From Aquariibacter albus (GTDB lineage: Bacteria; Pseudomonadota; Gammaproteobacteria; Burkholderiales; Burkholderiaceae_C), in assembly GCF_014145335.1 (NCBI RefSeq), contig NZ_JACIVI010000001.1, forward strand, positions 806,001 through 870,000: a stretch of DNA of 64,000 bases, in the 5' to 3' direction. The notes beneath the pieces are model-generated. The model was not told where the DNA came from. It did no database searches and saw nothing but the letters and a program-made list of their open reading frames with translations. A program made the translations under genes and the position numbers. Shown one piece after another: positions 1 to 64,000 of the stretch (positions are counted from its first letter, which is position 1; each line of letters opens with the position of its first letter).

Positions 1-307
1 GAGCGTGAACCTGCTCCCGGGGCCCAAGACCTTCGTGCTCGGCGCGTCCGGCCACATCGCCGGGGTGGTCAACCCGCCGGCCAAGAAGAAGCGCAGTCAC
101 TGGACGAACGCGCACCTCGTGCCGTCCGCCCAGGACTGGTTGGCCGAGGCAACCGAGGAGCCCGGCAGCTGGTGGCCCGGCTGGCTGGACTGGCTCGATG
201 CGCAGGCGGGTGCACTCGTTGCGGCACCGGCCCAGGCGGGCAACAGCCGCTATCCCGCCCTGGAGCCCGCGCCCGGCCGCTACGCCCGGGTCCGCCATCC
301 CAACTGA
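1..307 (+). CDS. phaC: Class I poly(3-hydroxyalkanoate) synthase PhaC, C-terminal end only
   Basis: Only the last ~101 residues are present; the start lies upstream of the window. PhaC polymerises (R)-3-hydroxybutyryl-CoA into PHB at the granule surface. The fragment contains GASGHIAGVVNPP, in which the His belongs to the Cys-Asp-His catalytic triad of class I synthases, followed by the family-typical KKRSHW and GSWWPGWLDWL stretches and a tail ending PAPGRYARVRHPN. This closely resembles the C terminus of the Cupriavidus-type enzyme as I know it. The nucleophilic Cys and catalytic Asp would be upstream and cannot be checked. phaA and phaB follow on the same strand, the standard phaCAB order. 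Confidence 0.94.
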   Translation, partial: SVNLLPGPKTFVLGASGHIAGVVNPPAKKKRSHWTNAHLVPSAQDWLAEATEEPGSWWPGWLDWLDAQAGALVAAPAQAGNSRYPALEPAPGRYARVRHPN

Positions 308-535
308 GCCGCATGTTGCAAGTCTGCCCCGTCGGGGTTGCCGCCGAGGGACGGCGGCCGGACCCCGCAGGACACTCGTCGGCACGCCAACCGGGTCCGG
401 CTCTTGCCTTGCCCGGGTCCCGCGTGTCTGCTGCGACCCGTCGCAGCCCGGCAGGGCCCGGACCGACACCGCCCCTTTGACGATCACGTCCCTTTCTGAT
501 CGACCTACGACCAAGACTCTGGAGGAGCCTGAACC

Positions 536-1714
536 ATGACTGACATCGTGATCGTTGCCGCCGCCCGCACCGCCGTGGGCAAGTTCGGCGGCTCGCTGGC
601 CAAGACGCCGGCCCCCGAACTGGGCGCCGCCGTCATCAAGTCCCTGCTGCAGCGCACCGGCGTGTCGGGTGAGCAGATCAGCGAAGTCATCCTCGGCCAG
701 GTGCTGACCGCCGGCAGCGGCCAGAACCCGGCCCGCCAGGCCGTCATCAAGGCCGGTCTGCCCGAAGGCGTGCCCGCCTTCACCATCAACAAGGTCTGCG
801 GTTCGGGCCTGAAGGCGGTGATGCTGGCGGTCCAGGCCATCCGCGACGGCGATGCCGAGATCGTCATTGCCGGTGGCCAGGAGAACATGTCGGCCTCGCC
901 GCATGTGCTGCCGGGCTCGCGCGACGGCCAGCGCATGGGCGACTGGAAGGTCGTGGACACCATGATCAATGATGGTCTGTGGGATGCCTACAACCACTAC
1001 CACATGGGCATCACGGCCGAGAACATCGCCAAGCAATACGGCATCAGCCGCGAGACCCAGGACGCCCTGGCCCTGGCCAGCCAGCAGAAGGCAGCCGCCG
1101 CGCAGGAAGCCGGCCGCTTCAAGGATGAGATCGTCCCCGTGCTGATTCCCCAGCGGAAGGGCGATCCGCTGGTCTTCGACCAGGACGAGTTCATCAACAA
1201 GAAGACCAGCGCCGACGTGCTGGCCGGCCTGCGCCCCGCCTTCGACAAGGCCGGTTCGGTCACCGCGGGCAATGCCTCGGGCATCAACGACGGCGCCGCC
1301 GCGGTGATGGTGATGAGCGCGGCCAAGGCGGCTGCGCTGGGCCTCAAGCCGATGGCCCGCATCGCGTCCTACGCCTCCTCGGGCCTGGACCCGAAGATCA
1401 TGGGCATGGGTCCGGTGCCCGCCAGCCGCAAGGCCCTGGAGCGCGCGGGCTGGAAGGCTTCGGAACTGGATTTGCTGGAGATCAACGAGGCCTTCGCCGC
1501 CCAAGCCTGTGCCGTGCACCAGGAAATGGGCTGGGACACCAGCAAGGTCAACGTCAATGGCGGCGCGATCGCCATCGGCCACCCGATCGGCGCGTCCGGC
1601 TGCCGCGTGCTGGTCACCCTGCTGCACGAGATGCAGAAGCGCGATGCCAAGAAGGGCATCGCCTCGCTGTGCATCGGTGGCGGCATGGGCGTGGCCCTGA
1701 CCGTCGAGCGCTGA
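536..1714 (+). CDS. phaA: Acetyl-CoA C-acetyltransferase (beta-ketothiolase)
   Basis: 392 residues, the normal thiolase length. It condenses two acetyl-CoA to acetoacetyl-CoA, the first step of PHB synthesis, in the cytoplasm. The acyl-accepting Cys is C88 in [11 protein letters not shown]. The NEAFAAQ motif, the catalytic His in [10 protein letters not shown] (about residue 349) and the second active-site Cys in CIGGGMG (about residue 379) are all intact. The start is supported by GGAGGAG at about 521-527. The 228-base gap after phaC holds a 6-bp hairpin (341-357) but no convincing promoter, so phaA may be read from phaC or from its own undetected promoter. The context makes the biosynthetic role in PHB more likely than fatty-acid breakdown. 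Confidence 0.96.
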
Positions 1715-1815
1715 GTCCGCACACCTTTCCCGCTCCCGCCTGGGTTCCCGACCGCCTTGCCGCGGCGGTCGGTGCTCGGGCTTCGTTTCAGAACCCATAG
1801 CCAGGAGACATCGCG

Positions 1816-2562
1816 ATGAGCAATAACAACGGCAAGGTGGCCTACGTCACCGGCGGCATGGGCGGTATCGGTACCGCCATCTGCCAGCGCCTGCACAAGG
1901 AGGGCTTCAAGGTCATCGCAGGTTGCGGACCGAGCCGCGACTACAACAAGTGGCTGGGCGAGCAGGCCGCTCTGGGCTACACCTTCTACGCCTCGGCCGG
2001 CAATGTGGCCGATTGGGATTCGACCGTCGAAGCCTTCAACAAGGTCAAGGCCGAGCATGGTTCCGTCGATGTGCTGGTGAACAACGCCGGCATCACCCGC
2101 GACGGCATGTTCCGCAAGATGAGCAAGGCCGACTGGGACGCCGTGATGTCGACCAACCTCGACAGCATGTTCAACGTGACCAAGCAGGTCATCGACGGCA
2201 TGCTCGACAAGGGCTGGGGCCGCATCATCAACATCAGCTCGGTCAACGGCGAGAAGGGCCAGTTCGGGCAGACCAACTACTCGGCGGCCAAGGCCGGCAT
2301 GCACGGCTTCACCATGGCCCTGGCCCAGGAAGTGGCGAGCAAGGGGGTGACGGTCAACACCGTGAGCCCGGGCTACATCGCCACCGACATGGTCACGGCC
2401 ATTCGCCAGGATGTGCTCGACAAGATCATCTCCGGCATCCCGGTGCGTCGCCTGGGCAAGCCGGAAGAAATCGCCTCGGTCATTGCCTGGTTGGCCGGCG
2501 AGGACGGTGGTTTCACCACCGGCGCCGACTTCTCCTGCAACGGCGGCCTGCACATGGGCTGA
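1816..2562 (+). CDS. phaB: NADPH-dependent acetoacetyl-CoA reductase
   Basis: 248 residues; a short-chain dehydrogenase/reductase that reduces acetoacetyl-CoA to (R)-3-hydroxybutyryl-CoA, the PhaC substrate. The N-terminal nucleotide-binding motif TGGMGGIG (about residues 12-19), NNAG, the catalytic Ser in INISSVNG and the YSAAK Tyr/Lys pair are intact, as is the PGYIATDM segment typical of PhaB. AGGAGA at about 1803-1808 supports the start. It ends the phaCAB cluster; a strong terminator follows 21 bases after the stop. Confidence 0.96.
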   Translation: MSNNNGKVAYVTGGMGGIGTAICQRLHKEGFKVIAGCGPSRDYNKWLGEQAALGYTFYASAGNVADWDSTVEAFNKVKAEHGSVDVLVNNAGITRDGMFRKMSKADWDAVMSTNLDSMFNVTKQVIDGMLDKGWGRIINISSVNGEKGQFGQTNYSAAKAGMHGFTMALAQEVASKGVTVNTVSPGYIATDMVTAIRQDVLDKIISGIPVRRLGKPEEIASVIAWLAGEDGGFTTGADFSCNGGLHMG

Positions 2563-2582
2563 GGCCTCAGGGCCTGTTCAGC

Positions 2583-2615
2583 AAAAAGCCCGCGGCGGAT
2601 GCCGCGGGCTTTTTT
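2583..2615 (+). terminator. Rho-independent terminator after phaB
   Basis: Perfect hairpin with left arm about 2583-2596 (AAAAAGCCCGCGGC), loop GGAT, and right arm 2601-2614, running into a T tract. Because the left arm starts with an A run, it can also act on the minus strand, where the coupled small gene after lexA ends at 2640. It is therefore probably bidirectional. Confidence 0.9.
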
Positions 2616-2639
2616 CATGGGGGGCGCAGCCGGACGGCC

Positions 2640-2903
2640 TCAATCGCAGCGAGGCAGGCTGCCGATGGCTTCCACCGCGACCATGCCTTCAAGCGCCGCG
2701 CAGACCTGGCCGATGGTGCCGCCGATCACGGCCCGGCGCGGGTCGCAGGGGTCGGTACTGATTCTCACCGTGCGGCTGGCCCCCGCCCGCGGAGCGGCAT
2801 GGCGTTCGCTGCGGAAGGGCGTCAGCGGCCGGCGCAAGCTGGTGGCCCGCGGCAGTGCGGGCAGGGTGGGCGTCAGGGGCAGGAGGGGTCCAGGCGTCAT
2901 CAC
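2640..2903 (-). CDS. Small protein of unknown function, translationally coupled to lexA
   Basis: 87 residues. I do not recognise a family. The N-terminal ~45 residues are rich in Pro, Arg and Leu. The second half (VRISTDPCDPRRAVIGGTIGQV, split here as RISTDPCDP and RRAVIGGTIGQV) looks like a compact folded or conserved segment with two Cys, and there is no membrane segment. It starts 8 bases after the lexA stop, and a GAGGA ribosome site overlaps that stop codon, so it should be co-transcribed with lexA and hence SOS-induced. Codon use has the G/C third-position bias of neighbouring genes. In Pseudomonas this position after lexA holds the division inhibitor sulA. Sequence alone does not support calling this SulA. 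Confidence 0.6.
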   Translation of the reverse strand: MMTPGPLLPLTPTLPALPRATSLRRPLTPFRSERHAAPRAGASRTVRISTDPCDPRRAVIGGTIGQVCAALEGMVAVEAIGSLPRCD

Positions 2904-2911
2904 GGTCTTCC

Positions 2912-3592
2912 TCAGCTCAGCACGGTGTTGCGGATCAGGCCGACGGCCAGGCCCTCGATCGCGAAGTCGCCGGAGGCCGGCCCGACGCGAATCGGCTGGA
3001 AATCGGGGTTCTCGGGCAGCAGTTCGATGCCGCCGGCCACGCGCCGGAAGCGCTTGACCGTGACTTCGTCCGCCAGCCGGGCGACGACGATCTGGCCGTC
3101 GCGGGCTTCGTGGGCGCGTTGCACGGCGAGGAGGTCGCCGTCGAGGATGCCGACGTCTCGCATGCTCTGGCCGCGAACCTTGAGCAGGTAGTCGGGCCGG
3201 CGGGCGAAGAGGGCGGGGTCGACACCGAGGATCTGCTCGATGTGCTCCTGCGCGAGGATGGGATGACCGGCTGCGACCCGGCCGACCAGCGGAAGGCGTA
3301 GCGCGCTGTAGCGGGTCGCGATGACATCGTCGGGCGTGCTGCTGCGGCCGGCGTGGATCGCGCGCAATGTGTCAGACTGAAGCCGGATGCCGCGCGAGGT
3401 GCCGCCGAGCAGGGTGATCACCCCCTTGCGGGCCAGGGCCTGGAGATGTTCTTCCGCGGCATTGGCCGAACGGAAACCGAGTTCGGCTGCGATCTCGGCC
3501 CGGGTGGGGGGCGCGCCGGTGGTCTCGATGGCGCGGCGGATCAGTGCCAGCACCTGCTGCTGCCGGTTCGTGAGCTTGGGGGAGTCGTCCAT
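2912..3592 (-). CDS. lexA: LexA SOS-response repressor/autoprotease
   Basis: 226 residues, slightly longer than the E. coli protein. The N-terminal winged helix-turn-helix spans residues ~1-70 ([19 protein letters not shown]). The C-terminal S24 peptidase domain carries the self-cleavage site Ala108-Gly109 (GRVAAGHP), nucleophile Ser143 (GQSMRD) and Lys180 (VTVKRF). It represses DNA-damage genes until RecA filaments stimulate its cleavage. Two candidate SOS boxes at 3654-3688 upstream imply autoregulation. It is co-directional with the small downstream gene and divergent from the asparaginase gene. Confidence 0.97.
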
Positions 3593-3653
3593 TGGCGCGG
3601 TCCTCGGTCGGCAGCACCCGGGGCCATGGCACCCGGCATGTGGTTTTCGATCC

Positions 3654-3669
3654 CTGTCTTTTCATCCAG
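3654..3669. promoter_or_regulatory. LexA-binding site (SOS box) 1
   Basis: CTGT-N8-CCAG, matching the CTGT-N8-ACAG consensus at 7 of 8 fixed positions. The CCAG half-site is the same variant I recall from the second E. coli lexA operator. It lies 61 bases upstream of the lexA start, between lexA and the divergent asparaginase gene. Confidence 0.65.
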
Positions 3670-3672
3670 TGG

Positions 3673-3688
3673 CTGTAGTTTCAACCAG
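3673..3688. promoter_or_regulatory. LexA-binding site (SOS box) 2
   Basis: A second CTGT-N8-CCAG in the same orientation, centre-to-centre 19 bases from the first, so on nearly the same helical face. It ends 4 bases before the asparaginase ATG, so bound LexA should also hinder initiation of that gene. Tandem boxes are typical of autoregulated lexA genes. Confidence 0.65.
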
Positions 3689-3692
3689 TTCG

Positions 3693-4766
3693 ATGGACTT
3701 GCCAAGCCCCGCTCCTACACGGCCCCCCGCAGATGCACGGGTCGTCGTGCTTGGCACGGGCGGCACCATCGCCGGCCTGGCCGACCGGCCGGACCAGCCC
3801 CTGGTCTACCGCGCGGCCCAGCAGGGGGTGGATGTGCTGCTGGCGGCGCTGCCCGAATTGCAGGGCCTGGCCATCGAGCACGAGCAGGTGGCGCAGCTCG
3901 ACAGCAAGGACATGGGGGCCGTGGTCTGGCAGCCTTTGCTGGCACGTTGCGCCGCCCAGCTGGCGCGGCCCGAAGTCAGCGGCCTGGTGCTGACCCACGG
4001 CACCGACACGCTGGAGGAGAGCGCCTGGCTGCTGCACCGCGTGCTGGCGCCGCGCAAGCCGCTGTTGCTGACGGCTGCGATGCGGCCGGCCAGCGCGCGG
4101 GGCGCCGACGGTCCCGTGAACCTGCTGGATGCCTTGCGGCTGGCCGCCGATCCGGCCGCGCCGCCGGGCGTGGCCCTGGTCTTTGGCGGCGAGTTGCTGG
4201 CCCCGCGGGGCCTGCGCAAGCTGCATCCGCAGCGTCTCTCGGCCTTCGCGCCCGGCCCGCAGGGCCGCCTGGGCGAGCTGTACGGGGGGCGCCTGCGCCG
4301 CCCCGTGCCGCCGCCCGGGCCGGTGCCGGTCGACGAACCGCCGCTGGGTCTGGATCCCGCGGGCCTGCCGCCCGCGCCCTGGCCGCGAGTCGAGGTGCTG
4401 GCCAGCCATGCCGATGCCGATGGCGCGCTGGTCGATGTCCTCTGCGCCCACCGTCCGGCCGATGGCCGGCCGCTGGCGGGCCTGATCGTCGCCGGCACCG
4501 GCAACGGCACCCTGCATCGGGGCCTGGCCGCCGCGCTGGCGCGGGCCCGCGCCCAGGGCTGCGTGGTCTGGCGCACGAGCCGGCTGCCGGAGGGCGAGGT
4601 GATCGATCCGGAGGCGGTCGATGCCGGCGGCCAGCCGCTGGCCGATCTGGCCCGGCCGATGGCGCCCGACGCGCCGCTGCCCTGCATCGCGCTTTCGCCC
4701 TGGCAGGCGCGGGTCGAGCTGGTGCTGCGCCTGCTGGCGCAGCCGGGCGGCCGGCGGCCCGGCTGA
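3693..4766 (+). CDS. L-asparaginase (type I/II family)
   Basis: 357 residues from the ATG at 3693; longer readings upstream would run through the lexA promoter. It hydrolyses L-asparagine to aspartate and ammonia. The threonine nucleophile is T22 in VLGTGGTIAG. The second active-site element THGTDTLEES gives T104/D105, and the catalytic Lys sits in RKPLLLTAAMRPAS before GADGPVNLLDA. There is no signal peptide, so a cytoplasmic enzyme is likely. The C terminus keeps the family NG(N)GT motif (AGTGNGTLH). There is no good Shine-Dalgarno; the SOS boxes occupy that region. Only 12 bases separate it from the convergent NRDE gene. Confidence 0.92.
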   Translation: MDLPSPAPTRPPADARVVVLGTGGTIAGLADRPDQPLVYRAAQQGVDVLLAALPELQGLAIEHEQVAQLDSKDMGAVVWQPLLARCAAQLARPEVSGLVLTHGTDTLEESAWLLHRVLAPRKPLLLTAAMRPASARGADGPVNLLDALRLAADPAAPPGVALVFGGELLAPRGLRKLHPQRLSAFAPGPQGRLGELYGGRLRRPVPPPGPVPVDEPPLGLDPAGLPPAPWPRVEVLASHADADGALVDVLCAHRPADGRPLAGLIVAGTGNGTLHRGLAAALARARAQGCVVWRTSRLPEGEVIDPEAVDAGGQPLADLARPMAPDAPLPCIALSPWQARVELVLRLLAQPGGRRPG

Positions 4767-4778
4767 GCCAGGCCGGCC

Positions 4779-5696
4779 TCAGGCTGCCGCGGCCTCGGCC
4801 CCATCCTCCACCGCGGGCAGCGCGCCCGGGCCGGGCGGCCAGGGCAAGGTGATGCGCCGCTCGCGGGCGGGCGCGCCGGCCTCGGCCGCGTGGCTGCGCT
4901 CGATCCACAGCAGGCGGCTGCCGGCCGCGCGCCGCTCCAGCAGCAGCACGGAGGAGCTGAGCGTGCCGTAGCGCCCGTCCGGCGTGCGGATGAAGCAGGG
5001 CGAGAGCCAGCGTTCCCACGCCGGCGACACGCCGGTCGCCGGCAGTTCGGCAGGATCGGCGGGACGGGGGTCCGCCAGGGCGGCGAAAAGCTGCCGGGCC
5101 AGGCGGTCGGCCGGCCCATCGTCGGGGCGATCCTCAGCCGTCCGCTGGGGGGTGGCCGCCAGGGCCTGGCCGATCGCGGCCTTGAGCTTGCGCAGCTTGG
5201 GCCAGGGGGTGTCGAGCGCGGCATTCGATACGCCGTGCAGGCCTGGCCCCAGGGCTTGCAGGCCGGGCGCGAAGGCGCCGTGGCCGGCCTGCAGCGCATG
5301 CCAGCGGCCGGCCCCATGGCCGGTGGGATCGAGTTCCCCCAGCAGCAGGTTGTGGCCGTTGTGCGCCGCCGGTGGATGGGCGGCGGCCCAGGCTTCGGCC
5401 TTGGCGGGGTGGTCCAGCCAGCCCAGCGGCAACTCGCCGCGGCTGCGGGCCTCGGGCCGCTGCGAGGCCGGTGCGCGGACATTGGTCAACAGGGCCAGGC
5501 GGCCCTGCGGCGAGAGCAGCATCCAGCCGCCGCCGGCCTGAAGGTCGCGGCCGCCGAGCACCGGCACCGCGCCCGGCGGGCGATCGGCCCACCAGTGCAG
5601 GGCCTGGGTCGGGCGGCTGCGGAACTCGTCGCGGTTGGCGGCGATGACCAGGGGGAAACGCGGGTGCGCGTCCAGCGCCAGGCCGATCAGGCACAT
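4779..5696 (-). CDS. NRDE family protein (TANGO2-like, DUF833)
   Basis: 305 residues starting MCLIGLAL. The family-defining NRDE motif is in AANRDEF (residues 21-24), and Cys2 is the conserved N-terminal Cys that would become the first residue after Met removal. The GWL and HNGHNLLLGEL segments and the SNAALDTPWPKL block fit the family. Members resemble N-terminal nucleophile hydrolases, and the human homologue TANGO2 is linked to lipid/haem handling, but no bacterial substrate is established to my knowledge. The start overlaps the end of the DUF4936 gene by 10 bases, so it is probably the last gene of a ygfZ-DUF4936-NRDE operon. Confidence 0.88.
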   Translation of the reverse strand: MCLIGLALDAHPRFPLVIAANRDEFRSRPTQALHWWADRPPGAVPVLGGRDLQAGGGWMLLSPQGRLALLTNVRAPASQRPEARSRGELPLGWLDHPAKAEAWAAAHPPAAHNGHNLLLGELDPTGHGAGRWHALQAGHGAFAPGLQALGPGLHGVSNAALDTPWPKLRKLKAAIGQALAATPQRTAEDRPDDGPADRLARQLFAALADPRPADPAELPATGVSPAWERWLSPCFIRTPDGRYGTLSSSVLLLERRAAGSRLLWIERSHAAEAGAPARERRITLPWPPGPGALPAVEDGAEAAAA

Positions 5697-6010
5697 GGCG
5701 GCAGGGCGCGGAAGGCCTCCAGGTGCCGGCCGCCCACACCCGCTGCCGCACAGTGCGCGGCCATCCTCGCCTCGATGGCCGCCGCCAGGGCTTCCTCCAC
5801 CCCGGCGCCGGGCCGGCGGTAGATCTCCATCCAGGTGCGTTGTCCTGCCGCGGGGTCCACGCGTTCGAGCAGCCGGGCTTCCAGCCCTGGATGGGCGGCA
5901 CAGAGCGCTGCCTGCTCGGCCAGCAGTGCAAGCCGCAGGCCGGTGGCGGCGGCGTCCGGCACGCGGTAATAGAGGTAGTGCTCGACGCCCGGCGGGGCCG
6001 CGGGGCTCAT
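5687..6010 (-). CDS. DUF4936 family protein
   Basis: 107 residues; a small alpha/beta protein starting MSPAAPPGVEHYLYYRV. Its layout (EHYLYYRV, a Leu-rich helix, a WMEIYRRP strand, a C-terminal helix) matches the DUF4936 family, which is common beside ygfZ in Burkholderiales. Function is unknown. The pattern resembles a ferredoxin-like fold as in ABM-type mono-oxygenases, but that is inference. Its ATG overlaps the ygfZ stop (ATGA) and its end overlaps the NRDE gene, so all three are coupled. Confidence 0.8.
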   Translation of the reverse strand: MSPAAPPGVEHYLYYRVPDAAATGLRLALLAEQAALCAAHPGLEARLLERVDPAAGQRTWMEIYRRPGAGVEEALAAAIEARMAAHCAAAGVGGRHLEAFRALPPCA

Positions 6011-7017
6011 TCGGCCTCGGCCGGCAGGGGGTAGGGCAGGGGCTGCAGGTGCAGCGCCGGGCCGTCGGCGGCACCCAGGTGCAGGCCCGGGCTGTCCAGG
6101 GCGGCGAGCTTCAGCTCGACCAGCGCGCTCCAGCCGGCGCCATCGGGCCGCGGTGCGGCCGCAGCCACCACGCCTGCCGGCTGGCCGGGGTCGTCCGCTG
6201 CGTAGACCTCGGCGCCCACCGCCAGGGAGACCTCGGCGTCGACGCGCTGGCCACGCCGCTTGAGCGTGCCGCGGTACTGGCTGCGGGCCACGACTTCCTG
6301 GCCCGGGTAGCAGCCCTTGCGGAAATCCACGCCGCCGACCCGCTCGTAGTTCAGCATCTGCGGCACGAAGGCCTCCACCGTCGCGGCCTGCACCGGCACC
6401 ACGCCGCTGGCGACTTCCAGCCAGTCCCAGGTGTCGGCAGCCAGGGCCGGATGGGCGGCCAGCCAGGCCTCGGCCCGCTCGGCCGGGCCGATCCACAGCG
6501 CGCGCGGGCAGTCGGCCGCCAGGGGCGCCGAGCGCGCCGAGGGCAGGCGCAGCAGGCGGGCACGGTCCTCGTCGACGGCGGCGCTGGCCCAGGCGCGGGC
6601 GGGTTGGTCGGCTGCGGCCGTCTCCGTCAGGCCGGCGTCGGCCAGCGCCCGGGCGGCTGAGGGCCCGGCGAGGCCGAGCACGGCCAGTTCGCCGCTGCCC
6701 TCGCGCAGCTTGGCCTTGGCGCGCAGCACGAACATGGAAAGGCGCTTGAGCGTGGCCGGCAGCAGGGCGGCTTCCAGCACCAGCCAGAGGGTCTCGGGAC
6801 CCGGGCGGCAGACGAGCAGGCTGGCCAGCATCCGGCCCTTGGCCGAGCAGTAGGCCGCCAGCCGGGCCTCGCGGGCGCCGAGCCGCGCCACGTCGTTGCT
6901 GAGCTGGCCATGCAGGAAGCTCGCGGCGTCGGCGCCCTCGGCGACGATCACCGCCGTGCGGGGCAGGCGCAACACGCCGTCAGGCTGGACGGCAGCAGCA
7001 GGGGCTTGCAGGTTCAT
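6007..7017 (-). CDS. ygfZ: Folate-binding protein YgfZ (GcvT-like, Fe-S protein assembly/repair)
   Basis: 336 residues. The signature KGCYPGQEVVARSQYRG with its conserved Cys is at about residues 236-252, and the N-terminal FLHGQLSNDV element of the GcvT-like fold is present. YgfZ uses folate to support the activity of certain Fe-S enzymes, such as the tRNA methylthiolase MiaB. The start MNLQAP was chosen because a -10-like GATAAT lies exactly 6 bases before this ATG. It is divergent from mltG with only 20 bases between the start codons. Confidence 0.93.
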   Translation of the reverse strand: MNLQAPAAAVQPDGVLRLPRTAVIVAEGADAASFLHGQLSNDVARLGAREARLAAYCSAKGRMLASLLVCRPGPETLWLVLEAALLPATLKRLSMFVLRAKAKLREGSGELAVLGLAGPSAARALADAGLTETAAADQPARAWASAAVDEDRARLLRLPSARSAPLAADCPRALWIGPAERAEAWLAAHPALAADTWDWLEVASGVVPVQAATVEAFVPQMLNYERVGGVDFRKGCYPGQEVVARSQYRGTLKRRGQRVDAEVSLAVGAEVYAADDPGQPAGVVAAAAPRPDGAGWSALVELKLAALDSPGLHLGAADGPALHLQPLPYPLPAEAE

Positions 7018-7023
7018 GCCCTG

Positions 7024-7031
7024 ATTATCAT
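7024..7031. promoter_or_regulatory. Overlapping divergent -10 elements, ygfZ (minus) and mltG (plus)
   Basis: On the minus strand GATAAT (7029 to 7024) ends 6 bases before the ygfZ ATG. On the plus strand TATCAT (7026-7031) ends 6 bases before the mltG ATG. With usual spacing, transcription of both genes would begin at the A of the start codon, giving leaderless mRNAs. There is no room for a Shine-Dalgarno within the 20-base gap on either strand. Confidence 0.45.
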
Positions 7032-7037
7032 GAGCCG

Positions 7038-8153
7038 ATGATCCCGACCCGGCCGCTGCGGCCCTTCCTGCGCCGCAGTCCTCCGGCGGCCACCTGGGGC
7101 CGGCTGCGGCGCACGGGCCTGATCCTGCTGCTGCTGGGGGTGATGTTGCCGGCCCTGCTCGCCGCGCTGGCCGTGCAGGCCTGGCAGCACGGGGCGCTGC
7201 CGCTGGCGGCCGAACGCGTCGAGCTGCGCATCGAGCCTGGAAGCAGCCCGCAGCAGGTCGCACGGGCCTGGGCCGAGGCCGGCGTCGAGCTGCCGGCCCG
7301 CCTGCTGTACGAGGGCTTCCGCTGGTCGGGCGAGGCCGCTCGCATCCGTGCCGGCAGCTACGCCATCGCGCGCGGCACGACCGGCGCCGAGCTGCTCGGC
7401 AAGATGGTGCGGGGCGAGGAGGAACTGGCCACCGTCCGCATCGGCGAAGGCTGGACGGTGCGCCAGATGCGTGCCGCCCTGGCCGCCGCCGAGGCCCTGC
7501 GGCCTGACACCGCCGCCCTCGACGAGGCCGCGCTGATGGCCGCGCTCGGCGCGCCCGGCCAGCCGGCCGAGGGCCGCTTCTTCCCCGACACCTACCCCTA
7601 CAGCCGCGGCAGCGCCGATCTGGACGTGTTGCGCCGCGCCTACCGCGCCATGCAGCAGGCGCTGGCCGAGGCCTGGGCTGCCCGCGCGCCCGACCTGCCC
7701 TTGCGCAGTGCCGACGAGGCCCTGATCCTCGCCTCCATCGTCGAGAAGGAGACCGGTCAGCCCGCTGACCGTGGCCGCGTCGCCGGCGTCTTCGTCAACC
7801 GCCTGCGCATCGGCATGCGGCTGCAGACCGACCCGACGGTCATCTACGGCCTGGGCCCGGCCTTCGACGGCAACCTGCGCCGCCGCGACCTGGAGACCGA
7901 CACGCCCTGGAACACCTACACCCGGGCCGGCCTGCCGCCGACGCCGATCGCGCTGCCCGGCCGCGAGGCCCTGCGCGCTGCCGTGCAGCCCGAGGCCACG
8001 CCCGCGCTCTACTTCGTCGCCCGCGGGGATGGCAGCAGCGAATTCAGTGCCGACCTCGACGCGCACAATCGCGCCGTCCGGCGCTTCCAGCTCGCGCCGA
8101 CCGCGTCGCGACCGGCCTCGATTCCCCCCGCCTCTTCTGCCCCCCGCCCATGA
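7038..8153 (+). CDS. mltG: Endolytic murein transglycosylase MltG
   Basis: 371 residues. An N-terminal membrane helix (about residues 27-47, [19 protein letters not shown]) is followed by a LysM-like region and the YceG catalytic domain. The catalytic Glu is in [12 protein letters not shown] (about residue 236), with FFPDTY and the [25 protein letters not shown] block typical of the family. It cuts nascent glycan strands at the inner membrane and so limits chain length. The C terminus is Pro/Ser-rich. The stop overlaps tmk (ATGA), giving the common mltG-tmk-holB order. Confidence 0.95.
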
Positions 8154-8797
8154 GCCAGCCCGCTCCGACCGGACTCTTCCTCAGCTTCGAAGGCATCGAT
8201 GGTGCCGGCAAGTCCAGCCACATCGCCGGCATCGCCGAGCGCTTCCGCGCAGCGGGCCGCGAGGTGGTGAGCACGCGTGAACCGGGCGGCACGCCGCTGG
8301 CCGAGTCGCTGCGCGAGCTGGTGCTGCACCAGGCCATGGACCCGCTGACCGAGGCCCTGCTCGTCTTCGCCGCGCGCCGCGACCACCTGCAGCAGTGCAT
8401 CGAGCCGGCGCTGGCGCGTGGCGCCGTCGTGCTCTCGGACCGGTACACCGATGCCACCTTCGCCTACCAGGGTGGCGGCCGGGGCTTCGACCTGGCGCTG
8501 CTGCGCACGCTGGAAAGCTGGGTCCAGGCCCGTGTCGACGCACCCGGCCAGCTGCGCCAGCCCGATCTGACGTTCTGGTTCGACCTGGCGCCGTCGATCG
8601 CCGCCGAGCGCCTGGCCGGCGCCCGTGCGCCCGATCGTTTCGAGGCCCTGGACCAGGCCTTCTTCACCCGGGTGCGCGACGGCTATGCCGCGCGTGCGGC
8701 GGCCGAGCCGCAGCGCTTCGCCCGCATCGAGGCCGATGCGCCGCGCGAGGCCGTCGCCGCCCAGATCGCCCGCGTGCTCGAAGCGCGCGGCCTCTGA
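8150..8797 (+). CDS. tmk: Thymidylate kinase
   Basis: 215 residues. It phosphorylates dTMP to dTDP. The P-loop is [11 protein letters not shown] (residues 13-23), the DR(Y/X) motif is [17 protein letters not shown], and the LID region follows (GARAPDRFE). Its ATG overlaps the mltG stop by 4 bases. It lies directly upstream of holB, as in many proteobacteria. Confidence 0.96.
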
Positions 8798-8814
8798 GCC
8801 CGGCCCGCCCCGGC

Positions 8815-9984
8815 ATGGCCACGGCATCGCGGTCCACCGCCCGCGCCGCACGCCCGGCGGCCGGACGGCCCGAGGCTGCAGCGGCCCCGGCCGGCGCGGC
8901 GCTTGGCCTGCCCGGCGGGCAGCTGCCGGCCTGGCTCGACGCGGCCTTCGCCCAGGCCCAGGGCCTGGGCGAACCGCCGGCCCTGCTGATCCACGGCCCG
9001 GCCGGCGTCGGCAGCTACGAGCTGGCGGTGGCCCTGGCCGCCGCCGCGCTGTGCGAGACCGCGCCCGGCCCCGCCCGGCCCGCCGGCCGCGCCTGCGGCC
9101 ACTGCCCCGGCTGCCAGACCCTGCGCGCCGGCACCCATCCGGACCTGCTGCTGCTGCTGCCCGAGGCCTTGCAGGGCGAGCTGGGCTGGGGCAGCGGCGA
9201 GGAGGCCGAGGCCGCTCCGTCCGCCGAGGAGGGGGGCGGCAAGTCCAGCCGCAAGCCCAGCCGCGAGATCCGCGTCGAGGCCCTGCGCCGTGCGGTCGCT
9301 TTCGCGCAGCAGACCAGCTCCCGCGGCGGGGCCAAGATCGTGCTGGTGCATCCGGCCGAACGCATGAATGCGGTGGCGGCCAACACCCTGCTGAAGACGC
9401 TGGAGGAGCCGCCGCCGCGCTTTCGCTTCCTGCTCAGCAGCGCGGCGCCGCAGCGCCTGCTGCCCACGGTGCGCAGCCGCTGTCGCAGCCTGCGCCTGGG
9501 CCTGCCGCCCGCCGAGCAGGCCCAGGCCTGGCTGGAAGGCCAGGGCCAGTCGCCCGAGGCCGCCGGCCTGCTGCTGGCCGCCGCCGGCGGCGCGCCCTTC
9601 GAGGCCCTGGCCCGCGCCGGGCAGGGCCTGGATGCCGCCCTCTGGCGCGAGCTGCCGGCCGAGGTGCGCGCCGGCCGCAGTGCGCGACTGGCCGAGCTGC
9701 CGCTGCCGCTGCTGATCGACGCCCTGGCCAAGCTCTGCCACGATCGCATGCGCAGGGTGCTGGGCGCCGCCCCGCGCTTCTTCCCGGCCGACAGCCTGGG
9801 GCCGGCCGGTGGCTCGCCCCAGGCCCTGCGGGTGCTGAGCGACTGGGCCCGCAGCCTGCGCCGCGAGGCCCGCCAGGCCGAGCACCCCTGGCATGCCGCG
9901 CTGGCGCTGGAGGCCTTGCTCGCGGAAGCCCGGCAGGCCCTGGCCGACGCGGCGGCGGCACCCCCCCTAAACTCGCGGCCATGA
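8815..9984 (+). CDS. holB: DNA polymerase III subunit delta prime
   Basis: 389 residues from the ATG at 8815. It is the stator subunit of the clamp loader. Visible are the degenerate P-loop GPAGVGSYE (delta prime does not bind ATP), a zinc-binding Cys cluster CGHCPGC, the RVEALRRAV block, NTLLKTLEEPP and the SRC motif (VRSRCRSL). A charged low-complexity insert of ~30 residues (EEAEAAPSAEEGGGKSSRKPS) separates the zinc module from the AAA core. The first ~30 residues are Ala/Arg-rich and may not be conserved, so a later start is possible. Confidence 0.93.
   Translation: MATASRSTARAARPAAGRPEAAAAPAGAALGLPGGQLPAWLDAAFAQAQGLGEPPALLIHGPAGVGSYELAVALAAAALCETAPGPARPAGRACGHCPGCQTLRAGTHPDLLLLLPEALQGELGWGSGEEAEAAPSAEEGGGKSSRKPSREIRVEALRRAVAFAQQTSSRGGAKIVLVHPAERMNAVAANTLLKTLEEPPPRFRFLLSSAAPQRLLPTVRSRCRSLRLGLPPAEQAQAWLEGQGQSPEAAGLLLAAAGGAPFEALARAGQGLDAALWRELPAEVRAGRSARLAELPLPLLIDALAKLCHDRMRRVLGAAPRFFPADSLGPAGGSPQALRVLSDWARSLRREARQAEHPWHAALALEALLAEARQALADAAAAPPLNSRP
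9968..9973 (+). promoter_or_regulatory. Possible -10 element (TAAACT) just before pilZ
   Basis: TAAACT lies inside the last codons of holB and ends 7 bases before the pilZ ATG, a geometry that would give a leaderless transcript. The rest of the surrounding region is GC-rich, so an AT-rich hexamer here stands out. There is no recognisable -35. Confidence 0.3.
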
Positions 9985-10424
9985 GCGGCGAGCCCCTCCA
10001 GCCCCCGGCACCCGAGCGCGAAGCGCCGAGCACCCTGCTGTCCGGCCTGGCCCCGCTGCCCGAGGCCCTGACCCTGCACGGCACGCTGCAGCCCGGTGCC
10101 ATCCAGCTGGTCTTCCGCGACAAGCCAGCGCTTTACGCGGCCTACCTGCCCTTCCTCAGCGAGGGCGGCATCTTCGTGCCGACCACCCGGCCGCTGCGGC
10201 TGGGTGACATGCTCACGCTGCTGCTGACCCTTCCCGACGAGCTTCAGCCCCGCCGCCTCTGCGGGCCCGTGGCCTGGATCACGCCCCCGCGGGCGCCGGG
10301 CGGCCGCACCCAGGGGGTGGGCATCGCCTTCCCGGCCGACGACCCGGGGCGTGCGCTGCGCATCCGCATCGAGGAGATCCTCGGCACCCTGCTGGCCTCG
10401 TCCAAGCCGACCCAGACGCTCTGA
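9981..10424 (+). CDS. pilZ: PilZ-domain protein (type IV pilus assembly PilZ)
   Basis: 147 residues. The PilZ domain covers about residues 33-140 (LVFRDKPALYAAYLPFLSEGGIFVPTTRPLRLGD, seen in parts). As in the founding PilZ proteins, the N-terminal RxxxR c-di-GMP motif is absent, while the GGIF core is present. PilZ supports pilus assembly through PilB/FimX-type partners. The ATG overlaps the holB stop (ATGA); holB-pilZ-tatD is a common order. It may be coupled to holB or read from the TAAACT element. Confidence 0.9.
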   Translation: MSGEPLQPPAPEREAPSTLLSGLAPLPEALTLHGTLQPGAIQLVFRDKPALYAAYLPFLSEGGIFVPTTRPLRLGDMLTLLLTLPDELQPRRLCGPVAWITPPRAPGGRTQGVGIAFPADDPGRALRIRIEEILGTLLASSKPTQTL

Positions 10425-10454
10425 TTCCCGGGCTGCCCGCGGCGGCTCCGCACG

Positions 10455-11258
10455 ATGTACATCGATTCCCACTGCCATCTGAATTTCCCCGGCCTGCGCG
10501 AGCGCCTGCCCGAGGTGCTGGAGGCCATGCGTGCCGCCCGGGTCGAGCAGGCCATCTGCATCTGCACGACGCTGGAAGAGGCTGACGCGGTGCAGGCCCT
10601 GGCCGCGCAGCATCCGCAGCTGTTTGCGACCGTCGGCGTGCACCCGGACAACGAGGGAGTGCGCGAGCCCGACCTCGACACCCTGCTGGCGCTGGCTGCG
10701 CGGCCGAAGATCGTTGCCATCGGTGAGACCGGCCTGGACTATTACCGCCTCGACGGCCGCAGCGTGGCCGACATGGCCTGGCAGCGCGAGCGCTTCCGCG
10801 TGCACCTGCGCGCCGCGCGCGCCACCGGCCTGCCGGTGGTCGTGCACACCCGCAGCGCGTCCGAGGACACGCTGGCCCTGTTGCGCGAGGAAGCCGCCGC
10901 CCCCGGCGCCCACCCGCTGCGCGGCGTCTTCCACTGCTTCACCGAAAGCCAGGCCGTGGCCGAGGCCGCGCTTGACCTGGGCTTCCACATCAGCTTCTCC
11001 GGCATCCTGACCTTCAAGAACGCCCGGGAACTGCGCGAGGTGGCGGCCGCGCTGCCGCTGGAGCGTCTGCTGATCGAGACCGACAGCCCCTATCTCGCGC
11101 CCGTGCCCTACCGCGGCAAGACCAATGAGCCGGCCTATGTGCCGCATGTGGCCGCACAGATCGCCCAGCTCAAGGGCCTGTCGGTCGAGGCCGTGGCCGA
11201 GGCGAGCCGGGCCAACACCCGCGCGCTCTTCGGCCTGCCCGAGGCGGTGCCGGCCTGA
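10455..11258 (+). CDS. tatD: TatD family metal-dependent hydrolase (DNase)
   Basis: 267 residues. The metal ligands of the TIM-barrel amidohydrolase fold are seen as HCH in IDSHCHL (residues 3-9), E in GETGLDYY, H in VVHTRSA, H in FHCFTES and D in IETDSPYLAP. TatD-type enzymes act as 3'-5' exonucleases on DNA/RNA. It is the last gene of the mltG-tatD run, 19 bases from the convergent DUF455 gene. Confidence 0.94.
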   Translation: MYIDSHCHLNFPGLRERLPEVLEAMRAARVEQAICICTTLEEADAVQALAAQHPQLFATVGVHPDNEGVREPDLDTLLALAARPKIVAIGETGLDYYRLDGRSVADMAWQRERFRVHLRAARATGLPVVVHTRSASEDTLALLREEAAAPGAHPLRGVFHCFTESQAVAEAALDLGFHISFSGILTFKNARELREVAAALPLERLLIETDSPYLAPVPYRGKTNEPAYVPHVAAQIAQLKGLSVEAVAEASRANTRALFGLPEAVPA

Positions 11259-11277
11259 GTCTGGCGGGCGGGCGGCC

Positions 11278-12147
11278 TCAGCCGCCTGCGGCGCCTGCGT
11301 CCGCCCCGGCGCCCGTGGCCAGCGCGTCCAGTTCCTCGGCGCTGAAGCCGGCTGCGCCGCGCGCCTCGAAGTTGAAGGGCCCGCGCAGCCGCGGGGCCTT
11401 GTAGCGTGCGACCAGGGTCGGGTAGGTGCTCACCGGGTCCAGGCCCTGCAGCGCGCAAAGGTGGCGGTACCAGCGGTTGCCGACGGCGACGTGGCCGATC
11501 TCGTCGCGCAGGATCACGTCCAGGATGGCCACGGCGCCGGCGTCCCCCGCCCGGGCCAGCTTGGCCTGCAGCGGCGGGGTCGCGTCCAGGCCACGGGCCT
11601 CCAGCGTGCGGGGGACCAGGGCCATCCGGGCCAGCGGGTCGTGGGCGGTGGCGGCGGTCATGCGCCAAAGGCCGTCATGCGCATCGAAGTCGCCATAGGC
11701 CGTACCCAGCGCAGCCAGGTGCTCGACCAGCAGGCTGAAGTGCAGGGCCTCCTCGCCGGCCACCCGCAGCCAGTCGCGGTAGAAGGCGGGCGGCAGCCCC
11801 GGGAAGCGCCAGGCGGCGTCGAGGGCCAGGTTGATGGCATTGAATTCGATGTGCGCGATGGCATGCAGCAGCGCCGCGCGGCCGGCCGGCGTGCTCAGGG
11901 CGCGCTGCGGCACGTCCTTGGGCGGCACCAGGCGGGGCCGCTCGGGCTGGCCCGGGCGCTCGGCGGGTGCGAGCAGCCGCGCCTGCGTGTCGAGCGGCTG
12001 CCGGCCGGCTGCGGCGGCCTCGGCGAGTGCGCGGGCAAGGGCCGCCTTGCGGGTCGGATCGGGCTCGGCCCAGGCGTGGCGGGCTGCTTCGCGCAGTTCG
12101 ACAGGAGGCGGGGCGGGCAGGGCCCCGGCGGAGGCATCCGACGGCAT
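11278..12147 (-). CDS. DUF455 family ferritin-like protein
   Basis: 289 residues. It has a helical ferritin-like/rhodanese-associated domain with candidate di-metal ligands: E in HIEFNAINLALDAAWRF, E/H in GEEALHFSLL and E/H in RDEIGHVAVGNRWY. The C-terminal KAPRLRGPFN block is typical of the family. Biochemical function is not established; a tRNA-hydroxylase-like (MiaE-like) fold is suggested by the ligand pattern. The N-terminal ~60 residues are Ala/Pro-rich. It is divergent from the carbonic anhydrase gene. Confidence 0.87.
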   Translation of the reverse strand: MPSDASAGALPAPPPVELREAARHAWAEPDPTRKAALARALAEAAAAGRQPLDTQARLLAPAERPGQPERPRLVPPKDVPQRALSTPAGRAALLHAIAHIEFNAINLALDAAWRFPGLPPAFYRDWLRVAGEEALHFSLLVEHLAALGTAYGDFDAHDGLWRMTAATAHDPLARMALVPRTLEARGLDATPPLQAKLARAGDAGAVAILDVILRDEIGHVAVGNRWYRHLCALQGLDPVSTYPTLVARYKAPRLRGPFNFEARGAAGFSAEELDALATGAGADAGAAGG

Positions 12148-12210
12148 GGGCTGGGACGGCAGGCAGGACGGGCTTGGGGACGCCGGGGCCGCCGGGGCAG
12201 GACGGCTCTC

Positions 12211-12216
12211 TAGAAT
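12211..12216 (+). promoter_or_regulatory. -10 element (TAGAAT) for the carbonic anhydrase-hslO unit
   Basis: TCTCTAGAATCC lies in the divergent gap, 45 bases before the start at 12262. The same CTAGAAT core recurs before dnaX, etfB, the SRP RNA and elsewhere in this window. No clear -35 is visible. Confidence 0.45.
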
Positions 12217-12261
12217 CCGGGCTTTGCGCGGCGTCAGGCCGCGTGCGGAGATTGTGCGGCG

Positions 12262-12822
12262 ATGGCCTTGTACCGATTCGAGGGGCGGGAGCCCCAGGTT
12301 CACCCCGAGGCCTATGTGGCCGAGCGCGCCGAGCTGATCGGTGCGGTCACCGTCGGCGCAGGGGGCAGCGTCTGGTCGGGCGTGGTGGCGCGCGGCGACA
12401 ACGAGCCCATCGCCATCGGCACGGGCAGCAATGTGCAGGAAGGCGCGGTGCTGCACACCGACGTCGGCCATCCCCTGGTGATCGAGGAGGGCGTGACCAT
12501 CGGCCACCAGGCCATGCTGCACGGCTGCCGCATCGGCGCCGGGGCGCTGGTCGGCATCCAGGCGGTGGTGCTGAACGGGGCGGTGATCGGCCCGCGCTGC
12601 CTGGTCGGCGCCGGTGCGCTGGTCACCGAAGGCAAGGTCTTCGAGGCGGGACAGCTCATCCTGGGCTCGCCCGCCAAGGCCGTGCGGCCCCTGAGCGAGG
12701 CCGAGCAGGCCGGGCTGGCACGCTCGGCGGCCTCCTACGTGGACCGCGGCCGCCGCTTCCGCGAGGGGCTGCAGCGCATCGACGCCCCGGCCGCCGGCGA
12801 CGATGGCTTCAAACCCGCCTGA
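12262..12822 (+). CDS. Gamma-carbonic anhydrase family protein
   Basis: 186 residues forming a left-handed beta-helix of hexapeptide repeats (IGAVTVGAGGSVWSGVVARGD and IGTGSNVQEGAVLHTD, each seen in parts). Trimeric zinc-site His residues are in VLHTDVGH and GHQAMLHGC. Family members (YrdA/PaaY-like) range from true carbonic anhydrases to hydrolases of unknown substrate. The catalytic Glu of Cam-type enzymes is not evident, so activity is uncertain. It is 3 bases from hslO, so co-transcribed. The lead residues MALYRF may start there or one codon later. Confidence 0.9.
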   Translation: MALYRFEGREPQVHPEAYVAERAELIGAVTVGAGGSVWSGVVARGDNEPIAIGTGSNVQEGAVLHTDVGHPLVIEEGVTIGHQAMLHGCRIGAGALVGIQAVVLNGAVIGPRCLVGAGALVTEGKVFEAGQLILGSPAKAVRPLSEAEQAGLARSAASYVDRGRRFREGLQRIDAPAAGDDGFKPA

Positions 12823-12825
12823 GCC

Positions 12826-13794
12826 ATGAGCGAACTGCACAAATTCATCTTCGAGGGCCTGCCGGTGCGCGGCATGCTCGTCCGCCTGACCGAAGGCTGG
12901 CAGGCGCTTCAGGCCCGGCGCGCGGCCGCGGGGGGGTGGCCCGCGCCGCTGACGGGCCTGGTCGGCGAGCTGGCCGCAGCCGGCGTGCTGATGCAGGCCA
13001 ACCTGAAGTTCAACGGCGCGCTGGTGCTGCAGATCCACGGCGACGGGCCGGTCAAGCTGGCCGTGGTCGAGGTGCAGCCCGAGCTGAAATTCCGTGCCAC
13101 CGCCACGCTCGAAGGCGAGCTGGCACCCGACGCGGGCCTGCCGGCCATGGTCAATGCGCAAGGCAAGGGCCGCTGCGCCATCACCCTGGACCCGGCCGAC
13201 CGCCTGCCCGGCCAGCAGCCCTACCAGGGGGTGGTGCCGCTCCACGGCGACCGTGGCGAGCCGCTGCACCGGCTCAGCGAGGTGCTGGAGCACTACATGC
13301 TGCAGTCCGAGCAGCTCGACACCAAGCTGATCCTGGCGGCCAACGGCGAGTTGGCGGCCGGCCTGCTGATCCAGCGCCTGCCGGTGGAAGGCGAGGGCAA
13401 TCTGGAGCGCGCGGCCCGCGAGGACGCGATCGGCCTGAGCGAGGCCTACACCCGAATCGCGCACCTGGCCTCGACGCTGACGCCCGAGGAACTGCTGACC
13501 CTGGACGCCGAGACCGTGCTGCGCCGTCTGTTCTGGGAAGAGGACCTGCGGCGCTTCGAGCCCCTGGTCGGCGACCGGGCGCCGCGCTTTGCCTGCCGCT
13601 GCTCGCGCGAGCGCGTCGGCGCGATGCTGCGCAGCCTGGGTCGCGAGGAAATGGACGGCCTGATCGCCGAGCGCGGCGAGGCCGAGGTGGGCTGCGAGTT
13701 CTGCGGTGCCCAGTACCGCTTCGACGCGGTCGACGTGGGCGAGCTCTTCGTGCCGCAACGCGACCAGCCACCGGTCAGCGGTCGGCCTCAATGA
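12826..13794 (+). CDS. hslO: Hsp33 redox-regulated chaperone
   Basis: 322 residues. The four zinc-binding redox-switch cysteines are near the C terminus as FACRCSRE (CxC) and GCEFCGAQYRF (CxxC), with ~30 residues between. Oxidation releases zinc and activates the holdase. The N-terminal FIFEGLPVRGMLVRL and HYMLQSEQLDT segments match the family. It is 3 bases after the carbonic anhydrase gene and is followed by a terminator hairpin. Confidence 0.95.
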   Translation: MSELHKFIFEGLPVRGMLVRLTEGWQALQARRAAAGGWPAPLTGLVGELAAAGVLMQANLKFNGALVLQIHGDGPVKLAVVEVQPELKFRATATLEGELAPDAGLPAMVNAQGKGRCAITLDPADRLPGQQPYQGVVPLHGDRGEPLHRLSEVLEHYMLQSEQLDTKLILAANGELAAGLLIQRLPVEGEGNLERAAREDAIGLSEAYTRIAHLASTLTPEELLTLDAETVLRRLFWEEDLRRFEPLVGDRAPRFACRCSRERVGAMLRSLGREEMDGLIAERGEAEVGCEFCGAQYRFDAVDVGELFVPQRDQPPVSGRPQ

Positions 13795-13805
13795 ACCTCA
13801 ATGGT

Positions 13806-13833
13806 GCAAAAACGGCCTTGACAGCCGTTTTGC
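13806..13833 (+). terminator. Likely rho-independent terminator after hslO
   Basis: The 8-bp stem AAAACGGC/GCCGTTTT (13809-13816 and 13824-13831) with loop CTTGACA can be extended by a GC pair around a bulge. The right arm ends in TTTT. It starts 11 bases after the hslO stop. Confidence 0.6.
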
Positions 13834-13903
13834 CTCGGGTTTACCAGCATCGAAACAGGGCTCGACTGCACAAAGTCGAAATGCTCGCGTCAGGGGCCAG
13901 TGC

Positions 13904-13909
13904 TACATT
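13904..13909 (+). promoter_or_regulatory. Possible extended -10 (TGCTACATT) for the ODH operon
   Basis: TGC precedes TACATT, an extended -10 layout, in a locally AT-rich stretch (ATTGATTTTCGTGATTT). It would give a leader of about 150 bases before sucA. There is no good -35. Confidence 0.35.
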
Positions 13910-13914
13910 GATTT

Positions 13915-14064
13915 TCGTGATTTGAGGGTCCTTCCCGTCCCCTTGCGTGTTTCCCTCGCGGGAAACCGAAGGCGGGTCGCAATCCGCCAAGCGGTCAAGC
14001 CGTGTCGCGGAAGGTTTTCCAACCAGCCAGAGTGCCGGCAGCCGGCGCGAAAGGTGAGCGAAAG
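13915..14064 (+). promoter_or_regulatory. Structured sucA 5' leader, candidate sucA RNA motif
   Basis: The leader contains a perfect hairpin GTTTCCC-TCGC-GGGAAAC (13949-13966) and next to it a 5-bp stem GGCGG/CCGCC (about 13971-13988), then a ribosome-site region (AAGGTGAGCGAAAG) before the ATG. A conserved cis-regulatory RNA called the sucA motif has been described in 5' UTRs of sucA in Burkholderiales. Position and lineage fit. I have not matched its covariance model, so the identity is an inference. Confidence 0.45.
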
Positions 14065-16923
14065 ATGATGCAGCAATACAGGTCCAACTCGTACCTGTTC
14101 GGGGGCAACGCGCCCTATGTGGAGGAGCTCTACGAGGCCTACCTCCTCAACCCGGGCTCCGTGCCCGACAACTGGCGCAGCTACTTCGACGCACTGCAGA
14201 ACGTGCCTGCGGTCGATGGCAGCGAGAGCCGCGACGTGGCCCATGCGCCCGTCATCGAATCCTTCGCGCAGCGGGCCAAGGCCAATGCCTTTGCCGTCAA
14301 GGCCAGCGCCGCCGAACTGGCGGTGGCCCGCAAGCAGGTCCATGTCCAGTCCCTGATCGCCGCCTACCGCTCGCTCGGGGCGCGCTGGGCCGACCTCGAC
14401 CCGCTCAAGCGCCAGGAACGCCCGAAGATTCCCGAGCTGGAGCCGGCGTTCTACGACCTGAGCGAGTCCGACATGGACATCACGTTCAGCGCGACCAATA
14501 CCTATTTCACGAAGGCCGAGCAGCAGACGCTGCGCGAGATCCTGCAGGCGCTGCGCGAGACCTACTGCGGCACCCTGGGCGCCGAGTTCATGCACATCAC
14601 CGAGCCGGCCGAGAAGCGCTGGTGGCAGGAGAAGCTCGAAAGCATCCGCAGCAAGCCCGCTTTCGTGGCCGAGAAGAAGGTCCACATCCTCGACCGCCTG
14701 ACCGCGGCCGAAGGCCTGGAGCGCTACCTGCACACCAAGTACGTCGGTCAGAAGCGCTTCTCGCTGGAAGGCGGCGAAAGCTTCATCGCGGCGATGGACG
14801 AACTGGTCAACCGCGGCGGTGAAGTCGGGGTCCAGGAGATCGTGATCGGCATGGCCCACCGCGGCCGCCTGAACGTGCTCGTCAACACCCTCGGCAAGAT
14901 GCCGAAGGACCTGTTCGCCGAGTTCGACCACACCGCGCCCGAGGAGCTGACCGCCGGCGACGTGAAGTACCACCAGGGCTTCTCGTCCGACGTCACCACC
15001 CGCGGCGGCCCGGTGCACCTGAGCCTGGCCTTCAACCCCTCGCACCTCGAGATCGTGAACCCGGTCGTCGAGGGCTCGGTCAAGGCCCGCCTGGATCGCC
15101 GCGGCGATCAGGAAGGCGACACCGTGCTCCCGGTCCTGGTCCACGGCGACGCGGCCTTCGCCGGCCAGGGCGTGGTGATGGAGACGCTCGCGCTGGCCCA
15201 GACGCGCGGCTACTACACCGGCGGCACCGTCCACCTGGTCATCAACAACCAGATCGGCTTCACCACCTCCGACCCGCGCGACAGCCGCTCGACGCTGTAC
15301 TGCACCGACGTCGTGAAGATGATCGAGGCCCCGGTGCTGCACGTGAACGGCGACGATCCGGAGGCCGTCGTGCTGGCCACCCAGCTCGCGCTCGACTACC
15401 GCCAGCAGTTCAACAAGGACGTCGTCGTCGACATCGTCTGCTTCCGCAAGCTGGGCCACAACGAGCAGGACACGCCCAGCCTGACGCAGCCGCTGATGTA
15501 CAAGAAGATCGCGGCCCACCCCGGCACCCGCAAGCTGTACGCGGAGAAGCTGGTCACCCAGGGCGTGATTCCCGCCACCGCGCCGGACGAGATGGTCAAG
15601 GCCTTCCGCGCCGCGATGGACGAGGGCAAGCACACGGTCGATCCGGTGCTGACCAACTTCAAGAGCAAGTACGCGGTCGACTGGTCGCCCTTCCTGGGTC
15701 GCAAGTGGACCGATGCCGGCGACACCGCGATCCCGGTCACCGAGTTCCGCCGCCTGGCCGAGCGCATCACCACCGTGCCCTCGGGGTTCAAGGTGCATCC
15801 GCTCGTCGAGAAGGTGCTGGCGGACCGCGCGGCGATGGGCCGCGGCGAAGTCAATGTCGACTGGGGCATGGGCGAGCATATGGCGTTCGCCTCGCTGGTC
15901 GCCTCCGGCTATCCGGTGCGGCTGTCCGGCGAGGACTGCGGTCGCGGCACCTTCACCCACCGTCACGCCGTCCTGCACGACCAGAACCGCGAGAAGTGGG
16001 ACACCGGCACCTACATCCCGCTGCAGAACGTGGCCGACGGCCAGGCCCCCTACACGGTGATCGATTCCATCCTGTCGGAGGAGGCGGTGCTGGGCTTCGA
16101 GTACGGCTATGCCGCGGCCGAGCCGAACACCCTGGTCATCTGGGAAGCGCAGTTCGGCGACTTCGTCAACGGTGCACAGGTCGTGATCGACCAGTTCATC
16201 GCCTCGGGCGAGGTCAAGTGGGGCCGCTCCAACGGCCTGACCCTGATGCTGCCGCACGGCTACGAGGGTCAGGGCCCGGAGCACAGCTCGGCGCGCATCG
16301 AGCGTTTCCTGCAGCTTTCGGCCGACACCAACATGCAGGTCGTCCAGCCGACCACCGCCAGCCAGATCTTCCATGTGCTGCGCCGGCAGATGGTGCGGCC
16401 CTTCCGCAAGCCGCTGATCCTGTTCACGCCCAAGTCCCTGCTGCGCAACAAGGACGCGACCTCGCCGCTGGCCGAGTTCACCAAGGGCGAGTTCAAGACC
16501 GTCATCGGCGAACTGGACGCGACGATCGACGCGGCCAAGGTCAAGCGCGTGGTCGCCTGCTCGGGCAAGGTCTATTACGACCTGGTGAAGAAGCGGGCGG
16601 AGAAGAAGGCGTCCGACGTCGCCATCGTGCGCGTCGAGCAGCTCTATCCCTTCCCGCACAAGGCCTTCGCAGCCGAGCTGAAGAAGTACCCGAACGCCAC
16701 CGAGATCACCTGGTGCCAGGATGAGCCGCAGAACCAGGGTGCCTGGTTCTTCGTGCAGCACTACATCCACGAGAACATGCTGGAAGGCCAGCGCCTCGGC
16801 TATGCCGGTCGGCCCTTCTCGGCCTCGCCGGCGGTGGGCTACGCCCACCTGCACCAGGAGCAGCAGAAGGCCCTGCTCGACCAGGCCTTCGGCAAGCTCA
16901 AGGGCTTCGTCCTCACGAAGTAA
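14065..16923 (+). CDS. sucA: 2-oxoglutarate dehydrogenase E1 component
   Basis: 952 residues. The thiamine-diphosphate enzyme decarboxylates 2-oxoglutarate and succinylates the E2 lipoyl group. Visible are the N-terminal E2-binding segment (YVEELYEAYLLNPGSVPDNW), the IGMAHRGRLNVL block, the catalytic HLEIVNPVVEGSVKA region, HGDAAFAGQGVV with the cofactor Asp, and the C-terminal transketolase domain (DWGMGEHMAFASL). The ATG at 14065 (MMQQYRSN) was chosen over an earlier in-frame start because family proteins begin here and AAGGTG lies upstream. It is first in the sucA-sucB-lpdA operon. Confidence 0.97.
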   Translation: MMQQYRSNSYLFGGNAPYVEELYEAYLLNPGSVPDNWRSYFDALQNVPAVDGSESRDVAHAPVIESFAQRAKANAFAVKASAAELAVARKQVHVQSLIAAYRSLGARWADLDPLKRQERPKIPELEPAFYDLSESDMDITFSATNTYFTKAEQQTLREILQALRETYCGTLGAEFMHITEPAEKRWWQEKLESIRSKPAFVAEKKVHILDRLTAAEGLERYLHTKYVGQKRFSLEGGESFIAAMDELVNRGGEVGVQEIVIGMAHRGRLNVLVNTLGKMPKDLFAEFDHTAPEELTAGDVKYHQGFSSDVTTRGGPVHLSLAFNPSHLEIVNPVVEGSVKARLDRRGDQEGDTVLPVLVHGDAAFAGQGVVMETLALAQTRGYYTGGTVHLVINNQIGFTTSDPRDSRSTLYCTDVVKMIEAPVLHVNGDDPEAVVLATQLALDYRQQFNKDVVVDIVCFRKLGHNEQDTPSLTQPLMYKKIAAHPGTRKLYAEKLVTQGVIPATAPDEMVKAFRAAMDEGKHTVDPVLTNFKSKYAVDWSPFLGRKWTDAGDTAIPVTEFRRLAERITTVPSGFKVHPLVEKVLADRAAMGRGEVNVDWGMGEHMAFASLVASGYPVRLSGEDCGRGTFTHRHAVLHDQNREKWDTGTYIPLQNVADGQAPYTVIDSILSEEAVLGFEYGYAAAEPNTLVIWEAQFGDFVNGAQVVIDQFIASGEVKWGRSNGLTLMLPHGYEGQGPEHSSARIERFLQLSADTNMQVVQPTTASQIFHVLRRQMVRPFRKPLILFTPKSLLRNKDATSPLAEFTKGEFKTVIGELDATIDAAKVKRVVACSGKVYYDLVKKRAEKKASDVAIVRVEQLYPFPHKAFAAELKKYPNATEITWCQDEPQNQGAWFFVQHYIHENMLEGQRLGYAGRPFSASPAVGYAHLHQEQQKALLDQAFGKLKGFVLTK

Positions 16924-16952
16924 GGCCACCCCGAAGCGCCCTTCGCCAGGCG

Positions 16953-16975
16953 CGAATCGTCCGCCGGACGATTCG
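16953..16975. repeat. 10-bp perfect hairpin between sucA and sucB
   Basis: CGAATCGTCC (16953-16962) and its exact complement GGACGATTCG (16966-16975) are separated by GCC. No T tract follows, so it is not a classical terminator. It may stabilise the upstream mRNA 3' end or attenuate readthrough. Confidence 0.6.
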
Positions 16976-17068
16976 TCGCCGGGCTCAGCCCCTCACGGGT
17001 CGCCGCCGACGGACCGGCCGAGCCGGGTCCGCGGCGGCTGCTTGAAGCACAGCATTTAGAGAGACACC

Positions 17069-18340
17069 ATGCCCATCATCGACGTGAAGGTTCCGCAACT
17101 GTCGGAATCCGTGGCCGAAGCCACCCTGCTGCAGTGGAAGAAGAAGCCCGGCGAAGCCGTGGCCATCGACGAGATCCTGATCGAGATCGAGACCGACAAG
17201 GTCGTGCTCGAAGTGCCGGCGCCGGCGGCCGGCGTGATGGCCCAGATCGTCAAGAACGACGGCGAGCTCTGCGTGAGCGACGAGGTCATCGCCCGCATCG
17301 ACACCGAGGGCCAGACCGCGGTCAGCCCGCTGGAAGTCAAGCCGGTGGCCGCGGCCCCGGCGGCGGCCGCGGCAGCCCCCGCCCCGGCGGCCGCAGGCAG
17401 CAAGTCGGACGTGTACTCGCCGGCGGCGGCGAAGATCGCGGCCGATGCCGGTATCTCCGGTGTCGCCGGCACCGGCAAGGATGGCCGCGTGACCAAGGGC
17501 GACGTGCTCGGCGCCGTGGCTGCGGCCGCCAGCGCCCCCGCGGCCAAGGCCGCTCCGGCCCCGGCGCTCAGCGTGCCGGCCAGCCCGGCCGTCGCCAAGC
17601 CGCTGCCCGCCGTGGACGTGGCGGCGCCCAAGCTCTCGGACCGCCCGGAGCAGCGGGTGCCGATGTCGCGCCTGCGGGCCCGCGTGGCCGAGCGTCTGCT
17701 GCAGTCGCAGGCCACCAACGCCATCCTCACGACCTTCAACGAGGTCAACATGGCCCCGGTCATGGAGATGCGCAAGCGCTTCCAGGACAAGTTCGAGAAG
17801 GAGCACGGCGTCAAGATCGGCTTCATGTCCTTCTTCGTGAAGGCGGCCGTCCATGCGCTGAAGAAGTTCCCGATCCTGAACGCCTCGGTCGATGGCAACG
17901 ACATCGTCTACCACGGCTATTTCGACATCGGCATCGCGGTGGGTTCGCCGCGCGGCCTGGTGGTGCCCATCATCCGCAATGCCGACCAGCTGAGCTTCGC
18001 CGACATCGAGAAGACCATCGCCGGCTTCGGCCAGAAGGCCAAGGACGGCAAGCTCTCGCTCGAAGAGCTGTCGGGCGGCACCTTCTCGATCAGCAACGGC
18101 GGCACCTTCGGCTCCATGCTGTCGACGCCGATCATCAACCCGCCGCAGTCGGCCATCCTGGGCGTGCACGCCACCAAGGACCGTGCCGTGGTCGAGAACG
18201 GTCAGGTCGTGGTCCGCCCGATCAACTACCTCGCCATGTCCTACGACCACCGGATCATCGACGGCCGCGAGGCCGTGCTGGGCCTGGTCGCGATGAAGGA
18301 AGCGCTGGAAGACCCCGCGCGCCTGCTGTTCGACATCTGA
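17069..18340 (+). CDS. sucB: Dihydrolipoyllysine succinyltransferase (E2 of 2-oxoglutarate dehydrogenase)
   Basis: 423 residues. A lipoyl domain (1-80) carries the lipoylated Lys44 in [10 protein letters not shown]. It is followed by an Ala/Pro-rich linker, a peripheral-subunit-binding domain ([16 protein letters not shown], about 112-148), a second flexible linker, and the catalytic domain ending in [13 protein letters not shown] with the catalytic His and Asp. It forms the ODH core. It lies 145 bases after sucA across a hairpin, with GAGAGAC before the ATG. Confidence 0.97.
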
Positions 18341-18389
18341 GCCGTCGAAGCGCCCCCAGGTACTGACCCGACCCCCCGGCGGCGCGCAG

Positions 18390-18436
18390 GCGGCCGCCCG
18401 GGTCGGGCGGCCGCTTCCGAGGCCCCGAGAGGGGCC
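18390..18436. repeat. Two tandem hairpins upstream of lpdA
   Basis: Hairpin A is GCGGCCGCCC (18390-18399), loop GGGTC, and the exact complement at 18405-18414. Hairpin B is GGCCCC-GAGA-GGGGCC (18421-18436), closed by a GNRA-type loop. A third weak dyad (TCCGA/TCGGA, about 18441-18452) overlaps the GGAGA ribosome site of lpdA. No T tract follows. Confidence 0.6.
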
Positions 18437-18459
18437 GCGATCCGAGATCGGAGAACCCC

Positions 18460-19887
18460 ATGTCCCAACACTTCGACGTCATCGTCATCGGCGCCGGCCC
18501 CGGCGGCTACATCGCCGCCATCCGCGCCGCGCAGCTCGGCTTCAAGGTCGCCTGCATCGATGCCTGGACCAATGCCCAGGGCGGCCCCGCCCCGGGTGGC
18601 ACCTGCACCAATGTCGGCTGCATTCCCAGCAAGGCCCTGCTGCAGTCCAGCGAGCACTACGAGCACGCCGGCAAGCACTTCGCAGCGCACGGCATCGGCG
18701 TGTCCGGCCTGACGCTGGACGTGGCCAAGATGGTCGGCCGCAAGGACACCGTCGTGAAGCAGAACAACGACGGCATCCTCTACCTGTTCAAGAAGAACAA
18801 GGTCGAGTTCTTCCACGGCACCGGCCGCTTCGTGAAGGCCACCGAGAAGGGTTACGAGATCGCCGTCGACGGCCCCGGCGCTGCCACGCTGAGCGGCGAG
18901 CACATCGTCGTGGCCACCGGTTCCAGCGCCCGTGCGCTGCCGGGCGCGGACTTCGACGAGGAGCGCATCCTCAGCAACGACGGCGCGCTGCGCATCGGCG
19001 CCGTGCCGGCCACGCTGGGCGTGATCGGCTCGGGGGTGATCGGCCTGGAGATGGGCTCGGTCTGGCGCCGCCTGGGGGCCAAGGTCACCGTGCTCGAAGG
19101 CCTGCCGACCTTCCTCGGCGCGGTCGACGAGACCATCGCCAAGGAAGCCAACAAGGCCTTCACCCGGCAGGGCCTGAAGATCAACCTGGGCGTGAAGATC
19201 AACAGCGTCACGAAGGGTGAAGCCGGCGTGACCGTGGCCTACACCGATGCCAAGGGCGCCGAGCAGAGCCTGGAGGTCGAGCGCCTGATCGTCTCCATCG
19301 GCCGCGTGCCCCACACCGCCGGCCTCGCGCCGGAGGCGGTCGGCCTGAAGCTCGACGAGCGCGGCGCCATCGTGGTCGACGAGGAGTGCAAGACCAACCT
19401 GCCCAAGGTCTGGGCGGTCGGCGACGTGGTCCGCGGCCCCATGCTCGCCCACAAGGCCGAGGAAGAGGGCGTGGCGGTGGCCGAGCGCATCGCCGGTCAG
19501 CACGGCCATGTCGACTTCAACCTCATTCCCTGGGTGATCTACACCTCGCCCGAGATCGCCTGGGTCGGCCAGACCGAGCAGCAGCTCAAGGCCAGCGGCC
19601 GCGCCTACAAGGCCGGCAGCTTCCCCTTCATCGCCAACGGCCGCGCCCGCGCGCTGGGCGACACGACCGGCATGGTGAAGATGCTGGCCGACGCGACGAC
19701 GGACGAACTGCTGGGCGTGCACATCGTCGGCCCGGTGGCCAGCGAGCTGATCGCCGAGGCCTGCGTGGCCATGGCCTTCAAGGCCAGCAGCGAGGACATC
19801 GCCCGCATCTGCCATGCCCACCCCTCGCTGAGCGAAGCGACCAAGGAAGCCGCGCTGGCCGTCGACGGCCGCACGCTGAACTTCTGA
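18460..19887 (+). CDS. lpdA: Dihydrolipoyl dehydrogenase (E3)
   Basis: 475 residues. The FAD-binding dinucleotide motif is IVIGAGPGGY (residues 8-17). The redox-active disulfide is C49/C54 in GGTCTNVGCIPSKAL. The NAD motif is GVIGSGVIGLEMGSV, and the C-terminal His-Glu pair is in CHAHPSLSEA. It reoxidises the dihydrolipoyl groups of SucB. It is third in the ODH operon, 119 bases after sucB, with GGAGA before the ATG. A 9-bp GC-rich stem at 19898-19928 follows the stop and may end the transcript. Confidence 0.97.
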   Translation: MSQHFDVIVIGAGPGGYIAAIRAAQLGFKVACIDAWTNAQGGPAPGGTCTNVGCIPSKALLQSSEHYEHAGKHFAAHGIGVSGLTLDVAKMVGRKDTVVKQNNDGILYLFKKNKVEFFHGTGRFVKATEKGYEIAVDGPGAATLSGEHIVVATGSSARALPGADFDEERILSNDGALRIGAVPATLGVIGSGVIGLEMGSVWRRLGAKVTVLEGLPTFLGAVDETIAKEANKAFTRQGLKINLGVKINSVTKGEAGVTVAYTDAKGAEQSLEVERLIVSIGRVPHTAGLAPEAVGLKLDERGAIVVDEECKTNLPKVWAVGDVVRGPMLAHKAEEEGVAVAERIAGQHGHVDFNLIPWVIYTSPEIAWVGQTEQQLKASGRAYKAGSFPFIANGRARALGDTTGMVKMLADATTDELLGVHIVGPVASELIAEACVAMAFKASSEDIARICHAHPSLSEATKEAALAVDGRTLNF

Positions 19888-20002
19888 GGCCAGCCTTCCG
19901 CCCGCGCGGTCCCCAGGCCCGCGGGCGGCGGGGGCCGGGGAGGCCGGCGTCGCTTCCTTGCCGCACGACGTCCGGGCGTCGGGTGACCGCCCGGTTTCAC
20001 CG

Positions 20003-21115
20003 ATGATTCCGCCCATGCCCACCGTCACCGAGCTGTTTCACCAGACCCTGGCCGGTCGCGGCTACACCGCCGATGCGGCCCAGGAGGCCGCGGTGGCCGA
20101 ACTGCAGCGCTGCGAGGACCAGTGGCGCGCCTACCTGGCGCGGCGCCGCAATGCGGTGGCCAAGCTGCTGCTGAAGCCGGCCCTGCCCAAGGGCGTCTAC
20201 ATGTTCGGCGGCGTCGGCCGTGGCAAGAGCTTCCTCATGGACAGCTTCTTCCAGGCCGTGCCGCTGCGCCGCAAGACGCGGCTGCACTTCCACGAGTTCA
20301 TGCGCGAGGTGCATCGCGAGCTGCAGGAGCTCAAGGGCCGCGCCGATCCCTTGGATGAACTGGCCCGGCGCATCGCCCGCAAGCACCGTCTCATCTGCTT
20401 CGACGAGTTCCACGTCGCCGACGTGACCGACGCGATGATCCTGCACCGCCTCCTGGACGCGCTCTTCCGCAACCGGGTGGCCATCGTCACCACCAGCAAC
20501 TTCCACCCCGACGGGCTCTACCCCAACGGCCTGCATCGCGACCGCATCCTGCCGGCCATCGAGCTGCTGAAGACGCATCTGGTGGTCAAGCAGGTCGATG
20601 CCGGCATCGACTACCGGCGCCGCACGCTGGAGCAGGTCGCGCTCTACCACTGCCCGGCCGGTCCGGCCGCCGATGCCCAGCTGGCCGAGACCTTCGGCAA
20701 GCTGGCCGAGTGCGCCGACGAGGAGCCCCGGCTGCTGATCGAGCATCGCGAGCTCAAGGCCCGGCGCCGTGCCGGGGGCGTGGTGTGGTTCGACTTCGCG
20801 CAGCTCTGCGGCGGCCCGCGCTCGCAGAACGATTACCTCGAGATCGCGAGCCAGTTCCACACCCTGCTGCTGTCGAACGTGCCCCTGATGCCGCCCAAGC
20901 TCGCCGCCGAGGCGCGGCGCTTCACCTGGCTGATCGACGTGCTCTACGACCGGCGCGTCAAGCTGGCGGTCTCGGCCGCCGTGCCGCCCGAGCAGCTCTA
21001 CACCGAAGGGCCGCTCGCGCACGAATTCCCGCGCACCATCTCGCGCCTCAACGAGATGCAGAGCGCCGAGTTCCTGGCCCTGCCGCATCGCAACGTCGAC
21101 ACCCGGCTGACCTGA
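20003..21115 (+). CDS. zapE: ZapE, AFG1-like cell-division ATPase
   Basis: 370 residues if read from 20003 (366 from the ATG at 20015; neither has a clear ribosome site). The Walker A is FGGVGRGKSF (about 68-77) and Walker B is LICFDEFHVADV, followed by a sensor region (VTTSNFHPDGLYPNGLHRDRILP, seen in parts). ZapE binds FtsZ and affects Z-ring stability during late division. The mitochondrial homologue AFG1 assists respiratory protein turnover. It lies between lpdA and the DinG-like gene. Confidence 0.93.
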   Translation: MIPPMPTVTELFHQTLAGRGYTADAAQEAAVAELQRCEDQWRAYLARRRNAVAKLLLKPALPKGVYMFGGVGRGKSFLMDSFFQAVPLRRKTRLHFHEFMREVHRELQELKGRADPLDELARRIARKHRLICFDEFHVADVTDAMILHRLLDALFRNRVAIVTTSNFHPDGLYPNGLHRDRILPAIELLKTHLVVKQVDAGIDYRRRTLEQVALYHCPAGPAADAQLAETFGKLAECADEEPRLLIEHRELKARRRAGGVVWFDFAQLCGGPRSQNDYLEIASQFHTLLLSNVPLMPPKLAAEARRFTWLIDVLYDRRVKLAVSAAVPPEQLYTEGPLAHEFPRTISRLNEMQSAEFLALPHRNVDTRLT

Positions 21116-21134
21116 GGCCTGCCGGGCCGGCTCC

Positions 21135-21140
21135 TATACT
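21135..21140 (+). promoter_or_regulatory. -10 element (TATACT) before the DinG-like gene
   Basis: TCCTATACTGG in the 37-base gap after zapE. It ends 12 bases before the ATG at 21153, so the expected leader is only ~6 bases, too short for a Shine-Dalgarno. Confidence 0.45.
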
Positions 21141-21152
21141 GGCCCGGACCCG

Positions 21153-23201
21153 ATGGATGCCGACCGCCCCGACCCCGCCGAGCGCGACGCGCTGCCCTGG
21201 CCCGACGCGGCGCCGCCCGAGGACCTGGTCCAGGCCGTGGCCCGCTGCTTCGGTCCCGAGGGGCCGCTGGCCGCGCAGGATCCGTCCTACCTCGAACGCT
21301 CCGGCCAGCAGCAGATGGCGGCGGCCGTGGCCGAAGCCATCACCGACCAGGCCGTGCTGGTCGTCGAGGCCGGCACCGGCATCGGCAAGACCTTCGCCTA
21401 CCTGGTGCCGGCCCTGCTCTCGGGCCGTCGCACCCTGGTCAGCACCGCCACCAAGAGCTTGCAGGACCAGCTCTACCGCCGCGATCTGCCGGCCCTGCGC
21501 GACACCCTGGGCCTGCCCCTGCGCACCGCGCTGCTCAAGGGCCGCGGCAGCTACCTCTGCCAGCACCGCCTGATCCTGGCCCGCGGCGAGGACAGCATGG
21601 CCGATGCCGCCACCCAGCGCGCGCTGGCCCGTATCGAGACCTGGGCCCAGGGCACGCCCAATGGCGACCTGGCCGGCCTGCCGGGCCTGGACGAGCGCTC
21701 GCCGCTGCTGCCGCTGATCACCTCCACCCGCGAGAACTGCCTGGGCAGCGACTGCCCGCAGTTCCGCGAATGCCATGTGATGCAGGCGCGGCGCGAGGCC
21801 ATGGCGGCCGATCTGGTCGTCGTCAACCACCACCTCTTCTTCGCCGACCTGAGCCTGCGCGACACCGGCATGGCCGAGCTGCTGCCCAGCGTCGAGCTGG
21901 CCATCTTCGACGAAGCCCACCAGCTGGCCGAGGCCGGCGTCGGCTTCCTCGGCCGCAACCTCGGCAGTGCCCAGGCCCTGGACCTGGCCCGCGACCTGCT
22001 GGCCGCCGGTCTGCGCGAGGCCCGCGGCCTGCAGCCCTGGGCCGAACTGGCCGGCCGCCTCGACCGCGCCGCGCGCGATCTGCGCCTGGTGGCGGCCGGT
22101 CCGCTGGCCCACCGGCCGCCGCGTGGCGGCAGCCTGAAACTGCGCTGGGAGGACCGGGCCGAGGCGCCTGACTTCGTCGAAGGTCTTGCCGCCCTTGCCG
22201 CAGCCGCCACGGCCGTGCAGGCTGCACTCGACACCGTCAGCGAGCTGGCGCCCGATTTCCCCAAGCTGGCCGACCGCGCCCAGGCCCTGTCCCAGGCCGC
22301 CCGGGCCTTCGGCCAGCCGGCCGAGACGGGGCGCGTGCGCTGGATCGAGCTGGGCAGCCTGGCCATGCGCCTGGTCGACAGTCCGCTCGATGTGCGCGAG
22401 GCCATGCAGGGCCAGCTCGACGCGGCGCCGCGGGCCTGGGTCTTCACCTCGGCCACGCTGGGCGCGGAGGCGCGCCTGCAGTGGTTCACCGAGCGCACCG
22501 GCCTGGACGACCGGGCCCGTACCCTCAAGCTCGACAGCCCCTTCGACTACCGGCAACAGGCCCGGCTGCATGTGCCCGCGCGCTTCCCGCGGCCGAACAG
22601 CCCCGAACATCCGACCGCCGTCGCGGCCCTGGCCGCCCGCTGCGCGCTGCGCCTGGGCGGCCGCAGCTTCGTGCTGACGACCACGCTGCGCGCCCTGCAG
22701 CGCATTGCCGAGGACCTGGAGGCCCCGCTGGCCGACGCCGGCATCGCCCTGCTGGTGCAGGGCCGGCTGCCGAAGCGGCAGCTGCTGGAACGTTTCGTCG
22801 CCGGTGAGCCCGCGCTGCTGGTCGGGTCGGCCAGCTTCTGGGAGGGCATCGACGTGCCGGGTGAGGCGCTGCAATGCGTCGTGATCGACAAGCTGCCTTT
22901 TCCTCCGCCGAGCGACCCGCTGGTCGAGGCGCGCAGCCGGCAGCTGGAGGCCGCGGGCCGCAGCCCCTTCAAGGACTATTTCGTCGCCGAGGCCGCGGTG
23001 GCGCTGAAGCAGGGCGCCGGGCGACTGATCCGCCGCGAGAGCGACTGCGGCCTGCTGGTGGTGGCCGACCCGCGCCTGGCGGCGCCGGGCTACGGGCGGC
23101 AGCTGCTGAGCGCGCTGCCGCCGATGCCGCGCCTCGACGATCTCGACGAGGCGCTGGACTGGCTGGTCGACCTCACCAGACCTGCCACCAGGGCTTGCTG
23201 A
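21153..23201 (+). CDS. DinG/YoaA-type ATP-dependent DNA helicase (Fe-S, XPD-like)
   Basis: 682 residues. The Walker A is VEAGTGIGKTFAY (about 71-83), followed by motif Ia (STATKSLQDQLY). The four Fe-S Cys sit between Walker A and Walker B in SYLCQ, NCLGSDC and RECHV. The DEAH box is IFDEAHQL, motif V/VI regions are GSASFWEGIDVPG and KQGAGRLIRRESD. Such helicases unwind forked or R-loop DNA; E. coli DinG is LexA-regulated, but I see no SOS box here. The length and missing nuclease domain fit YoaA/DinG of proteobacteria. Its last 29 bases overlap the 3' end of bamD on the other strand. Confidence 0.92.
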   Translation: MDADRPDPAERDALPWPDAAPPEDLVQAVARCFGPEGPLAAQDPSYLERSGQQQMAAAVAEAITDQAVLVVEAGTGIGKTFAYLVPALLSGRRTLVSTATKSLQDQLYRRDLPALRDTLGLPLRTALLKGRGSYLCQHRLILARGEDSMADAATQRALARIETWAQGTPNGDLAGLPGLDERSPLLPLITSTRENCLGSDCPQFRECHVMQARREAMAADLVVVNHHLFFADLSLRDTGMAELLPSVELAIFDEAHQLAEAGVGFLGRNLGSAQALDLARDLLAAGLREARGLQPWAELAGRLDRAARDLRLVAAGPLAHRPPRGGSLKLRWEDRAEAPDFVEGLAALAAAATAVQAALDTVSELAPDFPKLADRAQALSQAARAFGQPAETGRVRWIELGSLAMRLVDSPLDVREAMQGQLDAAPRAWVFTSATLGAEARLQWFTERTGLDDRARTLKLDSPFDYRQQARLHVPARFPRPNSPEHPTAVAALAARCALRLGGRSFVLTTTLRALQRIAEDLEAPLADAGIALLVQGRLPKRQLLERFVAGEPALLVGSASFWEGIDVPGEALQCVVIDKLPFPPPSDPLVEARSRQLEAAGRSPFKDYFVAEAAVALKQGAGRLIRRESDCGLLVVADPRLAAPGYGRQLLSALPPMPRLDDLDEALDWLVDLTRPATRAC

Positions 23202-24009
23202 CCTTGGCCTTCGCGTCCAGGCCGCCGCTCAGGAAGACGCTGTTCGGGAAATTCTTGACCAGCACGCGCTGGGCATCGTCACGCAGCTCGGGCAGCTTCA
23301 GCTCGTCGTAGCCGCGGACCATGATGAACAGCGCCTCCTCGACCGCCGGGGCGTTGCGGAATTCCTGCACCGCCTGCTGCGCGCGGTTCACCGCGGCCAC
23401 CCAGGCACCGCGGCGCGCGTAGTAGCGCGCCACATGCACCTCGTACTGTGCCAGCGTGTTCAGGATGTAGTTCATCCGCAGGCCGGCATCCGGCGCGTAG
23501 CGCGAATTCGGGAACAGCGTGACGACCTGACGGTAGCTCTGGTAGGCGTCGCGCGAGGCCTGCTGGTCGCGCTCGGAGAGGTCCTGCCGCGCGAAGCTCC
23601 CGAGCAGGCCGAGCCGCTCGTTGAAGTTGATCTGCCCCTGCAGGTAGTAGGCATAGTCCAGCGCCGGGCTGCTGGGGTTCAGGCTGATGAAGCGCTCCAG
23701 GGTGGCCAGGGCCTCGGGCTTGAGGCCGTTCTTCCACTGCGCGTAGGCCAGGTCCAGCTGGGCCTGCTGCGCGAGCTGGGTGCCGGCGGCACGCGCTTCC
23801 AGGCGGGTGTAGAGCTGGATCGCACGGTCCCAGTTGGCCGCGGCGGACTCGTCGCGGGCCTCTTCATACAATCGGGTCGTGTCCCACTTCTCCACGTCGC
23901 TGCCCAGGCCGGGCTTCGACGCGCAAGCCGCCAGCAGGACCACGGCGGCGGCCATCAGGGAGGCGCGGCCGAGGCGGCCGGAGCAGGGCGGTTGGCGGTG
24001 CAGGTTCAT
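23173..24009 (-). CDS. bamD: BamD outer-membrane assembly lipoprotein
   Basis: 278 residues. A lipoprotein signal has lipobox LLAACAS at about residues 26-32 (lipidated Cys). TPR repeats follow: the segments DRAIQLYTRLEARAAGTQLA, QAQLDLAYAQWKNGL, NPSSPALDYAYYLQGQINF, and VTLFPNSRYAPDAGLRMNYI. BamD is the essential partner of BamA in folding beta-barrel proteins at the outer membrane. A TATACT -10 for this gene (24079 to 24074) lies within the first codons of the divergent rluD. The 3' end overlaps the helicase gene tail-to-tail. Confidence 0.95.
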   Translation of the reverse strand: MNLHRQPPCSGRLGRASLMAAAVVLLAACASKPGLGSDVEKWDTTRLYEEARDESAAANWDRAIQLYTRLEARAAGTQLAQQAQLDLAYAQWKNGLKPEALATLERFISLNPSSPALDYAYYLQGQINFNERLGLLGSFARQDLSERDQQASRDAYQSYRQVVTLFPNSRYAPDAGLRMNYILNTLAQYEVHVARYYARRGAWVAAVNRAQQAVQEFRNAPAVEEALFIMVRGYDELKLPELRDDAQRVLVKNFPNSVFLSGGLDAKAKVSKPWWQVW

Positions 24010-24063
24010 CGCAAGGGACTTCGGCGCCGGCCCGCAGCGGATCGGGCGCCCATCAAAGGACAA

Positions 24064-25143
24064 ATGACCGACGAGTATAGGGGTGCCCCCCCGCGGGATC
24101 CGGGGCTTGCCGGGGCCTGGCCCGAGGCTCTGGACGGCCCGGTGGACGAGGCCGAAGGCGAGGGTCCGGACGAAGCGCCGGCCGAGCTGCGCGTCGGCCA
24201 GGTCGCGCCTGCCGAACACGGCGAGCGCCTGGACCGCTGGCTCGCGCGGCTCGCGCCGGAGTTTTCGCGCAGCCATGTGCAGACCTTGATCGCCCAGGGC
24301 GAGGCCACGATCGACGGCCGGCCGGCGACCACCCCCGCCAAGCGCCTGCTTGCCGGCCAGCAGCTGGCCCTGCGTCTGGTGCCGACGCCGCAGAGCCAGG
24401 CCTTCCGGCCCGAGCCCCTGCCGCTGGCCATCGTCCACGAGGACGAGTCCCTGATGGTGGTCGACAAGCCGGTCGGCCTCGTCGTGCATCCGGCGGCGGG
24501 CCACTGGTCCGGCACGCTGCTCAACGGTCTGCTCGCCCACCACGCCGGGGCATCGGCCCTGCCGCGGGCCGGCATCGTGCATCGGCTGGACAAGGACACC
24601 AGCGGCCTGATGGTCGTCGCCAAGACCCTGGCTGCCCAGACGGCGCTGGTGCGCGCCATCGCCGCCCGCGAGGTGCACCGCGAGTACCTGGCCCTGGCCC
24701 ACGGCCTGCCGCCGCCGACCGGCACCATCGACGCGCCGATCGGTCGCGATCCGGCCTCCCGCGTGCGCATGGCCGTCGTCGCCGGCGGCAAGCCGGCCCG
24801 CACCGACATCGAGCGCCTGGGTGGGGTGGCCGAGGCCGGCCCGCGCGGCGTCAGCCTGCTGCGCTGCCTGCTGCACAGCGGTCGCACCCACCAGATCCGC
24901 GTCCACCTTGCCCACCGCGGCCATCCCCTGCTGGCGGACGCCGTCTACGGCGGTGCGCCGGCGGCCGGCCTGCAGCGCCAGGCCCTGCATGCGCGGGTGC
25001 TCAGCCTCGTGCACCCGCTCAGTGGCCGCCGCCTGCGCTGCGTGGCACCGCCGCCGGCCGACCTGCTGGCCGCGGTGACTACGCTCGGTCTGCAGGCGGC
25101 CCTGCCAGCCGACCCGCCGGGCGTGCATTGGGAAGCCTCGTGA
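24064..25143 (+). CDS. rluD: 23S rRNA pseudouridine synthase RluD (RluA family)
   Basis: 359 residues. An acidic, probably disordered N-terminal ~45 residues is followed by an S4 RNA-binding domain (RLDRWLARLAPEFSRSHVQTLI, in parts) and the catalytic domain with the essential Asp in IVHRLDKDTSGLMVVAK. The C-terminal HSGRTHQIRVHLAHRGHPLLAD block is also family-typical. It modifies U1911/1915/1917 (E. coli numbering) in helix 69. AAGGA 3 bases before the ATG supports the start. It is divergent from bamD, the usual arrangement. Confidence 0.93.
   Translation: MTDEYRGAPPRDPGLAGAWPEALDGPVDEAEGEGPDEAPAELRVGQVAPAEHGERLDRWLARLAPEFSRSHVQTLIAQGEATIDGRPATTPAKRLLAGQQLALRLVPTPQSQAFRPEPLPLAIVHEDESLMVVDKPVGLVVHPAAGHWSGTLLNGLLAHHAGASALPRAGIVHRLDKDTSGLMVVAKTLAAQTALVRAIAAREVHREYLALAHGLPPPTGTIDAPIGRDPASRVRMAVVAGGKPARTDIERLGGVAEAGPRGVSLLRCLLHSGRTHQIRVHLAHRGHPLLADAVYGGAPAAGLQRQALHARVLSLVHPLSGRRLRCVAPPPADLLAAVTTLGLQAALPADPPGVHWEAS
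24074..24079 (-). promoter_or_regulatory. -10 element (TATACT) for bamD inside the rluD 5' end
   Basis: Read on the minus strand, CCTATACTCG lies 64 bases before the bamD ATG, giving a leader of ~58 bases. The same bases encode residues 4-6 of RluD on the plus strand. Confidence 0.45.
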
Positions 25144-25370
25144 ACGCCTCCCGCCCGCTGCGGCCGGAGCCTGCAGGGGCGTCCCGTACACTATCGCCCT
25201 GAGAGGCGGTGTGAACCCGCCGGCATGACAGGCCGCAGCCTTCCTTCGCGGCCCCCGTCCTGCCTCCCGGAATGGCGCGCCCCTGATCGGCGGATTCCGG
25301 TTCCGTCGGGCCCCTGCGGCCCGCACCCTGTCCGACCCCTGGCCGTCTGGCCGCCCCGAAGCTGCGATCG
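25144..25370. other. Non-coding gap rluD-scpB with weak promoter signal
   Basis: 227 bases with no convincing gene. A possible -10 TACACT is at 25187-25192 and a 5-bp stem GGCGG/CCGCC at 25205-25221. A short open frame from an ATG near 25225 has no ribosome site and is not called. The gap presumably holds the scpB-rluB promoter and a long leader. Confidence 0.4.
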
Positions 25371-26192
25371 ATGAACATTCAGGATGCCAAGCGCGTCCTC
25401 GAAGCCGCCTTGCTCTGTGCGCGCGAGCCCTTGCCGCTGCGCGAGCTCAAGCTGCTTTTCGACGACCCGGTCGACGCGGTCACGCTGCGTCCGGTGCTGG
25501 ACGCCCTGGCCGAGGACTGGGCCGACCGCGGCCTGGAGCTGGTCGAGCTGGCCAGCGGCTGGCGTTTCCAGAGCCGGCCGGCCATGCGCCTGCATCTCGA
25601 TCGCCTCAACCCCGAGAAGCCGCCGCGCTACACCCGCGCGACGCTGGAAACCCTGGCCATCATTGCCTACCGCCAGCCGGTCACCCGCGGTGACATCGAG
25701 GACATCCGCGGCGTGACCGTCGGTGCGCCGATGATCAAGCAGCTCGAGGACCGCGGCTGGATCGAGGTGATCGGCCACCGCGAGGCCCCGGGCCGGCCGG
25801 CGCTCTTCGCGACGACCCGGGCCTTCCTCGACGACCTGGGCCTGGCCTCGCTGGCCGAGTTGCCGCCGCTCGACGGCAGCGGCCTGGGCGGCGATCCGGC
25901 GGCCGGCCAGACCCTCTCCCTGCTTCCCCCGGACCCGGTGTCGCCTGAAGACACCGGGCCGGCGCTGCGGCCCACCCCCGGGGTGGAGGACCGCCAAGAC
26001 GATCCGGCCCAGCCGGCGGATCGCGCCACGGCGCCGGACCTGGCCCGCCCCGACGGGGCGGACGAGGTCGCGGCCCCAAGCCCGGACGACGCCGTGACGG
26101 CGGACGTCCTTCCTGTCGCCGCACCGGCCGCCTCCCAGGCCCCGGATGCCGAAGTTGCGGCCGACCCTCGTCCTCCCACCGAGACGACATGA
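25371..26192 (+). CDS. scpB: Segregation and condensation protein ScpB
   Basis: 273 residues. The first ~165 residues form the two winged-helix domains ([60 protein letters not shown]). The remaining ~100 are an acidic, Pro/Ala-rich tail longer than in short ScpB proteins. ScpB binds ScpA in the SMC condensin complex. No scpA is seen nearby. There is no clear Shine-Dalgarno. It overlaps rluB by 4 bases (ATGA), a common ScpB-RluB pairing. Confidence 0.94.
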
Positions 26193-28279
26193 GCATGAAC
26201 GAACAGCCCGACGCGCCGGATCTTTCCCCGCCGGCCGACTCCGCCGGGCCGACGGCCCCCGCCCGCCGGCGCCGCAGCCCCGCCGCGCGTCCCGCGGCGG
26301 AAGCCAGCCCGACGCCGCCGGCCGAGGCCGACACCCAGCCGGCCCCTCGCCGGCGCAGCCGGGCGGCCGTCGCCCCGGTCGAAGCCGACGCGGAAGCCGT
26401 GCCGGCACAGGCTGAAGCCGCTTTGCCGGTCGAGCCTGCCCCCGAGGTCCAGGCCGAAGCCGAGATCCCGGCAGCCAAGCCGGCCCGTCGCCGCAGCCCG
26501 CGCAAGCCCGCCGCCGAGCCCCAGGACGCCCCGGTCTCCGCGGAAGCGCCGGTCGCCGTGCCGGCGGACGCTGCGCCGCATGCCGAGGCCCAGCCCGAAG
26601 CGGCGGATGCCGCCGCCGACGCCCCGGCAGAGACCCCGGTCGAGGCCGAGACCGAAGCGGGCAGCCCGCCGCGCCCGGGCCGACCCGCCGCGGTGCCGCC
26701 GCCCGTCGAGAGCCTGGTCGCCGCCCGTGCGCTCTTCGACGCGCTCATCACCGGGCACTACGACCCCGAAGCCGAAGCCGCTGCCCAGACCGCCGCCGCG
26801 GGCGAAGCCGAGGCCGACGCGGCCGAGGACGAGGGCCCGGCCGATGCCGGCAAGCGCGTGCTCGAAGCCGAACCCGACGCGCCCAAGCTGCACAAGGTCC
26901 TGGCCCAGTCGGGCGTGGGTTCGCGCCGCGACATGGAGCAGCTCATCGCCGACGGCCAGGTCACGGTCAACGGCGAAGTCGCCCACCTTGGCATGCGCGT
27001 CGTCATCGGCGACCGCGTCGAGGTCAAGGGCAAGCCGGTACGCCTGCGCATCCACCCGCCGACCGCCCGCGTGCTGGCCTATCACAAGCCCACCGGCGAG
27101 GTCGTCACGCACAGCGATCCGGAAGGTCGTCCTACCGTCTTCCGCCACCTGCCGCGCCTGCCGCAAGGCAAGTGGCTGTCGGTCGGCCGGCTCGACATCA
27201 ACACCGAAGGCCTGCTGCTCTTCACCAATTCCGGCGACCTGGCCAACCGGCTGATGCACCCGCGCTTCGGCGTCGAGCGCGAGTACGCGGTCCGCGTGCT
27301 CGGCCAGCTCGGCGAGCTGCAGCGCGCGCAGCTGCTGGCCGGCGTGGCCATCGACGGCCAGACGGCGGCCTTCCGCAGCATCGACAACGGCGGCGGCGAA
27401 GGCGCGAACCACTGGTACCGCGTCGTCATCTCCGAAGGCCGCAACCGCGAGGTGCGCAAGCTCTTCGAATCGGTCGGCCTGGTCGTCAGCCGCCTGATCC
27501 GCATCCGCTACGGCAGCGTCGTGTTGCCGCGCGGCCTCAAGCGCGGCGTCTGGGTGGAGCTGGACGAGCCCGACCTGAAGGTCATCCGCCAGCTCGCCGG
27601 CCTGCACGACGGCCCGCGTCCACAGCCTGCCGCCAAGACCGGCAAGGCCGCGCGCGGGCCGAAGCCGATGCAGAACGGCCCGCGGCCCCAGCCCGGCGAG
27701 CTGCCGGCCCGCGGCCCGGCCGGCGCCGGCAAGCCGGGCAAGGCCGGTGGCAACAAGTTCGGCCCGGGCGGCAAGGGTCCGCGTCCGGCCGGTGGTCCGC
27801 AGGGCGGTGCCGCGCGTCCGCCGCGGGCCGAGCGTCCGCCCCGCGAGGTGCTGCGCGATGCCGACGGCGAAGCCCTGTTCGAGGATGTGGGCCGCATCCC
27901 CAACCCGCTGGAGCAGACCTTCGACCGTCGCTTCGCCAAGGGCGGCCCGCGCCGCCCGGCGCAGGGCTTCGGCGGCGCCCAGCGCGTCGACGACGACTAC
28001 ATCCCTGGCGGTGCGATTCCCAACCCGCTGGAACAGACCTTCGACCGCCGCTTCGTCAAGGGCTCGCAGCGCATCGTCGCCGGCTTCGGCCGGCCCGACA
28101 GCGGCGAGCCGGGCGGAGCGGCCGGCGGTCCCAAGGGCCCCAAGGGCGGTCCGAAGCAGCCCGATCCGATGCAGACCTCGGTGGGCTACATCGGCGCCGA
28201 CGCCTACTTCAACAAGGGCGGCAAGAAGGGCGGCGGGGGCGGCGGCGGCAACTGGGGCGGCAAGCGCCGCGGTCGCTGA
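26189..28279 (+). CDS. rluB: 23S rRNA pseudouridine synthase RluB (RsuA family) with long disordered ends
   Basis: 696 residues, more than twice the E. coli size. Residues 1-230 are Ala/Pro/Glu-rich with three basic RRRS patches (26-30, 54-57, 100-103). The S4 domain ([16 protein letters not shown]) starts at about 232. The catalytic RsuA domain has the catalytic Asp in [15 protein letters not shown], and [14 protein letters not shown] follows. From about 470 the protein is Gly/Pro/Lys-rich, with a direct repeat [13 protein letters not shown] at 570 and 610 and a [18 protein letters not shown] end. It makes the pseudouridine equivalent to position 2605. Catalytic assignment is secure; the role of the tails is unknown. 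Confidence 0.92.
27896..28063 (+). repeat. Direct repeat within rluB (48-base unit, 120-base period)
   Basis: Copies at 27896-27943 and 28016-28063 encode [16 protein letters not shown] and [16 protein letters not shown], with mostly third-position differences. This implies selection on the peptide rather than recent DNA duplication. Confidence 0.85.
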
Positions 28280-28334
28280 AGCCTGCCGGTCCCCGCGATC
28301 CCCGGGCGGTGTGAACGATGTCGCGCCGCCCACC

Positions 28335-28340
28335 TACAAT
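28335..28340 (+). promoter_or_regulatory. -10 element (TACAAT) for ndk
   Basis: ACCTACAATCATGG lies 37 bases before the ndk ATG. GTGAAC 18 bases upstream is a poor -35. The expected leader is ~30 bases. Confidence 0.5.
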
Positions 28341-28377
28341 CATGGGCTTTGCCCAAACCTGATTTCCCGGAGTTTCC

Positions 28378-28803
28378 ATGGCGATTGAACGCACCCTCTC
28401 GATCATCAAGCCCGACGCCGTCGCGAAGAACGTGATCGGCCAGATCTACAGCCGCTTCGAAGGCGCCGGCCTGAAGATCGCCGCGGCGAAGTTCGTGCAC
28501 CTCTCGCGCGCCGAAGCCGAGCAGTTCTATGCCGTGCACAAGGCCCGTCCCTTCTTCAAGGACCTGGTGGATTTCATGATCTCCGGCCCGGTCATGATCC
28601 AGGTGCTGGAAGGTGAGGGCGCGATCGCCAAGAACCGCGAGCTGATGGGCGCCACCGATCCGAAGAAGGCCGAGAAGGGCACCATCCGCGCCGACTTCGC
28701 CGACTCGATCGATGCCAACGCCGTGCACGGCTCGGACGCCCCCGAGACCGCCGCCGCCGAAGTGGCCTTCTTCTTCCCCGGCCTGAACGTCTACAGCCGC
28801 TGA
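28378..28803 (+). CDS. ndk: Nucleoside diphosphate kinase
   Basis: 141 residues, typical. It exchanges gamma phosphates between NTPs and NDPs through phospho-His117 in NAVHGSD. N-terminal [13 protein letters not shown] and RPFFKDLV are diagnostic. It is first in the long ndk-rlmN-pilW-rodZ-ispG-hisS run, but a strong terminator separates it from rlmN. Confidence 0.97.
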
Positions 28804-28861
28804 GCGGCGCGGGGCGGACCGGGGCTGGCGGTGTCCGGCCGCCGGCCCGGCCCCACCCCTT

Positions 28862-28900
28862 GGCCCCGCCGCATGCTTGCCGCATGCCGCGGGGCCTTTA
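28862..28900 (+). terminator. Rho-independent terminator after ndk
   Basis: Stem GGCCCCGC/GCGGGGCC (28862-28869, 28889-28896), one C-C mismatch, then inner stem GCATGC/GCATGC with loop TTGCC. It is followed by TTTAT. It lies 59 bases after the ndk stop and 26 before rlmN. Confidence 0.8.
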
Positions 28901-28925
28901 TGCTTGAAGCCCGGCCCGAGGCTTT

Positions 28926-30119
28926 GTGCCCGCTGACGTGATCAACCTCCTCGACTTCGACCTCGACCGCCTGGCCACGCACTGCGAAGGCCTGGGCGAG
29001 AAGCGATTCCGTGCGACCCAGCTCTTCCGCTGGATCCACCAGAAGGGCGCCCGCGACTTCGACGCGATGAGCGACCTGGCCAAGTCCCTGCGCAGCAAGC
29101 TGGCCGGCGCGGCCGAGATCCGCCCGCTGCCCATCCTGAGCGAGCATGTGTCGGCCGACGGCACCGTGAAGTGGCTGTTCGACGTCGGACAGGGCGATGC
29201 GGTCGAGACCGTCTTCATCCCCGAGGACGACCGCGGCACGCTGTGCGTGTCCTCGCAGGCCGGCTGTGCGGTCGGCTGCCGCTTCTGCTCGACGGGTCAC
29301 CAGGGCTTCAGCCGCAACCTGGAGACCGGCGAGATCCTGGCGCAGCTCTGGCATGCCGAGCACGCGCTGCGGGCCCGTGCGCGGGCCCGCGACGGCGCAC
29401 CGGCCCGCGGCAACTCGACCAGCGACCAGCGCATCATCAGCAACGTCGTGATGATGGGCATGGGCGAGCCGCTGCAAAACTTCAACGCCCTGGTGCCGGC
29501 GCTCAAGGTGATGCTGGACGACCACGGCTACGGCCTGTCGCGCCGCCGGGTCACCGTCAGCACCTCGGGCGTGGTCCCGATGATCGACCGCCTGCGCGAA
29601 GCTGCGCCGGTGGCCCTGGCCGTGTCGCTGCATGCACCCGAGGATGCGCTGCGCGAAGACCTGGTGCCGATCAACCGCAAGTACCCGCTGGCCGAGCTGC
29701 TGGCCGCCTGCCAGCGCTACCTGGACAAGGCGCCGCGCGACTTCGTCACCTTCGAGTACTGCATGCTCGACGGCGTGAACGACAGCCCGGCCCAGGCCCG
29801 CGCCCTGCTGCGCCTGGTGGGCGAGCACGGCCCGGTGGGCCGCGTGCCTTGCAAGTTCAACCTCATTCCCTTCAATCCCTTCCCGGCCTCGGGCCTGCGG
29901 CGCTCCTCGGCGGTGAACGTCGAGGTCTTCGCGCAGATCCTGGCCGAGGGCGGCATCGTCACCACGGTGCGCAAGACGCGGGGGGACGACATCGACGCGG
30001 CCTGCGGCCAGCTCGCCGGCGAGGTGCAGGACCGCACCCGCGCCGCCGAGCGCCTGGCCCAGCGCCGCGAGAGCGGTTTGCTGGGCGGCATTCCCGTGGT
30101 CGTGGAGGCGCGCCGGTGA
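28926..30119 (+). CDS. rlmN: Dual-specificity RNA methyltransferase RlmN
   Basis: 397 residues from a GTG at 28926; GAGG lies only 4 bases upstream, so the in-frame GTG at 28938 (MINLLDFD) is an alternative. A radical SAM enzyme making m2A in 23S rRNA and some tRNAs. The cluster motif is C114-x3-C118-x2-C121 (GCAVGCRFC). [18 protein letters not shown] and the C-terminal methyl-carrying Cys in DAACGQLAG are present. It overlaps pilW (GTGA). Confidence 0.95.
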
Positions 30120-30925
30120 AGTCCTGCCTGCGCCGTGGCCTGGCCCCCTGGCTTGCGGGGCTCGCCCTGGGGCTGACCGTCCTACTGCCCGGTCCGCTGC
30201 ATGCGCAGGCCCCCTCGTCCGACCCCATCACCAGCTCGGACGAGACCGAGGTCCAGCGGCGTGCCCGGCTGCGCCTGGAACTGGCCGCCGCCTATTTCGC
30301 CGAGGGCCAGTACGCGACCGCGCTCGACGAGGTCAAGCAGGCCCTCGCCGTCCGGCCCGACGCGGTGCCGGCCCACAACCTGCGCGGCCTGATCTACGCG
30401 GCGCTTGGCGATGCGCCCCGGGCAAGCGAGAGCTTCGAGCGGGCGCTGGCGCTGGATCCGCACGACGCCGACAGCCTCCACAACTACGGCTACTTCCGCT
30501 GCCAGCGCGCGCAGTGGGCCGAGGCCGACGCCCTGTTTGAGCGGGCACTGGCGCAGCCGGCCTACCGCCAGCGCGCCCGGACCCTGCTGGTGCAGGGGGT
30601 CTGCGCGCGCCAGGCCGGCGACCTGCCTCGGGCCCAGGACCTGCTTCAGCAGGCCTTCGACCTGGACGCCGGCCAGCCGGCCAGCGCGATGAACCTGGCC
30701 GAGGTGCTGCTGCGCCGCGGCGAGCCCGAGCGGGCCCGCTTCTACGTCAAGCGAGTCAACGACCGCGCCGAGCTGCGCAACGCAGAATCGCTGTGGCTGC
30801 TGGCCCGTATCGAACACCGACTGGGGCGGACCGCCGAAGTGGCCACCCTGGGCCAACAGTTGCGCAGCCGCTACCCCGAGGCGCGCGAGACCGCAGCCTT
30901 CGAACGGGGTGCCTTCGATGAATGA
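30116..30925 (+). CDS. pilW: PilW/PilF type IV pilus biogenesis protein (TPR)
   Basis: 269 residues from a GTG that overlaps the rlmN stop. An N-terminal signal peptide ([24 protein letters not shown]) is followed by about six TPR units ([60 protein letters not shown]; others). PilF/PilW is the pilotin that directs the PilQ secretin to the outer membrane. Unlike the Pseudomonas lipoprotein, I see no lipobox Cys. The gene order rlmN-pilW-rodZ-ispG supports the name. Confidence 0.87.
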
Positions 30926-31847
30926 GCAAGATTTCGCGCCGCCCGCGGTGCCGCAAGCCCACCCGTCCACGGCCGGCGCCATCCTGCGCGCCGAGCGCGA
31001 GCGCCAGGGCCTGACGCTGGAGGCCCTGGCCGCCACCCTGAAGGTCCAGGTCAGCAAGCTTGAGATGCTGGAAGCCGACCGGATCGACGGCCTGCTCGAC
31101 CGCACCTTTGCGCGGGCGCTGGCGCAGAGCCTGTGCCGCGTCCTGAAGGTCGAGCCCCGCCGCGTGCTGGATCTGCTGCCGCAGCAGGACCAGCCGGCGA
31201 TCGAGCCGCTCGGCCAGGCCGGCCTGAACCAGCCCTTCCGTGACGGGGGCCGTCGCCGGGTCGACTGGGGCAGCTCGCCGCGCACGCTCGGTCAGCCCCT
31301 GATCGCCCTGACCCTGCTGCTGCTGGCCGGAGCCGCGGCGGTGGTGTTCTGGCCGCCTGCGGCGCAGGACGCCGAGGCGCCAGCCGCGCCGGCGCTGGCA
31401 CAGGATCTGGCCGCCCCGGACCCGGCGGCCAGCCTGCCCTTGGGGCCGGGCGTGGTGGCCGAGGGACTGCCCGCCTCCGCGATCGCGGCCGAGGGCGCCG
31501 CATCGGCCTCCGCCGTGCCCGTGGCCGCGGCCGCCGCCGTCGCACCGGCAGGGGGGGGTGCCTCGGGCCCGGTGGCCGTCCCGTCGGCCGCTGCGGCATC
31601 GGCGCCTGGCGCGGGTCCGCTGGCGCTGCAGGCCGTGGAGTCGTCCTGGATCGAGGTTCGGGAGGCCGGCGGCAAGGTGCTGCTGTCGCGCACCCTCGCC
31701 GCGGGCGAATCGCTGCGCCTGGATGGCGTCTTGCCGCTGAGCCTGACGGTCGGCAACGTCAAGGGCACCCAGGTCAGCTTCCGCGACACCGCGATCGACC
31801 TGAATCCGCTGAATCGCGGCAACGTCGCCCGTCTGGAGCTGAAATGA
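30918..31847 (+). CDS. rodZ: RodZ-like helix-turn-helix cytoskeletal protein
   Basis: 309 residues. A cytoplasmic HTH_25 domain (about 15-85: [20 protein letters not shown]) binds MreB in homologues. One membrane helix spans about 123-143 ([20 protein letters not shown]), then a long Ala/Pro-rich periplasmic linker and a C-terminal DUF4115 beta domain ([23 protein letters not shown], in parts). It links MreB to wall synthesis. Its ATG overlaps the pilW end by 8 bases and its end overlaps ispG by 4. Confidence 0.9.
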
Positions 31848-33112
31848 GCCTTGCCGATCCGACCCAGGCCATCGCCGCCGCCCGTCCGGCCGCCCGCCGC
31901 AGCCTGCAGGCGCGCGTCGTCTGGGGCTCGAATGTCGTCACCGTGGGGGGCGACGCCCCGGTGCGCGTGCAGTCCATGACCAACACCGACACCGAGGATG
32001 CGATCGGCACCGCCATCCAGGTCAAGGAACTGGCCCAGGCGGGCAGCGAGCTGGTCCGCATCACCGTCAACACGCCCGAGGCCGCCAAGGCCGTGCCGCA
32101 TGTGCGCGAGCAGCTCGACCGCATGGGCATCGCCGTGCCGCTGGTGGGCGATTTCCACTACAACGGCCATCGCCTGCTGAGCGAGTTTCCGGACTGCGCC
32201 CAGGCCCTGAGCAAGTACCGCATCAACCCCGGCAATGTCGGCAAGGGCGACAAGAAGGACCGCCAGTTCGCGATGATGGTCGAGGCGGCGCTCAAGTACG
32301 ACAAGCCGGTGCGCATCGGCGTGAACTGGGGCAGCCTGGACCAGGAGCTGCTCGCCCGCCTGATGGACGAGAACGCGGCCCGCGCCACCCCCTGGACCGG
32401 ACAGCAGGTCATGTACCAGGCCCTGATGCAGTCGGCGCTCGATTCGGCGGCCTATGCCGTGGAGCTGGGCATGGACCCGGCCCAGGTGCTGCTGTCCTGC
32501 AAGGTCAGCGGGGTGCAGGACCTGGTCAGCGTCTACCGTGCACTGGCGGCGCGCTGCAACCATCCCCTGCACCTGGGCCTGACCGAGGCGGGCATGGGCA
32601 CCAAGGGCACGGTGGCCTCCACCGCGGCCATGGGCCTGCTGCTGCAGGAGGGCATCGGCGACACCATCCGCGTCAGCCTCACGCCGCAGCCCGGCGAGTC
32701 GCGCACGCAGGAGGTGGTGATCGCCACCGAGATCCTTCAGGCCCTGGGCCTGCGCGCCTTCAACCCCAGCGTGACCGCCTGCCCGGGCTGCGGCCGCACC
32801 ACCAGCACCACCTTCCAGGAACTGGCCAAGCAGATCGACGACTTCCTGCGTGCGCAGATGCCGGTCTGGAAGGCCCGCTACCCGGGCGTCGAATCCATGA
32901 AGGTCGCGGTGATGGGCTGCATCGTCAACGGCCCCGGGGAGAGCAAGCATGCCGACATCGGCATCAGCCTGCCCGGCACCGGCGAGGCCCCGGCCGCCCC
33001 CGTCTTCATCGACGGCGAGAAGGCCCTGACCCTGCGGGGCGAGGGCATCGCGACCGAATTCCAGAAGGTCGTCGAGACCTACATCGAGCGGCGCTACGGC
33101 CAGCCGGCCTGA
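31844..33112 (+). CDS. ispG: 4-hydroxy-3-methylbut-2-enyl diphosphate synthase (IspG/GcpE)
   Basis: 422 residues. The Fe-S enzyme makes HMBPP in the MEP isoprenoid pathway. Cluster ligands are the Cys pair in TACPGCGRT and the Cys in GCIVNGPGE, with the third-ligand Glu region just after. [12 protein letters not shown] at the N terminus is diagnostic. It includes the short insert common in beta/gamma-proteobacteria. ATGA overlap with rodZ. Confidence 0.97.
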
Positions 33113-33190
33113 GCGTCCGGGCGGGCGGACCCCGCCCCTCCGATTTCCTTCCGAGACGAGATGGCCCCTGGCGGGCCGTCCGAGCTGTCC

Positions 33191-34549
33191 ATGAGCGAGA
33201 TTTCCCGCGCCGCAAGGCCTGACGCTTCCCCGCTGCGTGCGGTGAAGGGCATGAACGACCTGCTGCCGCCGGCCTCGGCGCAGTGGGAGTGGCTGGAGGC
33301 CACCGTCCGCGAACTGATGCGCCGCCACGGCTACGCCAATGTGCGCACGCCCATCGTCGAGCCGACCGCGCTCTTCGTGCGCGGCCTGGGCGAGGTGACC
33401 GACATCGTCGAGAAGGAGATGTACGCCTTCGAGGACAAGCTCAACGGCGACCAGCTCACCCTGCGCCCCGAGGGCACGGCCGGCGTGGTGCGGGCCGCGG
33501 TCGAGCACAGCCTGCTGCGCGAGGGCGGCAAGCGTCTCTATTACCTCGGCCCGATGTTCCGCCACGAGCGGCCGCAGAAGGGCCGCTACCGCCAGTTCCA
33601 CCAGGTCGGCGTCGAGGTGCTGGGCTTTCCCGGGCCCGACGTGGACGCCGAAGTCATCCTGCTGACCCGTACGCTGTGGCGTGCGCTGGGTCTGGTTGAA
33701 GGCCGCGACCTGCGGCTGGAGCTCAACAGCCTGGGCCAGCCGGCCGAACGCCAGGCCCACCGCGCCGCGCTGATCGCCCACTTCGAGGCCCATGCCGACC
33801 AGTTGGACGAGGACGCCAGGCGCCGCCTGCACAGCAACCCGCTGCGCATCCTCGACACCAAGAACCCGGCCATGCAGGCCCTGGTCGAGTCCGCGCCCAA
33901 GCTGGGCGACTTCCTCGGCGAGGCCTCGCGCGCCCACCTGGCGGCGGTCTGCGGCGTGCTGGATGCCGCCGGCATCGCCTACCGCCTGAACCCGCGCCTG
34001 GTGCGCGGCATGGACTACTACAACCTGACCGTCTTCGAATGGGTGACCGAGCGCCTGGGCGCCCAGGGCACGGTCTGCGGCGGCGGGCGCTATGACGGCC
34101 TGGTCGGCCAGCTCGGCGGCCAGCCGGCGCCGGGCGTGGGCTGGGGCCTGGGCATCGAGCGCCTGATGCTGCTGCTGGAGGAGGTCGGCGTGCTGCCGGC
34201 GCCGCCCGCGCCGGACGTCTATGCCGTGGTGCCGAGCGCGGCCGCGCTGCAGCCGGCCATGGTGGCGGTGGATGCCCTGCGCGCGGCCGGCGTGGCCGTG
34301 CTCTGGCATGCCGCCGGGGCCGAGGGCCCGGCCAGCATGAAGTCGCAGTTCAAGAAGGCCGATGCCAGCGGCGCGCGCTATGCGCTGGTCTTCGGCGAGG
34401 CCGAGCTGGCCGAGGGCCTGGTGGCCCTCAAGCCCCTGCGGGCACCGGCCGCTGGCGAAGGGCAGGGCGGGGATGCGCCTCGCGCGGCCCAGCAGCTCAA
34501 GCCCCTGCATGACGTGGCCGCCTGGGCGGCCGAACTCCTCCCCGCATAA
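33191..34549 (+). CDS. hisS: Histidyl-tRNA synthetase
   Basis: 452 residues starting MSEISRAA. A class II synthetase: motif 1 region ([10 protein letters not shown]...), motif 2 ([19 protein letters not shown], in parts), histidine-specific [15 protein letters not shown], motif 3 ([11 protein letters not shown]), and a C-terminal anticodon-binding domain with [18 protein letters not shown]. An upstream in-frame ATG at 33161 would add 10 non-conserved residues. It lies 78 bases after ispG. Confidence 0.96.
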
Positions 34550-34615
34550 TCCGCGGCTTGCCGCCGGCGCCCGCCGGCCTTCCTGCGTGTTCCCTGCGTC
34601 CCCAAGAACCTAGCG

Positions 34616-35290
34616 ATGGCCACCCCTCTCGACCTGCAGGAGCAGGAACAGCTCGACCAGATCAAGGACTTCTGGAAGCGCCACGGCACCCTGATCACCA
34701 GCCTGCTGACCGTCGCGCTGCTGATCGCGGCGGGCTGGAACGGCTGGAACTGGTGGCAGCGCAGCCAGGCCGCCAAGGCCGGCGTGCTCTTCGACGAGAT
34801 CGACCGGGCGGTCAGCGCCGGCGACGCCGACAAGGCCGGCCGGGTCTTCGGTGACCTGCGGGACCGCTTTGGCGGCACGGTCTTCACCGCGCAGGCTGCG
34901 CTGCTGGCGGCCAAGGTGCAGCTGGACAAGGAGCAGGCCGATGCAGCCGCAGGCACGCTGCGCTGGGCGGCCGAGCACGCGGCCGACGAAGGCTATCGCC
35001 GCATCGCCGGCCTGCGCCTGGCCGGCGTGCTGCTGGACCAGGGCAAGTTCGACGAGGCCCTGGCCGCACTGCCGAAGGACAGCGAAGGCTTGTTTGCCGC
35101 GCTCGGCGCCGATCGGCGCGGCGACATCCTGCGCGCGCAGGGCAAGCATGCCGAGGCGATCACCGCCTTCCAGCAGGCCCTGGCGGCCTTCGGGTCCGAG
35201 GGCGACTACCGCCGCGTGGTCGAAGCCAAGCTGATTGCGCTGGGCGCACCGCAGCCCTCCCTTCCCGCCGCCTCCGGAGCCGCGCAATGA
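34616..35290 (+). CDS. yfgM: YfgM family tetratricopeptide protein (SecYEG/BamB-associated)
   Basis: 224 residues. The N terminus is cytoplasmic (LQEQEQLDQIKDFWKRHG), then one membrane helix (about 23-42, TLITSLLTVALLIAAGWNGW) and a periplasmic TPR-like domain. YfgM is a periplasm-facing ancillary chaperone that binds the Sec translocon with PpiD. The hisS-yfgM-bamB-der order is conserved. A CATAAT hexamer at the hisS end (about 34546) might act as an internal -10. It overlaps bamB by 4 bases. Confidence 0.88.
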   Translation: MATPLDLQEQEQLDQIKDFWKRHGTLITSLLTVALLIAAGWNGWNWWQRSQAAKAGVLFDEIDRAVSAGDADKAGRVFGDLRDRFGGTVFTAQAALLAAKVQLDKEQADAAAGTLRWAAEHAADEGYRRIAGLRLAGVLLDQGKFDEALAALPKDSEGLFAALGADRRGDILRAQGKHAEAITAFQQALAAFGSEGDYRRVVEAKLIALGAPQPSLPAASGAAQ

Positions 35291-36465
35291 TGTCGCTGAC
35301 CCGTTTCTGCCCGAAGCCGGGCGTCCGTCGTCTGCTCGCGGGCGTCCTGTCGCTGGCGGCTGCCGGCCTGCTCGCGGGCTGCGGCAGCCTGTTCGGATCC
35401 AGCGCGCCCAAGCCCGCGCCGCTGCCGACCCTGCCGGCCCAGCCGGTGCAGCTCCAGCTGCTGTGGCGTGATGACCTGCCTTCGCGCCGCAGCCCCAGCC
35501 AGGCGGTGCTGGCCGGTGACCGCTACGTGGTGGCCGGAGGCGATGGCCGTCTGGCTGCCTACGCCCTTGCCGATGGCCGGGTGCTGTGGCGGGCCCATGT
35601 GCGGCAGGAGCTCGGGGCCTCCCTCGGAAGCGACGGCCTGGTGGCGGCCGTGGTCACGCTCGACAACGAGCTGATCGTGGTCCGCGAGGACCGTGAGCTC
35701 TGGCGCACCCGGCTCGGGAGCCGGGTGGTCACGGCACCGCTGGTGGCGGGTGAGCGGGTCTTCGTGCTCACGGTCGACCGCCAGGTGCTGGCCTTCGACG
35801 CCCTCAACGGCCGTGCGCTGTGGACCCAGCAGCGGGCCGGCGCCGGCGAGCCCCTGACCCTGCTGAAGCCGGGCGTGCTGCGTGCCCACCGCAATCTGCT
35901 GGTCGTCGGCCTCGGCCCGCGCCTGGTCGCGCTCGACAGCCTGGATGGCAGCGTGCGCTGGGACCTGCCCCTGGCGGCCCCGCGTGGCACCAACGAGGTC
36001 GAGCGCCTGGCCGATCTGGTCGGCCCCGCCGGCCGCGAGGGCAAGGTGATCTGCGCGCGGGCCTTCCAGTCCGCCCTGGGCTGCGTCGATGCCGATGCCG
36101 GCCGCCTGCTGTGGAGCAAGTCCGGCAGTGGCGAGGAGGGCACGGCCGTCGACGCCGAGCAGGTCTACAGCGTCGATGCCAACGACCGCCTCATGGCCTG
36201 GAAGCGCAGTGGTGGCGAGGTCCGCTGGAGCAGCGAAAGCCTGCTGCGCCGGCAGCTGACGGCGCCCGTGGTGGTCGGTCGTCATCTGCTGGTCGGCGAC
36301 GCGCAAGGCTATGTGCATGTCTTCGACCGCGACAGCGGTCAGCCGGTCGGCCGCATCGCCACCGACGGAAGTGCCGTCGACAGCCCGCTCAGCGTGGCGC
36401 CCGGGGGCACGGTGCTCCTGAGCACGCGCCGCGGCGGCGTCTTCGCGCTGCGGCTGCCGCGCTGA
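35287..36465 (+). CDS. bamB: BamB outer-membrane assembly lipoprotein
   Basis: 392 residues. Lipobox LLAGC gives lipidated Cys32. An eight-bladed PQQ-like beta-propeller follows, with blade motifs such as ALADGRVLWRAHV, ALNGRALWTQQ, SLDGSVRWDLPL, DADAGRLLWSKSG, and KRSGGEVRWSSE. BamB aids substrate delivery to BamA. With bamD at 23173 the window holds two Bam lipoproteins at separate loci. It overlaps yfgM by ATGA and is followed by a terminator-like stem. Confidence 0.94.
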   Translation: MMSLTRFCPKPGVRRLLAGVLSLAAAGLLAGCGSLFGSSAPKPAPLPTLPAQPVQLQLLWRDDLPSRRSPSQAVLAGDRYVVAGGDGRLAAYALADGRVLWRAHVRQELGASLGSDGLVAAVVTLDNELIVVREDRELWRTRLGSRVVTAPLVAGERVFVLTVDRQVLAFDALNGRALWTQQRAGAGEPLTLLKPGVLRAHRNLLVVGLGPRLVALDSLDGSVRWDLPLAAPRGTNEVERLADLVGPAGREGKVICARAFQSALGCVDADAGRLLWSKSGSGEEGTAVDAEQVYSVDANDRLMAWKRSGGEVRWSSESLLRRQLTAPVVVGRHLLVGDAQGYVHVFDRDSGQPVGRIATDGSAVDSPLSVAPGGTVLLSTRRGGVFALRLPR

Positions 36466-36507
36466 CGCGGTGCGTGGCCGCGTGGGCGGCCCTGCGCCTG
36501 ATTCCGC

Positions 36508-36546
36508 CGACGGCGGCGGTGCCCCCGGGTGCCGCCGTCGTTTCCT
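36508..36546 (+). terminator. Terminator-like hairpin between bamB and der
   Basis: The 10-bp perfect stem CGACGGCGGC (36508-36517) and GCCGCCGTCG (36531-36540) has a 13-base GC loop and is followed by TTTCCTT. The short, interrupted T tract makes it a partial terminator or attenuator within the operon. Confidence 0.55.
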
Positions 36547-36609
36547 TCTGAGCCCGCCGCGGCGGCCCCCCGGCCGGACGTGGCCCGACCGCGGAAGGTC
36601 CGCAACGCC

Positions 36610-37980
36610 ATGAAACCCGTCATCGCCCTGGTCGGCCGACCCAATGTCGGCAAGTCGACCCTGTTCAACCGCATGACCAAGAGCCGCGACGCGATCGTCG
36701 CGGACTACGCCGGCCTGACCCGCGACCGCCACTACGGTGATGGCCGGCTCGGGCGCCGCGAGTTCATCGTCATCGACACCGGCGGCTTCGAACCGACGGC
36801 CGAGACCGGCATCGTCCGCGAGATGGCGCGCCAGACCCGCCAGGCCGTGGCCGAGGCCGATGTGGTGATCTTCGTCGTCGATGTGCGCGGCGGCATCTCC
36901 GCCCAGGACCACGACATCGCCCGCTACCTGCGCCAGACCGGCAAGCCGGTGCTGCTGGCGGCCAACAAGGCCGAGGGCATGGTCGGCAGCGCGCATCTGG
37001 GCGAGGGCCACGAGCTGGGCATCGGCGAACCGCTGCCCGTTTCCGCCGCCCACGGCCAGGGCGTGCGCAGCCTGACCGAGCTGGCCCTGGAGACCTGCTT
37101 CGGCAGCGCCGACGAGTCCGACGAGGATGAGGAGGCCGAGGCCGAGCTGCTGGCCGACGGCAGCGCCGACCGGCCGATCCGCCTGGCCGTGGCCGGCCGC
37201 CCGAACGCCGGCAAGAGCACGCTCATCAACACCTGGCTGGGCGAGGAACGCCTGGTGGCCTTCGACATGCCGGGGACCACGCGCGACGCCATCACCGTGC
37301 CCTTCGAGCGCAACGGCCAGCGCTTCGAGCTGATCGACACCGCCGGCCTGCGCCGCAAGGGCAAGGTCTTCGAGGCGATCGAGAAGTTCTCGGTGGTCAA
37401 GACCCTGCAGGCCATTGCCGATGCGAACGTCGTGCTGCTGCTGCTCGACGCGACCCAGGGCGTCAGCGACCAGGATGCGCACATCGCCGGCTACATCCTC
37501 GACGCCGGCCGCGCGGTGGTGATCGCGATCAACAAATGGGACGCCGTCGACGCCTACCAGCGCGAACAGCTGCAGCGCCAGATCGAGCAGCGCCTGGCCT
37601 TCCTGCGCTTTGCGCCGGTGCTGCAGATCTCGGCGCTCAAGCGCCAGGGCCTGGGGCCGGTCTGGAAGGCGATCTCCGAGGCCTGGTCCTCGGCGACCCG
37701 CAAGCTGTCCACCCCGATCCTCACCCGCCTGCTGCATGAGGCCGTGGAGCACCAGCAGCCCAAGCGCGAAGGGGCGTTCCGGCCCAAGCTGCGCTACGCG
37801 CACCAGGGCGGCCAGAACCCCCCGATCATCGTGATCCACGGCTCCTCGACCGAGCATGTGACCGACAGCTACAAGCGCTACCTCGAAGGCCGCTTCCGCG
37901 CGCATTTCAAGCTGGAGGGCACGCCGCTGCGGATCGAACTGCGTTCCGGACGGAATCCCTTCGCCGCGAAGGAGTCCTGA
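36610..37980 (+). CDS. der: Ribosome-associated GTPase Der (EngA)
   Basis: 456 residues starting [17 protein letters not shown]. It has tandem G domains: G1 of the first at residues 9-17 (GRPNVGKST) with DTGGF; G1 of the second at about 196 (GRPNAGKST) with DTAGL and NKWD. A C-terminal KH-like domain follows ([21 protein letters not shown], in parts). It acts in 50S assembly. An acidic linker ([14 protein letters not shown]) joins the G domains. Confidence 0.97.
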
Positions 37981-38006
37981 CGGACCGGCCGGATCGGCCC
38001 CCTGTG

Positions 38007-38012
38007 TTAACT
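38007..38012 (+). promoter_or_regulatory. Possible extended -10 (TGTTTAACT-like) for hfq
   Basis: TGTGTTAACTTC contains TTAACT preceded by TG two bases upstream. It ends 32 bases before the hfq start and stands out in an otherwise GC-rich gap. Confidence 0.35.
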
Positions 38013-38044
38013 TCGCCTCTCCCCTCTTCAACACGGAACATATC

Positions 38045-38287
38045 GTGAGCAACAAAGGACAACTCCTGCAAGACCCCTTCCTCAACCTGCTGCGCAAGGA
38101 GCATGTCCCGGTCTCGATCTACCTGGTCAACGGCATCAAGCTCCAGGGCCAGATCGAGTCCTTCGACCAGTACGTCGTGTTGCTGCGGAACACCGTGACC
38201 CAGATGGTCTACAAGCACGCGATCTCCACCGTGGTCCCCGGCCGTCCGGTGAATTTCCACGCCAACGAGCCGACGGACGCGTCCTGA
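38045..38287 (+). CDS. hfq: RNA chaperone Hfq
   Basis: 80 residues from a GTG. Sm1 is present as [21 protein letters not shown] and the proximal-face Sm2 as [11 protein letters not shown] with the YKH motif. The distal face has Gln8 and the FDQYVVLL segment. The C-terminal tail is short, as in most beta-proteobacteria. It pairs small RNAs with mRNAs. It is followed 70 bases later by hflX, the classic hfq-hflX-hflK-hflC unit. Confidence 0.97.
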
Positions 38288-38357
38288 AGCCCGCGTCCCG
38301 CCGACCCGGCCGGCCCGCCCGATTCGACGATGCGGGCCGCTCTGGGAGCATCCTCTC

Positions 38358-39617
38358 TTGAGCGCCTCCACCGCCAGCCCCGAAGCCCGCGCCATCCTGG
38401 TGGGGGTCGATCTCGGTCCGGGCAGCCCCTTCGACCCCACGCTCGACGAACTCGCGCTGCTCGCCGAATCGCTCGGGGACGTGACCGTCGCCCGCCTGAC
38501 GGCACGTCGATCCGCGCCCGATCCGGCGCTGTTCGTCGGCAGCGGCAAGGCCGACGAGATCAAGGCCCTGGTCGAAGGCCACCAGGCTCATGCGGTGATC
38601 TTCGACCAGCCCCTGAGTCCGGCCCAGCAGCGCAACCTGGAGCGTCACCTGGGCTGCGAGGTGCTGGACCGTGTGGGCCTGATCCTCGAGATCTTCGGGG
38701 CCCGCGCGCAGAGCCACGAAGGCAAGCTGCAGGTCGAGCTGGCCCGGCTGCAATACCTCAGCACCCGGCTCGTCCGCCGCTGGAGCCACCTGGAGCGCCA
38801 GCGCGGCGGCATCGGCACGCGCGGCGGCCCGGGTGAGCGCCAGATCGAGCTGGACCGCCGGATGATCGGCGAGCGCATCAAGCAGCTGAAGTCGCGCCTC
38901 GTCAAGGTCAAGCGCCAGCGGGGCACGCAGCGCAAGTCGCGCGAGCGGGCCGGCACCTTCCGCGTCTCGCTCGTCGGCTACACCAATGCCGGCAAGTCGA
39001 CCCTGTTCAACGCCCTCGTCAAGGCCCGCAGCTACGCGGCCGACCAGCTCTTCGCCACGCTCGACACCACCACCCGCCAGCTTTACCTGGAGGACGCGCA
39101 GCGCTCGGTCAGCCTGTCGGACACGGTCGGTTTCATCCGCGACCTGCCGCACACCCTCGTCGAGTCCTTCGAGGCCACGCTGCAGGAAGCGGCCGAGGCC
39201 GACCTGCTGCTGCACGTGATCGACACCGCCAGCCCGGTGGCCGACGAGCAGATGGCCGAAGTGCAGCGGGTGCTGCGCGAGATCGGTGCCGCCGAGCTGC
39301 CGCAGATCCTGGTCTTCAACAAGCTCGATCGGCTGGAGCCGGACCAGCGTCCGCGTCAGCGCATCGACGAGCTGGAACTCGACGGCCGCCGCTTCACTCG
39401 CATCTTCGTCAGCGCGCGCGAAGGCGAGGGCCTGGCCGAGCTGCGCCAGCTGATCGCCCGACGGGTGATCGATGCCGATGCGCTGCCGGCCCCCCGAGCC
39501 TTCTTTGCCGACGACGACCCCCGGGGCCAGGCCCCGGGGCCGCTCGCCCCTCTTGATGACGACGCCCTGCCGGCCGGCTCCATGCCGCGCACCGGCACCC
39601 ACGACCGCCCTGTCTGA
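38358..39617 (+). CDS. hflX: Ribosome-splitting GTPase HflX
   Basis: 419 residues from a TTG (MSASTASPEARAIL) with GGGAGC 11 bases upstream; no in-frame ATG precedes the conserved start. The N-terminal HflX domain includes GSGKADEIK, the coiled-coil arm has RGGIGTRGGPGERQIELDRR (in parts), and the G domain has G1 GYTNAGKST (about 206), DTVGFIRDLP and NKLD. It rescues stalled ribosomes under heat stress. Confidence 0.94.
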   Translation: MSASTASPEARAILVGVDLGPGSPFDPTLDELALLAESLGDVTVARLTARRSAPDPALFVGSGKADEIKALVEGHQAHAVIFDQPLSPAQQRNLERHLGCEVLDRVGLILEIFGARAQSHEGKLQVELARLQYLSTRLVRRWSHLERQRGGIGTRGGPGERQIELDRRMIGERIKQLKSRLVKVKRQRGTQRKSRERAGTFRVSLVGYTNAGKSTLFNALVKARSYAADQLFATLDTTTRQLYLEDAQRSVSLSDTVGFIRDLPHTLVESFEATLQEAAEADLLLHVIDTASPVADEQMAEVQRVLREIGAAELPQILVFNKLDRLEPDQRPRQRIDELELDGRRFTRIFVSAREGEGLAELRQLIARRVIDADALPAPRAFFADDDPRGQAPGPLAPLDDDALPAGSMPRTGTHDRPV

Positions 39618-39620
39618 GCC

Positions 39621-40961
39621 ATGCACGACGACACCGTCCGACCTTTCACGGCCCGATCCGCGGCCCGTCCCGCGGCCCGCCCGGTCCTGGCGCTGAAGGC
39701 CCTGAGCGCGCTGGTGCAGGGGGCGTTCAGCCGACTGGCCTGGCGTGCCCGCGCCGGCGTGCTGCTGAACAGCGGCCGCAACAACGAAGGCCCGCCCGAC
39801 CTGGACGAGCTCTGGCGCGACTTCAACCGCAAGCTCAGCGGCCTGATGGGCGGCAAGGGGGGCGGCCCCGGCAAGCCGGGACGCCCCGAGGGCAGTCCTT
39901 CGGGCGGCCCCGGCCTGCCCGATCCGCGCAGCGCCGGCATCGGCGTCGGCCTGATCGCTGCCGCCGTGCTGGTGTTCTGGCTGGGCAGCGGGGTCTACAT
40001 CGTCCAGGAAGGTCAGCAGGGCGTGGTGATGACCTTCGGCAGCTACAGCAGCACGGTCGACGCCGGTCTGAAGTGGCGCATGCCGTATCCGATCCAGAGC
40101 CACGAGGTGGTCAACGTCACCCAGCTGCGCTCGGTCGACGTCGGCCGCAGCGCGGTGGCCCAGGCCACCGGCCTGCGTGAATCCTCGATGCTGACCGAGG
40201 ACGAGAACATCGTCGACATCCGCTTCACCGTGCAGTACCGGCTGAAGGATCCGAAGGATTACCTCTTCGAGAACCGCAATGCCGACGAGGCCGTGCTGCT
40301 GGCCGCCGAGAGCGCGGTCCGCGAGATCGTCGGCCGCAGCCGCATGGACTCGGTGCTCTACGAGCAGCGCGACGCCCTGGCCTCCGACCTGGTCAAGTCC
40401 ATCCAGGCCCAGCTCGATCGCCTGAAGGCCGGCATCCTCGTCTCGAACGTCAATGTGCAGGGCGTGCTGCCGCCAGAACAGGTGCAGGCGGCCTTTGACG
40501 ATGCCGTCAAGGCCGGCGCCGACCGCGAGCGCTTCAAGAACGAAGGCCAGGCCTACGCCAACGACGTGATCCCCAAGGCCCAGGGCACGGCGGCGCGACT
40601 GCGCGAGGAAGCGGCCGGCTACGGCCAGCGCGTGGTCGCGCAGGCCGAGGGCGATGCCTCGCGCTTCCGCCAGGTGCTGGTCGAATACCAGAAGGCGCCG
40701 CAGGTCACCCGCGACCGCCTGCATGTGGACACCATGCGCGACATCTACAGCAATGTCTCGAAGGTGATGATCGACAGCCGCAGCGGCTCCAACCTGCTCT
40801 ACCTGCCGCTGGACAAGCTGATGCAGGCCTCGGGCGCGACGCCGCCCGCCGGCGCCGCCTCCGCCCCGGGTGCCGAGGTGCCCGCCCTGCCGGTGCTGCC
40901 GCCGGTGGTGGACGCACGCGGGCGGGACCCGCAGCGCAGCCGCGACCGCGAGACCCGCTGA
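39621..40961 (+). CDS. hflK: HflK subunit of the FtsH-regulating HflKC complex
   Basis: 446 residues. An N-terminal extension of ~48 residues (Arg/Ala-rich, possibly amphipathic) precedes the conserved NSGRNNEGPPDLDELWRDFN. A Gly/Pro-rich stretch follows, then one membrane helix (about 112-130, IGVGLIAAAVLVFWLGSGVY) and the SPFH/Band 7 domain (QQGVVMTFGSYSSTVDAGLKW, in parts). It forms the periplasmic cage around FtsH with HflC. The start 3 bases after the hflX stop is the first available; a GTG at about 39757 is a possible later start. Confidence 0.92.
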   Translation: MHDDTVRPFTARSAARPAARPVLALKALSALVQGAFSRLAWRARAGVLLNSGRNNEGPPDLDELWRDFNRKLSGLMGGKGGGPGKPGRPEGSPSGGPGLPDPRSAGIGVGLIAAAVLVFWLGSGVYIVQEGQQGVVMTFGSYSSTVDAGLKWRMPYPIQSHEVVNVTQLRSVDVGRSAVAQATGLRESSMLTEDENIVDIRFTVQYRLKDPKDYLFENRNADEAVLLAAESAVREIVGRSRMDSVLYEQRDALASDLVKSIQAQLDRLKAGILVSNVNVQGVLPPEQVQAAFDDAVKAGADRERFKNEGQAYANDVIPKAQGTAARLREEAAGYGQRVVAQAEGDASRFRQVLVEYQKAPQVTRDRLHVDTMRDIYSNVSKVMIDSRSGSNLLYLPLDKLMQASGATPPAGAASAPGAEVPALPVLPPVVDARGRDPQRSRDRETR

Positions 40962-40983
40962 GCCCGAGGATCCGAGAACCATC

Positions 40984-41874
40984 ATGAAGCAAAGCATCGG
41001 TATCACCGTCGCCGGCGCGCTGATCGCGCTGATGGCCGCCTCGTCGACGCTCTACGTCGTCGACCAACGCCAGTTCGCCGTGCTCTATGCACTCGGCGAG
41101 ATCAAGGAAGTCATCACCGAGCCCGGCCTGAAGTTCAAGCTGCCGCCGCCCTTCCAGAACGTGGTCTTCCTCGACAAGCGCATCCAGAGCATGGACAGCG
41201 CCGAGACCCGGCCCATCTTCACCGCCGAGAAGAAGAGCCTGGTGATCGACTGGCTGATCAAGTGGCGCATCAGCGACCCGCGCCAGTTCATCCGCAACGC
41301 CGGCACCGATGTGCGCAATGCCGAGGCCCGGCTGAGCCCCATCGTGCAGGCTGCGCTGAACGAGGAGGTCACGCGGCGCAACGTGACCCAGGTGCTGTCG
41401 ACCGACCGCGAGAAGGTCATGCAGGGCGTGATGGCCCGGCTCGGCGACGATGCCAAGGCCTTCGGCATCGAGGTCGTCGACGTGCGCATCAAGCGCGTCG
41501 ACTTCGTGGCGAGCATCACCGAATCGGTCTACCGCCGCATGGAGTCGGAGCGCAAGCGCGTGGCCAACGAGCTGCGCTCGACCGGCCAGGCCGAGGGCGA
41601 GAAGATCCGCGCCGACGCCGACCGGCAGCGCGAGGTCATCGTCGCCGAGGCCTACCGCGACGCGCAGAAGATCAAGGGCGAGGGCGATGCGAAGGCCTCG
41701 GCCCTCTACGCCGAGGCCTTCGGCCGCGACCCGTCCTTCGCGCAGTTCTACCGTCAGCTGGAGGCCTACCGCGCCAGCTTCCGCAACAAGAGCGACGTGA
41801 TCGTCGTGCAGCCCGACGGTGACTTCTTCCGCGCGATGCGGGACCCGTCCTCCGGCAGCGGCCGTGGCCGCTGA
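40984..41874 (+). CDS. hflC: HflC subunit of the HflKC complex
   Basis: 296 residues. An N-terminal membrane helix (about 5-25, IGITVAGALIALMAASSTLYVV) leads into the SPFH/Band 7 domain (FAVLYALGEIKEVITEPGLKF, in parts), then a long helical segment (RRMESERKRVANELRSTGQAEG...EAYRDAQKIKGEGDAKA) and a Ser/Gly/Arg tail. It lies 22 bases after hflK with GAGAACC upstream. Confidence 0.95.
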   Translation: MKQSIGITVAGALIALMAASSTLYVVDQRQFAVLYALGEIKEVITEPGLKFKLPPPFQNVVFLDKRIQSMDSAETRPIFTAEKKSLVIDWLIKWRISDPRQFIRNAGTDVRNAEARLSPIVQAALNEEVTRRNVTQVLSTDREKVMQGVMARLGDDAKAFGIEVVDVRIKRVDFVASITESVYRRMESERKRVANELRSTGQAEGEKIRADADRQREVIVAEAYRDAQKIKGEGDAKASALYAEAFGRDPSFAQFYRQLEAYRASFRNKSDVIVVQPDGDFFRAMRDPSSGSGRGR

Positions 41875-41922
41875 CCCCGCGCCGGGCCCCCTGCGGGCCC
41901 GGCCGCCTTTCGAGGCCCGTCG

Positions 41923-42108
41923 ATGCATGAGCTGCTGCAGGCCCTGGGCCTGGTGCTGATCCTCGAAGGCCTGCTGCCGCTGCTTGCACCGGCCCGCTGG
42001 CGCGAGACCTTCCAGCAGCTCTTGCAGCTGCGTGATGGCCAGCTGCGCTTCATCGGTGCGCTGAGCCTGGTGGCCGGCGGCCTCGTGCTGCTGCTGTCCA
42101 CCCCCTGA
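41923..42108 (+). CDS. DUF2065 small membrane protein
   Basis: 61 residues. Two hydrophobic helices (about 3-22 and 40-60) flank a short loop (WRETFQQLLQLRDGQLRFIG). This family regularly sits between hflC and hisZ or purA in beta- and gamma-proteobacteria. Function is unknown; a role with the HflKC/FtsH membrane complex is suggested only by gene order. Confidence 0.85.
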   Translation: MHELLQALGLVLILEGLLPLLAPARWRETFQQLLQLRDGQLRFIGALSLVAGGLVLLLSTP

Positions 42109-42150
42109 GCCGCAGGCGGCCGGGGCGGCCGAGGCCTGTCACCCCGCCGA

Positions 42151-42156
42151 TACAAT
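42151..42156 (+). promoter_or_regulatory. -10 element (TACAAT) for hisZ-purA
   Basis: CCGATACAATCCGG lies 27 bases before the hisZ ATG, giving a ~21-base leader. No clear -35. It suggests hisZ-purA can be read independently of the hfl genes. Confidence 0.5.
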
Positions 42157-42183
42157 CCGGCTTCAACCACTGGCCACTGTTCC

Positions 42184-43347
42184 ATGACCTCTGCTTGGCT
42201 CCTGCCCGAGCACCTTGCCGACGTCCTGCCCAGCGAGGCCCGGCGCATCGAAGACCTGAGGCGGCGCCTCCTGGACACCGCCCGCAGCCATGGCTACGAG
42301 CTGGTGATGCCGCCGCTGGTCGAGCATCTCGACTCGCTGCTCTCCGGCACCGGCGAGGCGCTGGACCTCCAGACCTTCAAGCTCGTCGACCAACTCAGCG
42401 GCCGCATGCTCGGCCTGCGCGCCGACACGACGCCGCAGGTCGCCCGCATCGACGCCCACCTGCTCAACCGCGAGGGCTTGAGCCGGCTGTGCTACTGCGG
42501 TCCGGTGCTGCACACCCGACCCGGTGCGCCCGGTGCCGGCCGCGAGCTGCTGCAGTTCGGTGCCGAGCTCTATGGCCATGCCGGCCTGGAGGCCGACCTG
42601 GAGATTCACGACCTCGCGCTCGATGGCCTGGCGGCCCTCGGCATCGACGGCGCCGTGCTCGACCTTGCCGATGCCCGGCTGATGCGGGGCCTGATGGCCG
42701 GCGTGCTCTGCGAGCCGGCCCAGATCGAAGCCATCTACGCCGCCCTGGCGGGCAAGGATGCCGCGGGCCTGCGGGAGGCTTCGGCCGGCCTGCCGGCCGA
42801 GGTCCGAGCCGGCCTGGCGGCGCTGGTGCAGCTCTACGGCGACGAGGCCGTGCTTGACGACGCGGCCCGGGCCCTGCCCGAGCGCCCGCTCATCCGCGCT
42901 GCGCTGGCCGATCTGCGTCGCCTGGCCGGTCACGCGCGCCGCACCCATGCCGGGGTGCGGGTCGGCTTCGACCTGGCCGACCTGAGCGGCTTTGCGTACT
43001 ACAGCGGCCCGCGCTTCGCGGTCTACGCCCCGGGCGCCAGCGACGCGCTGCTGCGCGGTGGCCGCTACGACGAGGTCGGCGCCATCTTCGGTCGCAACCG
43101 GCCGGCCGTCGGCTTCAGCACCGACCTCAAGGCCCTGGCCGCCCAGGCCGGTGCCAGCGGCCGGCGCACCGCCATCCGCGCCCCCTGGGGCGAGGACAGC
43201 GCGCTGCGCGAAGCCGTGCGCAGCCTGCGCGAGCAGGGCGAGACCGTGGTCTGCCTGCTGCCCGGCCATGAACACGAAACCCAGGAATTCGCCTGCGACC
43301 GCGAGGTGGTCGCGGTCGACGGGCAGTGGATCGTGCGTGCGCTCTGA
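42184..43347 (+). CDS. hisZ: ATP phosphoribosyltransferase regulatory subunit HisZ
   Basis: 387 residues. A HisS-like class II fold without synthetase activity that partners the short HisG in the first step of histidine synthesis. [17 protein letters not shown] at the N terminus, the degenerate motif 2 ([24 protein letters not shown], in parts) and [17 protein letters not shown] replace the HisRS-specific residues. A true hisS is at 33191, so this is not a second synthetase. It is followed by purA, as is usual in beta-proteobacteria. Confidence 0.94.
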
Positions 43348-44736
<1,389 letters not shown>

Positions 44737-44785
44737 GCCCGGTGCACGGCGCATCCTTCCCCCTCCACCTGCTGGCCTGAGCCCC

Positions 44786-45307
44786 ATGCTGACCGACGAC
44801 GGCAAGAACCTCTACGTCTCCTGGGACGAGTACCACGGCCTGATCGAGAAGCTCGCGCTGCAGGTCGCGGATTCGGGCTGGGACTTCGACCAGATCCTCT
44901 GCCTGGCCCGTGGCGGCCTGCGGCCTGGCGACGTGCTGTCGCGCGTGCTCGACAAGCCGCTGGCCATCATGTCGACCAGCAGCTACCGCGCCGGTGGCGG
45001 CTGCATCCAGGGCCGGCTCGACATGGCCCAGTACATCACCCTGCCGCGCGGCGAGCTGGCCGGTCGGGTGCTGCTGGTCGATGACCTGGCGGATTCGGGC
45101 ACCACGCTGAAGGCGGTCGTCGACCGCCTGCGCGGCCTGCCGGCCATCACTGAGCTTCGTGCGGCGGTCATATGGGTCAAGGGCGTGTCGATCTACACGC
45201 CCGAGTACTTCGTCGAGGCGCTGCCGACCAGCCCCTGGATCCACCAGCCCTTCGAAGCCTACGAGCAGACCGGCCTCGACGGGCTGCGCCGCAAGCTCAC
45301 GGTCTGA
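44786..45307 (+). CDS. Phosphoribosyltransferase (xanthine/hypoxanthine-type)
   Basis: 173 residues. The PRPP-binding loop is VLLVDDLADSGTTLK (about 93-107), and the ARGGLRPGDVLSRVL region lies near the N terminus. Family members salvage purine bases; position right after purA fits a Gpt/Hpt-like role, but the base specificity cannot be read from sequence. The C terminus WIHQPFEAYEQTGLDGL is typical of the beta-proteobacterial group. It ends the long run before the tRNA genes. Confidence 0.87.
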   Translation: MLTDDGKNLYVSWDEYHGLIEKLALQVADSGWDFDQILCLARGGLRPGDVLSRVLDKPLAIMSTSSYRAGGGCIQGRLDMAQYITLPRGELAGRVLLVDDLADSGTTLKAVVDRLRGLPAITELRAAVIWVKGVSIYTPEYFVEALPTSPWIHQPFEAYEQTGLDGLRRKLTV

Positions 45308-45342
45308 GCCACAAGGCCGGGCGCCGCTGACGGCGTCCGGCA

Positions 45343-45419
45343 TGGTCGGGGTGGCGGGATTCGAACTCGCGACCTACTGCTCCCAAAGCAGTTGCGCTAC
45401 CAGGCTGCGCTACACCCCG
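45343..45419 (-). tRNA. tRNA-Pro (anticodon TGG)
   Basis: 77 bases including an encoded CCA. The acceptor stem CGGGGTG/CACCCCG is perfect. The D arm is GCGCAGCCTGGTAGCGC, the anticodon loop TTTGGGA lies on stem ACTGC/GCAGT, and the T arm GCGAG-TTCGAAT-CCCGC carries one A-C mismatch (52-62). The wobble U reads CCN codons. Confidence 0.96.
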
Positions 45420-45429
45420 AGGTGTCTGG

Positions 45430-45454
45430 ATTCTAGGGGCGCGGCCCCTAAACT
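45430..45454. promoter_or_regulatory. Divergent tRNA promoter region with central palindrome
   Basis: Minus-strand TAGAAT (45435 to 45430) faces tRNA-Pro and plus-strand TAAACT (45449-45454) faces tRNA-Arg. Between and overlapping them is a perfect inverted repeat TAGGGGC-GCG-GCCCCTA (45434-45450). Each -10 is about 10 bases from its mature tRNA end. Confidence 0.5.
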
Positions 45455-45464
45455 CATGGTCAGG

Positions 45465-45541
45465 CTGTCCGTAGCTCAGCTGGATAGAGCAGCGGTCTTC
45501 TAAACCGCAGGTCGGGGGTTCGAGCCCCTCCGGACAGGCCA
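45465..45541 (+). tRNA. tRNA-Arg (anticodon TCT)
   Basis: 77 bases including encoded CCA (45539-45541). The acceptor is CTGTCCG/CGGACAG, the D arm GCTCAGCTGGATAGAGC, the anticodon loop CTTCTAA on stem GCGGT/ACCGC, the variable loop AGGTC, and the T arm GGGGG-TTCGAGC-CCCTC (one G-T pair). It reads AGA/AGG, rare codons in this GC-rich genome. Confidence 0.97.
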
Positions 45542-45550
45542 ATGTGCAGG

Positions 45551-45612
45551 CTGCAAGCCCGCACACCCTCAGGCAAGGAGCCTGAGCACGCAAACCCGAA
45601 CCGGGCTTGCAG
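45551..45612. repeat. Nested inverted repeat between tRNA-Arg and the SRP RNA
   Basis: The outer arms are exact complements, CTGCAAGCCCG (45551-45561) and CGGGCTTGCAG (45602-45612). Inside is a second perfect hairpin CTCAGGC-AAGGA-GCCTGAG (45568-45586). No T tract follows in either direction. Function unknown; possibly a bidirectional transcription barrier or a small structured RNA. Confidence 0.7.
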
Positions 45613-45615
45613 AAA

Positions 45616-45716
45616 AGGTGACGAGCCTTACCCCCGGCACTGGTCGCAACAGTTAGGGCTGCTTGGTTCCCCACCTGACCCGTTTGGCCGCGCTCCCATG
45701 CGGGGAGGCCCGTCGC
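45616..45716 (-). ncRNA. ffs: Signal recognition particle RNA (4.5S RNA)
   Basis: Read on the minus strand, the apical domain has GGGTCAGG, then TGG-GGAA-CCA, then AGCAGCCC: the conserved asymmetric loop and GGAA tetraloop that bind Ffh. The 5' and 3' ends pair (GACGGGCCT with AGGCTCGTC, one G-U) and a CCTTTT run follows as terminator. A TAGAAT -10 lies 6-7 bases upstream. The ends are approximate. SRP RNA close to dnaX-ybaB-recR is a recurrent arrangement in bacteria. Confidence 0.87.
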
Positions 45717-45721
45717 CGAGC

Positions 45722-45727
45722 ATTCTA
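45722..45727 (-). promoter_or_regulatory. -10 element (TAGAAT) of the SRP RNA gene
   Basis: On the minus strand, CCTAGAATGC ends about 6 bases before the predicted 5' end of the RNA. Same CTAGAAT core as other promoters here. No good -35. Confidence 0.5.
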
Positions 45728-45803
45728 GGCGAGGGCGGCGAAGGCCCTGCCGTTCGCCGTGGTGCGCGGCCCACGCCGGGGCCGGTGCCGGTCGCCGGGC
45801 GAC

Positions 45804-46934
45804 TCAGCGCAGGTGCAGATCGTCCTCGCCCCAGCGCAGATCCAGCGGCTCGACGATCAGCTGCTTCGGCCCGGCCTCCACGGCGCCGGCCACCCAGGCC
45901 GCGATGCCCTGGGCTTGCGCAATCTCGACGGTGCGCGCGGCGAGGTCGGCCGGCACGAAGAGCGCGAAGCCCGCGCCCATGTTCAGCGTGCCGTAGGCCT
46001 CGCGGGCGTCGTGGCCGGCCTGTTCAGCAATGAACTTCAACACCGGCGGCACGGGCGGCACCGTGTGGATGCGGTAGGTCAGCGCGGCCGGATGGCGCAG
46101 CAGCTTGCGCCAGCCATGGCCGGTGATGTTGGCGGCGTAGTGCGGCACGATGCCCGCCTGGGCCAAGGCCTCGGTCACCGGCGAATACAGCGCGGTCGGC
46201 GCCAGCAGGGCCTCGCCATAGCGCAGGCCGGGGTGGCCGACCGGGTCGATCTCGGTCAGATACCCCTCGGGCAGACGCTCGACCAGCTTGCGCGCCAGGC
46301 TCAGGCCATTGGCGTGGATGCCGCTGGAGGCCAGCAGCACGATGGCGTCGCCGGCCTGCAGCTTGTCGCCCAGGGTCAGGCGGCTCTTGGGGTTGACCAG
46401 GCCGGTGCAGCCACAGGCCAGGTCGATGCGGTCGGCTTCGACGATGCCGGCCAGGGCCGGCGTCTCGCCGCCGCCCCAGGCGATCGAGCAGGTCTCGCAG
46501 GCCTTCTGCCAGCCTTCGACCAGGGCCTGTGCGCGCGCCGCATCCTTGAACCAGGCGCTGCCGCCGGCGGCCCAGTAGGCCTGGGCCAGCAGCGGCGTGG
46601 CGCCCACGGTGATCAGGTCGTTCACCGCCATCGCGATCGTGTCCTGCGCGATGCCGGCATACCAGCTGCGGCCGGTGAGCTGCGCCATCTCGTCGGCCAC
46701 CAGCACCTTGGTGCCCAGGCACTCGACGATGCTCGCCAGATAGAAGGGGCCCACGTCGACGACGTAGGCCGACTCGCCGCGCGAGGCCGCGACCTCGCCG
46801 AAGCCGTGCTTGCCGAGCTGCACCGCGGTCGCGGCGGCGGCACGCTGGGCCGCCACCTTCAGCGGATCGATGAGGTCGTACTGGACGCCGGCCTGGTCAT
46901 AGCTCAGCGGGGCGGGGGTGGGGGCGTGGCTCAT
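45804..46934 (-). CDS. PurM-like (AIR synthase-related) protein
   Basis: 376 residues. It aligns by eye with all signature blocks of phosphoribosylaminoimidazole synthetase: LSYDQAGVQYD, CLGTKVLVADEM, DTIAMAVNDLITVGATPL, WGGGETPALAG, LLASSGIHANGLSLARKL, ANITGHGW and GTLNMGAGFALFV. Many positions differ from canonical PurM (for example GHG in place of the GGG of TGGG). It is thus either a divergent PurM or a paralogue of unknown substrate in the AIRS superfamily. GATAAT (46977 to 46972, minus) may be its -10. It is divergent from dnaX. Confidence 0.78.
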   Translation of the reverse strand: MSHAPTPAPLSYDQAGVQYDLIDPLKVAAQRAAAATAVQLGKHGFGEVAASRGESAYVVDVGPFYLASIVECLGTKVLVADEMAQLTGRSWYAGIAQDTIAMAVNDLITVGATPLLAQAYWAAGGSAWFKDAARAQALVEGWQKACETCSIAWGGGETPALAGIVEADRIDLACGCTGLVNPKSRLTLGDKLQAGDAIVLLASSGIHANGLSLARKLVERLPEGYLTEIDPVGHPGLRYGEALLAPTALYSPVTEALAQAGIVPHYAANITGHGWRKLLRHPAALTYRIHTVPPVPPVLKFIAEQAGHDAREAYGTLNMGAGFALFVPADLAARTVEIAQAQGIAAWVAGAVEAGPKQLIVEPLDLRWGEDDLHLR

Positions 46935-47019
46935 CGGGCGGCGCGGGGCAGGGCAGGGATCGAAGCCACGGATTATCCCTGCGCCCCCGGTCGTGTCCGG
47001 GGCCGTGGAGACCGGCCTC

Positions 47020-47025
47020 TAGAAT
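47020..47025 (+). promoter_or_regulatory. -10 element (TAGAAT) immediately before dnaX
   Basis: CTCTAGAATCC ends 7 bases before the dnaX ATG, so transcription would start at or next to the A of ATG. No Shine-Dalgarno is present between the hexamer and the start. A CCCCGG/CCGGGG stem lies upstream (46985-47002). Confidence 0.5.
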
Positions 47026-47032
47026 CCTCGCC

Positions 47033-49072
47033 ATGACGACCCTGGTCCTGGCCCGCAAGTACCGGCCGCGCCGCTTCGACGAGATGGTGGGCCAGGAGCA
47101 TGTGGTGCAGGCTCTGGCCAACGCCCTGCGTTCGAACCGGCTGCATCACGCCTACCTCTTCACCGGCACCCGCGGCGTCGGCAAGACCACGGTCTCGCGC
47201 ATCCTGGCCAAGAGCCTGAACTGCGTCGGCCCGGACGGGCAGGGCGGGGTGACCGACCAGCCCTGCGGCGTCTGCAACCACTGCCGCGACATCGATGCCG
47301 GCCGCCATGTCGACTACACCGAACTCGACGCCGCCAGCAACCGCGGCGTCGAGGAGATCGGCCAGCTGCTCGACCGTGCCGTCTACAAGCCGGTGCTCGC
47401 GCGGACCAAGGTCTACCTGATCGACGAAGTCCACATGCTGTCGAGCACCGCCTTCAACGCGATGCTCAAGACGCTGGAGGAGCCGCCCGAGCACCTGAAG
47501 TTCGTGCTGGCGACGACCGACCCGCAGAAGCTGCCCATCACCGTGCTCTCGCGCTGCCTGCAGTTCAACCTGCGGCCCATGGCGCCCGAGACCGTGCGCG
47601 AGCACCTGGGCCGCGTGCTGGCTGCCGAAGCCATTCCCGCCGAGCCCGGCGCGCTCAGGCTGCTGGCCCGGGCCGCGCGGGGCTCGATGCGCGACGCCCT
47701 CTCGCTGACCGACCAGGCCATCGCCTACGGCAATGGCGCGCTGGCCGAGGAGGGGGTGCGGACCATGCTCGGCGCCGTCGACGATCGGCTGGCCGAGTCG
47801 CTCGTCGAGGCCCTGGCCGCGGGCGATGGCGCCCGCGTTGTGCAGCACTGCGACCGCCTGCGCGACGAGGGCCTGTCGGCCGAGGGCATGCTCGAAGCCA
47901 TCGCCACCCTCTGCCAGCGCATGGCCGTGCAGCAGGCCGTGCCCGGCGCGCTCGATGCCGACGATCCCGAGCAGGCGGCCGCCCTCGCGCTGGCGGCCCG
48001 CCTGCCGGCCGACGAAACCCAGCTGCTCTACAGCCTGGCCCTGCAGGGCCGCGCCGAGCTGGCGCTCGCGCCCGACGAGTTCAGCGGCCTGCTGATGGTG
48101 CTGCTGCGCTTCCTGGCCTTCCGGCCGGCACCGGACGGCGTGCCGCGCCCTGCGGCGCCTGCGCCGGCCGAGCCCGCCGCCCGCCCGCGCGCCACGTCCA
48201 GCGCGGCCTTGCGCAGCCCGGCCCCGCCTGCCGCGCAGATGCCCGCGCCCCAGCCGCCGGACGAAGGGCCCGCGGCCTGGCCGGCCCGGGCGATGGCGTC
48301 GCCGGTCGCGGCCCCTGCGCCGGTGTCGCCCTCTCTGCCGGCCGCCGCGATCGCGCCGCGTCCCGCCCCCGCCGTGGCGCCGCCGCCCTCCCGTCCCGAG
48401 GCCGCGGCGCCTGCGCCGCGTCGCCCGCGCGAGCCGGCCCCCTGGGATGAGGAAGTCCCGCATCCCGCGCTGAGCGAGGACCGCCCGACGCCCCCTGCAA
48501 GCCAGGCCCTGCCGGGCGAGGATGCGCCCCATCCCGTCGAGGCGCAGGGGCAGGCTGCGCCCTTCGCCGCCGAGGATGGGGCCCCGCCCGAGCTGGACTT
48601 CGAGTCGCCGTCCGAGGCGGCCGTGGCCTCCACGGCCCCGCCCCCATCGGCCGAGCGTGCCGACCCGCTGCCCGACAGCCCGCTGGGCGTGGCCTGGGCC
48701 GCCCTGGTCGACACCCTGATCGCGCAGGGCCGGGTGGCCGCGCTGCATCGCCAGCTCGCCTGGCAGGCCCAGTGCCTGAAGCTGGGGCCCGAGACCGGCG
48801 AGGTGCAGTTGCGCATCGACCGCGAAACCCTGCGCAGCCCGCTGCACATCGAACGGCTGCAGGCCGCGCTGGCTGCCCACTGGCAGCGCCCGGTCACGCT
48901 GCAGGTCGAGGCGGGCCCGGTCGACGACAGCCCGGCGCGCCGTGATGCCGCGGCCCGGCTGGCCCGCCAGCAGGCGGCCGAGGCGGCCTGCGAGGCCGAT
49001 CCGCTTGTCCAGGCCCTGCTTGGCCGTCACCGTGGCGCCCAGCTGCTGCCCGGCACCCTGCAGCCCCGCTGA
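47033..49072 (+). CDS. dnaX: DNA polymerase III subunits tau/gamma
   Basis: 679 residues. The AAA+ clamp-loader motor has Walker A GTRGVGKTT (44-52), zinc cysteines (NC..., PCGVCNHC), Walker B YLIDEVH, NAMLKTLEEPP and the SRC motif (LSRCLQFNL). From about 365 it is a Pro/Ala-rich linker, then a tau-specific C-terminal domain (about 545-679) with WAALVDTLIAQGRVAALHRQ (in parts). I see no A-AAA-AAG slippery run, so programmed frameshifting to gamma as in E. coli is not evident. It heads dnaX-ybaB-recR. Confidence 0.95.
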   Translation: MTTLVLARKYRPRRFDEMVGQEHVVQALANALRSNRLHHAYLFTGTRGVGKTTVSRILAKSLNCVGPDGQGGVTDQPCGVCNHCRDIDAGRHVDYTELDAASNRGVEEIGQLLDRAVYKPVLARTKVYLIDEVHMLSSTAFNAMLKTLEEPPEHLKFVLATTDPQKLPITVLSRCLQFNLRPMAPETVREHLGRVLAAEAIPAEPGALRLLARAARGSMRDALSLTDQAIAYGNGALAEEGVRTMLGAVDDRLAESLVEALAAGDGARVVQHCDRLRDEGLSAEGMLEAIATLCQRMAVQQAVPGALDADDPEQAAALALAARLPADETQLLYSLALQGRAELALAPDEFSGLLMVLLRFLAFRPAPDGVPRPAAPAPAEPAARPRATSSAALRSPAPPAAQMPAPQPPDEGPAAWPARAMASPVAAPAPVSPSLPAAAIAPRPAPAVAPPPSRPEAAAPAPRRPREPAPWDEEVPHPALSEDRPTPPASQALPGEDAPHPVEAQGQAAPFAAEDGAPPELDFESPSEAAVASTAPPPSAERADPLPDSPLGVAWAALVDTLIAQGRVAALHRQLAWQAQCLKLGPETGEVQLRIDRETLRSPLHIERLQAALAAHWQRPVTLQVEAGPVDDSPARRDAAARLARQQAAEAACEADPLVQALLGRHRGAQLLPGTLQPR

Positions 49073-49129
49073 CCCGCGGACGGCTGCAAGGTCCTTCTTT
49101 CCGACCCGTCACTTTTCGAGGATCACCCC

Positions 49130-49456
49130 ATGCTCAAGGGACAACTCGCCGGCCTGATGAAGCAGGCCCAGGCCATGCAGGACAACCTCAAGCGCGCGCA
49201 GGACGAACTGGCGCTGCTGGAGGTCGAGGGCCAGTCCGGCGGCGGCCTGGTCAAGGTGACGATGAGCTGCAAGCACGACGTCAAGCGCATCGCCATCGAC
49301 CCCAGCCTGCTGGCCGACGACAAGGACATGCTCGAAGACCTGGTGGCCGCTGCCTTCAACGACGGCCTGCGCCGTGCCGAGGCCCTGAGTGCCGAGAAGA
49401 TGGCCAAGGTCACCGCCGGCATGCCGCTGCCGCCCGGCATGAAGCTGCCGTTCTGA
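49130..49456 (+). CDS. ybaB: YbaB/EbfC nucleoid-associated protein
   Basis: 108 residues. A small homodimeric DNA-binding protein: [23 protein letters not shown] at the N terminus (in parts), a central beta sheet ([19 protein letters not shown]) and the C-terminal helix with [18 protein letters not shown]. It lies 57 bases after dnaX and 34 before recR, the conserved trio. Confidence 0.95.
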
Positions 49457-49490
49457 ACGCCGCGCGCGCGTCCCGCCGGCTCCCGCCGCC

Positions 49491-50084
49491 ATGAGTGCAG
49501 CCCCCGGCGCGCTGGAAGCGCTGATCGATGCCCTGCGCCGGCTGCCGGGTGTCGGGCAGAAATCGGCCCAGCGCATGGCCTACCACCTGCTGCAGCACGA
49601 CCGCCCCGCGGCCCGCCAGCTGGCCCAGGCCCTGGGCCATGCGGAGCAGGCGGTGCGCCACTGCGCGCGCTGCCACACCTTCACCGAGGCGGAGGTCTGC
49701 GCGACCTGCCTCGACCCGGCCCGCGATGCGCGCCAGCTGCTGGTCGTCGAAACCCCCGCCGACCAAGCCGCGCTGGAGCGCAGCGGCAGCTACCGCGGGC
49801 TCTACTTCGTGCTGATGGGCCGCCTCTCGCCCCTGGATGGCATCGGCGTGCACGACATCGGACTGGCCCCGCTGCTGCAGCGGGCGCAGGACGGTGTGGT
49901 CGACGAGCTGATCCTTGCGACCAGCTTCACGGCCGAAGGCGAAGCCACCGCCCAGGCCATTGCCCAGGCCCTGCGGCCCCAGGGCCTGAGCGTGACCCGC
50001 CTGGCGCGTGGCGTGCCGGTGGGCAGCGAACTGGAGTTCGTCGACCTCGGCACCCTGGCCCACGCCCTGGCCGACCGGCGCTGA
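49491..50084 (+). CDS. recR: Recombination protein RecR
   Basis: 197 residues. An HhH region ([20 protein letters not shown]), a zinc finger [16 protein letters not shown], a Toprim domain ([19 protein letters not shown]...[13 protein letters not shown]) and a C-terminal Walker-B-like strand. It loads RecA at gaps with RecFO. It is the last gene of its unit, 13 bases from the convergent MltD-like gene. Confidence 0.96.
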
Positions 50085-50097
50085 GCCGGTCGCGCCC

Positions 50098-51918
50098 TCA
50101 GCGGGGGCTGGCCTGGGCCACGCGTTCGCCGCTGCGCCGGCCTTCGGACTTGCCGGCCTGCGCCACCGCACGCTTGCCGGTCGCAGCGGCCGGCTTGCCC
50201 GCCACGGCCGGCGACTTGTTGCGGCGCGCCTCGGCCTGGGCCAGGCGCTCGGCCCGGCTGCCGGCCGGCTTGCGTGCCGCGAGCTCGGTCGCGCGGCGCT
50301 CCTTGGCCCGCGCCGGCACGGCGGCGGCCCGGGTCGGCAGGTAGAGCACCACCGCCTGGCCGGGTCGCAGCTTCATGTCGGCCGAGCCCCCGTTCCAGCC
50401 GGCCACCGCCTCGGCACTCAGGCCATGACGCGCGGCCAGCAGGGCCAGCGTGCGGTCCTTGGCCCGGGCCTTGGCCACCACGCGCCGGCCCGGCGGGCGC
50501 ACCGGGGCGAGGGCCAGCCGGGCGTTCTCGGCCACATGCTCGGCCACATCCTGGTCGCGCTTGCCGGCGCGCGGCACCAGCAGGGTGGAACCGGCCTTCA
50601 CCATCATCCGGGGCGGGATGCGGTTCAGGCTGCGCAGCTCGCTCTCGGCCATGCCCACCTTCTGCGCCGCCTGGGCCGGGCTCATGGTCTCCGGCACGAC
50701 CCAGGCCGTCCAGCTGGCCAGCCCGCCGCGATGACGGGCGAGGCGGTGGACGAAGCGCTGCGCGTTCTCCCAGGGCAGCAGCACCTGCGGCGTGCCGGCG
50801 GCCAGGATCAGCGGCTTGTTCATCGAGGGGTTGAGCGCCTGCACTTCGGCCAGCGGCAGCTCGGCCAGCTCGGCGACCAGCGCGGTGTCGATGTCACGCT
50901 GGATCGGCACCGCCAGGAAGTAGGGGTGGTTCTCGATCGGCGGCAGGGCCATGCCGAAGTCCTGCGGCGCCGCCACGATGGCCTTCACCGCGATCAGCTT
51001 CGGCACGTAGTGGCGGGTCTCCTCGGGCATGCGCAGGTGGGCGTAGCCGGTCGGCAGGCCGGCGCGCTGGTTGCGCTTGATGGCCCGCTGCACATTGCCC
51101 TCGCCCCAGTTGTAAGCGGCCAGGGCCAGGTGCCAGTCGCCGAACATCGCGTGCAGCTTCTGCAGGTAGTCCAGCGCGGCCTGGGTCGAGGCCAGCACGT
51201 CGCGCCGATCGTCGCGGAACAGGTTCTGCGTCAGGTCGAAATGCTTGCCCGTCGAGGGGATGAACTGCCACATGCCCGAGGCCTTGGCCGAGGACATGGC
51301 CTGCGGGTTGAAAGCGCTCTCGATGAAGGGCAGCAGGGCCAGCTCGGTCGGCAGGCCCCGGCGCTCGACCTCGTCGACGATGTGGAAGAGGTAGCGGCTG
51401 GAGCGCGCCGTCATGCGCTGCACGTAGTCGGGCCGGCTGCCGTACCAGCGGCGCTGCTGGGCCACCTCGGGCGTTTCGAGCGGCTCCAGGCGGTAGCCCT
51501 CGCGGATGCGGTCCCACAGGTCGCGGCGCGCCTGGGCCTCGGGCTGCGGCTGGACCTCGGGTTGCAGCGGGTCGATCGGCGTGCCGGCGGCGGGCAGGGC
51601 GTCGGCCGGACGGATGCCGACGGGCGGCAGGGCCTCCGGGCTGGAGAAGCCAGGCCGGATCACCGGATCGGCCGGGCGGCCGAGCGGGCTGGCCGGCGCG
51701 GGCGGCAGGCTGGGGGCGGGCAGGGTGGCCAGGGCCTGCGGCCGGTTCGGCGACGGCAACTCGCGACGGGCGGTGGGCGGGGGCGATGCCGGCACCTTGG
51801 CCTGCGGGGCGGCGGGCGGCGGCTGCAAGCCGGCACAGGCACTGAGCAGGGCACTCAACAGCAGCAGGCCGGCGGGCCGGGCAGCACGCCGCCGCAGCGG
51901 CCAGGGGGGAGGCGTCAT
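50098..51918 (-). CDS. mltD: MltD-like membrane-bound lytic murein transglycosylase with LysM domains
   Basis: 606 residues. Lipobox ALLSACAG gives lipidated Cys28. A long Pro/Ala-rich linker follows, then an SLT domain with catalytic Glu in LLPFIESAFNPQA, SSAKASGMWQFIPSTG and ALAAYNWGEGNVQRA. LysM-like modules follow (YFLAVPIQRDID..., AWVVPETMSPAQAAQKVGM, and a degenerate C-terminal one), and the last ~60 residues are Lys/Arg/Ala-rich. It cleaves peptidoglycan at the outer membrane. ATGA overlap with gloB makes a two-gene unit. Confidence 0.9.
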   Translation of the reverse strand: MTPPPWPLRRRAARPAGLLLLSALLSACAGLQPPPAAPQAKVPASPPPTARRELPSPNRPQALATLPAPSLPPAPASPLGRPADPVIRPGFSSPEALPPVGIRPADALPAAGTPIDPLQPEVQPQPEAQARRDLWDRIREGYRLEPLETPEVAQQRRWYGSRPDYVQRMTARSSRYLFHIVDEVERRGLPTELALLPFIESAFNPQAMSSAKASGMWQFIPSTGKHFDLTQNLFRDDRRDVLASTQAALDYLQKLHAMFGDWHLALAAYNWGEGNVQRAIKRNQRAGLPTGYAHLRMPEETRHYVPKLIAVKAIVAAPQDFGMALPPIENHPYFLAVPIQRDIDTALVAELAELPLAEVQALNPSMNKPLILAAGTPQVLLPWENAQRFVHRLARHRGGLASWTAWVVPETMSPAQAAQKVGMAESELRSLNRIPPRMMVKAGSTLLVPRAGKRDQDVAEHVAENARLALAPVRPPGRRVVAKARAKDRTLALLAARHGLSAEAVAGWNGGSADMKLRPGQAVVLYLPTRAAAVPARAKERRATELAARKPAGSRAERLAQAEARRNKSPAVAGKPAAATGKRAVAQAGKSEGRRSGERVAQASPR

Positions 51919-52703
51919 CGGTAGTGGTTCTTCCAGGTCCGGATCGCGGCCAGCACGGCCACCGGATCGTCGGAGGCTGCGCCCTGGGCGCGGGCCTGGG
52001 CTGCGACCGCGGCTTCGCCGCTGCGCAGGAAGGGATTGATCGCCCGCTCCAGGCCGATGCGGCTGGGCAGGGTGGGCTCGCCGCGCGCACGCAGGGCCTC
52101 GCAATGCGCGCGATGGGCGGCGAGCTCGGCGTTGTCGGGCTCGACCGCGCTGGCGAAGGCCAGGTTGGACAGGGTGTACTCGTGGGCGCAGCAGACGCGC
52201 GTGTCGGCCGGCAGCGCAGCCAGGCGGCCGAGCGAGGCATGCATCTGCGCCGCCGTGCCCTCGAACAGCCGGCCGCAGCCGCCGGAGAAGAGGGTGTCGC
52301 CGCAGAAGAGCAGCGGGGCCTCGCCGGCTGGCCGGGCCACATAGGCCAGGTGGTCCAGGGTGTGGCCGGGCACGGCCAGCACCTGGAAGCCCAGGCCCAG
52401 CAGCTCGACGGTGTCGCCTTCGGCCACGGTTTGCGTCAGGCCGGCGATGCCGCTGCCGGCCGGGCCGAGGACCGGGGGCGGCACCCTGCCGCGCTGCCTT
52501 GCCCGCTCGGCCAGGCCGGCCAGACCGCCGGTGTGATCGCCGTGGTGATGCGTCACTAGAATCCCGGCGATTTCGAGCTTCAGCCGGTCGAGCATCGCGA
52601 GGACCGGTGCGGCGTCCCCCGGATCGACGACCACCGCGTGCGCGGCGTCGTGGAGCATCCAGATGTAGTTGTCGGTGAAGGCGGGAACGGCGAGCAGCTT
52701 CAT
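51915..52703 (-). CDS. gloB: Hydroxyacylglutathione hydrolase (glyoxalase II)
   Basis: 262 residues. A metallo-beta-lactamase fold with the metal motif THHHGDHTGG (about 54-63), VPGHTLDH, CGDTLFSGGCGRLFEG and the C-terminal glutathione-binding CAHEYTLSN region. It hydrolyses S-lactoylglutathione from methylglyoxal detoxification. The start [17 protein letters not shown] is conserved in the family. The start codon overlaps the ATG of the divergent methyltransferase by 2 bases. Its -10 (TATACT, 52725 to 52720) lies in the latter's codons. Confidence 0.95.
   Translation of the reverse strand: MKLLAVPAFTDNYIWMLHDAAHAVVVDPGDAAPVLAMLDRLKLEIAGILVTHHHGDHTGGLAGLAERARQRGRVPPPVLGPAGSGIAGLTQTVAEGDTVELLGLGFQVLAVPGHTLDHLAYVARPAGEAPLLFCGDTLFSGGCGRLFEGTAAQMHASLGRLAALPADTRVCCAHEYTLSNLAFASAVEPDNAELAAHRAHCEALRARGEPTLPSRIGLERAINPFLRSGEAAVAAQARAQGAASDDPVAVLAAIRTWKNHYR
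52557..52562 (+). promoter_or_regulatory. Possible -10 (TAGAAT) inside gloB, facing the methyltransferase
   Basis: CACTAGAATCCC reads on the plus strand within the gloB coding region, 139 bases before the methyltransferase start. It shares the CTAGAAT core with intergenic promoters in the window. Since the two genes share start codons, a promoter inside gloB is required for the methyltransferase. Confidence 0.4.
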
Positions 52704-53523
52704 GACTTTGAGTCCGCTGAGTATAGGTTTGGCCCCCTGGCTGGAGACCCCTGCCGGACGGTATGCGCTGGACTGGGAGCAGCAGCAGCTCGATGCGCTG
52801 GTCGCCGACCTCTTCGGCTTCCATGCCATCCAGCTCGGCCTGCCGGTGCTTGACGGCCTGCGGGCGAACCGGATGCCCCACCGCTGGCAGGTCGACGAGG
52901 GGGGGGCCGACGACACGCGGACGGCCGTGCGCTGCGATTTCCACGCGCTGCCCTTCGCCAGCCAGAGCCTGGACCTGGTGCTGCTGCCGCACACCCTGGA
53001 CCTTTGCCTGGACCCGCATGCCACCCTGCGCGAGGTCGAGCGCGTGCTGATGCCCGAGGGCCGGGTCGTCATCGTCGGCTTCAACCCCGACAGCCTCTGG
53101 GGCCTGCGCCAGGGCGGTGGCCTGCTGCTGCGACGCCTGGGCAGCCAGGGCCCCGTCTACCTGCCCTGCGGCGAGGCCGGCACCGGCCGCCTGATCAGCC
53201 CGCGACGCCTGCGCGACTGGCTGCGCCTGCTCGGCTTCGAGATCGATGGCGGCCGCTTCGGCGCCTACCGTCCGCCCTGGCGCAGCGCGGCCTGGCTGGA
53301 CCGCTGGGCCTGGATGGAATCCGCCGGCGACCGCTGGTGGCCGATGTTCGGCGCGCTGCACATCCTGGTGGCCGTCAAGCGCGTGGCCGGCATGCGCCTG
53401 ATCGGCCCGGCCTGGAAGCGGCCGCGTCGCGCGCGTGCCGCCCCGGCCGTGGCGGGCGGTCACCGCGAAGCCCTGATGCCGCCCCTGTCCCCCTCCTCCC
53501 GCTCGAAACGATCCTCCGAATGA
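52702..53523 (+). CDS. Class I SAM-dependent methyltransferase (methyltransferase domain 11 type)
   Basis: 273 residues from the ATG at 52702. The conserved part begins [20 protein letters not shown], so TTG codons at 52708 or 52729 are alternative starts that would avoid the start-codon overlap with gloB. Motif-II/III segments are [18 protein letters not shown] and [20 protein letters not shown]. The glycine-rich motif I is weak, as in this family. The substrate is unknown. It is regularly found between gloB and rnhA in beta-/gamma-proteobacteria. The C-terminal ~40 residues are Arg/Ala/Ser-rich. ATGA overlap with rnhA. Confidence 0.87.
52720..52725 (-). promoter_or_regulatory. -10 element (TATACT) for gloB
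   Basis: On the minus strand, CCTATACTCAG ends 16 bases before the gloB ATG, giving a leader of ~10 bases. The bases lie inside the first ten codons of the divergent methyltransferase. Confidence 0.5.
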
Positions 53524-53978
53524 ATCTCCCGATCCAGCGTCCCGCCGTCACCATCTACGCCGATGGCGCCTGCAAGGGCAACCCCGGCCCCGGCGGCTGG
53601 GGCGTCTGGCTCACCAGCGGCGAGCACGAGAAAGAGCTCTTCGGCGGCGAGCCCAGCACCACCAACAACCGCATGGAGCTGACCGCCGTCATCGAGGCCC
53701 TCGCCAGCCTCAAGCGCAGCTGCGACATCGTCGTCTACACCGACAGCAGCTATGTGCAGCAGGGCATCAGCGAATGGATCCACAACTGGAAGCGTCGGGG
53801 CTGGAAGACCGCCGGCGGCCAGCCGGTCAAGAACGCCGACCTCTGGGCCCGGCTCGATGCGCTGGCCGCCTTGCACCGCATCGACTGGCGCTGGGTCAAG
53901 GGCCATGCCGGCGATCCCGGCAACGAGCGTGCCGACCGCCTGGCCAACCAGGGCGTGCCCGGCGGGGTCCGCCGATGA
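53520..53978 (+). CDS. rnhA: Ribonuclease HI
   Basis: 152 residues. It removes RNA from RNA-DNA hybrids. The acidic catalytic set is visible as Asp in [17 protein letters not shown], Glu in [13 protein letters not shown], Asp in [11 protein letters not shown] and the late Asp in [15 protein letters not shown] before it holds the catalytic His. ATGA overlap with the methyltransferase gene; the next gene is 136 bases away. Confidence 0.97.
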
Positions 53979-54114
53979 GCCCGCTGTGTGAAGCCCGTGT
54001 TGCCGGCGCGCTGCGCCCTGCGGTCTTGGGGTCGACGCCGGCAGGGCCGGCCGCTTGCGGCGAGGATCGCAGCCCGCGGCCGTCGAGGCCCCCGGTCCTG
54101 AGCCCCTGCCCTGC

Positions 54115-55278
54115 ATGAAGCGTCCCATCCTCCTCCTCGCCCTGATCGCACTGGCCGGCCTCTCGGCCGGGGCCTGGTGGCTGCAACACGCCCCCTCCGG
54201 GCCGGGAGCGGCTGCCGCCAGCCCGCCGGCGGCAGCCTCTTCCCCGCGCGGCGCCGGGGGCGGACCGGGCGGCGGCGGACCGATCGCGGTCGAGCTGGGC
54301 GAGGTCCGGCGCGAGACCCTGCGCGAGCTCGTGCAGGCCGTCGGCAGCCTGCGCGCGGTCCAGAGCGTGATGCTGCGGCCGGAAGTCGGCGGCCGCATCG
54401 TGCAGCTCGGCTTCCGCGACGGCGAGGCCGTGCGCCGTGGCCAGCTGCTGGTGCAGCTCGACGACAGCCTGCCGCGCGCGCAGCTGGCCCAGGCCGAGGC
54501 CCAGCTGGCCGTGGCCCGCAGCAACCACCAGCGCAATGTCGACCTGGTGGCCCAGGGCTTCGTGACCCGCAGCGTGGCCGACCAGACCGCCGCCACCCTG
54601 GCCGTGGCCGAGGCCCAGCGCGAGCTGGCCCGGGCCGAACTGGCGCGTCTGCGGCTGCTGGCACCCTTCGAGGGCCGGGTCGGCCTGCGCAAGGTCGATG
54701 TCGGTGCCGTGGTGGCGGCCGGCGCCGACCTGGTCATGCTGGAAGACCTGCGTCAGATGGAGGTCGACTTCCGCCTGCCCGAGCGCGAGCTGGCCCGGCT
54801 CAAGCCGGGCCAGGCGCTCAGCCTGCGCCTGGACGCCCAGCCGCAGCAGGCACTTTCGGCCCGCATCCAGGCCCTGGAGGCCCAGGTCGATGCCGAGGGC
54901 CGTGCGCTGGCCGTGCGCGCCCGGCTCGAGGCCGTGCCCCCCGGCCTGCGGCCCGGCATGTTCGCGCGGGTCGAGATCGAGCTGGGCCGCCGCGAGGGCG
55001 CCCTGACGGTGCCCGAGGAGGCCCTGGTGCCGCAGAACGGCCAGCTCTTCCTGGTGCGCGTGCAGGCCGGTGCCGCGGGCCAGCCGGGCCGCAGCGAGCG
55101 GCTGCCCGTCCGCAGCGGCTGGCGCGGCGCAGGTCGGGTCGAGGTGCTCGCGCCCGGCCTGCAGGCCGGTGACCTCATCGTCACCGCCGGCCCCTCCCGG
55201 CTGATGCGGGCCGACGGCCTGGCCGTGCGTCCGGTGCGCCTTGGCACGCCGGCCCGCGCCAGCGGCCCGGGCGCCTGA
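54115..55278 (+). CDS. RND efflux periplasmic adaptor (membrane fusion protein)
   Basis: 387 residues. An N-terminal signal anchor (ILLLALIALAGLSAGAWWL) is followed by a Gly/Ala/Pro-rich linker. The barrel-sandwich lipoyl halves are present (VMLRPEVGGRIVQLGFRDGE; LRLLAPFEGRVGLRKVDVGA), flanking a helical hairpin (QLAQAEAQLAVARSNHQRNV). Beta-barrel and membrane-proximal domains follow (ALTVPEEALVPQNG). It couples the RND pump to an outer-membrane channel. No TolC-type gene follows, so an unlinked one is presumed. 15 bases before the pump gene. Confidence 0.92.
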   Translation: MKRPILLLALIALAGLSAGAWWLQHAPSGPGAAAASPPAAASSPRGAGGGPGGGGPIAVELGEVRRETLRELVQAVGSLRAVQSVMLRPEVGGRIVQLGFRDGEAVRRGQLLVQLDDSLPRAQLAQAEAQLAVARSNHQRNVDLVAQGFVTRSVADQTAATLAVAEAQRELARAELARLRLLAPFEGRVGLRKVDVGAVVAAGADLVMLEDLRQMEVDFRLPERELARLKPGQALSLRLDAQPQQALSARIQALEAQVDAEGRALAVRARLEAVPPGLRPGMFARVEIELGRREGALTVPEEALVPQNGQLFLVRVQAGAAGQPGRSERLPVRSGWRGAGRVEVLAPGLQAGDLIVTAGPSRLMRADGLAVRPVRLGTPARASGPGA

Positions 55279-55293
55279 AGGGCGGGCCCCGCC

Positions 55294-58200
55294 ATGCAGA
55301 TCGCCGAGCTTTCCATCCGCCGGCCGGTCTTCGCGACCGTGCTGTCCCTGCTGCTCCTGCTGGTGGGACTGGTGGCTTTCCGGGGCTTGCAGCTGCGCGA
55401 GTACCCGCGCATCGACGAGCCGGTCGTCACCGTCACCACCCGGCTGCTGGGGGCGGCCTCCGAGGTCATCGAGACCCAGGTCACCAAGCCGCTGGAGGAT
55501 TCGATCGCCGGCATCGACGGCATCGACATCCTCAGCTCGATCTCGCGGGCCGAGGAAAGCCAGATCACGGTGCGCTTCAAGCTGGCCAAGGATCCGGACA
55601 ACGCCGCCTCCGACGTGCGCGACCGGGTGGCCCGGGTGCGTGCCCGGCTGCCCGACGCGGTGGTCGAGCCCGTCATCGCCAAGGTCGAGGCCGACGCCTC
55701 GCCCACGGTCTGGCTGGCCTTCAGCAGCGACAGCCTGAACCCGCTGGAGATCACCGAGCTGCTCACCCGCATCGTCAAGCCGCGCCTGCAGACCGTGCCC
55801 GGCGTGGCCGACGTGCGGCTCAACGGCGACCGGCTCTATGCCATCCGCATCTGGCTCCAGCCCGATGCCCTGGCGGCCCACGGCCTGACGGTGCAGGACG
55901 TCGAGGCAGCGCTGCGCGCGCAGAACCTGGAGCTGCCGGCCGGCCGCATCGAGAGCCAGCAGCGCGAGTTCACCGTCACCGCAAGAACCGACCTCAACAC
56001 CGTCGAGGGCTTCGCGCAGATCGCGCTGCGCCAGGTGCAGGGCCACACCGTGCGCCTGCGCGACGTGGCCCGGCTGGAGGAGGCGGCCGAGAGCGAACGC
56101 TCGGCTGTTCGGCTCAACGGCGTGCCGGCCATCGCCACCGGCATCATCCGCAACGCCACCGCCAACCCGCTGGAGGTGGCGGCCGGCGTGCGCGCGCTGC
56201 TGCCGCAGTTGCAGGCCGAGCTGCCGCCGGGCCTGAAGGTGCAGGTGGCCAATGACAGCACCGAGTTCATCGACCGTGCCGTGCGCTCCGTCTACCAGAC
56301 CCTGGGCGAGGCGGTGCTGCTGGTCGCCCTGGTGGTCTTCGTCTTCCTGCGCTCCTTGCGGGCTTCGCTGATCCCGCTGGTCACCATCCCGGTCAGCCTG
56401 GTCGGGGCCTTTGCGCTGATCGCGCTGGCCGGCTTCACCGTCAACACCCTGACCCTGCTGGCCCTGGTGCTCGCCATCGGTCTGGTGGTCGACGACGCGA
56501 TCGTGGTGATGGAGAACATCCACCGCCACATCGAGGCCGGCCTCAGCCCCTTCCAGGCCGCGATCAAGGGCGGGCGCGAGATCGGCTTCGCCGTCGTCGC
56601 GATGACACTGACCCTGGCCGCCGTCTACGCGCCCCTGGCCTTCACGCCGGGCCGCACCGGGCGGCTGTTCGCCGAGTTCGCGCTGACGCTGGCCGGCGCG
56701 GTCGTCGTCTCGGGCTTCGTCGCGCTGACGCTGAGCCCGATGATGTCGAGCAAGCTGCTCCGCCACGAAGCCCGGCCCGGCCGCTTCGACCGCTTCATGG
56801 AGGGCCTGCTCGGCGGCCTGACCCACGGCTACCGCCGCACGCTGGTCTGGAGCCTGCGCCACCGCGCGCTGGTGCTGGTGGTGATGCTGGTCTCCGCCGC
56901 CACGGCGGCCCTGCTGTTCCGCGGCATGAAGAGCGAGCTCGCGCCCATCGAGGACCGCGGCGCGATCTTCACCAATGTCAGCGCGCCGGACGGCGCGACC
57001 CTGGCCTTCACCCAGCGCTACCTGGAGGCCATCGACGGCATCGTGCGCGAGAGCGGCGACTTCCCCGAGTTCGACCGCATCTTCGTCGTGGCCGGCAACC
57101 CGACGGTCGAGCGCGGCATCGCCGTGCTGCGCACCGTCGACTGGACCGAGCGCACGCGCAAGACCCCGGCCTTGGCCGAGGCGCTGCGGCCCCGCTTCGA
57201 GGCCCTCCCCGGGGTCAGTGCCTTCCCGGTCACGCCGCCCTCGCTGGGCCAGAGCCTGCGCGAGCGGCCGGTCAACGTGGTGCTGGTCAGCTCCGACAGC
57301 TACGAAGGCATGGGCCAGGCCGCCCAGGCCCTGCTGGCCGAGATGGCCAATTTCCCCGGCATCGTCCAGCCCGACACCGACCTGCGGCTGAACAAGCCCG
57401 AGCTGCGTCTGCGGGTGGACCGCGAGCGCGCCGCCGACGCGGGCGTCGCCGTCGATGCGGTCGCGCGCACGCTGGAGACCATGCTCGGCGGCCGCGAGGT
57501 CACCCGCTACAAGCGCGGTGCCGAGCAGTACGACGTGATGGTCCAGACCGAAGCCGGCGATCGCAGCCGGCCGCAGGACATCGACCGCCTCTATGTGCGC
57601 GGCCGCGGCGACACCATGGTGCCGCTCTCGGCCCTGGTGCAGGTGGAGGAGAACGTCGCCCCCCGCGAGCTGAACCACTTCAACCAGCGCCGCTCGGTCA
57701 CGATCACCGCGAATCTCGCACCCGGCACCGCCCTCGGCGAGGCACTGGACTTCATCGAGTCGGCCGCCGCGCGCGCCCTGCCCGAGGGCTACGCCCTGCA
57801 GCTCAACGGCATTTCGCGGGAGTTCCGCACCTCCAGCGGTGCACTCGGCCTCGTCTTCGTGCTGGCCCTGGCCTTCATCTTCCTGGTGCTGGCGGCACAG
57901 TTCGAGAGCTTCGTCGATCCGCTGGTCATCCTGATCTCGGTGCCGCTGTCCATGGTCGGTGCGCTGGCCGCGTTGCAGCTCACCGGCGGCACGCTGAACG
58001 TCTATTCGCAGATCGGACTGATCACCCTGGTCGGCCTGATCACCAAGCACGGCATCCTGATCGTCGAGTTCGCGAACCAGTTGCGCCAGCAGGGCCGCAG
58101 CGTGCAGGACGCGGTGGCCGAGGCCGCCGCCCTGCGCCTGCGCCCCATCCTGATGACGACGGGCGCGATGGTGCTGGGCGCCATCCCCCTGGCCCTGGCC

Positions 58201-58365
58201 AGCGGAGCCGGCGCGGAAAGCCGCCAGCAGATCGGCTGGGTCATCGTCGGCGGCATGTCCCTGGGCACGCTGCTGACGATCTTCGTCGTCCCCACCGTCT
58301 ACACCCTGCTGGCCCGGCGCAGCACGCCGGGGCCGCGCACCGAGCCCGGACCGGCACCCGCCTGA
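55294..58365 (+). CDS. RND multidrug efflux permease (HAE1/AcrB-MexF family)
   Basis: 1023 residues, normal for the family, with 12 membrane helices and two large periplasmic loops. TM1 starts RRPVFATVLSLLLLLVG. The proton-relay Asp pair in TM4 is in AIGLVVDDAIVVMENIHRH. FxGxxG-like and C-terminal ATFFTP-equivalent segments (TTGAMVLGAIPLALASGAG; FVVPTVYTLLA) are seen. The substrate cannot be inferred; the sequence style (LREYPRIDEPVVTVTTRLLGA, in parts) resembles MdtB/VexF-like single-pump systems. It ends 25 bases from the convergent moeA, with a small hairpin (58371-58387) between. Confidence 0.93.
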   Translation: MQIAELSIRRPVFATVLSLLLLLVGLVAFRGLQLREYPRIDEPVVTVTTRLLGAASEVIETQVTKPLEDSIAGIDGIDILSSISRAEESQITVRFKLAKDPDNAASDVRDRVARVRARLPDAVVEPVIAKVEADASPTVWLAFSSDSLNPLEITELLTRIVKPRLQTVPGVADVRLNGDRLYAIRIWLQPDALAAHGLTVQDVEAALRAQNLELPAGRIESQQREFTVTARTDLNTVEGFAQIALRQVQGHTVRLRDVARLEEAAESERSAVRLNGVPAIATGIIRNATANPLEVAAGVRALLPQLQAELPPGLKVQVANDSTEFIDRAVRSVYQTLGEAVLLVALVVFVFLRSLRASLIPLVTIPVSLVGAFALIALAGFTVNTLTLLALVLAIGLVVDDAIVVMENIHRHIEAGLSPFQAAIKGGREIGFAVVAMTLTLAAVYAPLAFTPGRTGRLFAEFALTLAGAVVVSGFVALTLSPMMSSKLLRHEARPGRFDRFMEGLLGGLTHGYRRTLVWSLRHRALVLVVMLVSAATAALLFRGMKSELAPIEDRGAIFTNVSAPDGATLAFTQRYLEAIDGIVRESGDFPEFDRIFVVAGNPTVERGIAVLRTVDWTERTRKTPALAEALRPRFEALPGVSAFPVTPPSLGQSLRERPVNVVLVSSDSYEGMGQAAQALLAEMANFPGIVQPDTDLRLNKPELRLRVDRERAADAGVAVDAVARTLETMLGGREVTRYKRGAEQYDVMVQTEAGDRSRPQDIDRLYVRGRGDTMVPLSALVQVEENVAPRELNHFNQRRSVTITANLAPGTALGEALDFIESAAARALPEGYALQLNGISREFRTSSGALGLVFVLALAFIFLVLAAQFESFVDPLVILISVPLSMVGALAALQLTGGTLNVYSQIGLITLVGLITKHGILIVEFANQLRQQGRSVQDAVAEAAALRLRPILMTTGAMVLGAIPLALASGAGAESRQQIGWVIVGGMSLGTLLTIFVVPTVYTLLARRSTPGPRTEPGPAPA

Positions 58366-58390
58366 GCGTCGCCGCCCGCTAGGCGGCCGC

Positions 58391-59728
58391 TCAGATCAGG
58401 GCGTGGAAGGGCAGCACCTCGACCCAGTCACCGGGCTGCACCGTGCCCTGTTCGTGGCCGAGCACGGCCAGGCCCTGGGCTTCGGACATCGAGCGCAGGA
58501 TGCCCGAGCCCTGGGCGCCGGTCAGCCGCATGTCCCACACGCCGTCGGCGGCCTGTTGCAGGCTCACGCGCTGGTACTCGGTGCGGCCGGGCTTCTTGCG
58601 CAGCGTCTCCAGGCTGCGCACGCGCAGCGTGGGCAGGGGCTGCGGGCGGGCGCCGGCCATGCGCAGCAGCGCGTCGCGCACGAAGGCGTAGAAGGTGACC
58701 ATGACGGCCACCGGATTGCCGGGCAGGCCGAAGAGCACGGCACCCGGGCCCTGCGGGCCGGCGCCGATGCGGCCGAAGGCCATCGGCCGGCCGGGGCGCA
58801 TGGCGATGCGCCAGAAGGCCACTTCGCCGAGCCGGGCCATGACCTGCTTGGTGTGGTCGGCCTCGCCGACGCTGACCCCGCCGGAGGTGATCACCGCATC
58901 GGCACTGGCCGCGGCGCTGCGGAAGGCGGCTTCCAGCGCAGCGGGTTCGTCGCGCACGACGCCGAGATCGAGCAGTTCCACGCCCAGGCGGCTGAGCATG
59001 CCGTGCAGGGTGTAGCGGTTGCTGTCGTAGACGCAGCCGGCCTCAAGCGGCTCGCCGATCGAGCGCAGCTCGTCGCCGGTCGAGAAGAAGGCCACCCGCA
59101 GGCGGCGGCGCACCGGCAGCTCGGCCAGGCCGAGCGAGGCCGCCAGGCCGAGGTCCGAGGGGCTGAGCAGGCGGCCGGCGCGCATCGCGGCCTCGCCGCA
59201 GGCCAGGTCCTCGCCGCGCAGGCGGCGGTTGTCGCCGGGGCGGACGACGCCGGCCGGCACGCTGACCTGCTCGCCCTCGAGGCGGCAGAACTCCTGCGGC
59301 ACGACGGTGTCCAGGCCGGCGGGCATGACCGCGCCGGTGGTGATCTTCACGCAGGCCCCGGGCGGCACGTCCGCGCCCTGGAAGGCCGCGCCGGCCAGGC
59401 CCTTGCCGACGACGCGCAGCCGGGTCTCGCCTGCGGCCGCCAGCTCGGCCCCGCGCAGGGCGTAGCCGTCCATGGCCGAGTTGTCATGGGCCGGCACGTC
59501 GATGCGGCTGATCTGGTCCTCGGCCAGGACCCGGCCCAGGCAGGCGCGCAGGGCCAGGCGTTCGATGGCGCCGCCTTCGGCCAGGGTCGGCACGAAGCGG
59601 GCGATGAAGTCCTGTGCGGCGGCCACCGGCAGGGCCGAGGGGTCGTAGCCGTTCACGCAGGAGGCGATGGCGGCCAGGGCCGGCGGCAGCGGCGGGCGGT
59701 CTTCGAGATCGGGGGGCAGGGCGCTCAT
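58391..59728 (-). CDS. moeA: Molybdopterin molybdotransferase MoeA
   Basis: 445 residues. It inserts molybdate into adenylylated molybdopterin. The N-terminal PAHDNSAMDGYALRG motif, the MogA-like GGVSVGEADHTK with catalytic acid, FGLPGNPVAVMVTF and a C-terminal beta-barrel domain are present. It lies 43 bases after the GNAT gene in a moaA-mobA-GNAT-moeA group on the minus strand. Confidence 0.95.
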   Translation of the reverse strand: MSALPPDLEDRPPLPPALAAIASCVNGYDPSALPVAAAQDFIARFVPTLAEGGAIERLALRACLGRVLAEDQISRIDVPAHDNSAMDGYALRGAELAAAGETRLRVVGKGLAGAAFQGADVPPGACVKITTGAVMPAGLDTVVPQEFCRLEGEQVSVPAGVVRPGDNRRLRGEDLACGEAAMRAGRLLSPSDLGLAASLGLAELPVRRRLRVAFFSTGDELRSIGEPLEAGCVYDSNRYTLHGMLSRLGVELLDLGVVRDEPAALEAAFRSAAASADAVITSGGVSVGEADHTKQVMARLGEVAFWRIAMRPGRPMAFGRIGAGPQGPGAVLFGLPGNPVAVMVTFYAFVRDALLRMAGARPQPLPTLRVRSLETLRKKPGRTEYQRVSLQQAADGVWDMRLTGAQGSGILRSMSEAQGLAVLGHEQGTVQPGDWVEVLPFHALI

Positions 59729-59771
59729 GGGCGGGATCCAGTCAGGCCGGGGCGGGGCGCCCGGCCGGGGT

Positions 59772-60359
59772 TCAGAGCATCAGCAGCATCTGCACCTTGT
59801 CGACGTACTGCACGCCGCCGGGCTTGGCCAGGCGCAGCGCGCGCGGCAGCAGGCCGTAGCGGCGGAAGCCGGCGCGTTCGTAGAGGCGCAGCACGCGTTC
59901 GCTGTGCGCGCTGACGGAGATGGTCAGCATTTCCAGGGCGGGCGCGCGGCGGGCTTCGTCGAGCACCCGCTCGACCAGCTGCCGGCCCAGGCCGAGGCCG
60001 GTGTGGCCCGGCAGCACGATCAGTCCGATCACGGTGGCGGTGTGGCGCAGCTTGCCGCGGGTCTCGCGTTCCAGGCCGACCGAGCCGACCAGCTGCTCGC
60101 CGCCCGCCGGGCCGCTGACGAAGGCGCCGAACAGGGCGGTGCCCCCCAGGGGATCGCAGAGGCCGAGGCGGCCGAGGTAGCTTTCCGGGTCGCGGCGCGA
60201 CTCGCTTTCCGCGTCGGCGGTGAAGGCGTCGGGATGCAGGCGCAGGGCCTGGTCGCGCAGGGTCTTGTAGGCCGCGAGATCCGCCGGGCCGAGCCGGCGC
60301 ACGCTGCAGCGCGGCAGGGCGCCGGGGGCTTGCGAGGGGGCCAGGGTCTCGTGTCGCAT
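59772..60359 (-). CDS. GNAT family N-acetyltransferase
   Basis: 195 residues. Motif A for acetyl-CoA binding is VIGLIVLPGHTGLGLGRQLVE (in parts), and the C-terminal RVLRLYERAGFRRYGLLPRAL follows. The N-terminal RRLGPADLAAYKTLRDQAL is typical of small-molecule or protein acetyltransferases. The substrate is unknown. Its ATG overlaps the mobA stop by one base (TGATG), so it is part of the molybdenum cofactor unit by position; no function in that pathway is established to my knowledge. Confidence 0.88.
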   Translation of the reverse strand: MRHETLAPSQAPGALPRCSVRRLGPADLAAYKTLRDQALRLHPDAFTADAESESRRDPESYLGRLGLCDPLGGTALFGAFVSGPAGGEQLVGSVGLERETRGKLRHTATVIGLIVLPGHTGLGLGRQLVERVLDEARRAPALEMLTISVSAHSERVLRLYERAGFRRYGLLPRALRLAKPGGVQYVDKVQMLLML

Positions 60360-61012
60360 CAGCGCATGCCTCCGTCGGCCGTCGCGGAAGGTCGGCCTTG
60401 GGCCGCCTGCAGCTCCGCGAGGGTGTTCAGGTTGTCGAAGGCCGAAGCCTCCGGAAAGTCGACCAGGACCGCGCCTTCAGCCTCGGTCCAGCGGTCGATC
60501 TTGCGGCCGCCCGCCTGCAGGAAGCGCAGCAGGCTTTCCATGCGGTCGGCGCGGACCAGGCAGAAGGCTGGCTGGCTGCGCCAGACGCCGTCGGCATCCT
60601 GCGCGCGGGGCAGGGCGATCGGCGCACCGGCTGCCTGCGCCGCCGCGCCCAGCCGCTCGGCCAGGTCCTCGGGGAAGTTCGGCGTGTCGCAGGGCACGGC
60701 CAGCAGCCAGTCGGTCTCGCAGCGCTCCAGGCCCGCCAGGAAACCAGCGAGCGGGCCGGGGAACTCGCCGGCCCCCGGGATCACCGGATCGGGCCAGACC
60801 GGCACCCCGAAGCTCTCGTAGGCCGAGAGGTTGCGGTTGGCATTGACCATCAGCTCGCCGACCTGGGGCGTCAGCCGCATCAGCGCCTGCAGGGCCAGCG
60901 GCAGGCCGCGCCAGCTCTGCAAGCCCTTGTCGACCCCGCCCATGCGGCTGCCGCGTCCGCCGGCCAGGACCAGTCCGGTCAGTGCTTCGCGCGGCAGGGG
61001 GGGCAGGGTCAT
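60359..61012 (-). CDS. mobA: Molybdenum cofactor guanylyltransferase
   Basis: 217 residues. It adds GMP to Mo-molybdopterin for bis-MGD enzymes such as nitrate or formate oxidoreductases. The signature [16 protein letters not shown] (about 16-31) and VPCDTPNFP with the metal-binding Asp are intact. Six bases separate it from moaA. Presence of mobA implies DMSO-reductase-family enzymes elsewhere in the genome. Confidence 0.94.
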
Positions 61013-61018
61013 GCGGGC

Positions 61019-62134
61019 TCAGCCTCCGATGTAGCTCATCTCGACGCGGCGCGGGCCGTCGGTCGGCACGATGCCGCCCTCGCTGCGCCGCTCGGAATAG
61101 CGGTCGTCACGGGCCTGCCAGACGGCGCCGATGGCGCTGGCCAGCTCGGCGTCGCTCGCCCCCTGGCGCAGCAGGCCGCGCAGGTCGTGGCCCTGGCTGG
61201 CGAAGAGGCAGAGGTAGAGCTGGCCTTCGGTCGACAGGCGGGCGCGGTTGCAGTCGCCGCAGAAGGCCTGGGTGACGCTGGAGATGAAGCCGATCTCGCC
61301 CGCACCATCGGCATGGGCCCAGCGCTCGGCGGTCTCGCCGGGCTGACTGGCTCCGAGCGGCTGCAGCGGGAACTCGGCGGCGATCCGTGCACGCACCTCG
61401 GCCGAGGGCAGCACCTCGTCCATCTTCCAGCCGTTGGTCGCGCCGACGTCCATGTACTCGATGAAGCGCAGCGAGACGCCCGTGCCGCGGAAGTGCCGCA
61501 CCATCGGCAGGATCTCCTGCTCGTTGGTACCGCGCTTGACGACCATGTTGACCTTGATCGGCGCCAGGCCCGCCGCGCGGGCGGCCTCGATGCCGGCCAG
61601 CACGTCGGCGACCGGGAAGTCCACGTCGTTCATGCGGCGGAAGGTCGCGTCGTCCAGGCCGTCCAGGCTGACGGTGACGCGCTGCAGGCCGGCGTCCTTC
61701 AGGGCCTGGGCCTTGCGGGCCAGCAGCGAGGCATTGGTCGTCAGCGTCAGGTCGGGCGCTTCGCCGTCGACGGTACGCAGCGCGGCCAACTGGGCGATCA
61801 GCGTCTCGAGCCCCTTGCGCAGCAGCGGTTCGCCGCCGGTCAGGCGGATCTTGCGCACCCCATGGGCCAGGAAGATCCGCGCCAGCCGGGTGATCTCCTC
61901 GAAGCTCAGCAGCTCGCGCTGCGGCAGGAAGGCGTGGTGCTTGTCGAAGACTTCCTTCGGCATGCAGTAGCTGCAGCGGAAGTTGCAGCGGTCGGTCACC
62001 GAGATCCGCAGGTCGCGCAGCGGCCGGCCGAGCCGGTCGCCCAGCAGGCCGGTGGCGGGCACCGGCACATCGGGCAGGCGCAGCGTGGGGCGCGTCTGCC
62101 GCCAGTCGACCAGGGGAATGCTTCGTTCAGCCAT
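61019..62134 (-). CDS. moaA: GTP 3',8-cyclase MoaA
   Basis: 371 residues. Radical SAM cluster C50-x3-C54-x2-C57 ([10 protein letters not shown]), GGEPLLRKG for SAM binding, the C-terminal second cluster [21 protein letters not shown] (in parts) and the essential terminal Gly-Gly. It makes the first pterin intermediate of molybdenum cofactor. The start [11 protein letters not shown] was chosen over an upstream in-frame ATG because it matches family starts. It is 55 bases after murI. Confidence 0.96.
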
Positions 62135-62189
62135 TTCAGGGGATTGTGCCGTGCGCTCCGGCGACTTTCCCGCATGTCCCCCCAAAGGC

Positions 62190-63023
62190 TCACCGGGGCA
62201 GGCGCCTCACCGGCAAGGCGGGCAAACCCAGGCCTCGGGCAACAAAGCGGGCCAGGGTGTCGGGCACTCCGCTGGTCCACAGCGCGAGCCCGCCCGACGC
62301 ACCTGCATCGGCCGGTGGCCGTGCACCGATCCGCCGGCTGGCCTGGCGGGCCACGGCCTCGGCTGTGTCGATCAAGCGCACGCCGGGTCCCAGGGCCTCG
62401 GCGATCGGGCCGGCCGCGAAGGGGTAGTGCGTGCAACCCAGCACCACGGTGTCGACGCCGTGTGCCCGCAGCGCGGCCGCGTGGGGCGCCACCGCGGCGC
62501 GCACGGCCGGGCTGTCGGGTTCGCCCGCCTCGATGGCTGCGGCCAGGCCCGGACAGGCCTGCAGGTGGATGCGGGTGCCTGCGGGCGCGCCGGCCAGCAG
62601 CTCGTCGAGGAGGCGCCGGAACTTCGGGCTGCCCAGCGTGGCCTGGGTGGCCATCACGCCGATCCGGCCGCCGGGGCTCGCGGCCAGGGCCGGCTTCAGG
62701 CCCGGCTCGACCCCGACGATGCCCAGATCGGGATGGCGTGCGCGCAGCGCGGCCGCGGCCACCGCCGTGGCGGTGTTGCAGGCAATCACCAGCAGCTCGG
62801 CGCCCTCGGCCAGCAGGTGCTCGGTCAGGACTTCCGAGCGGGCCAGCACATGGCCCGCGTCCCGCTCCCCATAGGGGGCGTGGCCCGAGTCGGCCGCATA
62901 GATCAGGTCGGCGTCGGGCCGCGCCGCACGGAGCGCGCGCAGCACCGAGACGCCACCCAGGCCGGAATCGAAGACGCCGATGCGCGGAGGCTTCGGCGGA
63001 AGGGACAGGTCAGGGCATTCCAT
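62190..63023 (-). CDS. murI: Glutamate racemase
   Basis: 277 residues. It supplies D-glutamate for peptidoglycan. The two catalytic Cys are in [10 protein letters not shown] and VLGCTHYPF, with [12 protein letters not shown] at the N terminus and the Asp in ADSGHAPYG. It is divergent from etfB and read in the same direction as moaA. Confidence 0.95.
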
Positions 63024-63041
63024 GGTTTTGCGGGGGGGAGT

Positions 63042-63073
63042 CTAGCCACGGTCCCCCGGGTGTCGGCTAGAAT
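63042..63073 (+). promoter_or_regulatory. Distal etfB promoter -10 inside an inverted repeat
   Basis: CTAGCC (63042-63047) and GGCTAG (63065-63070) form a 6-bp inverted repeat 17 bases apart. The right arm overlaps a TAGAAT hexamer (63068-63073). The left arm is 19 bases from the murI start. The layout could be an operator shared by etfB and murI. Confidence 0.4.
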
Positions 63074-63136
63074 CGAACGATCGTGCTTTTTTAGGCGTTG
63101 ATCCGGGCTCATGCCGGACGCGCATGACCCGCTTCC

Positions 63137-63142
63137 TAGAAT
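63137..63142 (+). promoter_or_regulatory. Proximal etfB -10 element (TAGAAT)
   Basis: TTCCTAGAATGCGG ends 34 bases before the etfB ATG, giving a leader of about 28 bases that contains CTCTGGAG as ribosome site. No clear -35. Confidence 0.55.
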
Positions 63143-63176
63143 GCGGCCCGTCCCTTTTCCCTCTGGAGTTCGTTCG

Positions 63177-63932
63177 ATGAAGGTTCTGGTCCCCGTCAAG
63201 CGGGTGGTCGACTACAACGTCAAGGTCCGTGCCAAGAGCGATGGCAGCGGCGTGGACATTGCCAATGTGAAGATGAGCATGAACCCCTTCGACGAGATTG
63301 CCGTCGAGGAGGCCGTGCGGCTCAAGGAGAAGGGTGCGGTCACCGAGGTGGTGGCGGTCTCCTGCGGCGTCGCCGCCTGCCAGGAGACCCTGCGCACGGC
63401 CATGGCCATCGGCGCGGACCGCGCCATCCTGGTCGAGACCCCGGCCGAGCTGGAGCTGCAGCCCCTGGCCGTGGCCAAGCTGCTCAAGGCCCTGGTCGAC
63501 AAGGAAGGCGCGCAGCTCGTCGTGCTGGGCAAGCAGGCCATCGACGACGACTGCAACCAGACCGGCCAGATGCTCGCTGCGCTGCTGGACTGGCCGCAGG
63601 CCACCTTCGCCAGCAAGGTCGAGCTCAGCGCCGACACCGCCACCGTCACCCGCGAGGTGGACGGCGGCCTGGAGACCCTGGCGCTGGCCCTGCCGGCCGT
63701 CATCACCACCGACCTGCGCCTCAACGAGCCGCGCTACGTCACCCTGCCCAACATCATGAAGGCCAAGAAGAAGCCGCTGGAGACGCTGAACCCGGCGGCC
63801 CTGGGCGTCGACGCGGCCCCGCGCGTCAAGACCCTCACCGTGCAGGAGCCGCCCAAGCGCGCGGCGGGCATCAAGGTGGCCGACGTGGCCGCCCTGGTCG
63901 ACAAGCTCAAGAACGAAGCCAAGGTGATCTGA
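63177..63932 (+). CDS. etfB: Electron transfer flavoprotein subunit beta
   Basis: 251 residues. With EtfA it carries electrons from acyl-CoA and other dehydrogenases to ETF:quinone oxidoreductase. Visible are [20 protein letters not shown] (in parts), [16 protein letters not shown], the AMP-binding [20 protein letters not shown] (in parts) and the recognition-loop region [27 protein letters not shown] upstream supports the ATG at 63177. The stop overlaps nothing; etfA starts 1 base later. Confidence 0.97.
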
Positions 63933-63933
63933 G

Positions 63934-64000
63934 ATGAGCGCCCTCGTCATTGCCGAACACGATCACGGCAGCCTCAAGGCCGCCACCCTGAACACCGTCG
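63934..64000 (+). CDS. etfA: Electron transfer flavoprotein subunit alpha, first codons only
   Basis: Truncated by the window end after 22 residues (MSALVIAEHDHGSLKAATLNTV), which match EtfA N termini. Starts immediately after the etfB stop, so co-translated. The FAD domain is outside the window. Confidence 0.93.
   Translation, partial: MSALVIAEHDHGSLKAATLNTV

Follow-up and report, generated by a model that had tools for sequence, protein, structure and literature searches.

The window, by which we mean the whole 64,000-nucleotide stretch of DNA that was analysed, carries a sucA-sucB-lpd cluster encoding 2-oxoglutarate dehydrogenase, an enzyme at the branch point of carbon and nitrogen metabolism (Table 1). 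The sucA motif (RF01070) directly precedes sucA, ending at 14060 with the ATG at 14065, and the ribosome-binding sequence AAAGGTGAGCG occupies 14050-14060. On the 5' side of the leader, at 12262-13794, lie genes for a gamma-carbonic-anhydrase-like protein and an Hsp33 (HslO)-like chaperone, for both of which the best matches were below the NCBIfam cut-offs. Farther along the window, tRNA genes at 45346-45419(-) and 45465-45538(+) stand beside a bacterial small SRP RNA at 45617-45714(-), the whole group covering 45346-45714.

Table 1. Features of the sucA leader and operon, in window positions.
Feature	Position	Strand	Basis
Candidate extended -10 box TGCTACATT	13901..13909	+	scored; most leaders outside family f4 have a similar box, 15-25 nt ahead of the 5' strand
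Conserved 5' element GGUCCUUCC; CCUUCC at 13930-13935 is the proposed switching strand	13927..13935	+	leader comparison
Upstream stem P0 (CCCG/CGGG, CCUU/AAGG)	13934..13976	+	minimum-free-energy fold
7-bp hairpin, tip of P0	13949..13966	+	sequence and fold; compensated in congener L149
RF01070 sucA motif	13977..14060	+	covariance-model match, 85.9 bits, full length
P1	13978-13980/14058-14060	+	read off RF01070 alignment
P2	13983-13987/14007-14011	+	read off RF01070 alignment
P2b	13992-13995/13999-14002	+	read off RF01070 alignment
Core strand CGGAAGG (from the 3' side of P2 across the one-base joint into P3)	14008..14014	+	RF01070 alignment, leader comparison
P3	14013-14016/14021-14024	+	read off RF01070 alignment
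P4	14025-14028/14053-14056	+	read off RF01070 alignment
P5	14032-14038/14042-14048	+	read off RF01070 alignment
Ribosome-binding region AAAGGUGAGCG	14050..14060	+	3' sides of P4 and P1
sucA, 2-oxoglutarate dehydrogenase E1	14065..16923	+	over NCBIfam cut-off
sucB, dihydrolipoyllysine succinyltransferase (E2)	17069..18340	+	over NCBIfam cut-off
lpd, dihydrolipoyl dehydrogenase (E3)	18460..19887	+	over NCBIfam cut-off

When the whole 64-kb window was scanned against Rfam 15, the sole match in the sucA leader was RF01070, with 85.9 bits and E 5.3e-15 against a cut-off of 40, and all 83 positions of the model were matched. The sucA leader is a genuine, ordinary member of this known family, as the original prediction had proposed when it named the Rfam sucA covariance model and covarying stem pairs among relatives as ways to check the idea. 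Such pairs were indeed found: in an alignment of 73 diverse relatives (A1; 73 of the 96 non-redundant leaders described below, the rest having a misplaced 3' boundary or unusual spacing), the Rfam structure was paired in 87.2% of cells versus 80.8% in shuffles, and its covariation score was 0.201 versus 0.127 +/- 0.006, with 0 of 500 shuffles as high in either measure. Changes on both sides were seen in 14 of 27 Rfam pairs, a count equalled by 11 of 500 shuffles; a control slid by +2 columns had 120 double-changed cells versus 98 in the Rfam fold, yet was paired in 43.4% of cells. The window matched neither sucA-II (RF01758) nor sucC (RF01759) in the Rfam scan, and an antisense RF01070 match at 13940-14016(-), with 17 bits and E 3, was attributed to chance. 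In available text, that of PMC4603805 and PMC7011215 included, the sucA RNA is termed a probable, predicted or candidate riboswitch, and no ligand of RF01070 is named in the available parts of the literature searched (PMC4603805, PMC7011215, PMC6321483, PMC3766115, PMC2864571, PMC3521395).

RF01070 is present as a single copy in the organism's own genome and was found in 279 of 299 sampled genomes of its own family, in 71 of 81 genomes of family f4, 103 of 120 of family f32, 4 of 26 of family f18 and 2 of 5 of family f3, both of the latter under the cut-off. In the wider samples it was found in 50 of 399 genomes of the order (47 over the cut-off), in 3 of 274 of the class, all three from the organism's own family, and in 0 of 14 control genomes, with one control match, below the cut-off, at a relaxed E of 1. 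The restriction of the motif to Burkholderiales holds in the order, class and control samples. All 277 tabulated loci, which comprise 258 unique leaders, precede sucA, and SucA begins 55-106 nt past the core strand. When 37 genomes of the organism's own family, picked for weak or missing matches, were searched with laxer settings, 27 came out over the cut-off; in two of the remaining ten, sucA lies at the edge of a contig.

Several further leaders were seen by eye. In genomes without an RF01070 match at E 0.001, where 1500-nt flanks before sucA were inspected, seven sucA leaders (L289, L313, L298, L299, L301, L304, L292) resemble diverged members, in which either both sides of P2 differ (UCUAC/GUAGA, UUCAC/GUGAA, CUCGC/GCGAG) or P3 carries an insert. 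Members of the family are probably under-detected by the Rfam model. Two other conserved-looking types of sucA leader, one in f4 (L294, L296, L297) and one in genus g190 of the organism's own family (L293, L295, L300), resemble the motif only at the ribosome-site end. In other families of the order (L340-L359), many sucA genes stand close behind an apparent gltA end, without a long leader.

The perfect 7-bp hairpin with a TCGC loop that the original prediction had pointed out in the leader is present (GTTTCCC-TCGC-GGGAAAC, seven perfect pairs and a four-base loop), and the further stem and ribosome-site region that it had seen behind the hairpin are the RF01070 motif itself. The leader as a whole belongs to the sucA motif as predicted; the hairpin does not, since it ends at 13966 and the motif begins at 13977, ten bases away, and it is not a general feature of the order. 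The minimum-free-energy fold of the window leader contains the Rfam fold plus P0. The hairpin forms the tip of P0, whose base pairs CCCG (13934-13937) with CGGG (13973-13976) and then CCTT with AAGG. A congener (L149) has the same P0 base and a tip rebuilt with other, compensated letters (GGCUUUC/GAAAGCC). Helices in this region are common: among the 80 unique segments that lie between the 5' strand and the motif and are 28 nt or longer, 75 form a helix covering 70% or more of their length, with a median z of -2.2 versus mononucleotide shuffles. The hairpin with P0 exceeds chance. By eye, no P0-like stem was found in leaders of Acidovorax, Variovorax and Hydrogenophaga, and P0 is a feature of the lineage, variable at its tip.

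What is new relative to the Rfam model is a conserved strand at the 5' end of the leader, CCUUCC, which lies outside the model and is the interesting part of this otherwise ordinary locus. Leaders were compared in a non-redundant set of 96 at 86% similarity, taken from fetched loci rather than at random, with high-scoring members first and weak ones added on purpose; L080, L083, L087, L098, L162, L244, L245, L246 and later L217 were left out of the leader analyses (no motif, or a cut-off or misplaced one), and some named loci (L051-L130) were placed in the organism's own family by SucA similarity. CCTTCC is the most widespread 6-mer in the 74 non-redundant leaders outside f4 and occurs at most 85 nt from the motif in 57 of them, where dinucleotide shuffles give 3.2. 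Plain CCTTCC was present in 230 of 320 unique leaders (357 leaders in total). Leaders of f4 instead carry GCCUUCUGC or a near form, with CCUU starting 8-15 nt before the motif, and CCTTCTG or CCTTTCG occurs in 21 of the 22 non-redundant f4 leaders against 0.42 expected. Side-by-side comparison of leaders from named SucA loci (78 of the 80 fetched had sequence before the gene) placed GGYCCUUCC before P0, or right before the motif where P0 is missing. In f18 and in a Polynucleobacter-like genus, leaders keep the motif but lack the strand. In the available text of the literature searched, which did not include the first description of the motif, the 5' strand was not found. That first description is reportedly the one by Weinberg et al. 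in 2007.

The preceding triplet GGY (window 13927-13929) is also conserved, with G in 48 and 43 of 57 leaders at its first two places and Y in 56 of 57; it adds little to the pairing proposed below.

The strand is probably transcribed, because candidate -10 boxes lie 5' of it and because a reported leader length fits a start before it. The available text of PMC4603805 gives a sucA leader of 118 nt in Burkholderia cenocepacia; carried over to seven f32 relatives, this length would put the start 3-11 nt before the strand if the first or second ATG is used, and 1 nt inside the strand in three of the seven loci if the third is used. For the window, transcription would start a few bases 3' of the candidate -10 box, at about 13916-13926, as judged from the position of the box; no complete sigma-70 promoter was found near 13901-13909 by a consensus scan.

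CCUUCC is the exact complement of GGAAGG at 14009-14014, a run that takes in some of the 3' side of P2, the single base joining P2 to P3 and the first half of P3, and the Rfam fold and the CCUUCC/GGAAGG pairing are mutually exclusive. By comparison of the leaders, complementarity to the core is maintained where the strand itself is altered. Plain CCUUCC is missing from 19 unique leaders of the organism's own family, and 11 of these still have an equally strong 7-bp complement, with one wobble, to the core strand of the same leader, against 0.62 expected from shuffles; in f4 the same is true of 54 of 55 against 1.94 expected; no excess was seen among strand-less leaders of f32 (1 of 13, 0.37 expected) or f18 (0 of 4). 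The altered forms in the own family are UCUUCCG (L052), CUUUCCG (L053, L062, L231), CCUUUCG (L064, L072, L417 and, at another place, L097) and CCUUCUG (L089, L393, L403), and each of the four combines one C-to-U change, which weakens a pair, with a G at the seventh place, which supplies a further pair. This G comes after plain CCUUCC in 3 of 189 unique leaders, versus 6 of 11 wobble forms counted strictly in place, a difference whose Fisher p ignores kinship. In a tree of SucA from 217 loci whose leaders are unique, the wobble state changes seven times, and the extra G accompanies the wobble in about four of five supported independent pairs (sign test p 0.125), in a test that takes the best complement in each leader and so favours finding the extra G. 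The remaining 8 of the 19 altered leaders miss the score: pairing is down to 6 bp in L233, L234 and L239, L241 has a weaker 7-bp run, and L067, L070, L118 and L242 have nothing comparable.

These altered forms bear on the idea that CCUUCC is instead a DNA element, or a protein or small-RNA site, just 3' of the transcription start, where AGGYCCT forms a near palindrome. The proximity of CCUUCC to the promoter would suit such a site, and so would the conserved GGY, which pairing leaves unexplained. CCUUCC lies at very different distances from the -10 box and from the core in different leaders, however, and both the f4 forms and the altered own-family forms track what complements the core instead of holding to a single sequence, making this explanation quite improbable.

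The core side of the pairing is nearly invariant. In 198 unique strand-bearing leaders the core strand reads GGAAGG (189), GGGAGG (6) or GGAGGG (3), all of them pairable, versus 15 pairable and 10 non-pairable cores in 25 unique strand-less leaders. In the non-redundant set, non-pairable cores occur in 0 of 80 leaders with the strand and in 4 of 16 without it (Fisher p 5e-4, kinship ignored); since P2 alone also allows GGGAGG, only the base left unpaired in the Rfam fold speaks for the strand, and it does so in few lineages. Two-sided covariation of the strand with the core is nearly absent, the one good case being L049 (CCCUCC with GGGGGG), itself just below the Rfam cut-off. Two-sided changes are nearly missing because the core strand is so constant, and most of that constancy is accounted for by the need of the same bases to form P2 and P3.

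Candidate partners elsewhere were looked at as well. Family f3 was rejected as a case of strong two-sided covariation: in L162, CCCCUC complements the core GAGGGG from a place far 5', and in L292 no partner was seen by eye. In the Polynucleobacter-like genus (L032, L034, L036, L251), GGUCAUUCG or GGCCAUUCG, about 41 nt before the motif, complements the core GGAUGG or GAAUGG; GGUCAUUCG, which complements the GGAUGG core, was rejected as the strand of this genus as it seems to lie 5' of the -10 box.

A plain RF01070 leader, in which a ligand- or protein-binding core hides the ribosome site via P4/P1 and CCUUCC never pairs with the core, would account for the Rfam fold appearing in the minimum-free-energy fold of the window leader, for the covariation of that fold in its own right and for the lineages that keep the motif without the strand. 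It leaves unexplained the complementarity kept in altered strands (11 of 19; 54 of 55) and the linked extra G, and we regard it as possible but rather unlikely.

We instead think it somewhat probable that the RF01070 leader controls sucA translation by choosing between two folds via CCUUCC/GGAAGG. In the Rfam fold, P2, P3, P4 and P1 would form, with P4/P1 taking up part of the ribosome-binding sequence. In the alternative fold, CCUUCC at the 5' end would pair with GGAAGG in the cell; P2 would then be largely opened and P3 half opened, and P4/P1 should loosen as a result. Because P0 shares two C with the switching strand, it would compete with invasion by that strand. In f4, a 5-bp complement (AAGGC or near) stands just before the strand in 48 of 54 unique leaders, against 7.0 expected; with P0 taking two strand bases in the window's lineage, the strand would thus be half buried in differently made hairpins in two lineages. 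A signal, whether metabolite or protein, that stabilises the Rfam fold would lower translation of sucA, and probably of sucB-lpd as well.

Ensemble folding put the two folds within a few kcal/mol of each other: the Rfam fold was favoured by a median of 2.95 kcal/mol in 56 leaders with CCUUCC and by about 2.6 kcal/mol in the window leader, and the alternative fold by a median of 0.8 kcal/mol in 23 leaders with CCUUCUG or CCUUUCG. With approximate ribosome-site windows, predicted access to the ribosome site in the alternative fold rose by more than 0.1 in 30 of 79 leaders, fell in 3 and changed less in the rest; in the window leader it was 0.48 in both folds. The direction of the switch is therefore weakly supported by the modelling in general and is not supported by the calculation for the window itself. 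Another idea is that CCUUCC, which resembles the anti-Shine-Dalgarno sequence of 16S rRNA, pairs directly with the ribosome site. Its CCUU could indeed pair with AAGG in the ribosome site of the window, yet the predicted duplex with the core is stronger (median -10.5 versus -5.4 kcal/mol, the core being better in 77 of 79, with the ribosome-site windows again approximate and the site placed roughly in some rows), and in the f4 forms the match to the core strand is lengthened. We consider this direct pairing highly improbable.

Control by termination was also considered. There was no terminator-like site on the + strand of 13780-14080, and the sole such site, on the - strand where 0.5 is expected, was rejected. 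In Herbaspirillum seropedicae, according to the available text of PMC7011215, motif and operon are expressed in proportion, with the motif higher on nitrate, and the proportional expression speaks against early termination. The most likely mechanism is a translational two-state leader.

More broadly, we lean very slightly towards viewing the sucA motif as the core of a larger two-state leader, in which an anti-core strand at the 5' end (CCUUCC or GCCUUCUGC), frequently with half of it taken up by a hairpin particular to the lineage, would invade the P2/P3 strand and set sucA translation in several Burkholderiales families. If true, the two-state reading would supply the switching part of this orphan RNA and a way to test it directly by mutation: the strand offers a simple experiment of breaking and then restoring the pairing that is independent of knowledge of the ligand. 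Because the conserved strand is left out of the model, constructs trimmed to the Rfam boundaries may lack the switching part, and a response could be hidden in them.

Translational riboswitches as a general class form two exclusive folds, in one of which the ribosome site is paired. The leader described here is predicted to resemble them in that its ribosome site is paired in one of two competing folds; unlike in translational riboswitches in general, the competing strand would be 5'-terminal, before the core. With the sucA motif as modelled in RF01070 it shares the whole model, the adjoining sucA and a ribosome site in the paired 3' part, and it adds P0 with the 7-bp hairpin and the 5' strand CCUUCC, both outside the model. 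The sucA-II and sucC RNAs, described in the available text of PMC2864571 from Pseudomonadales and gamma-Proteobacteria, are likewise candidate leaders of TCA-cycle genes, but belong to other taxa than RF01070.
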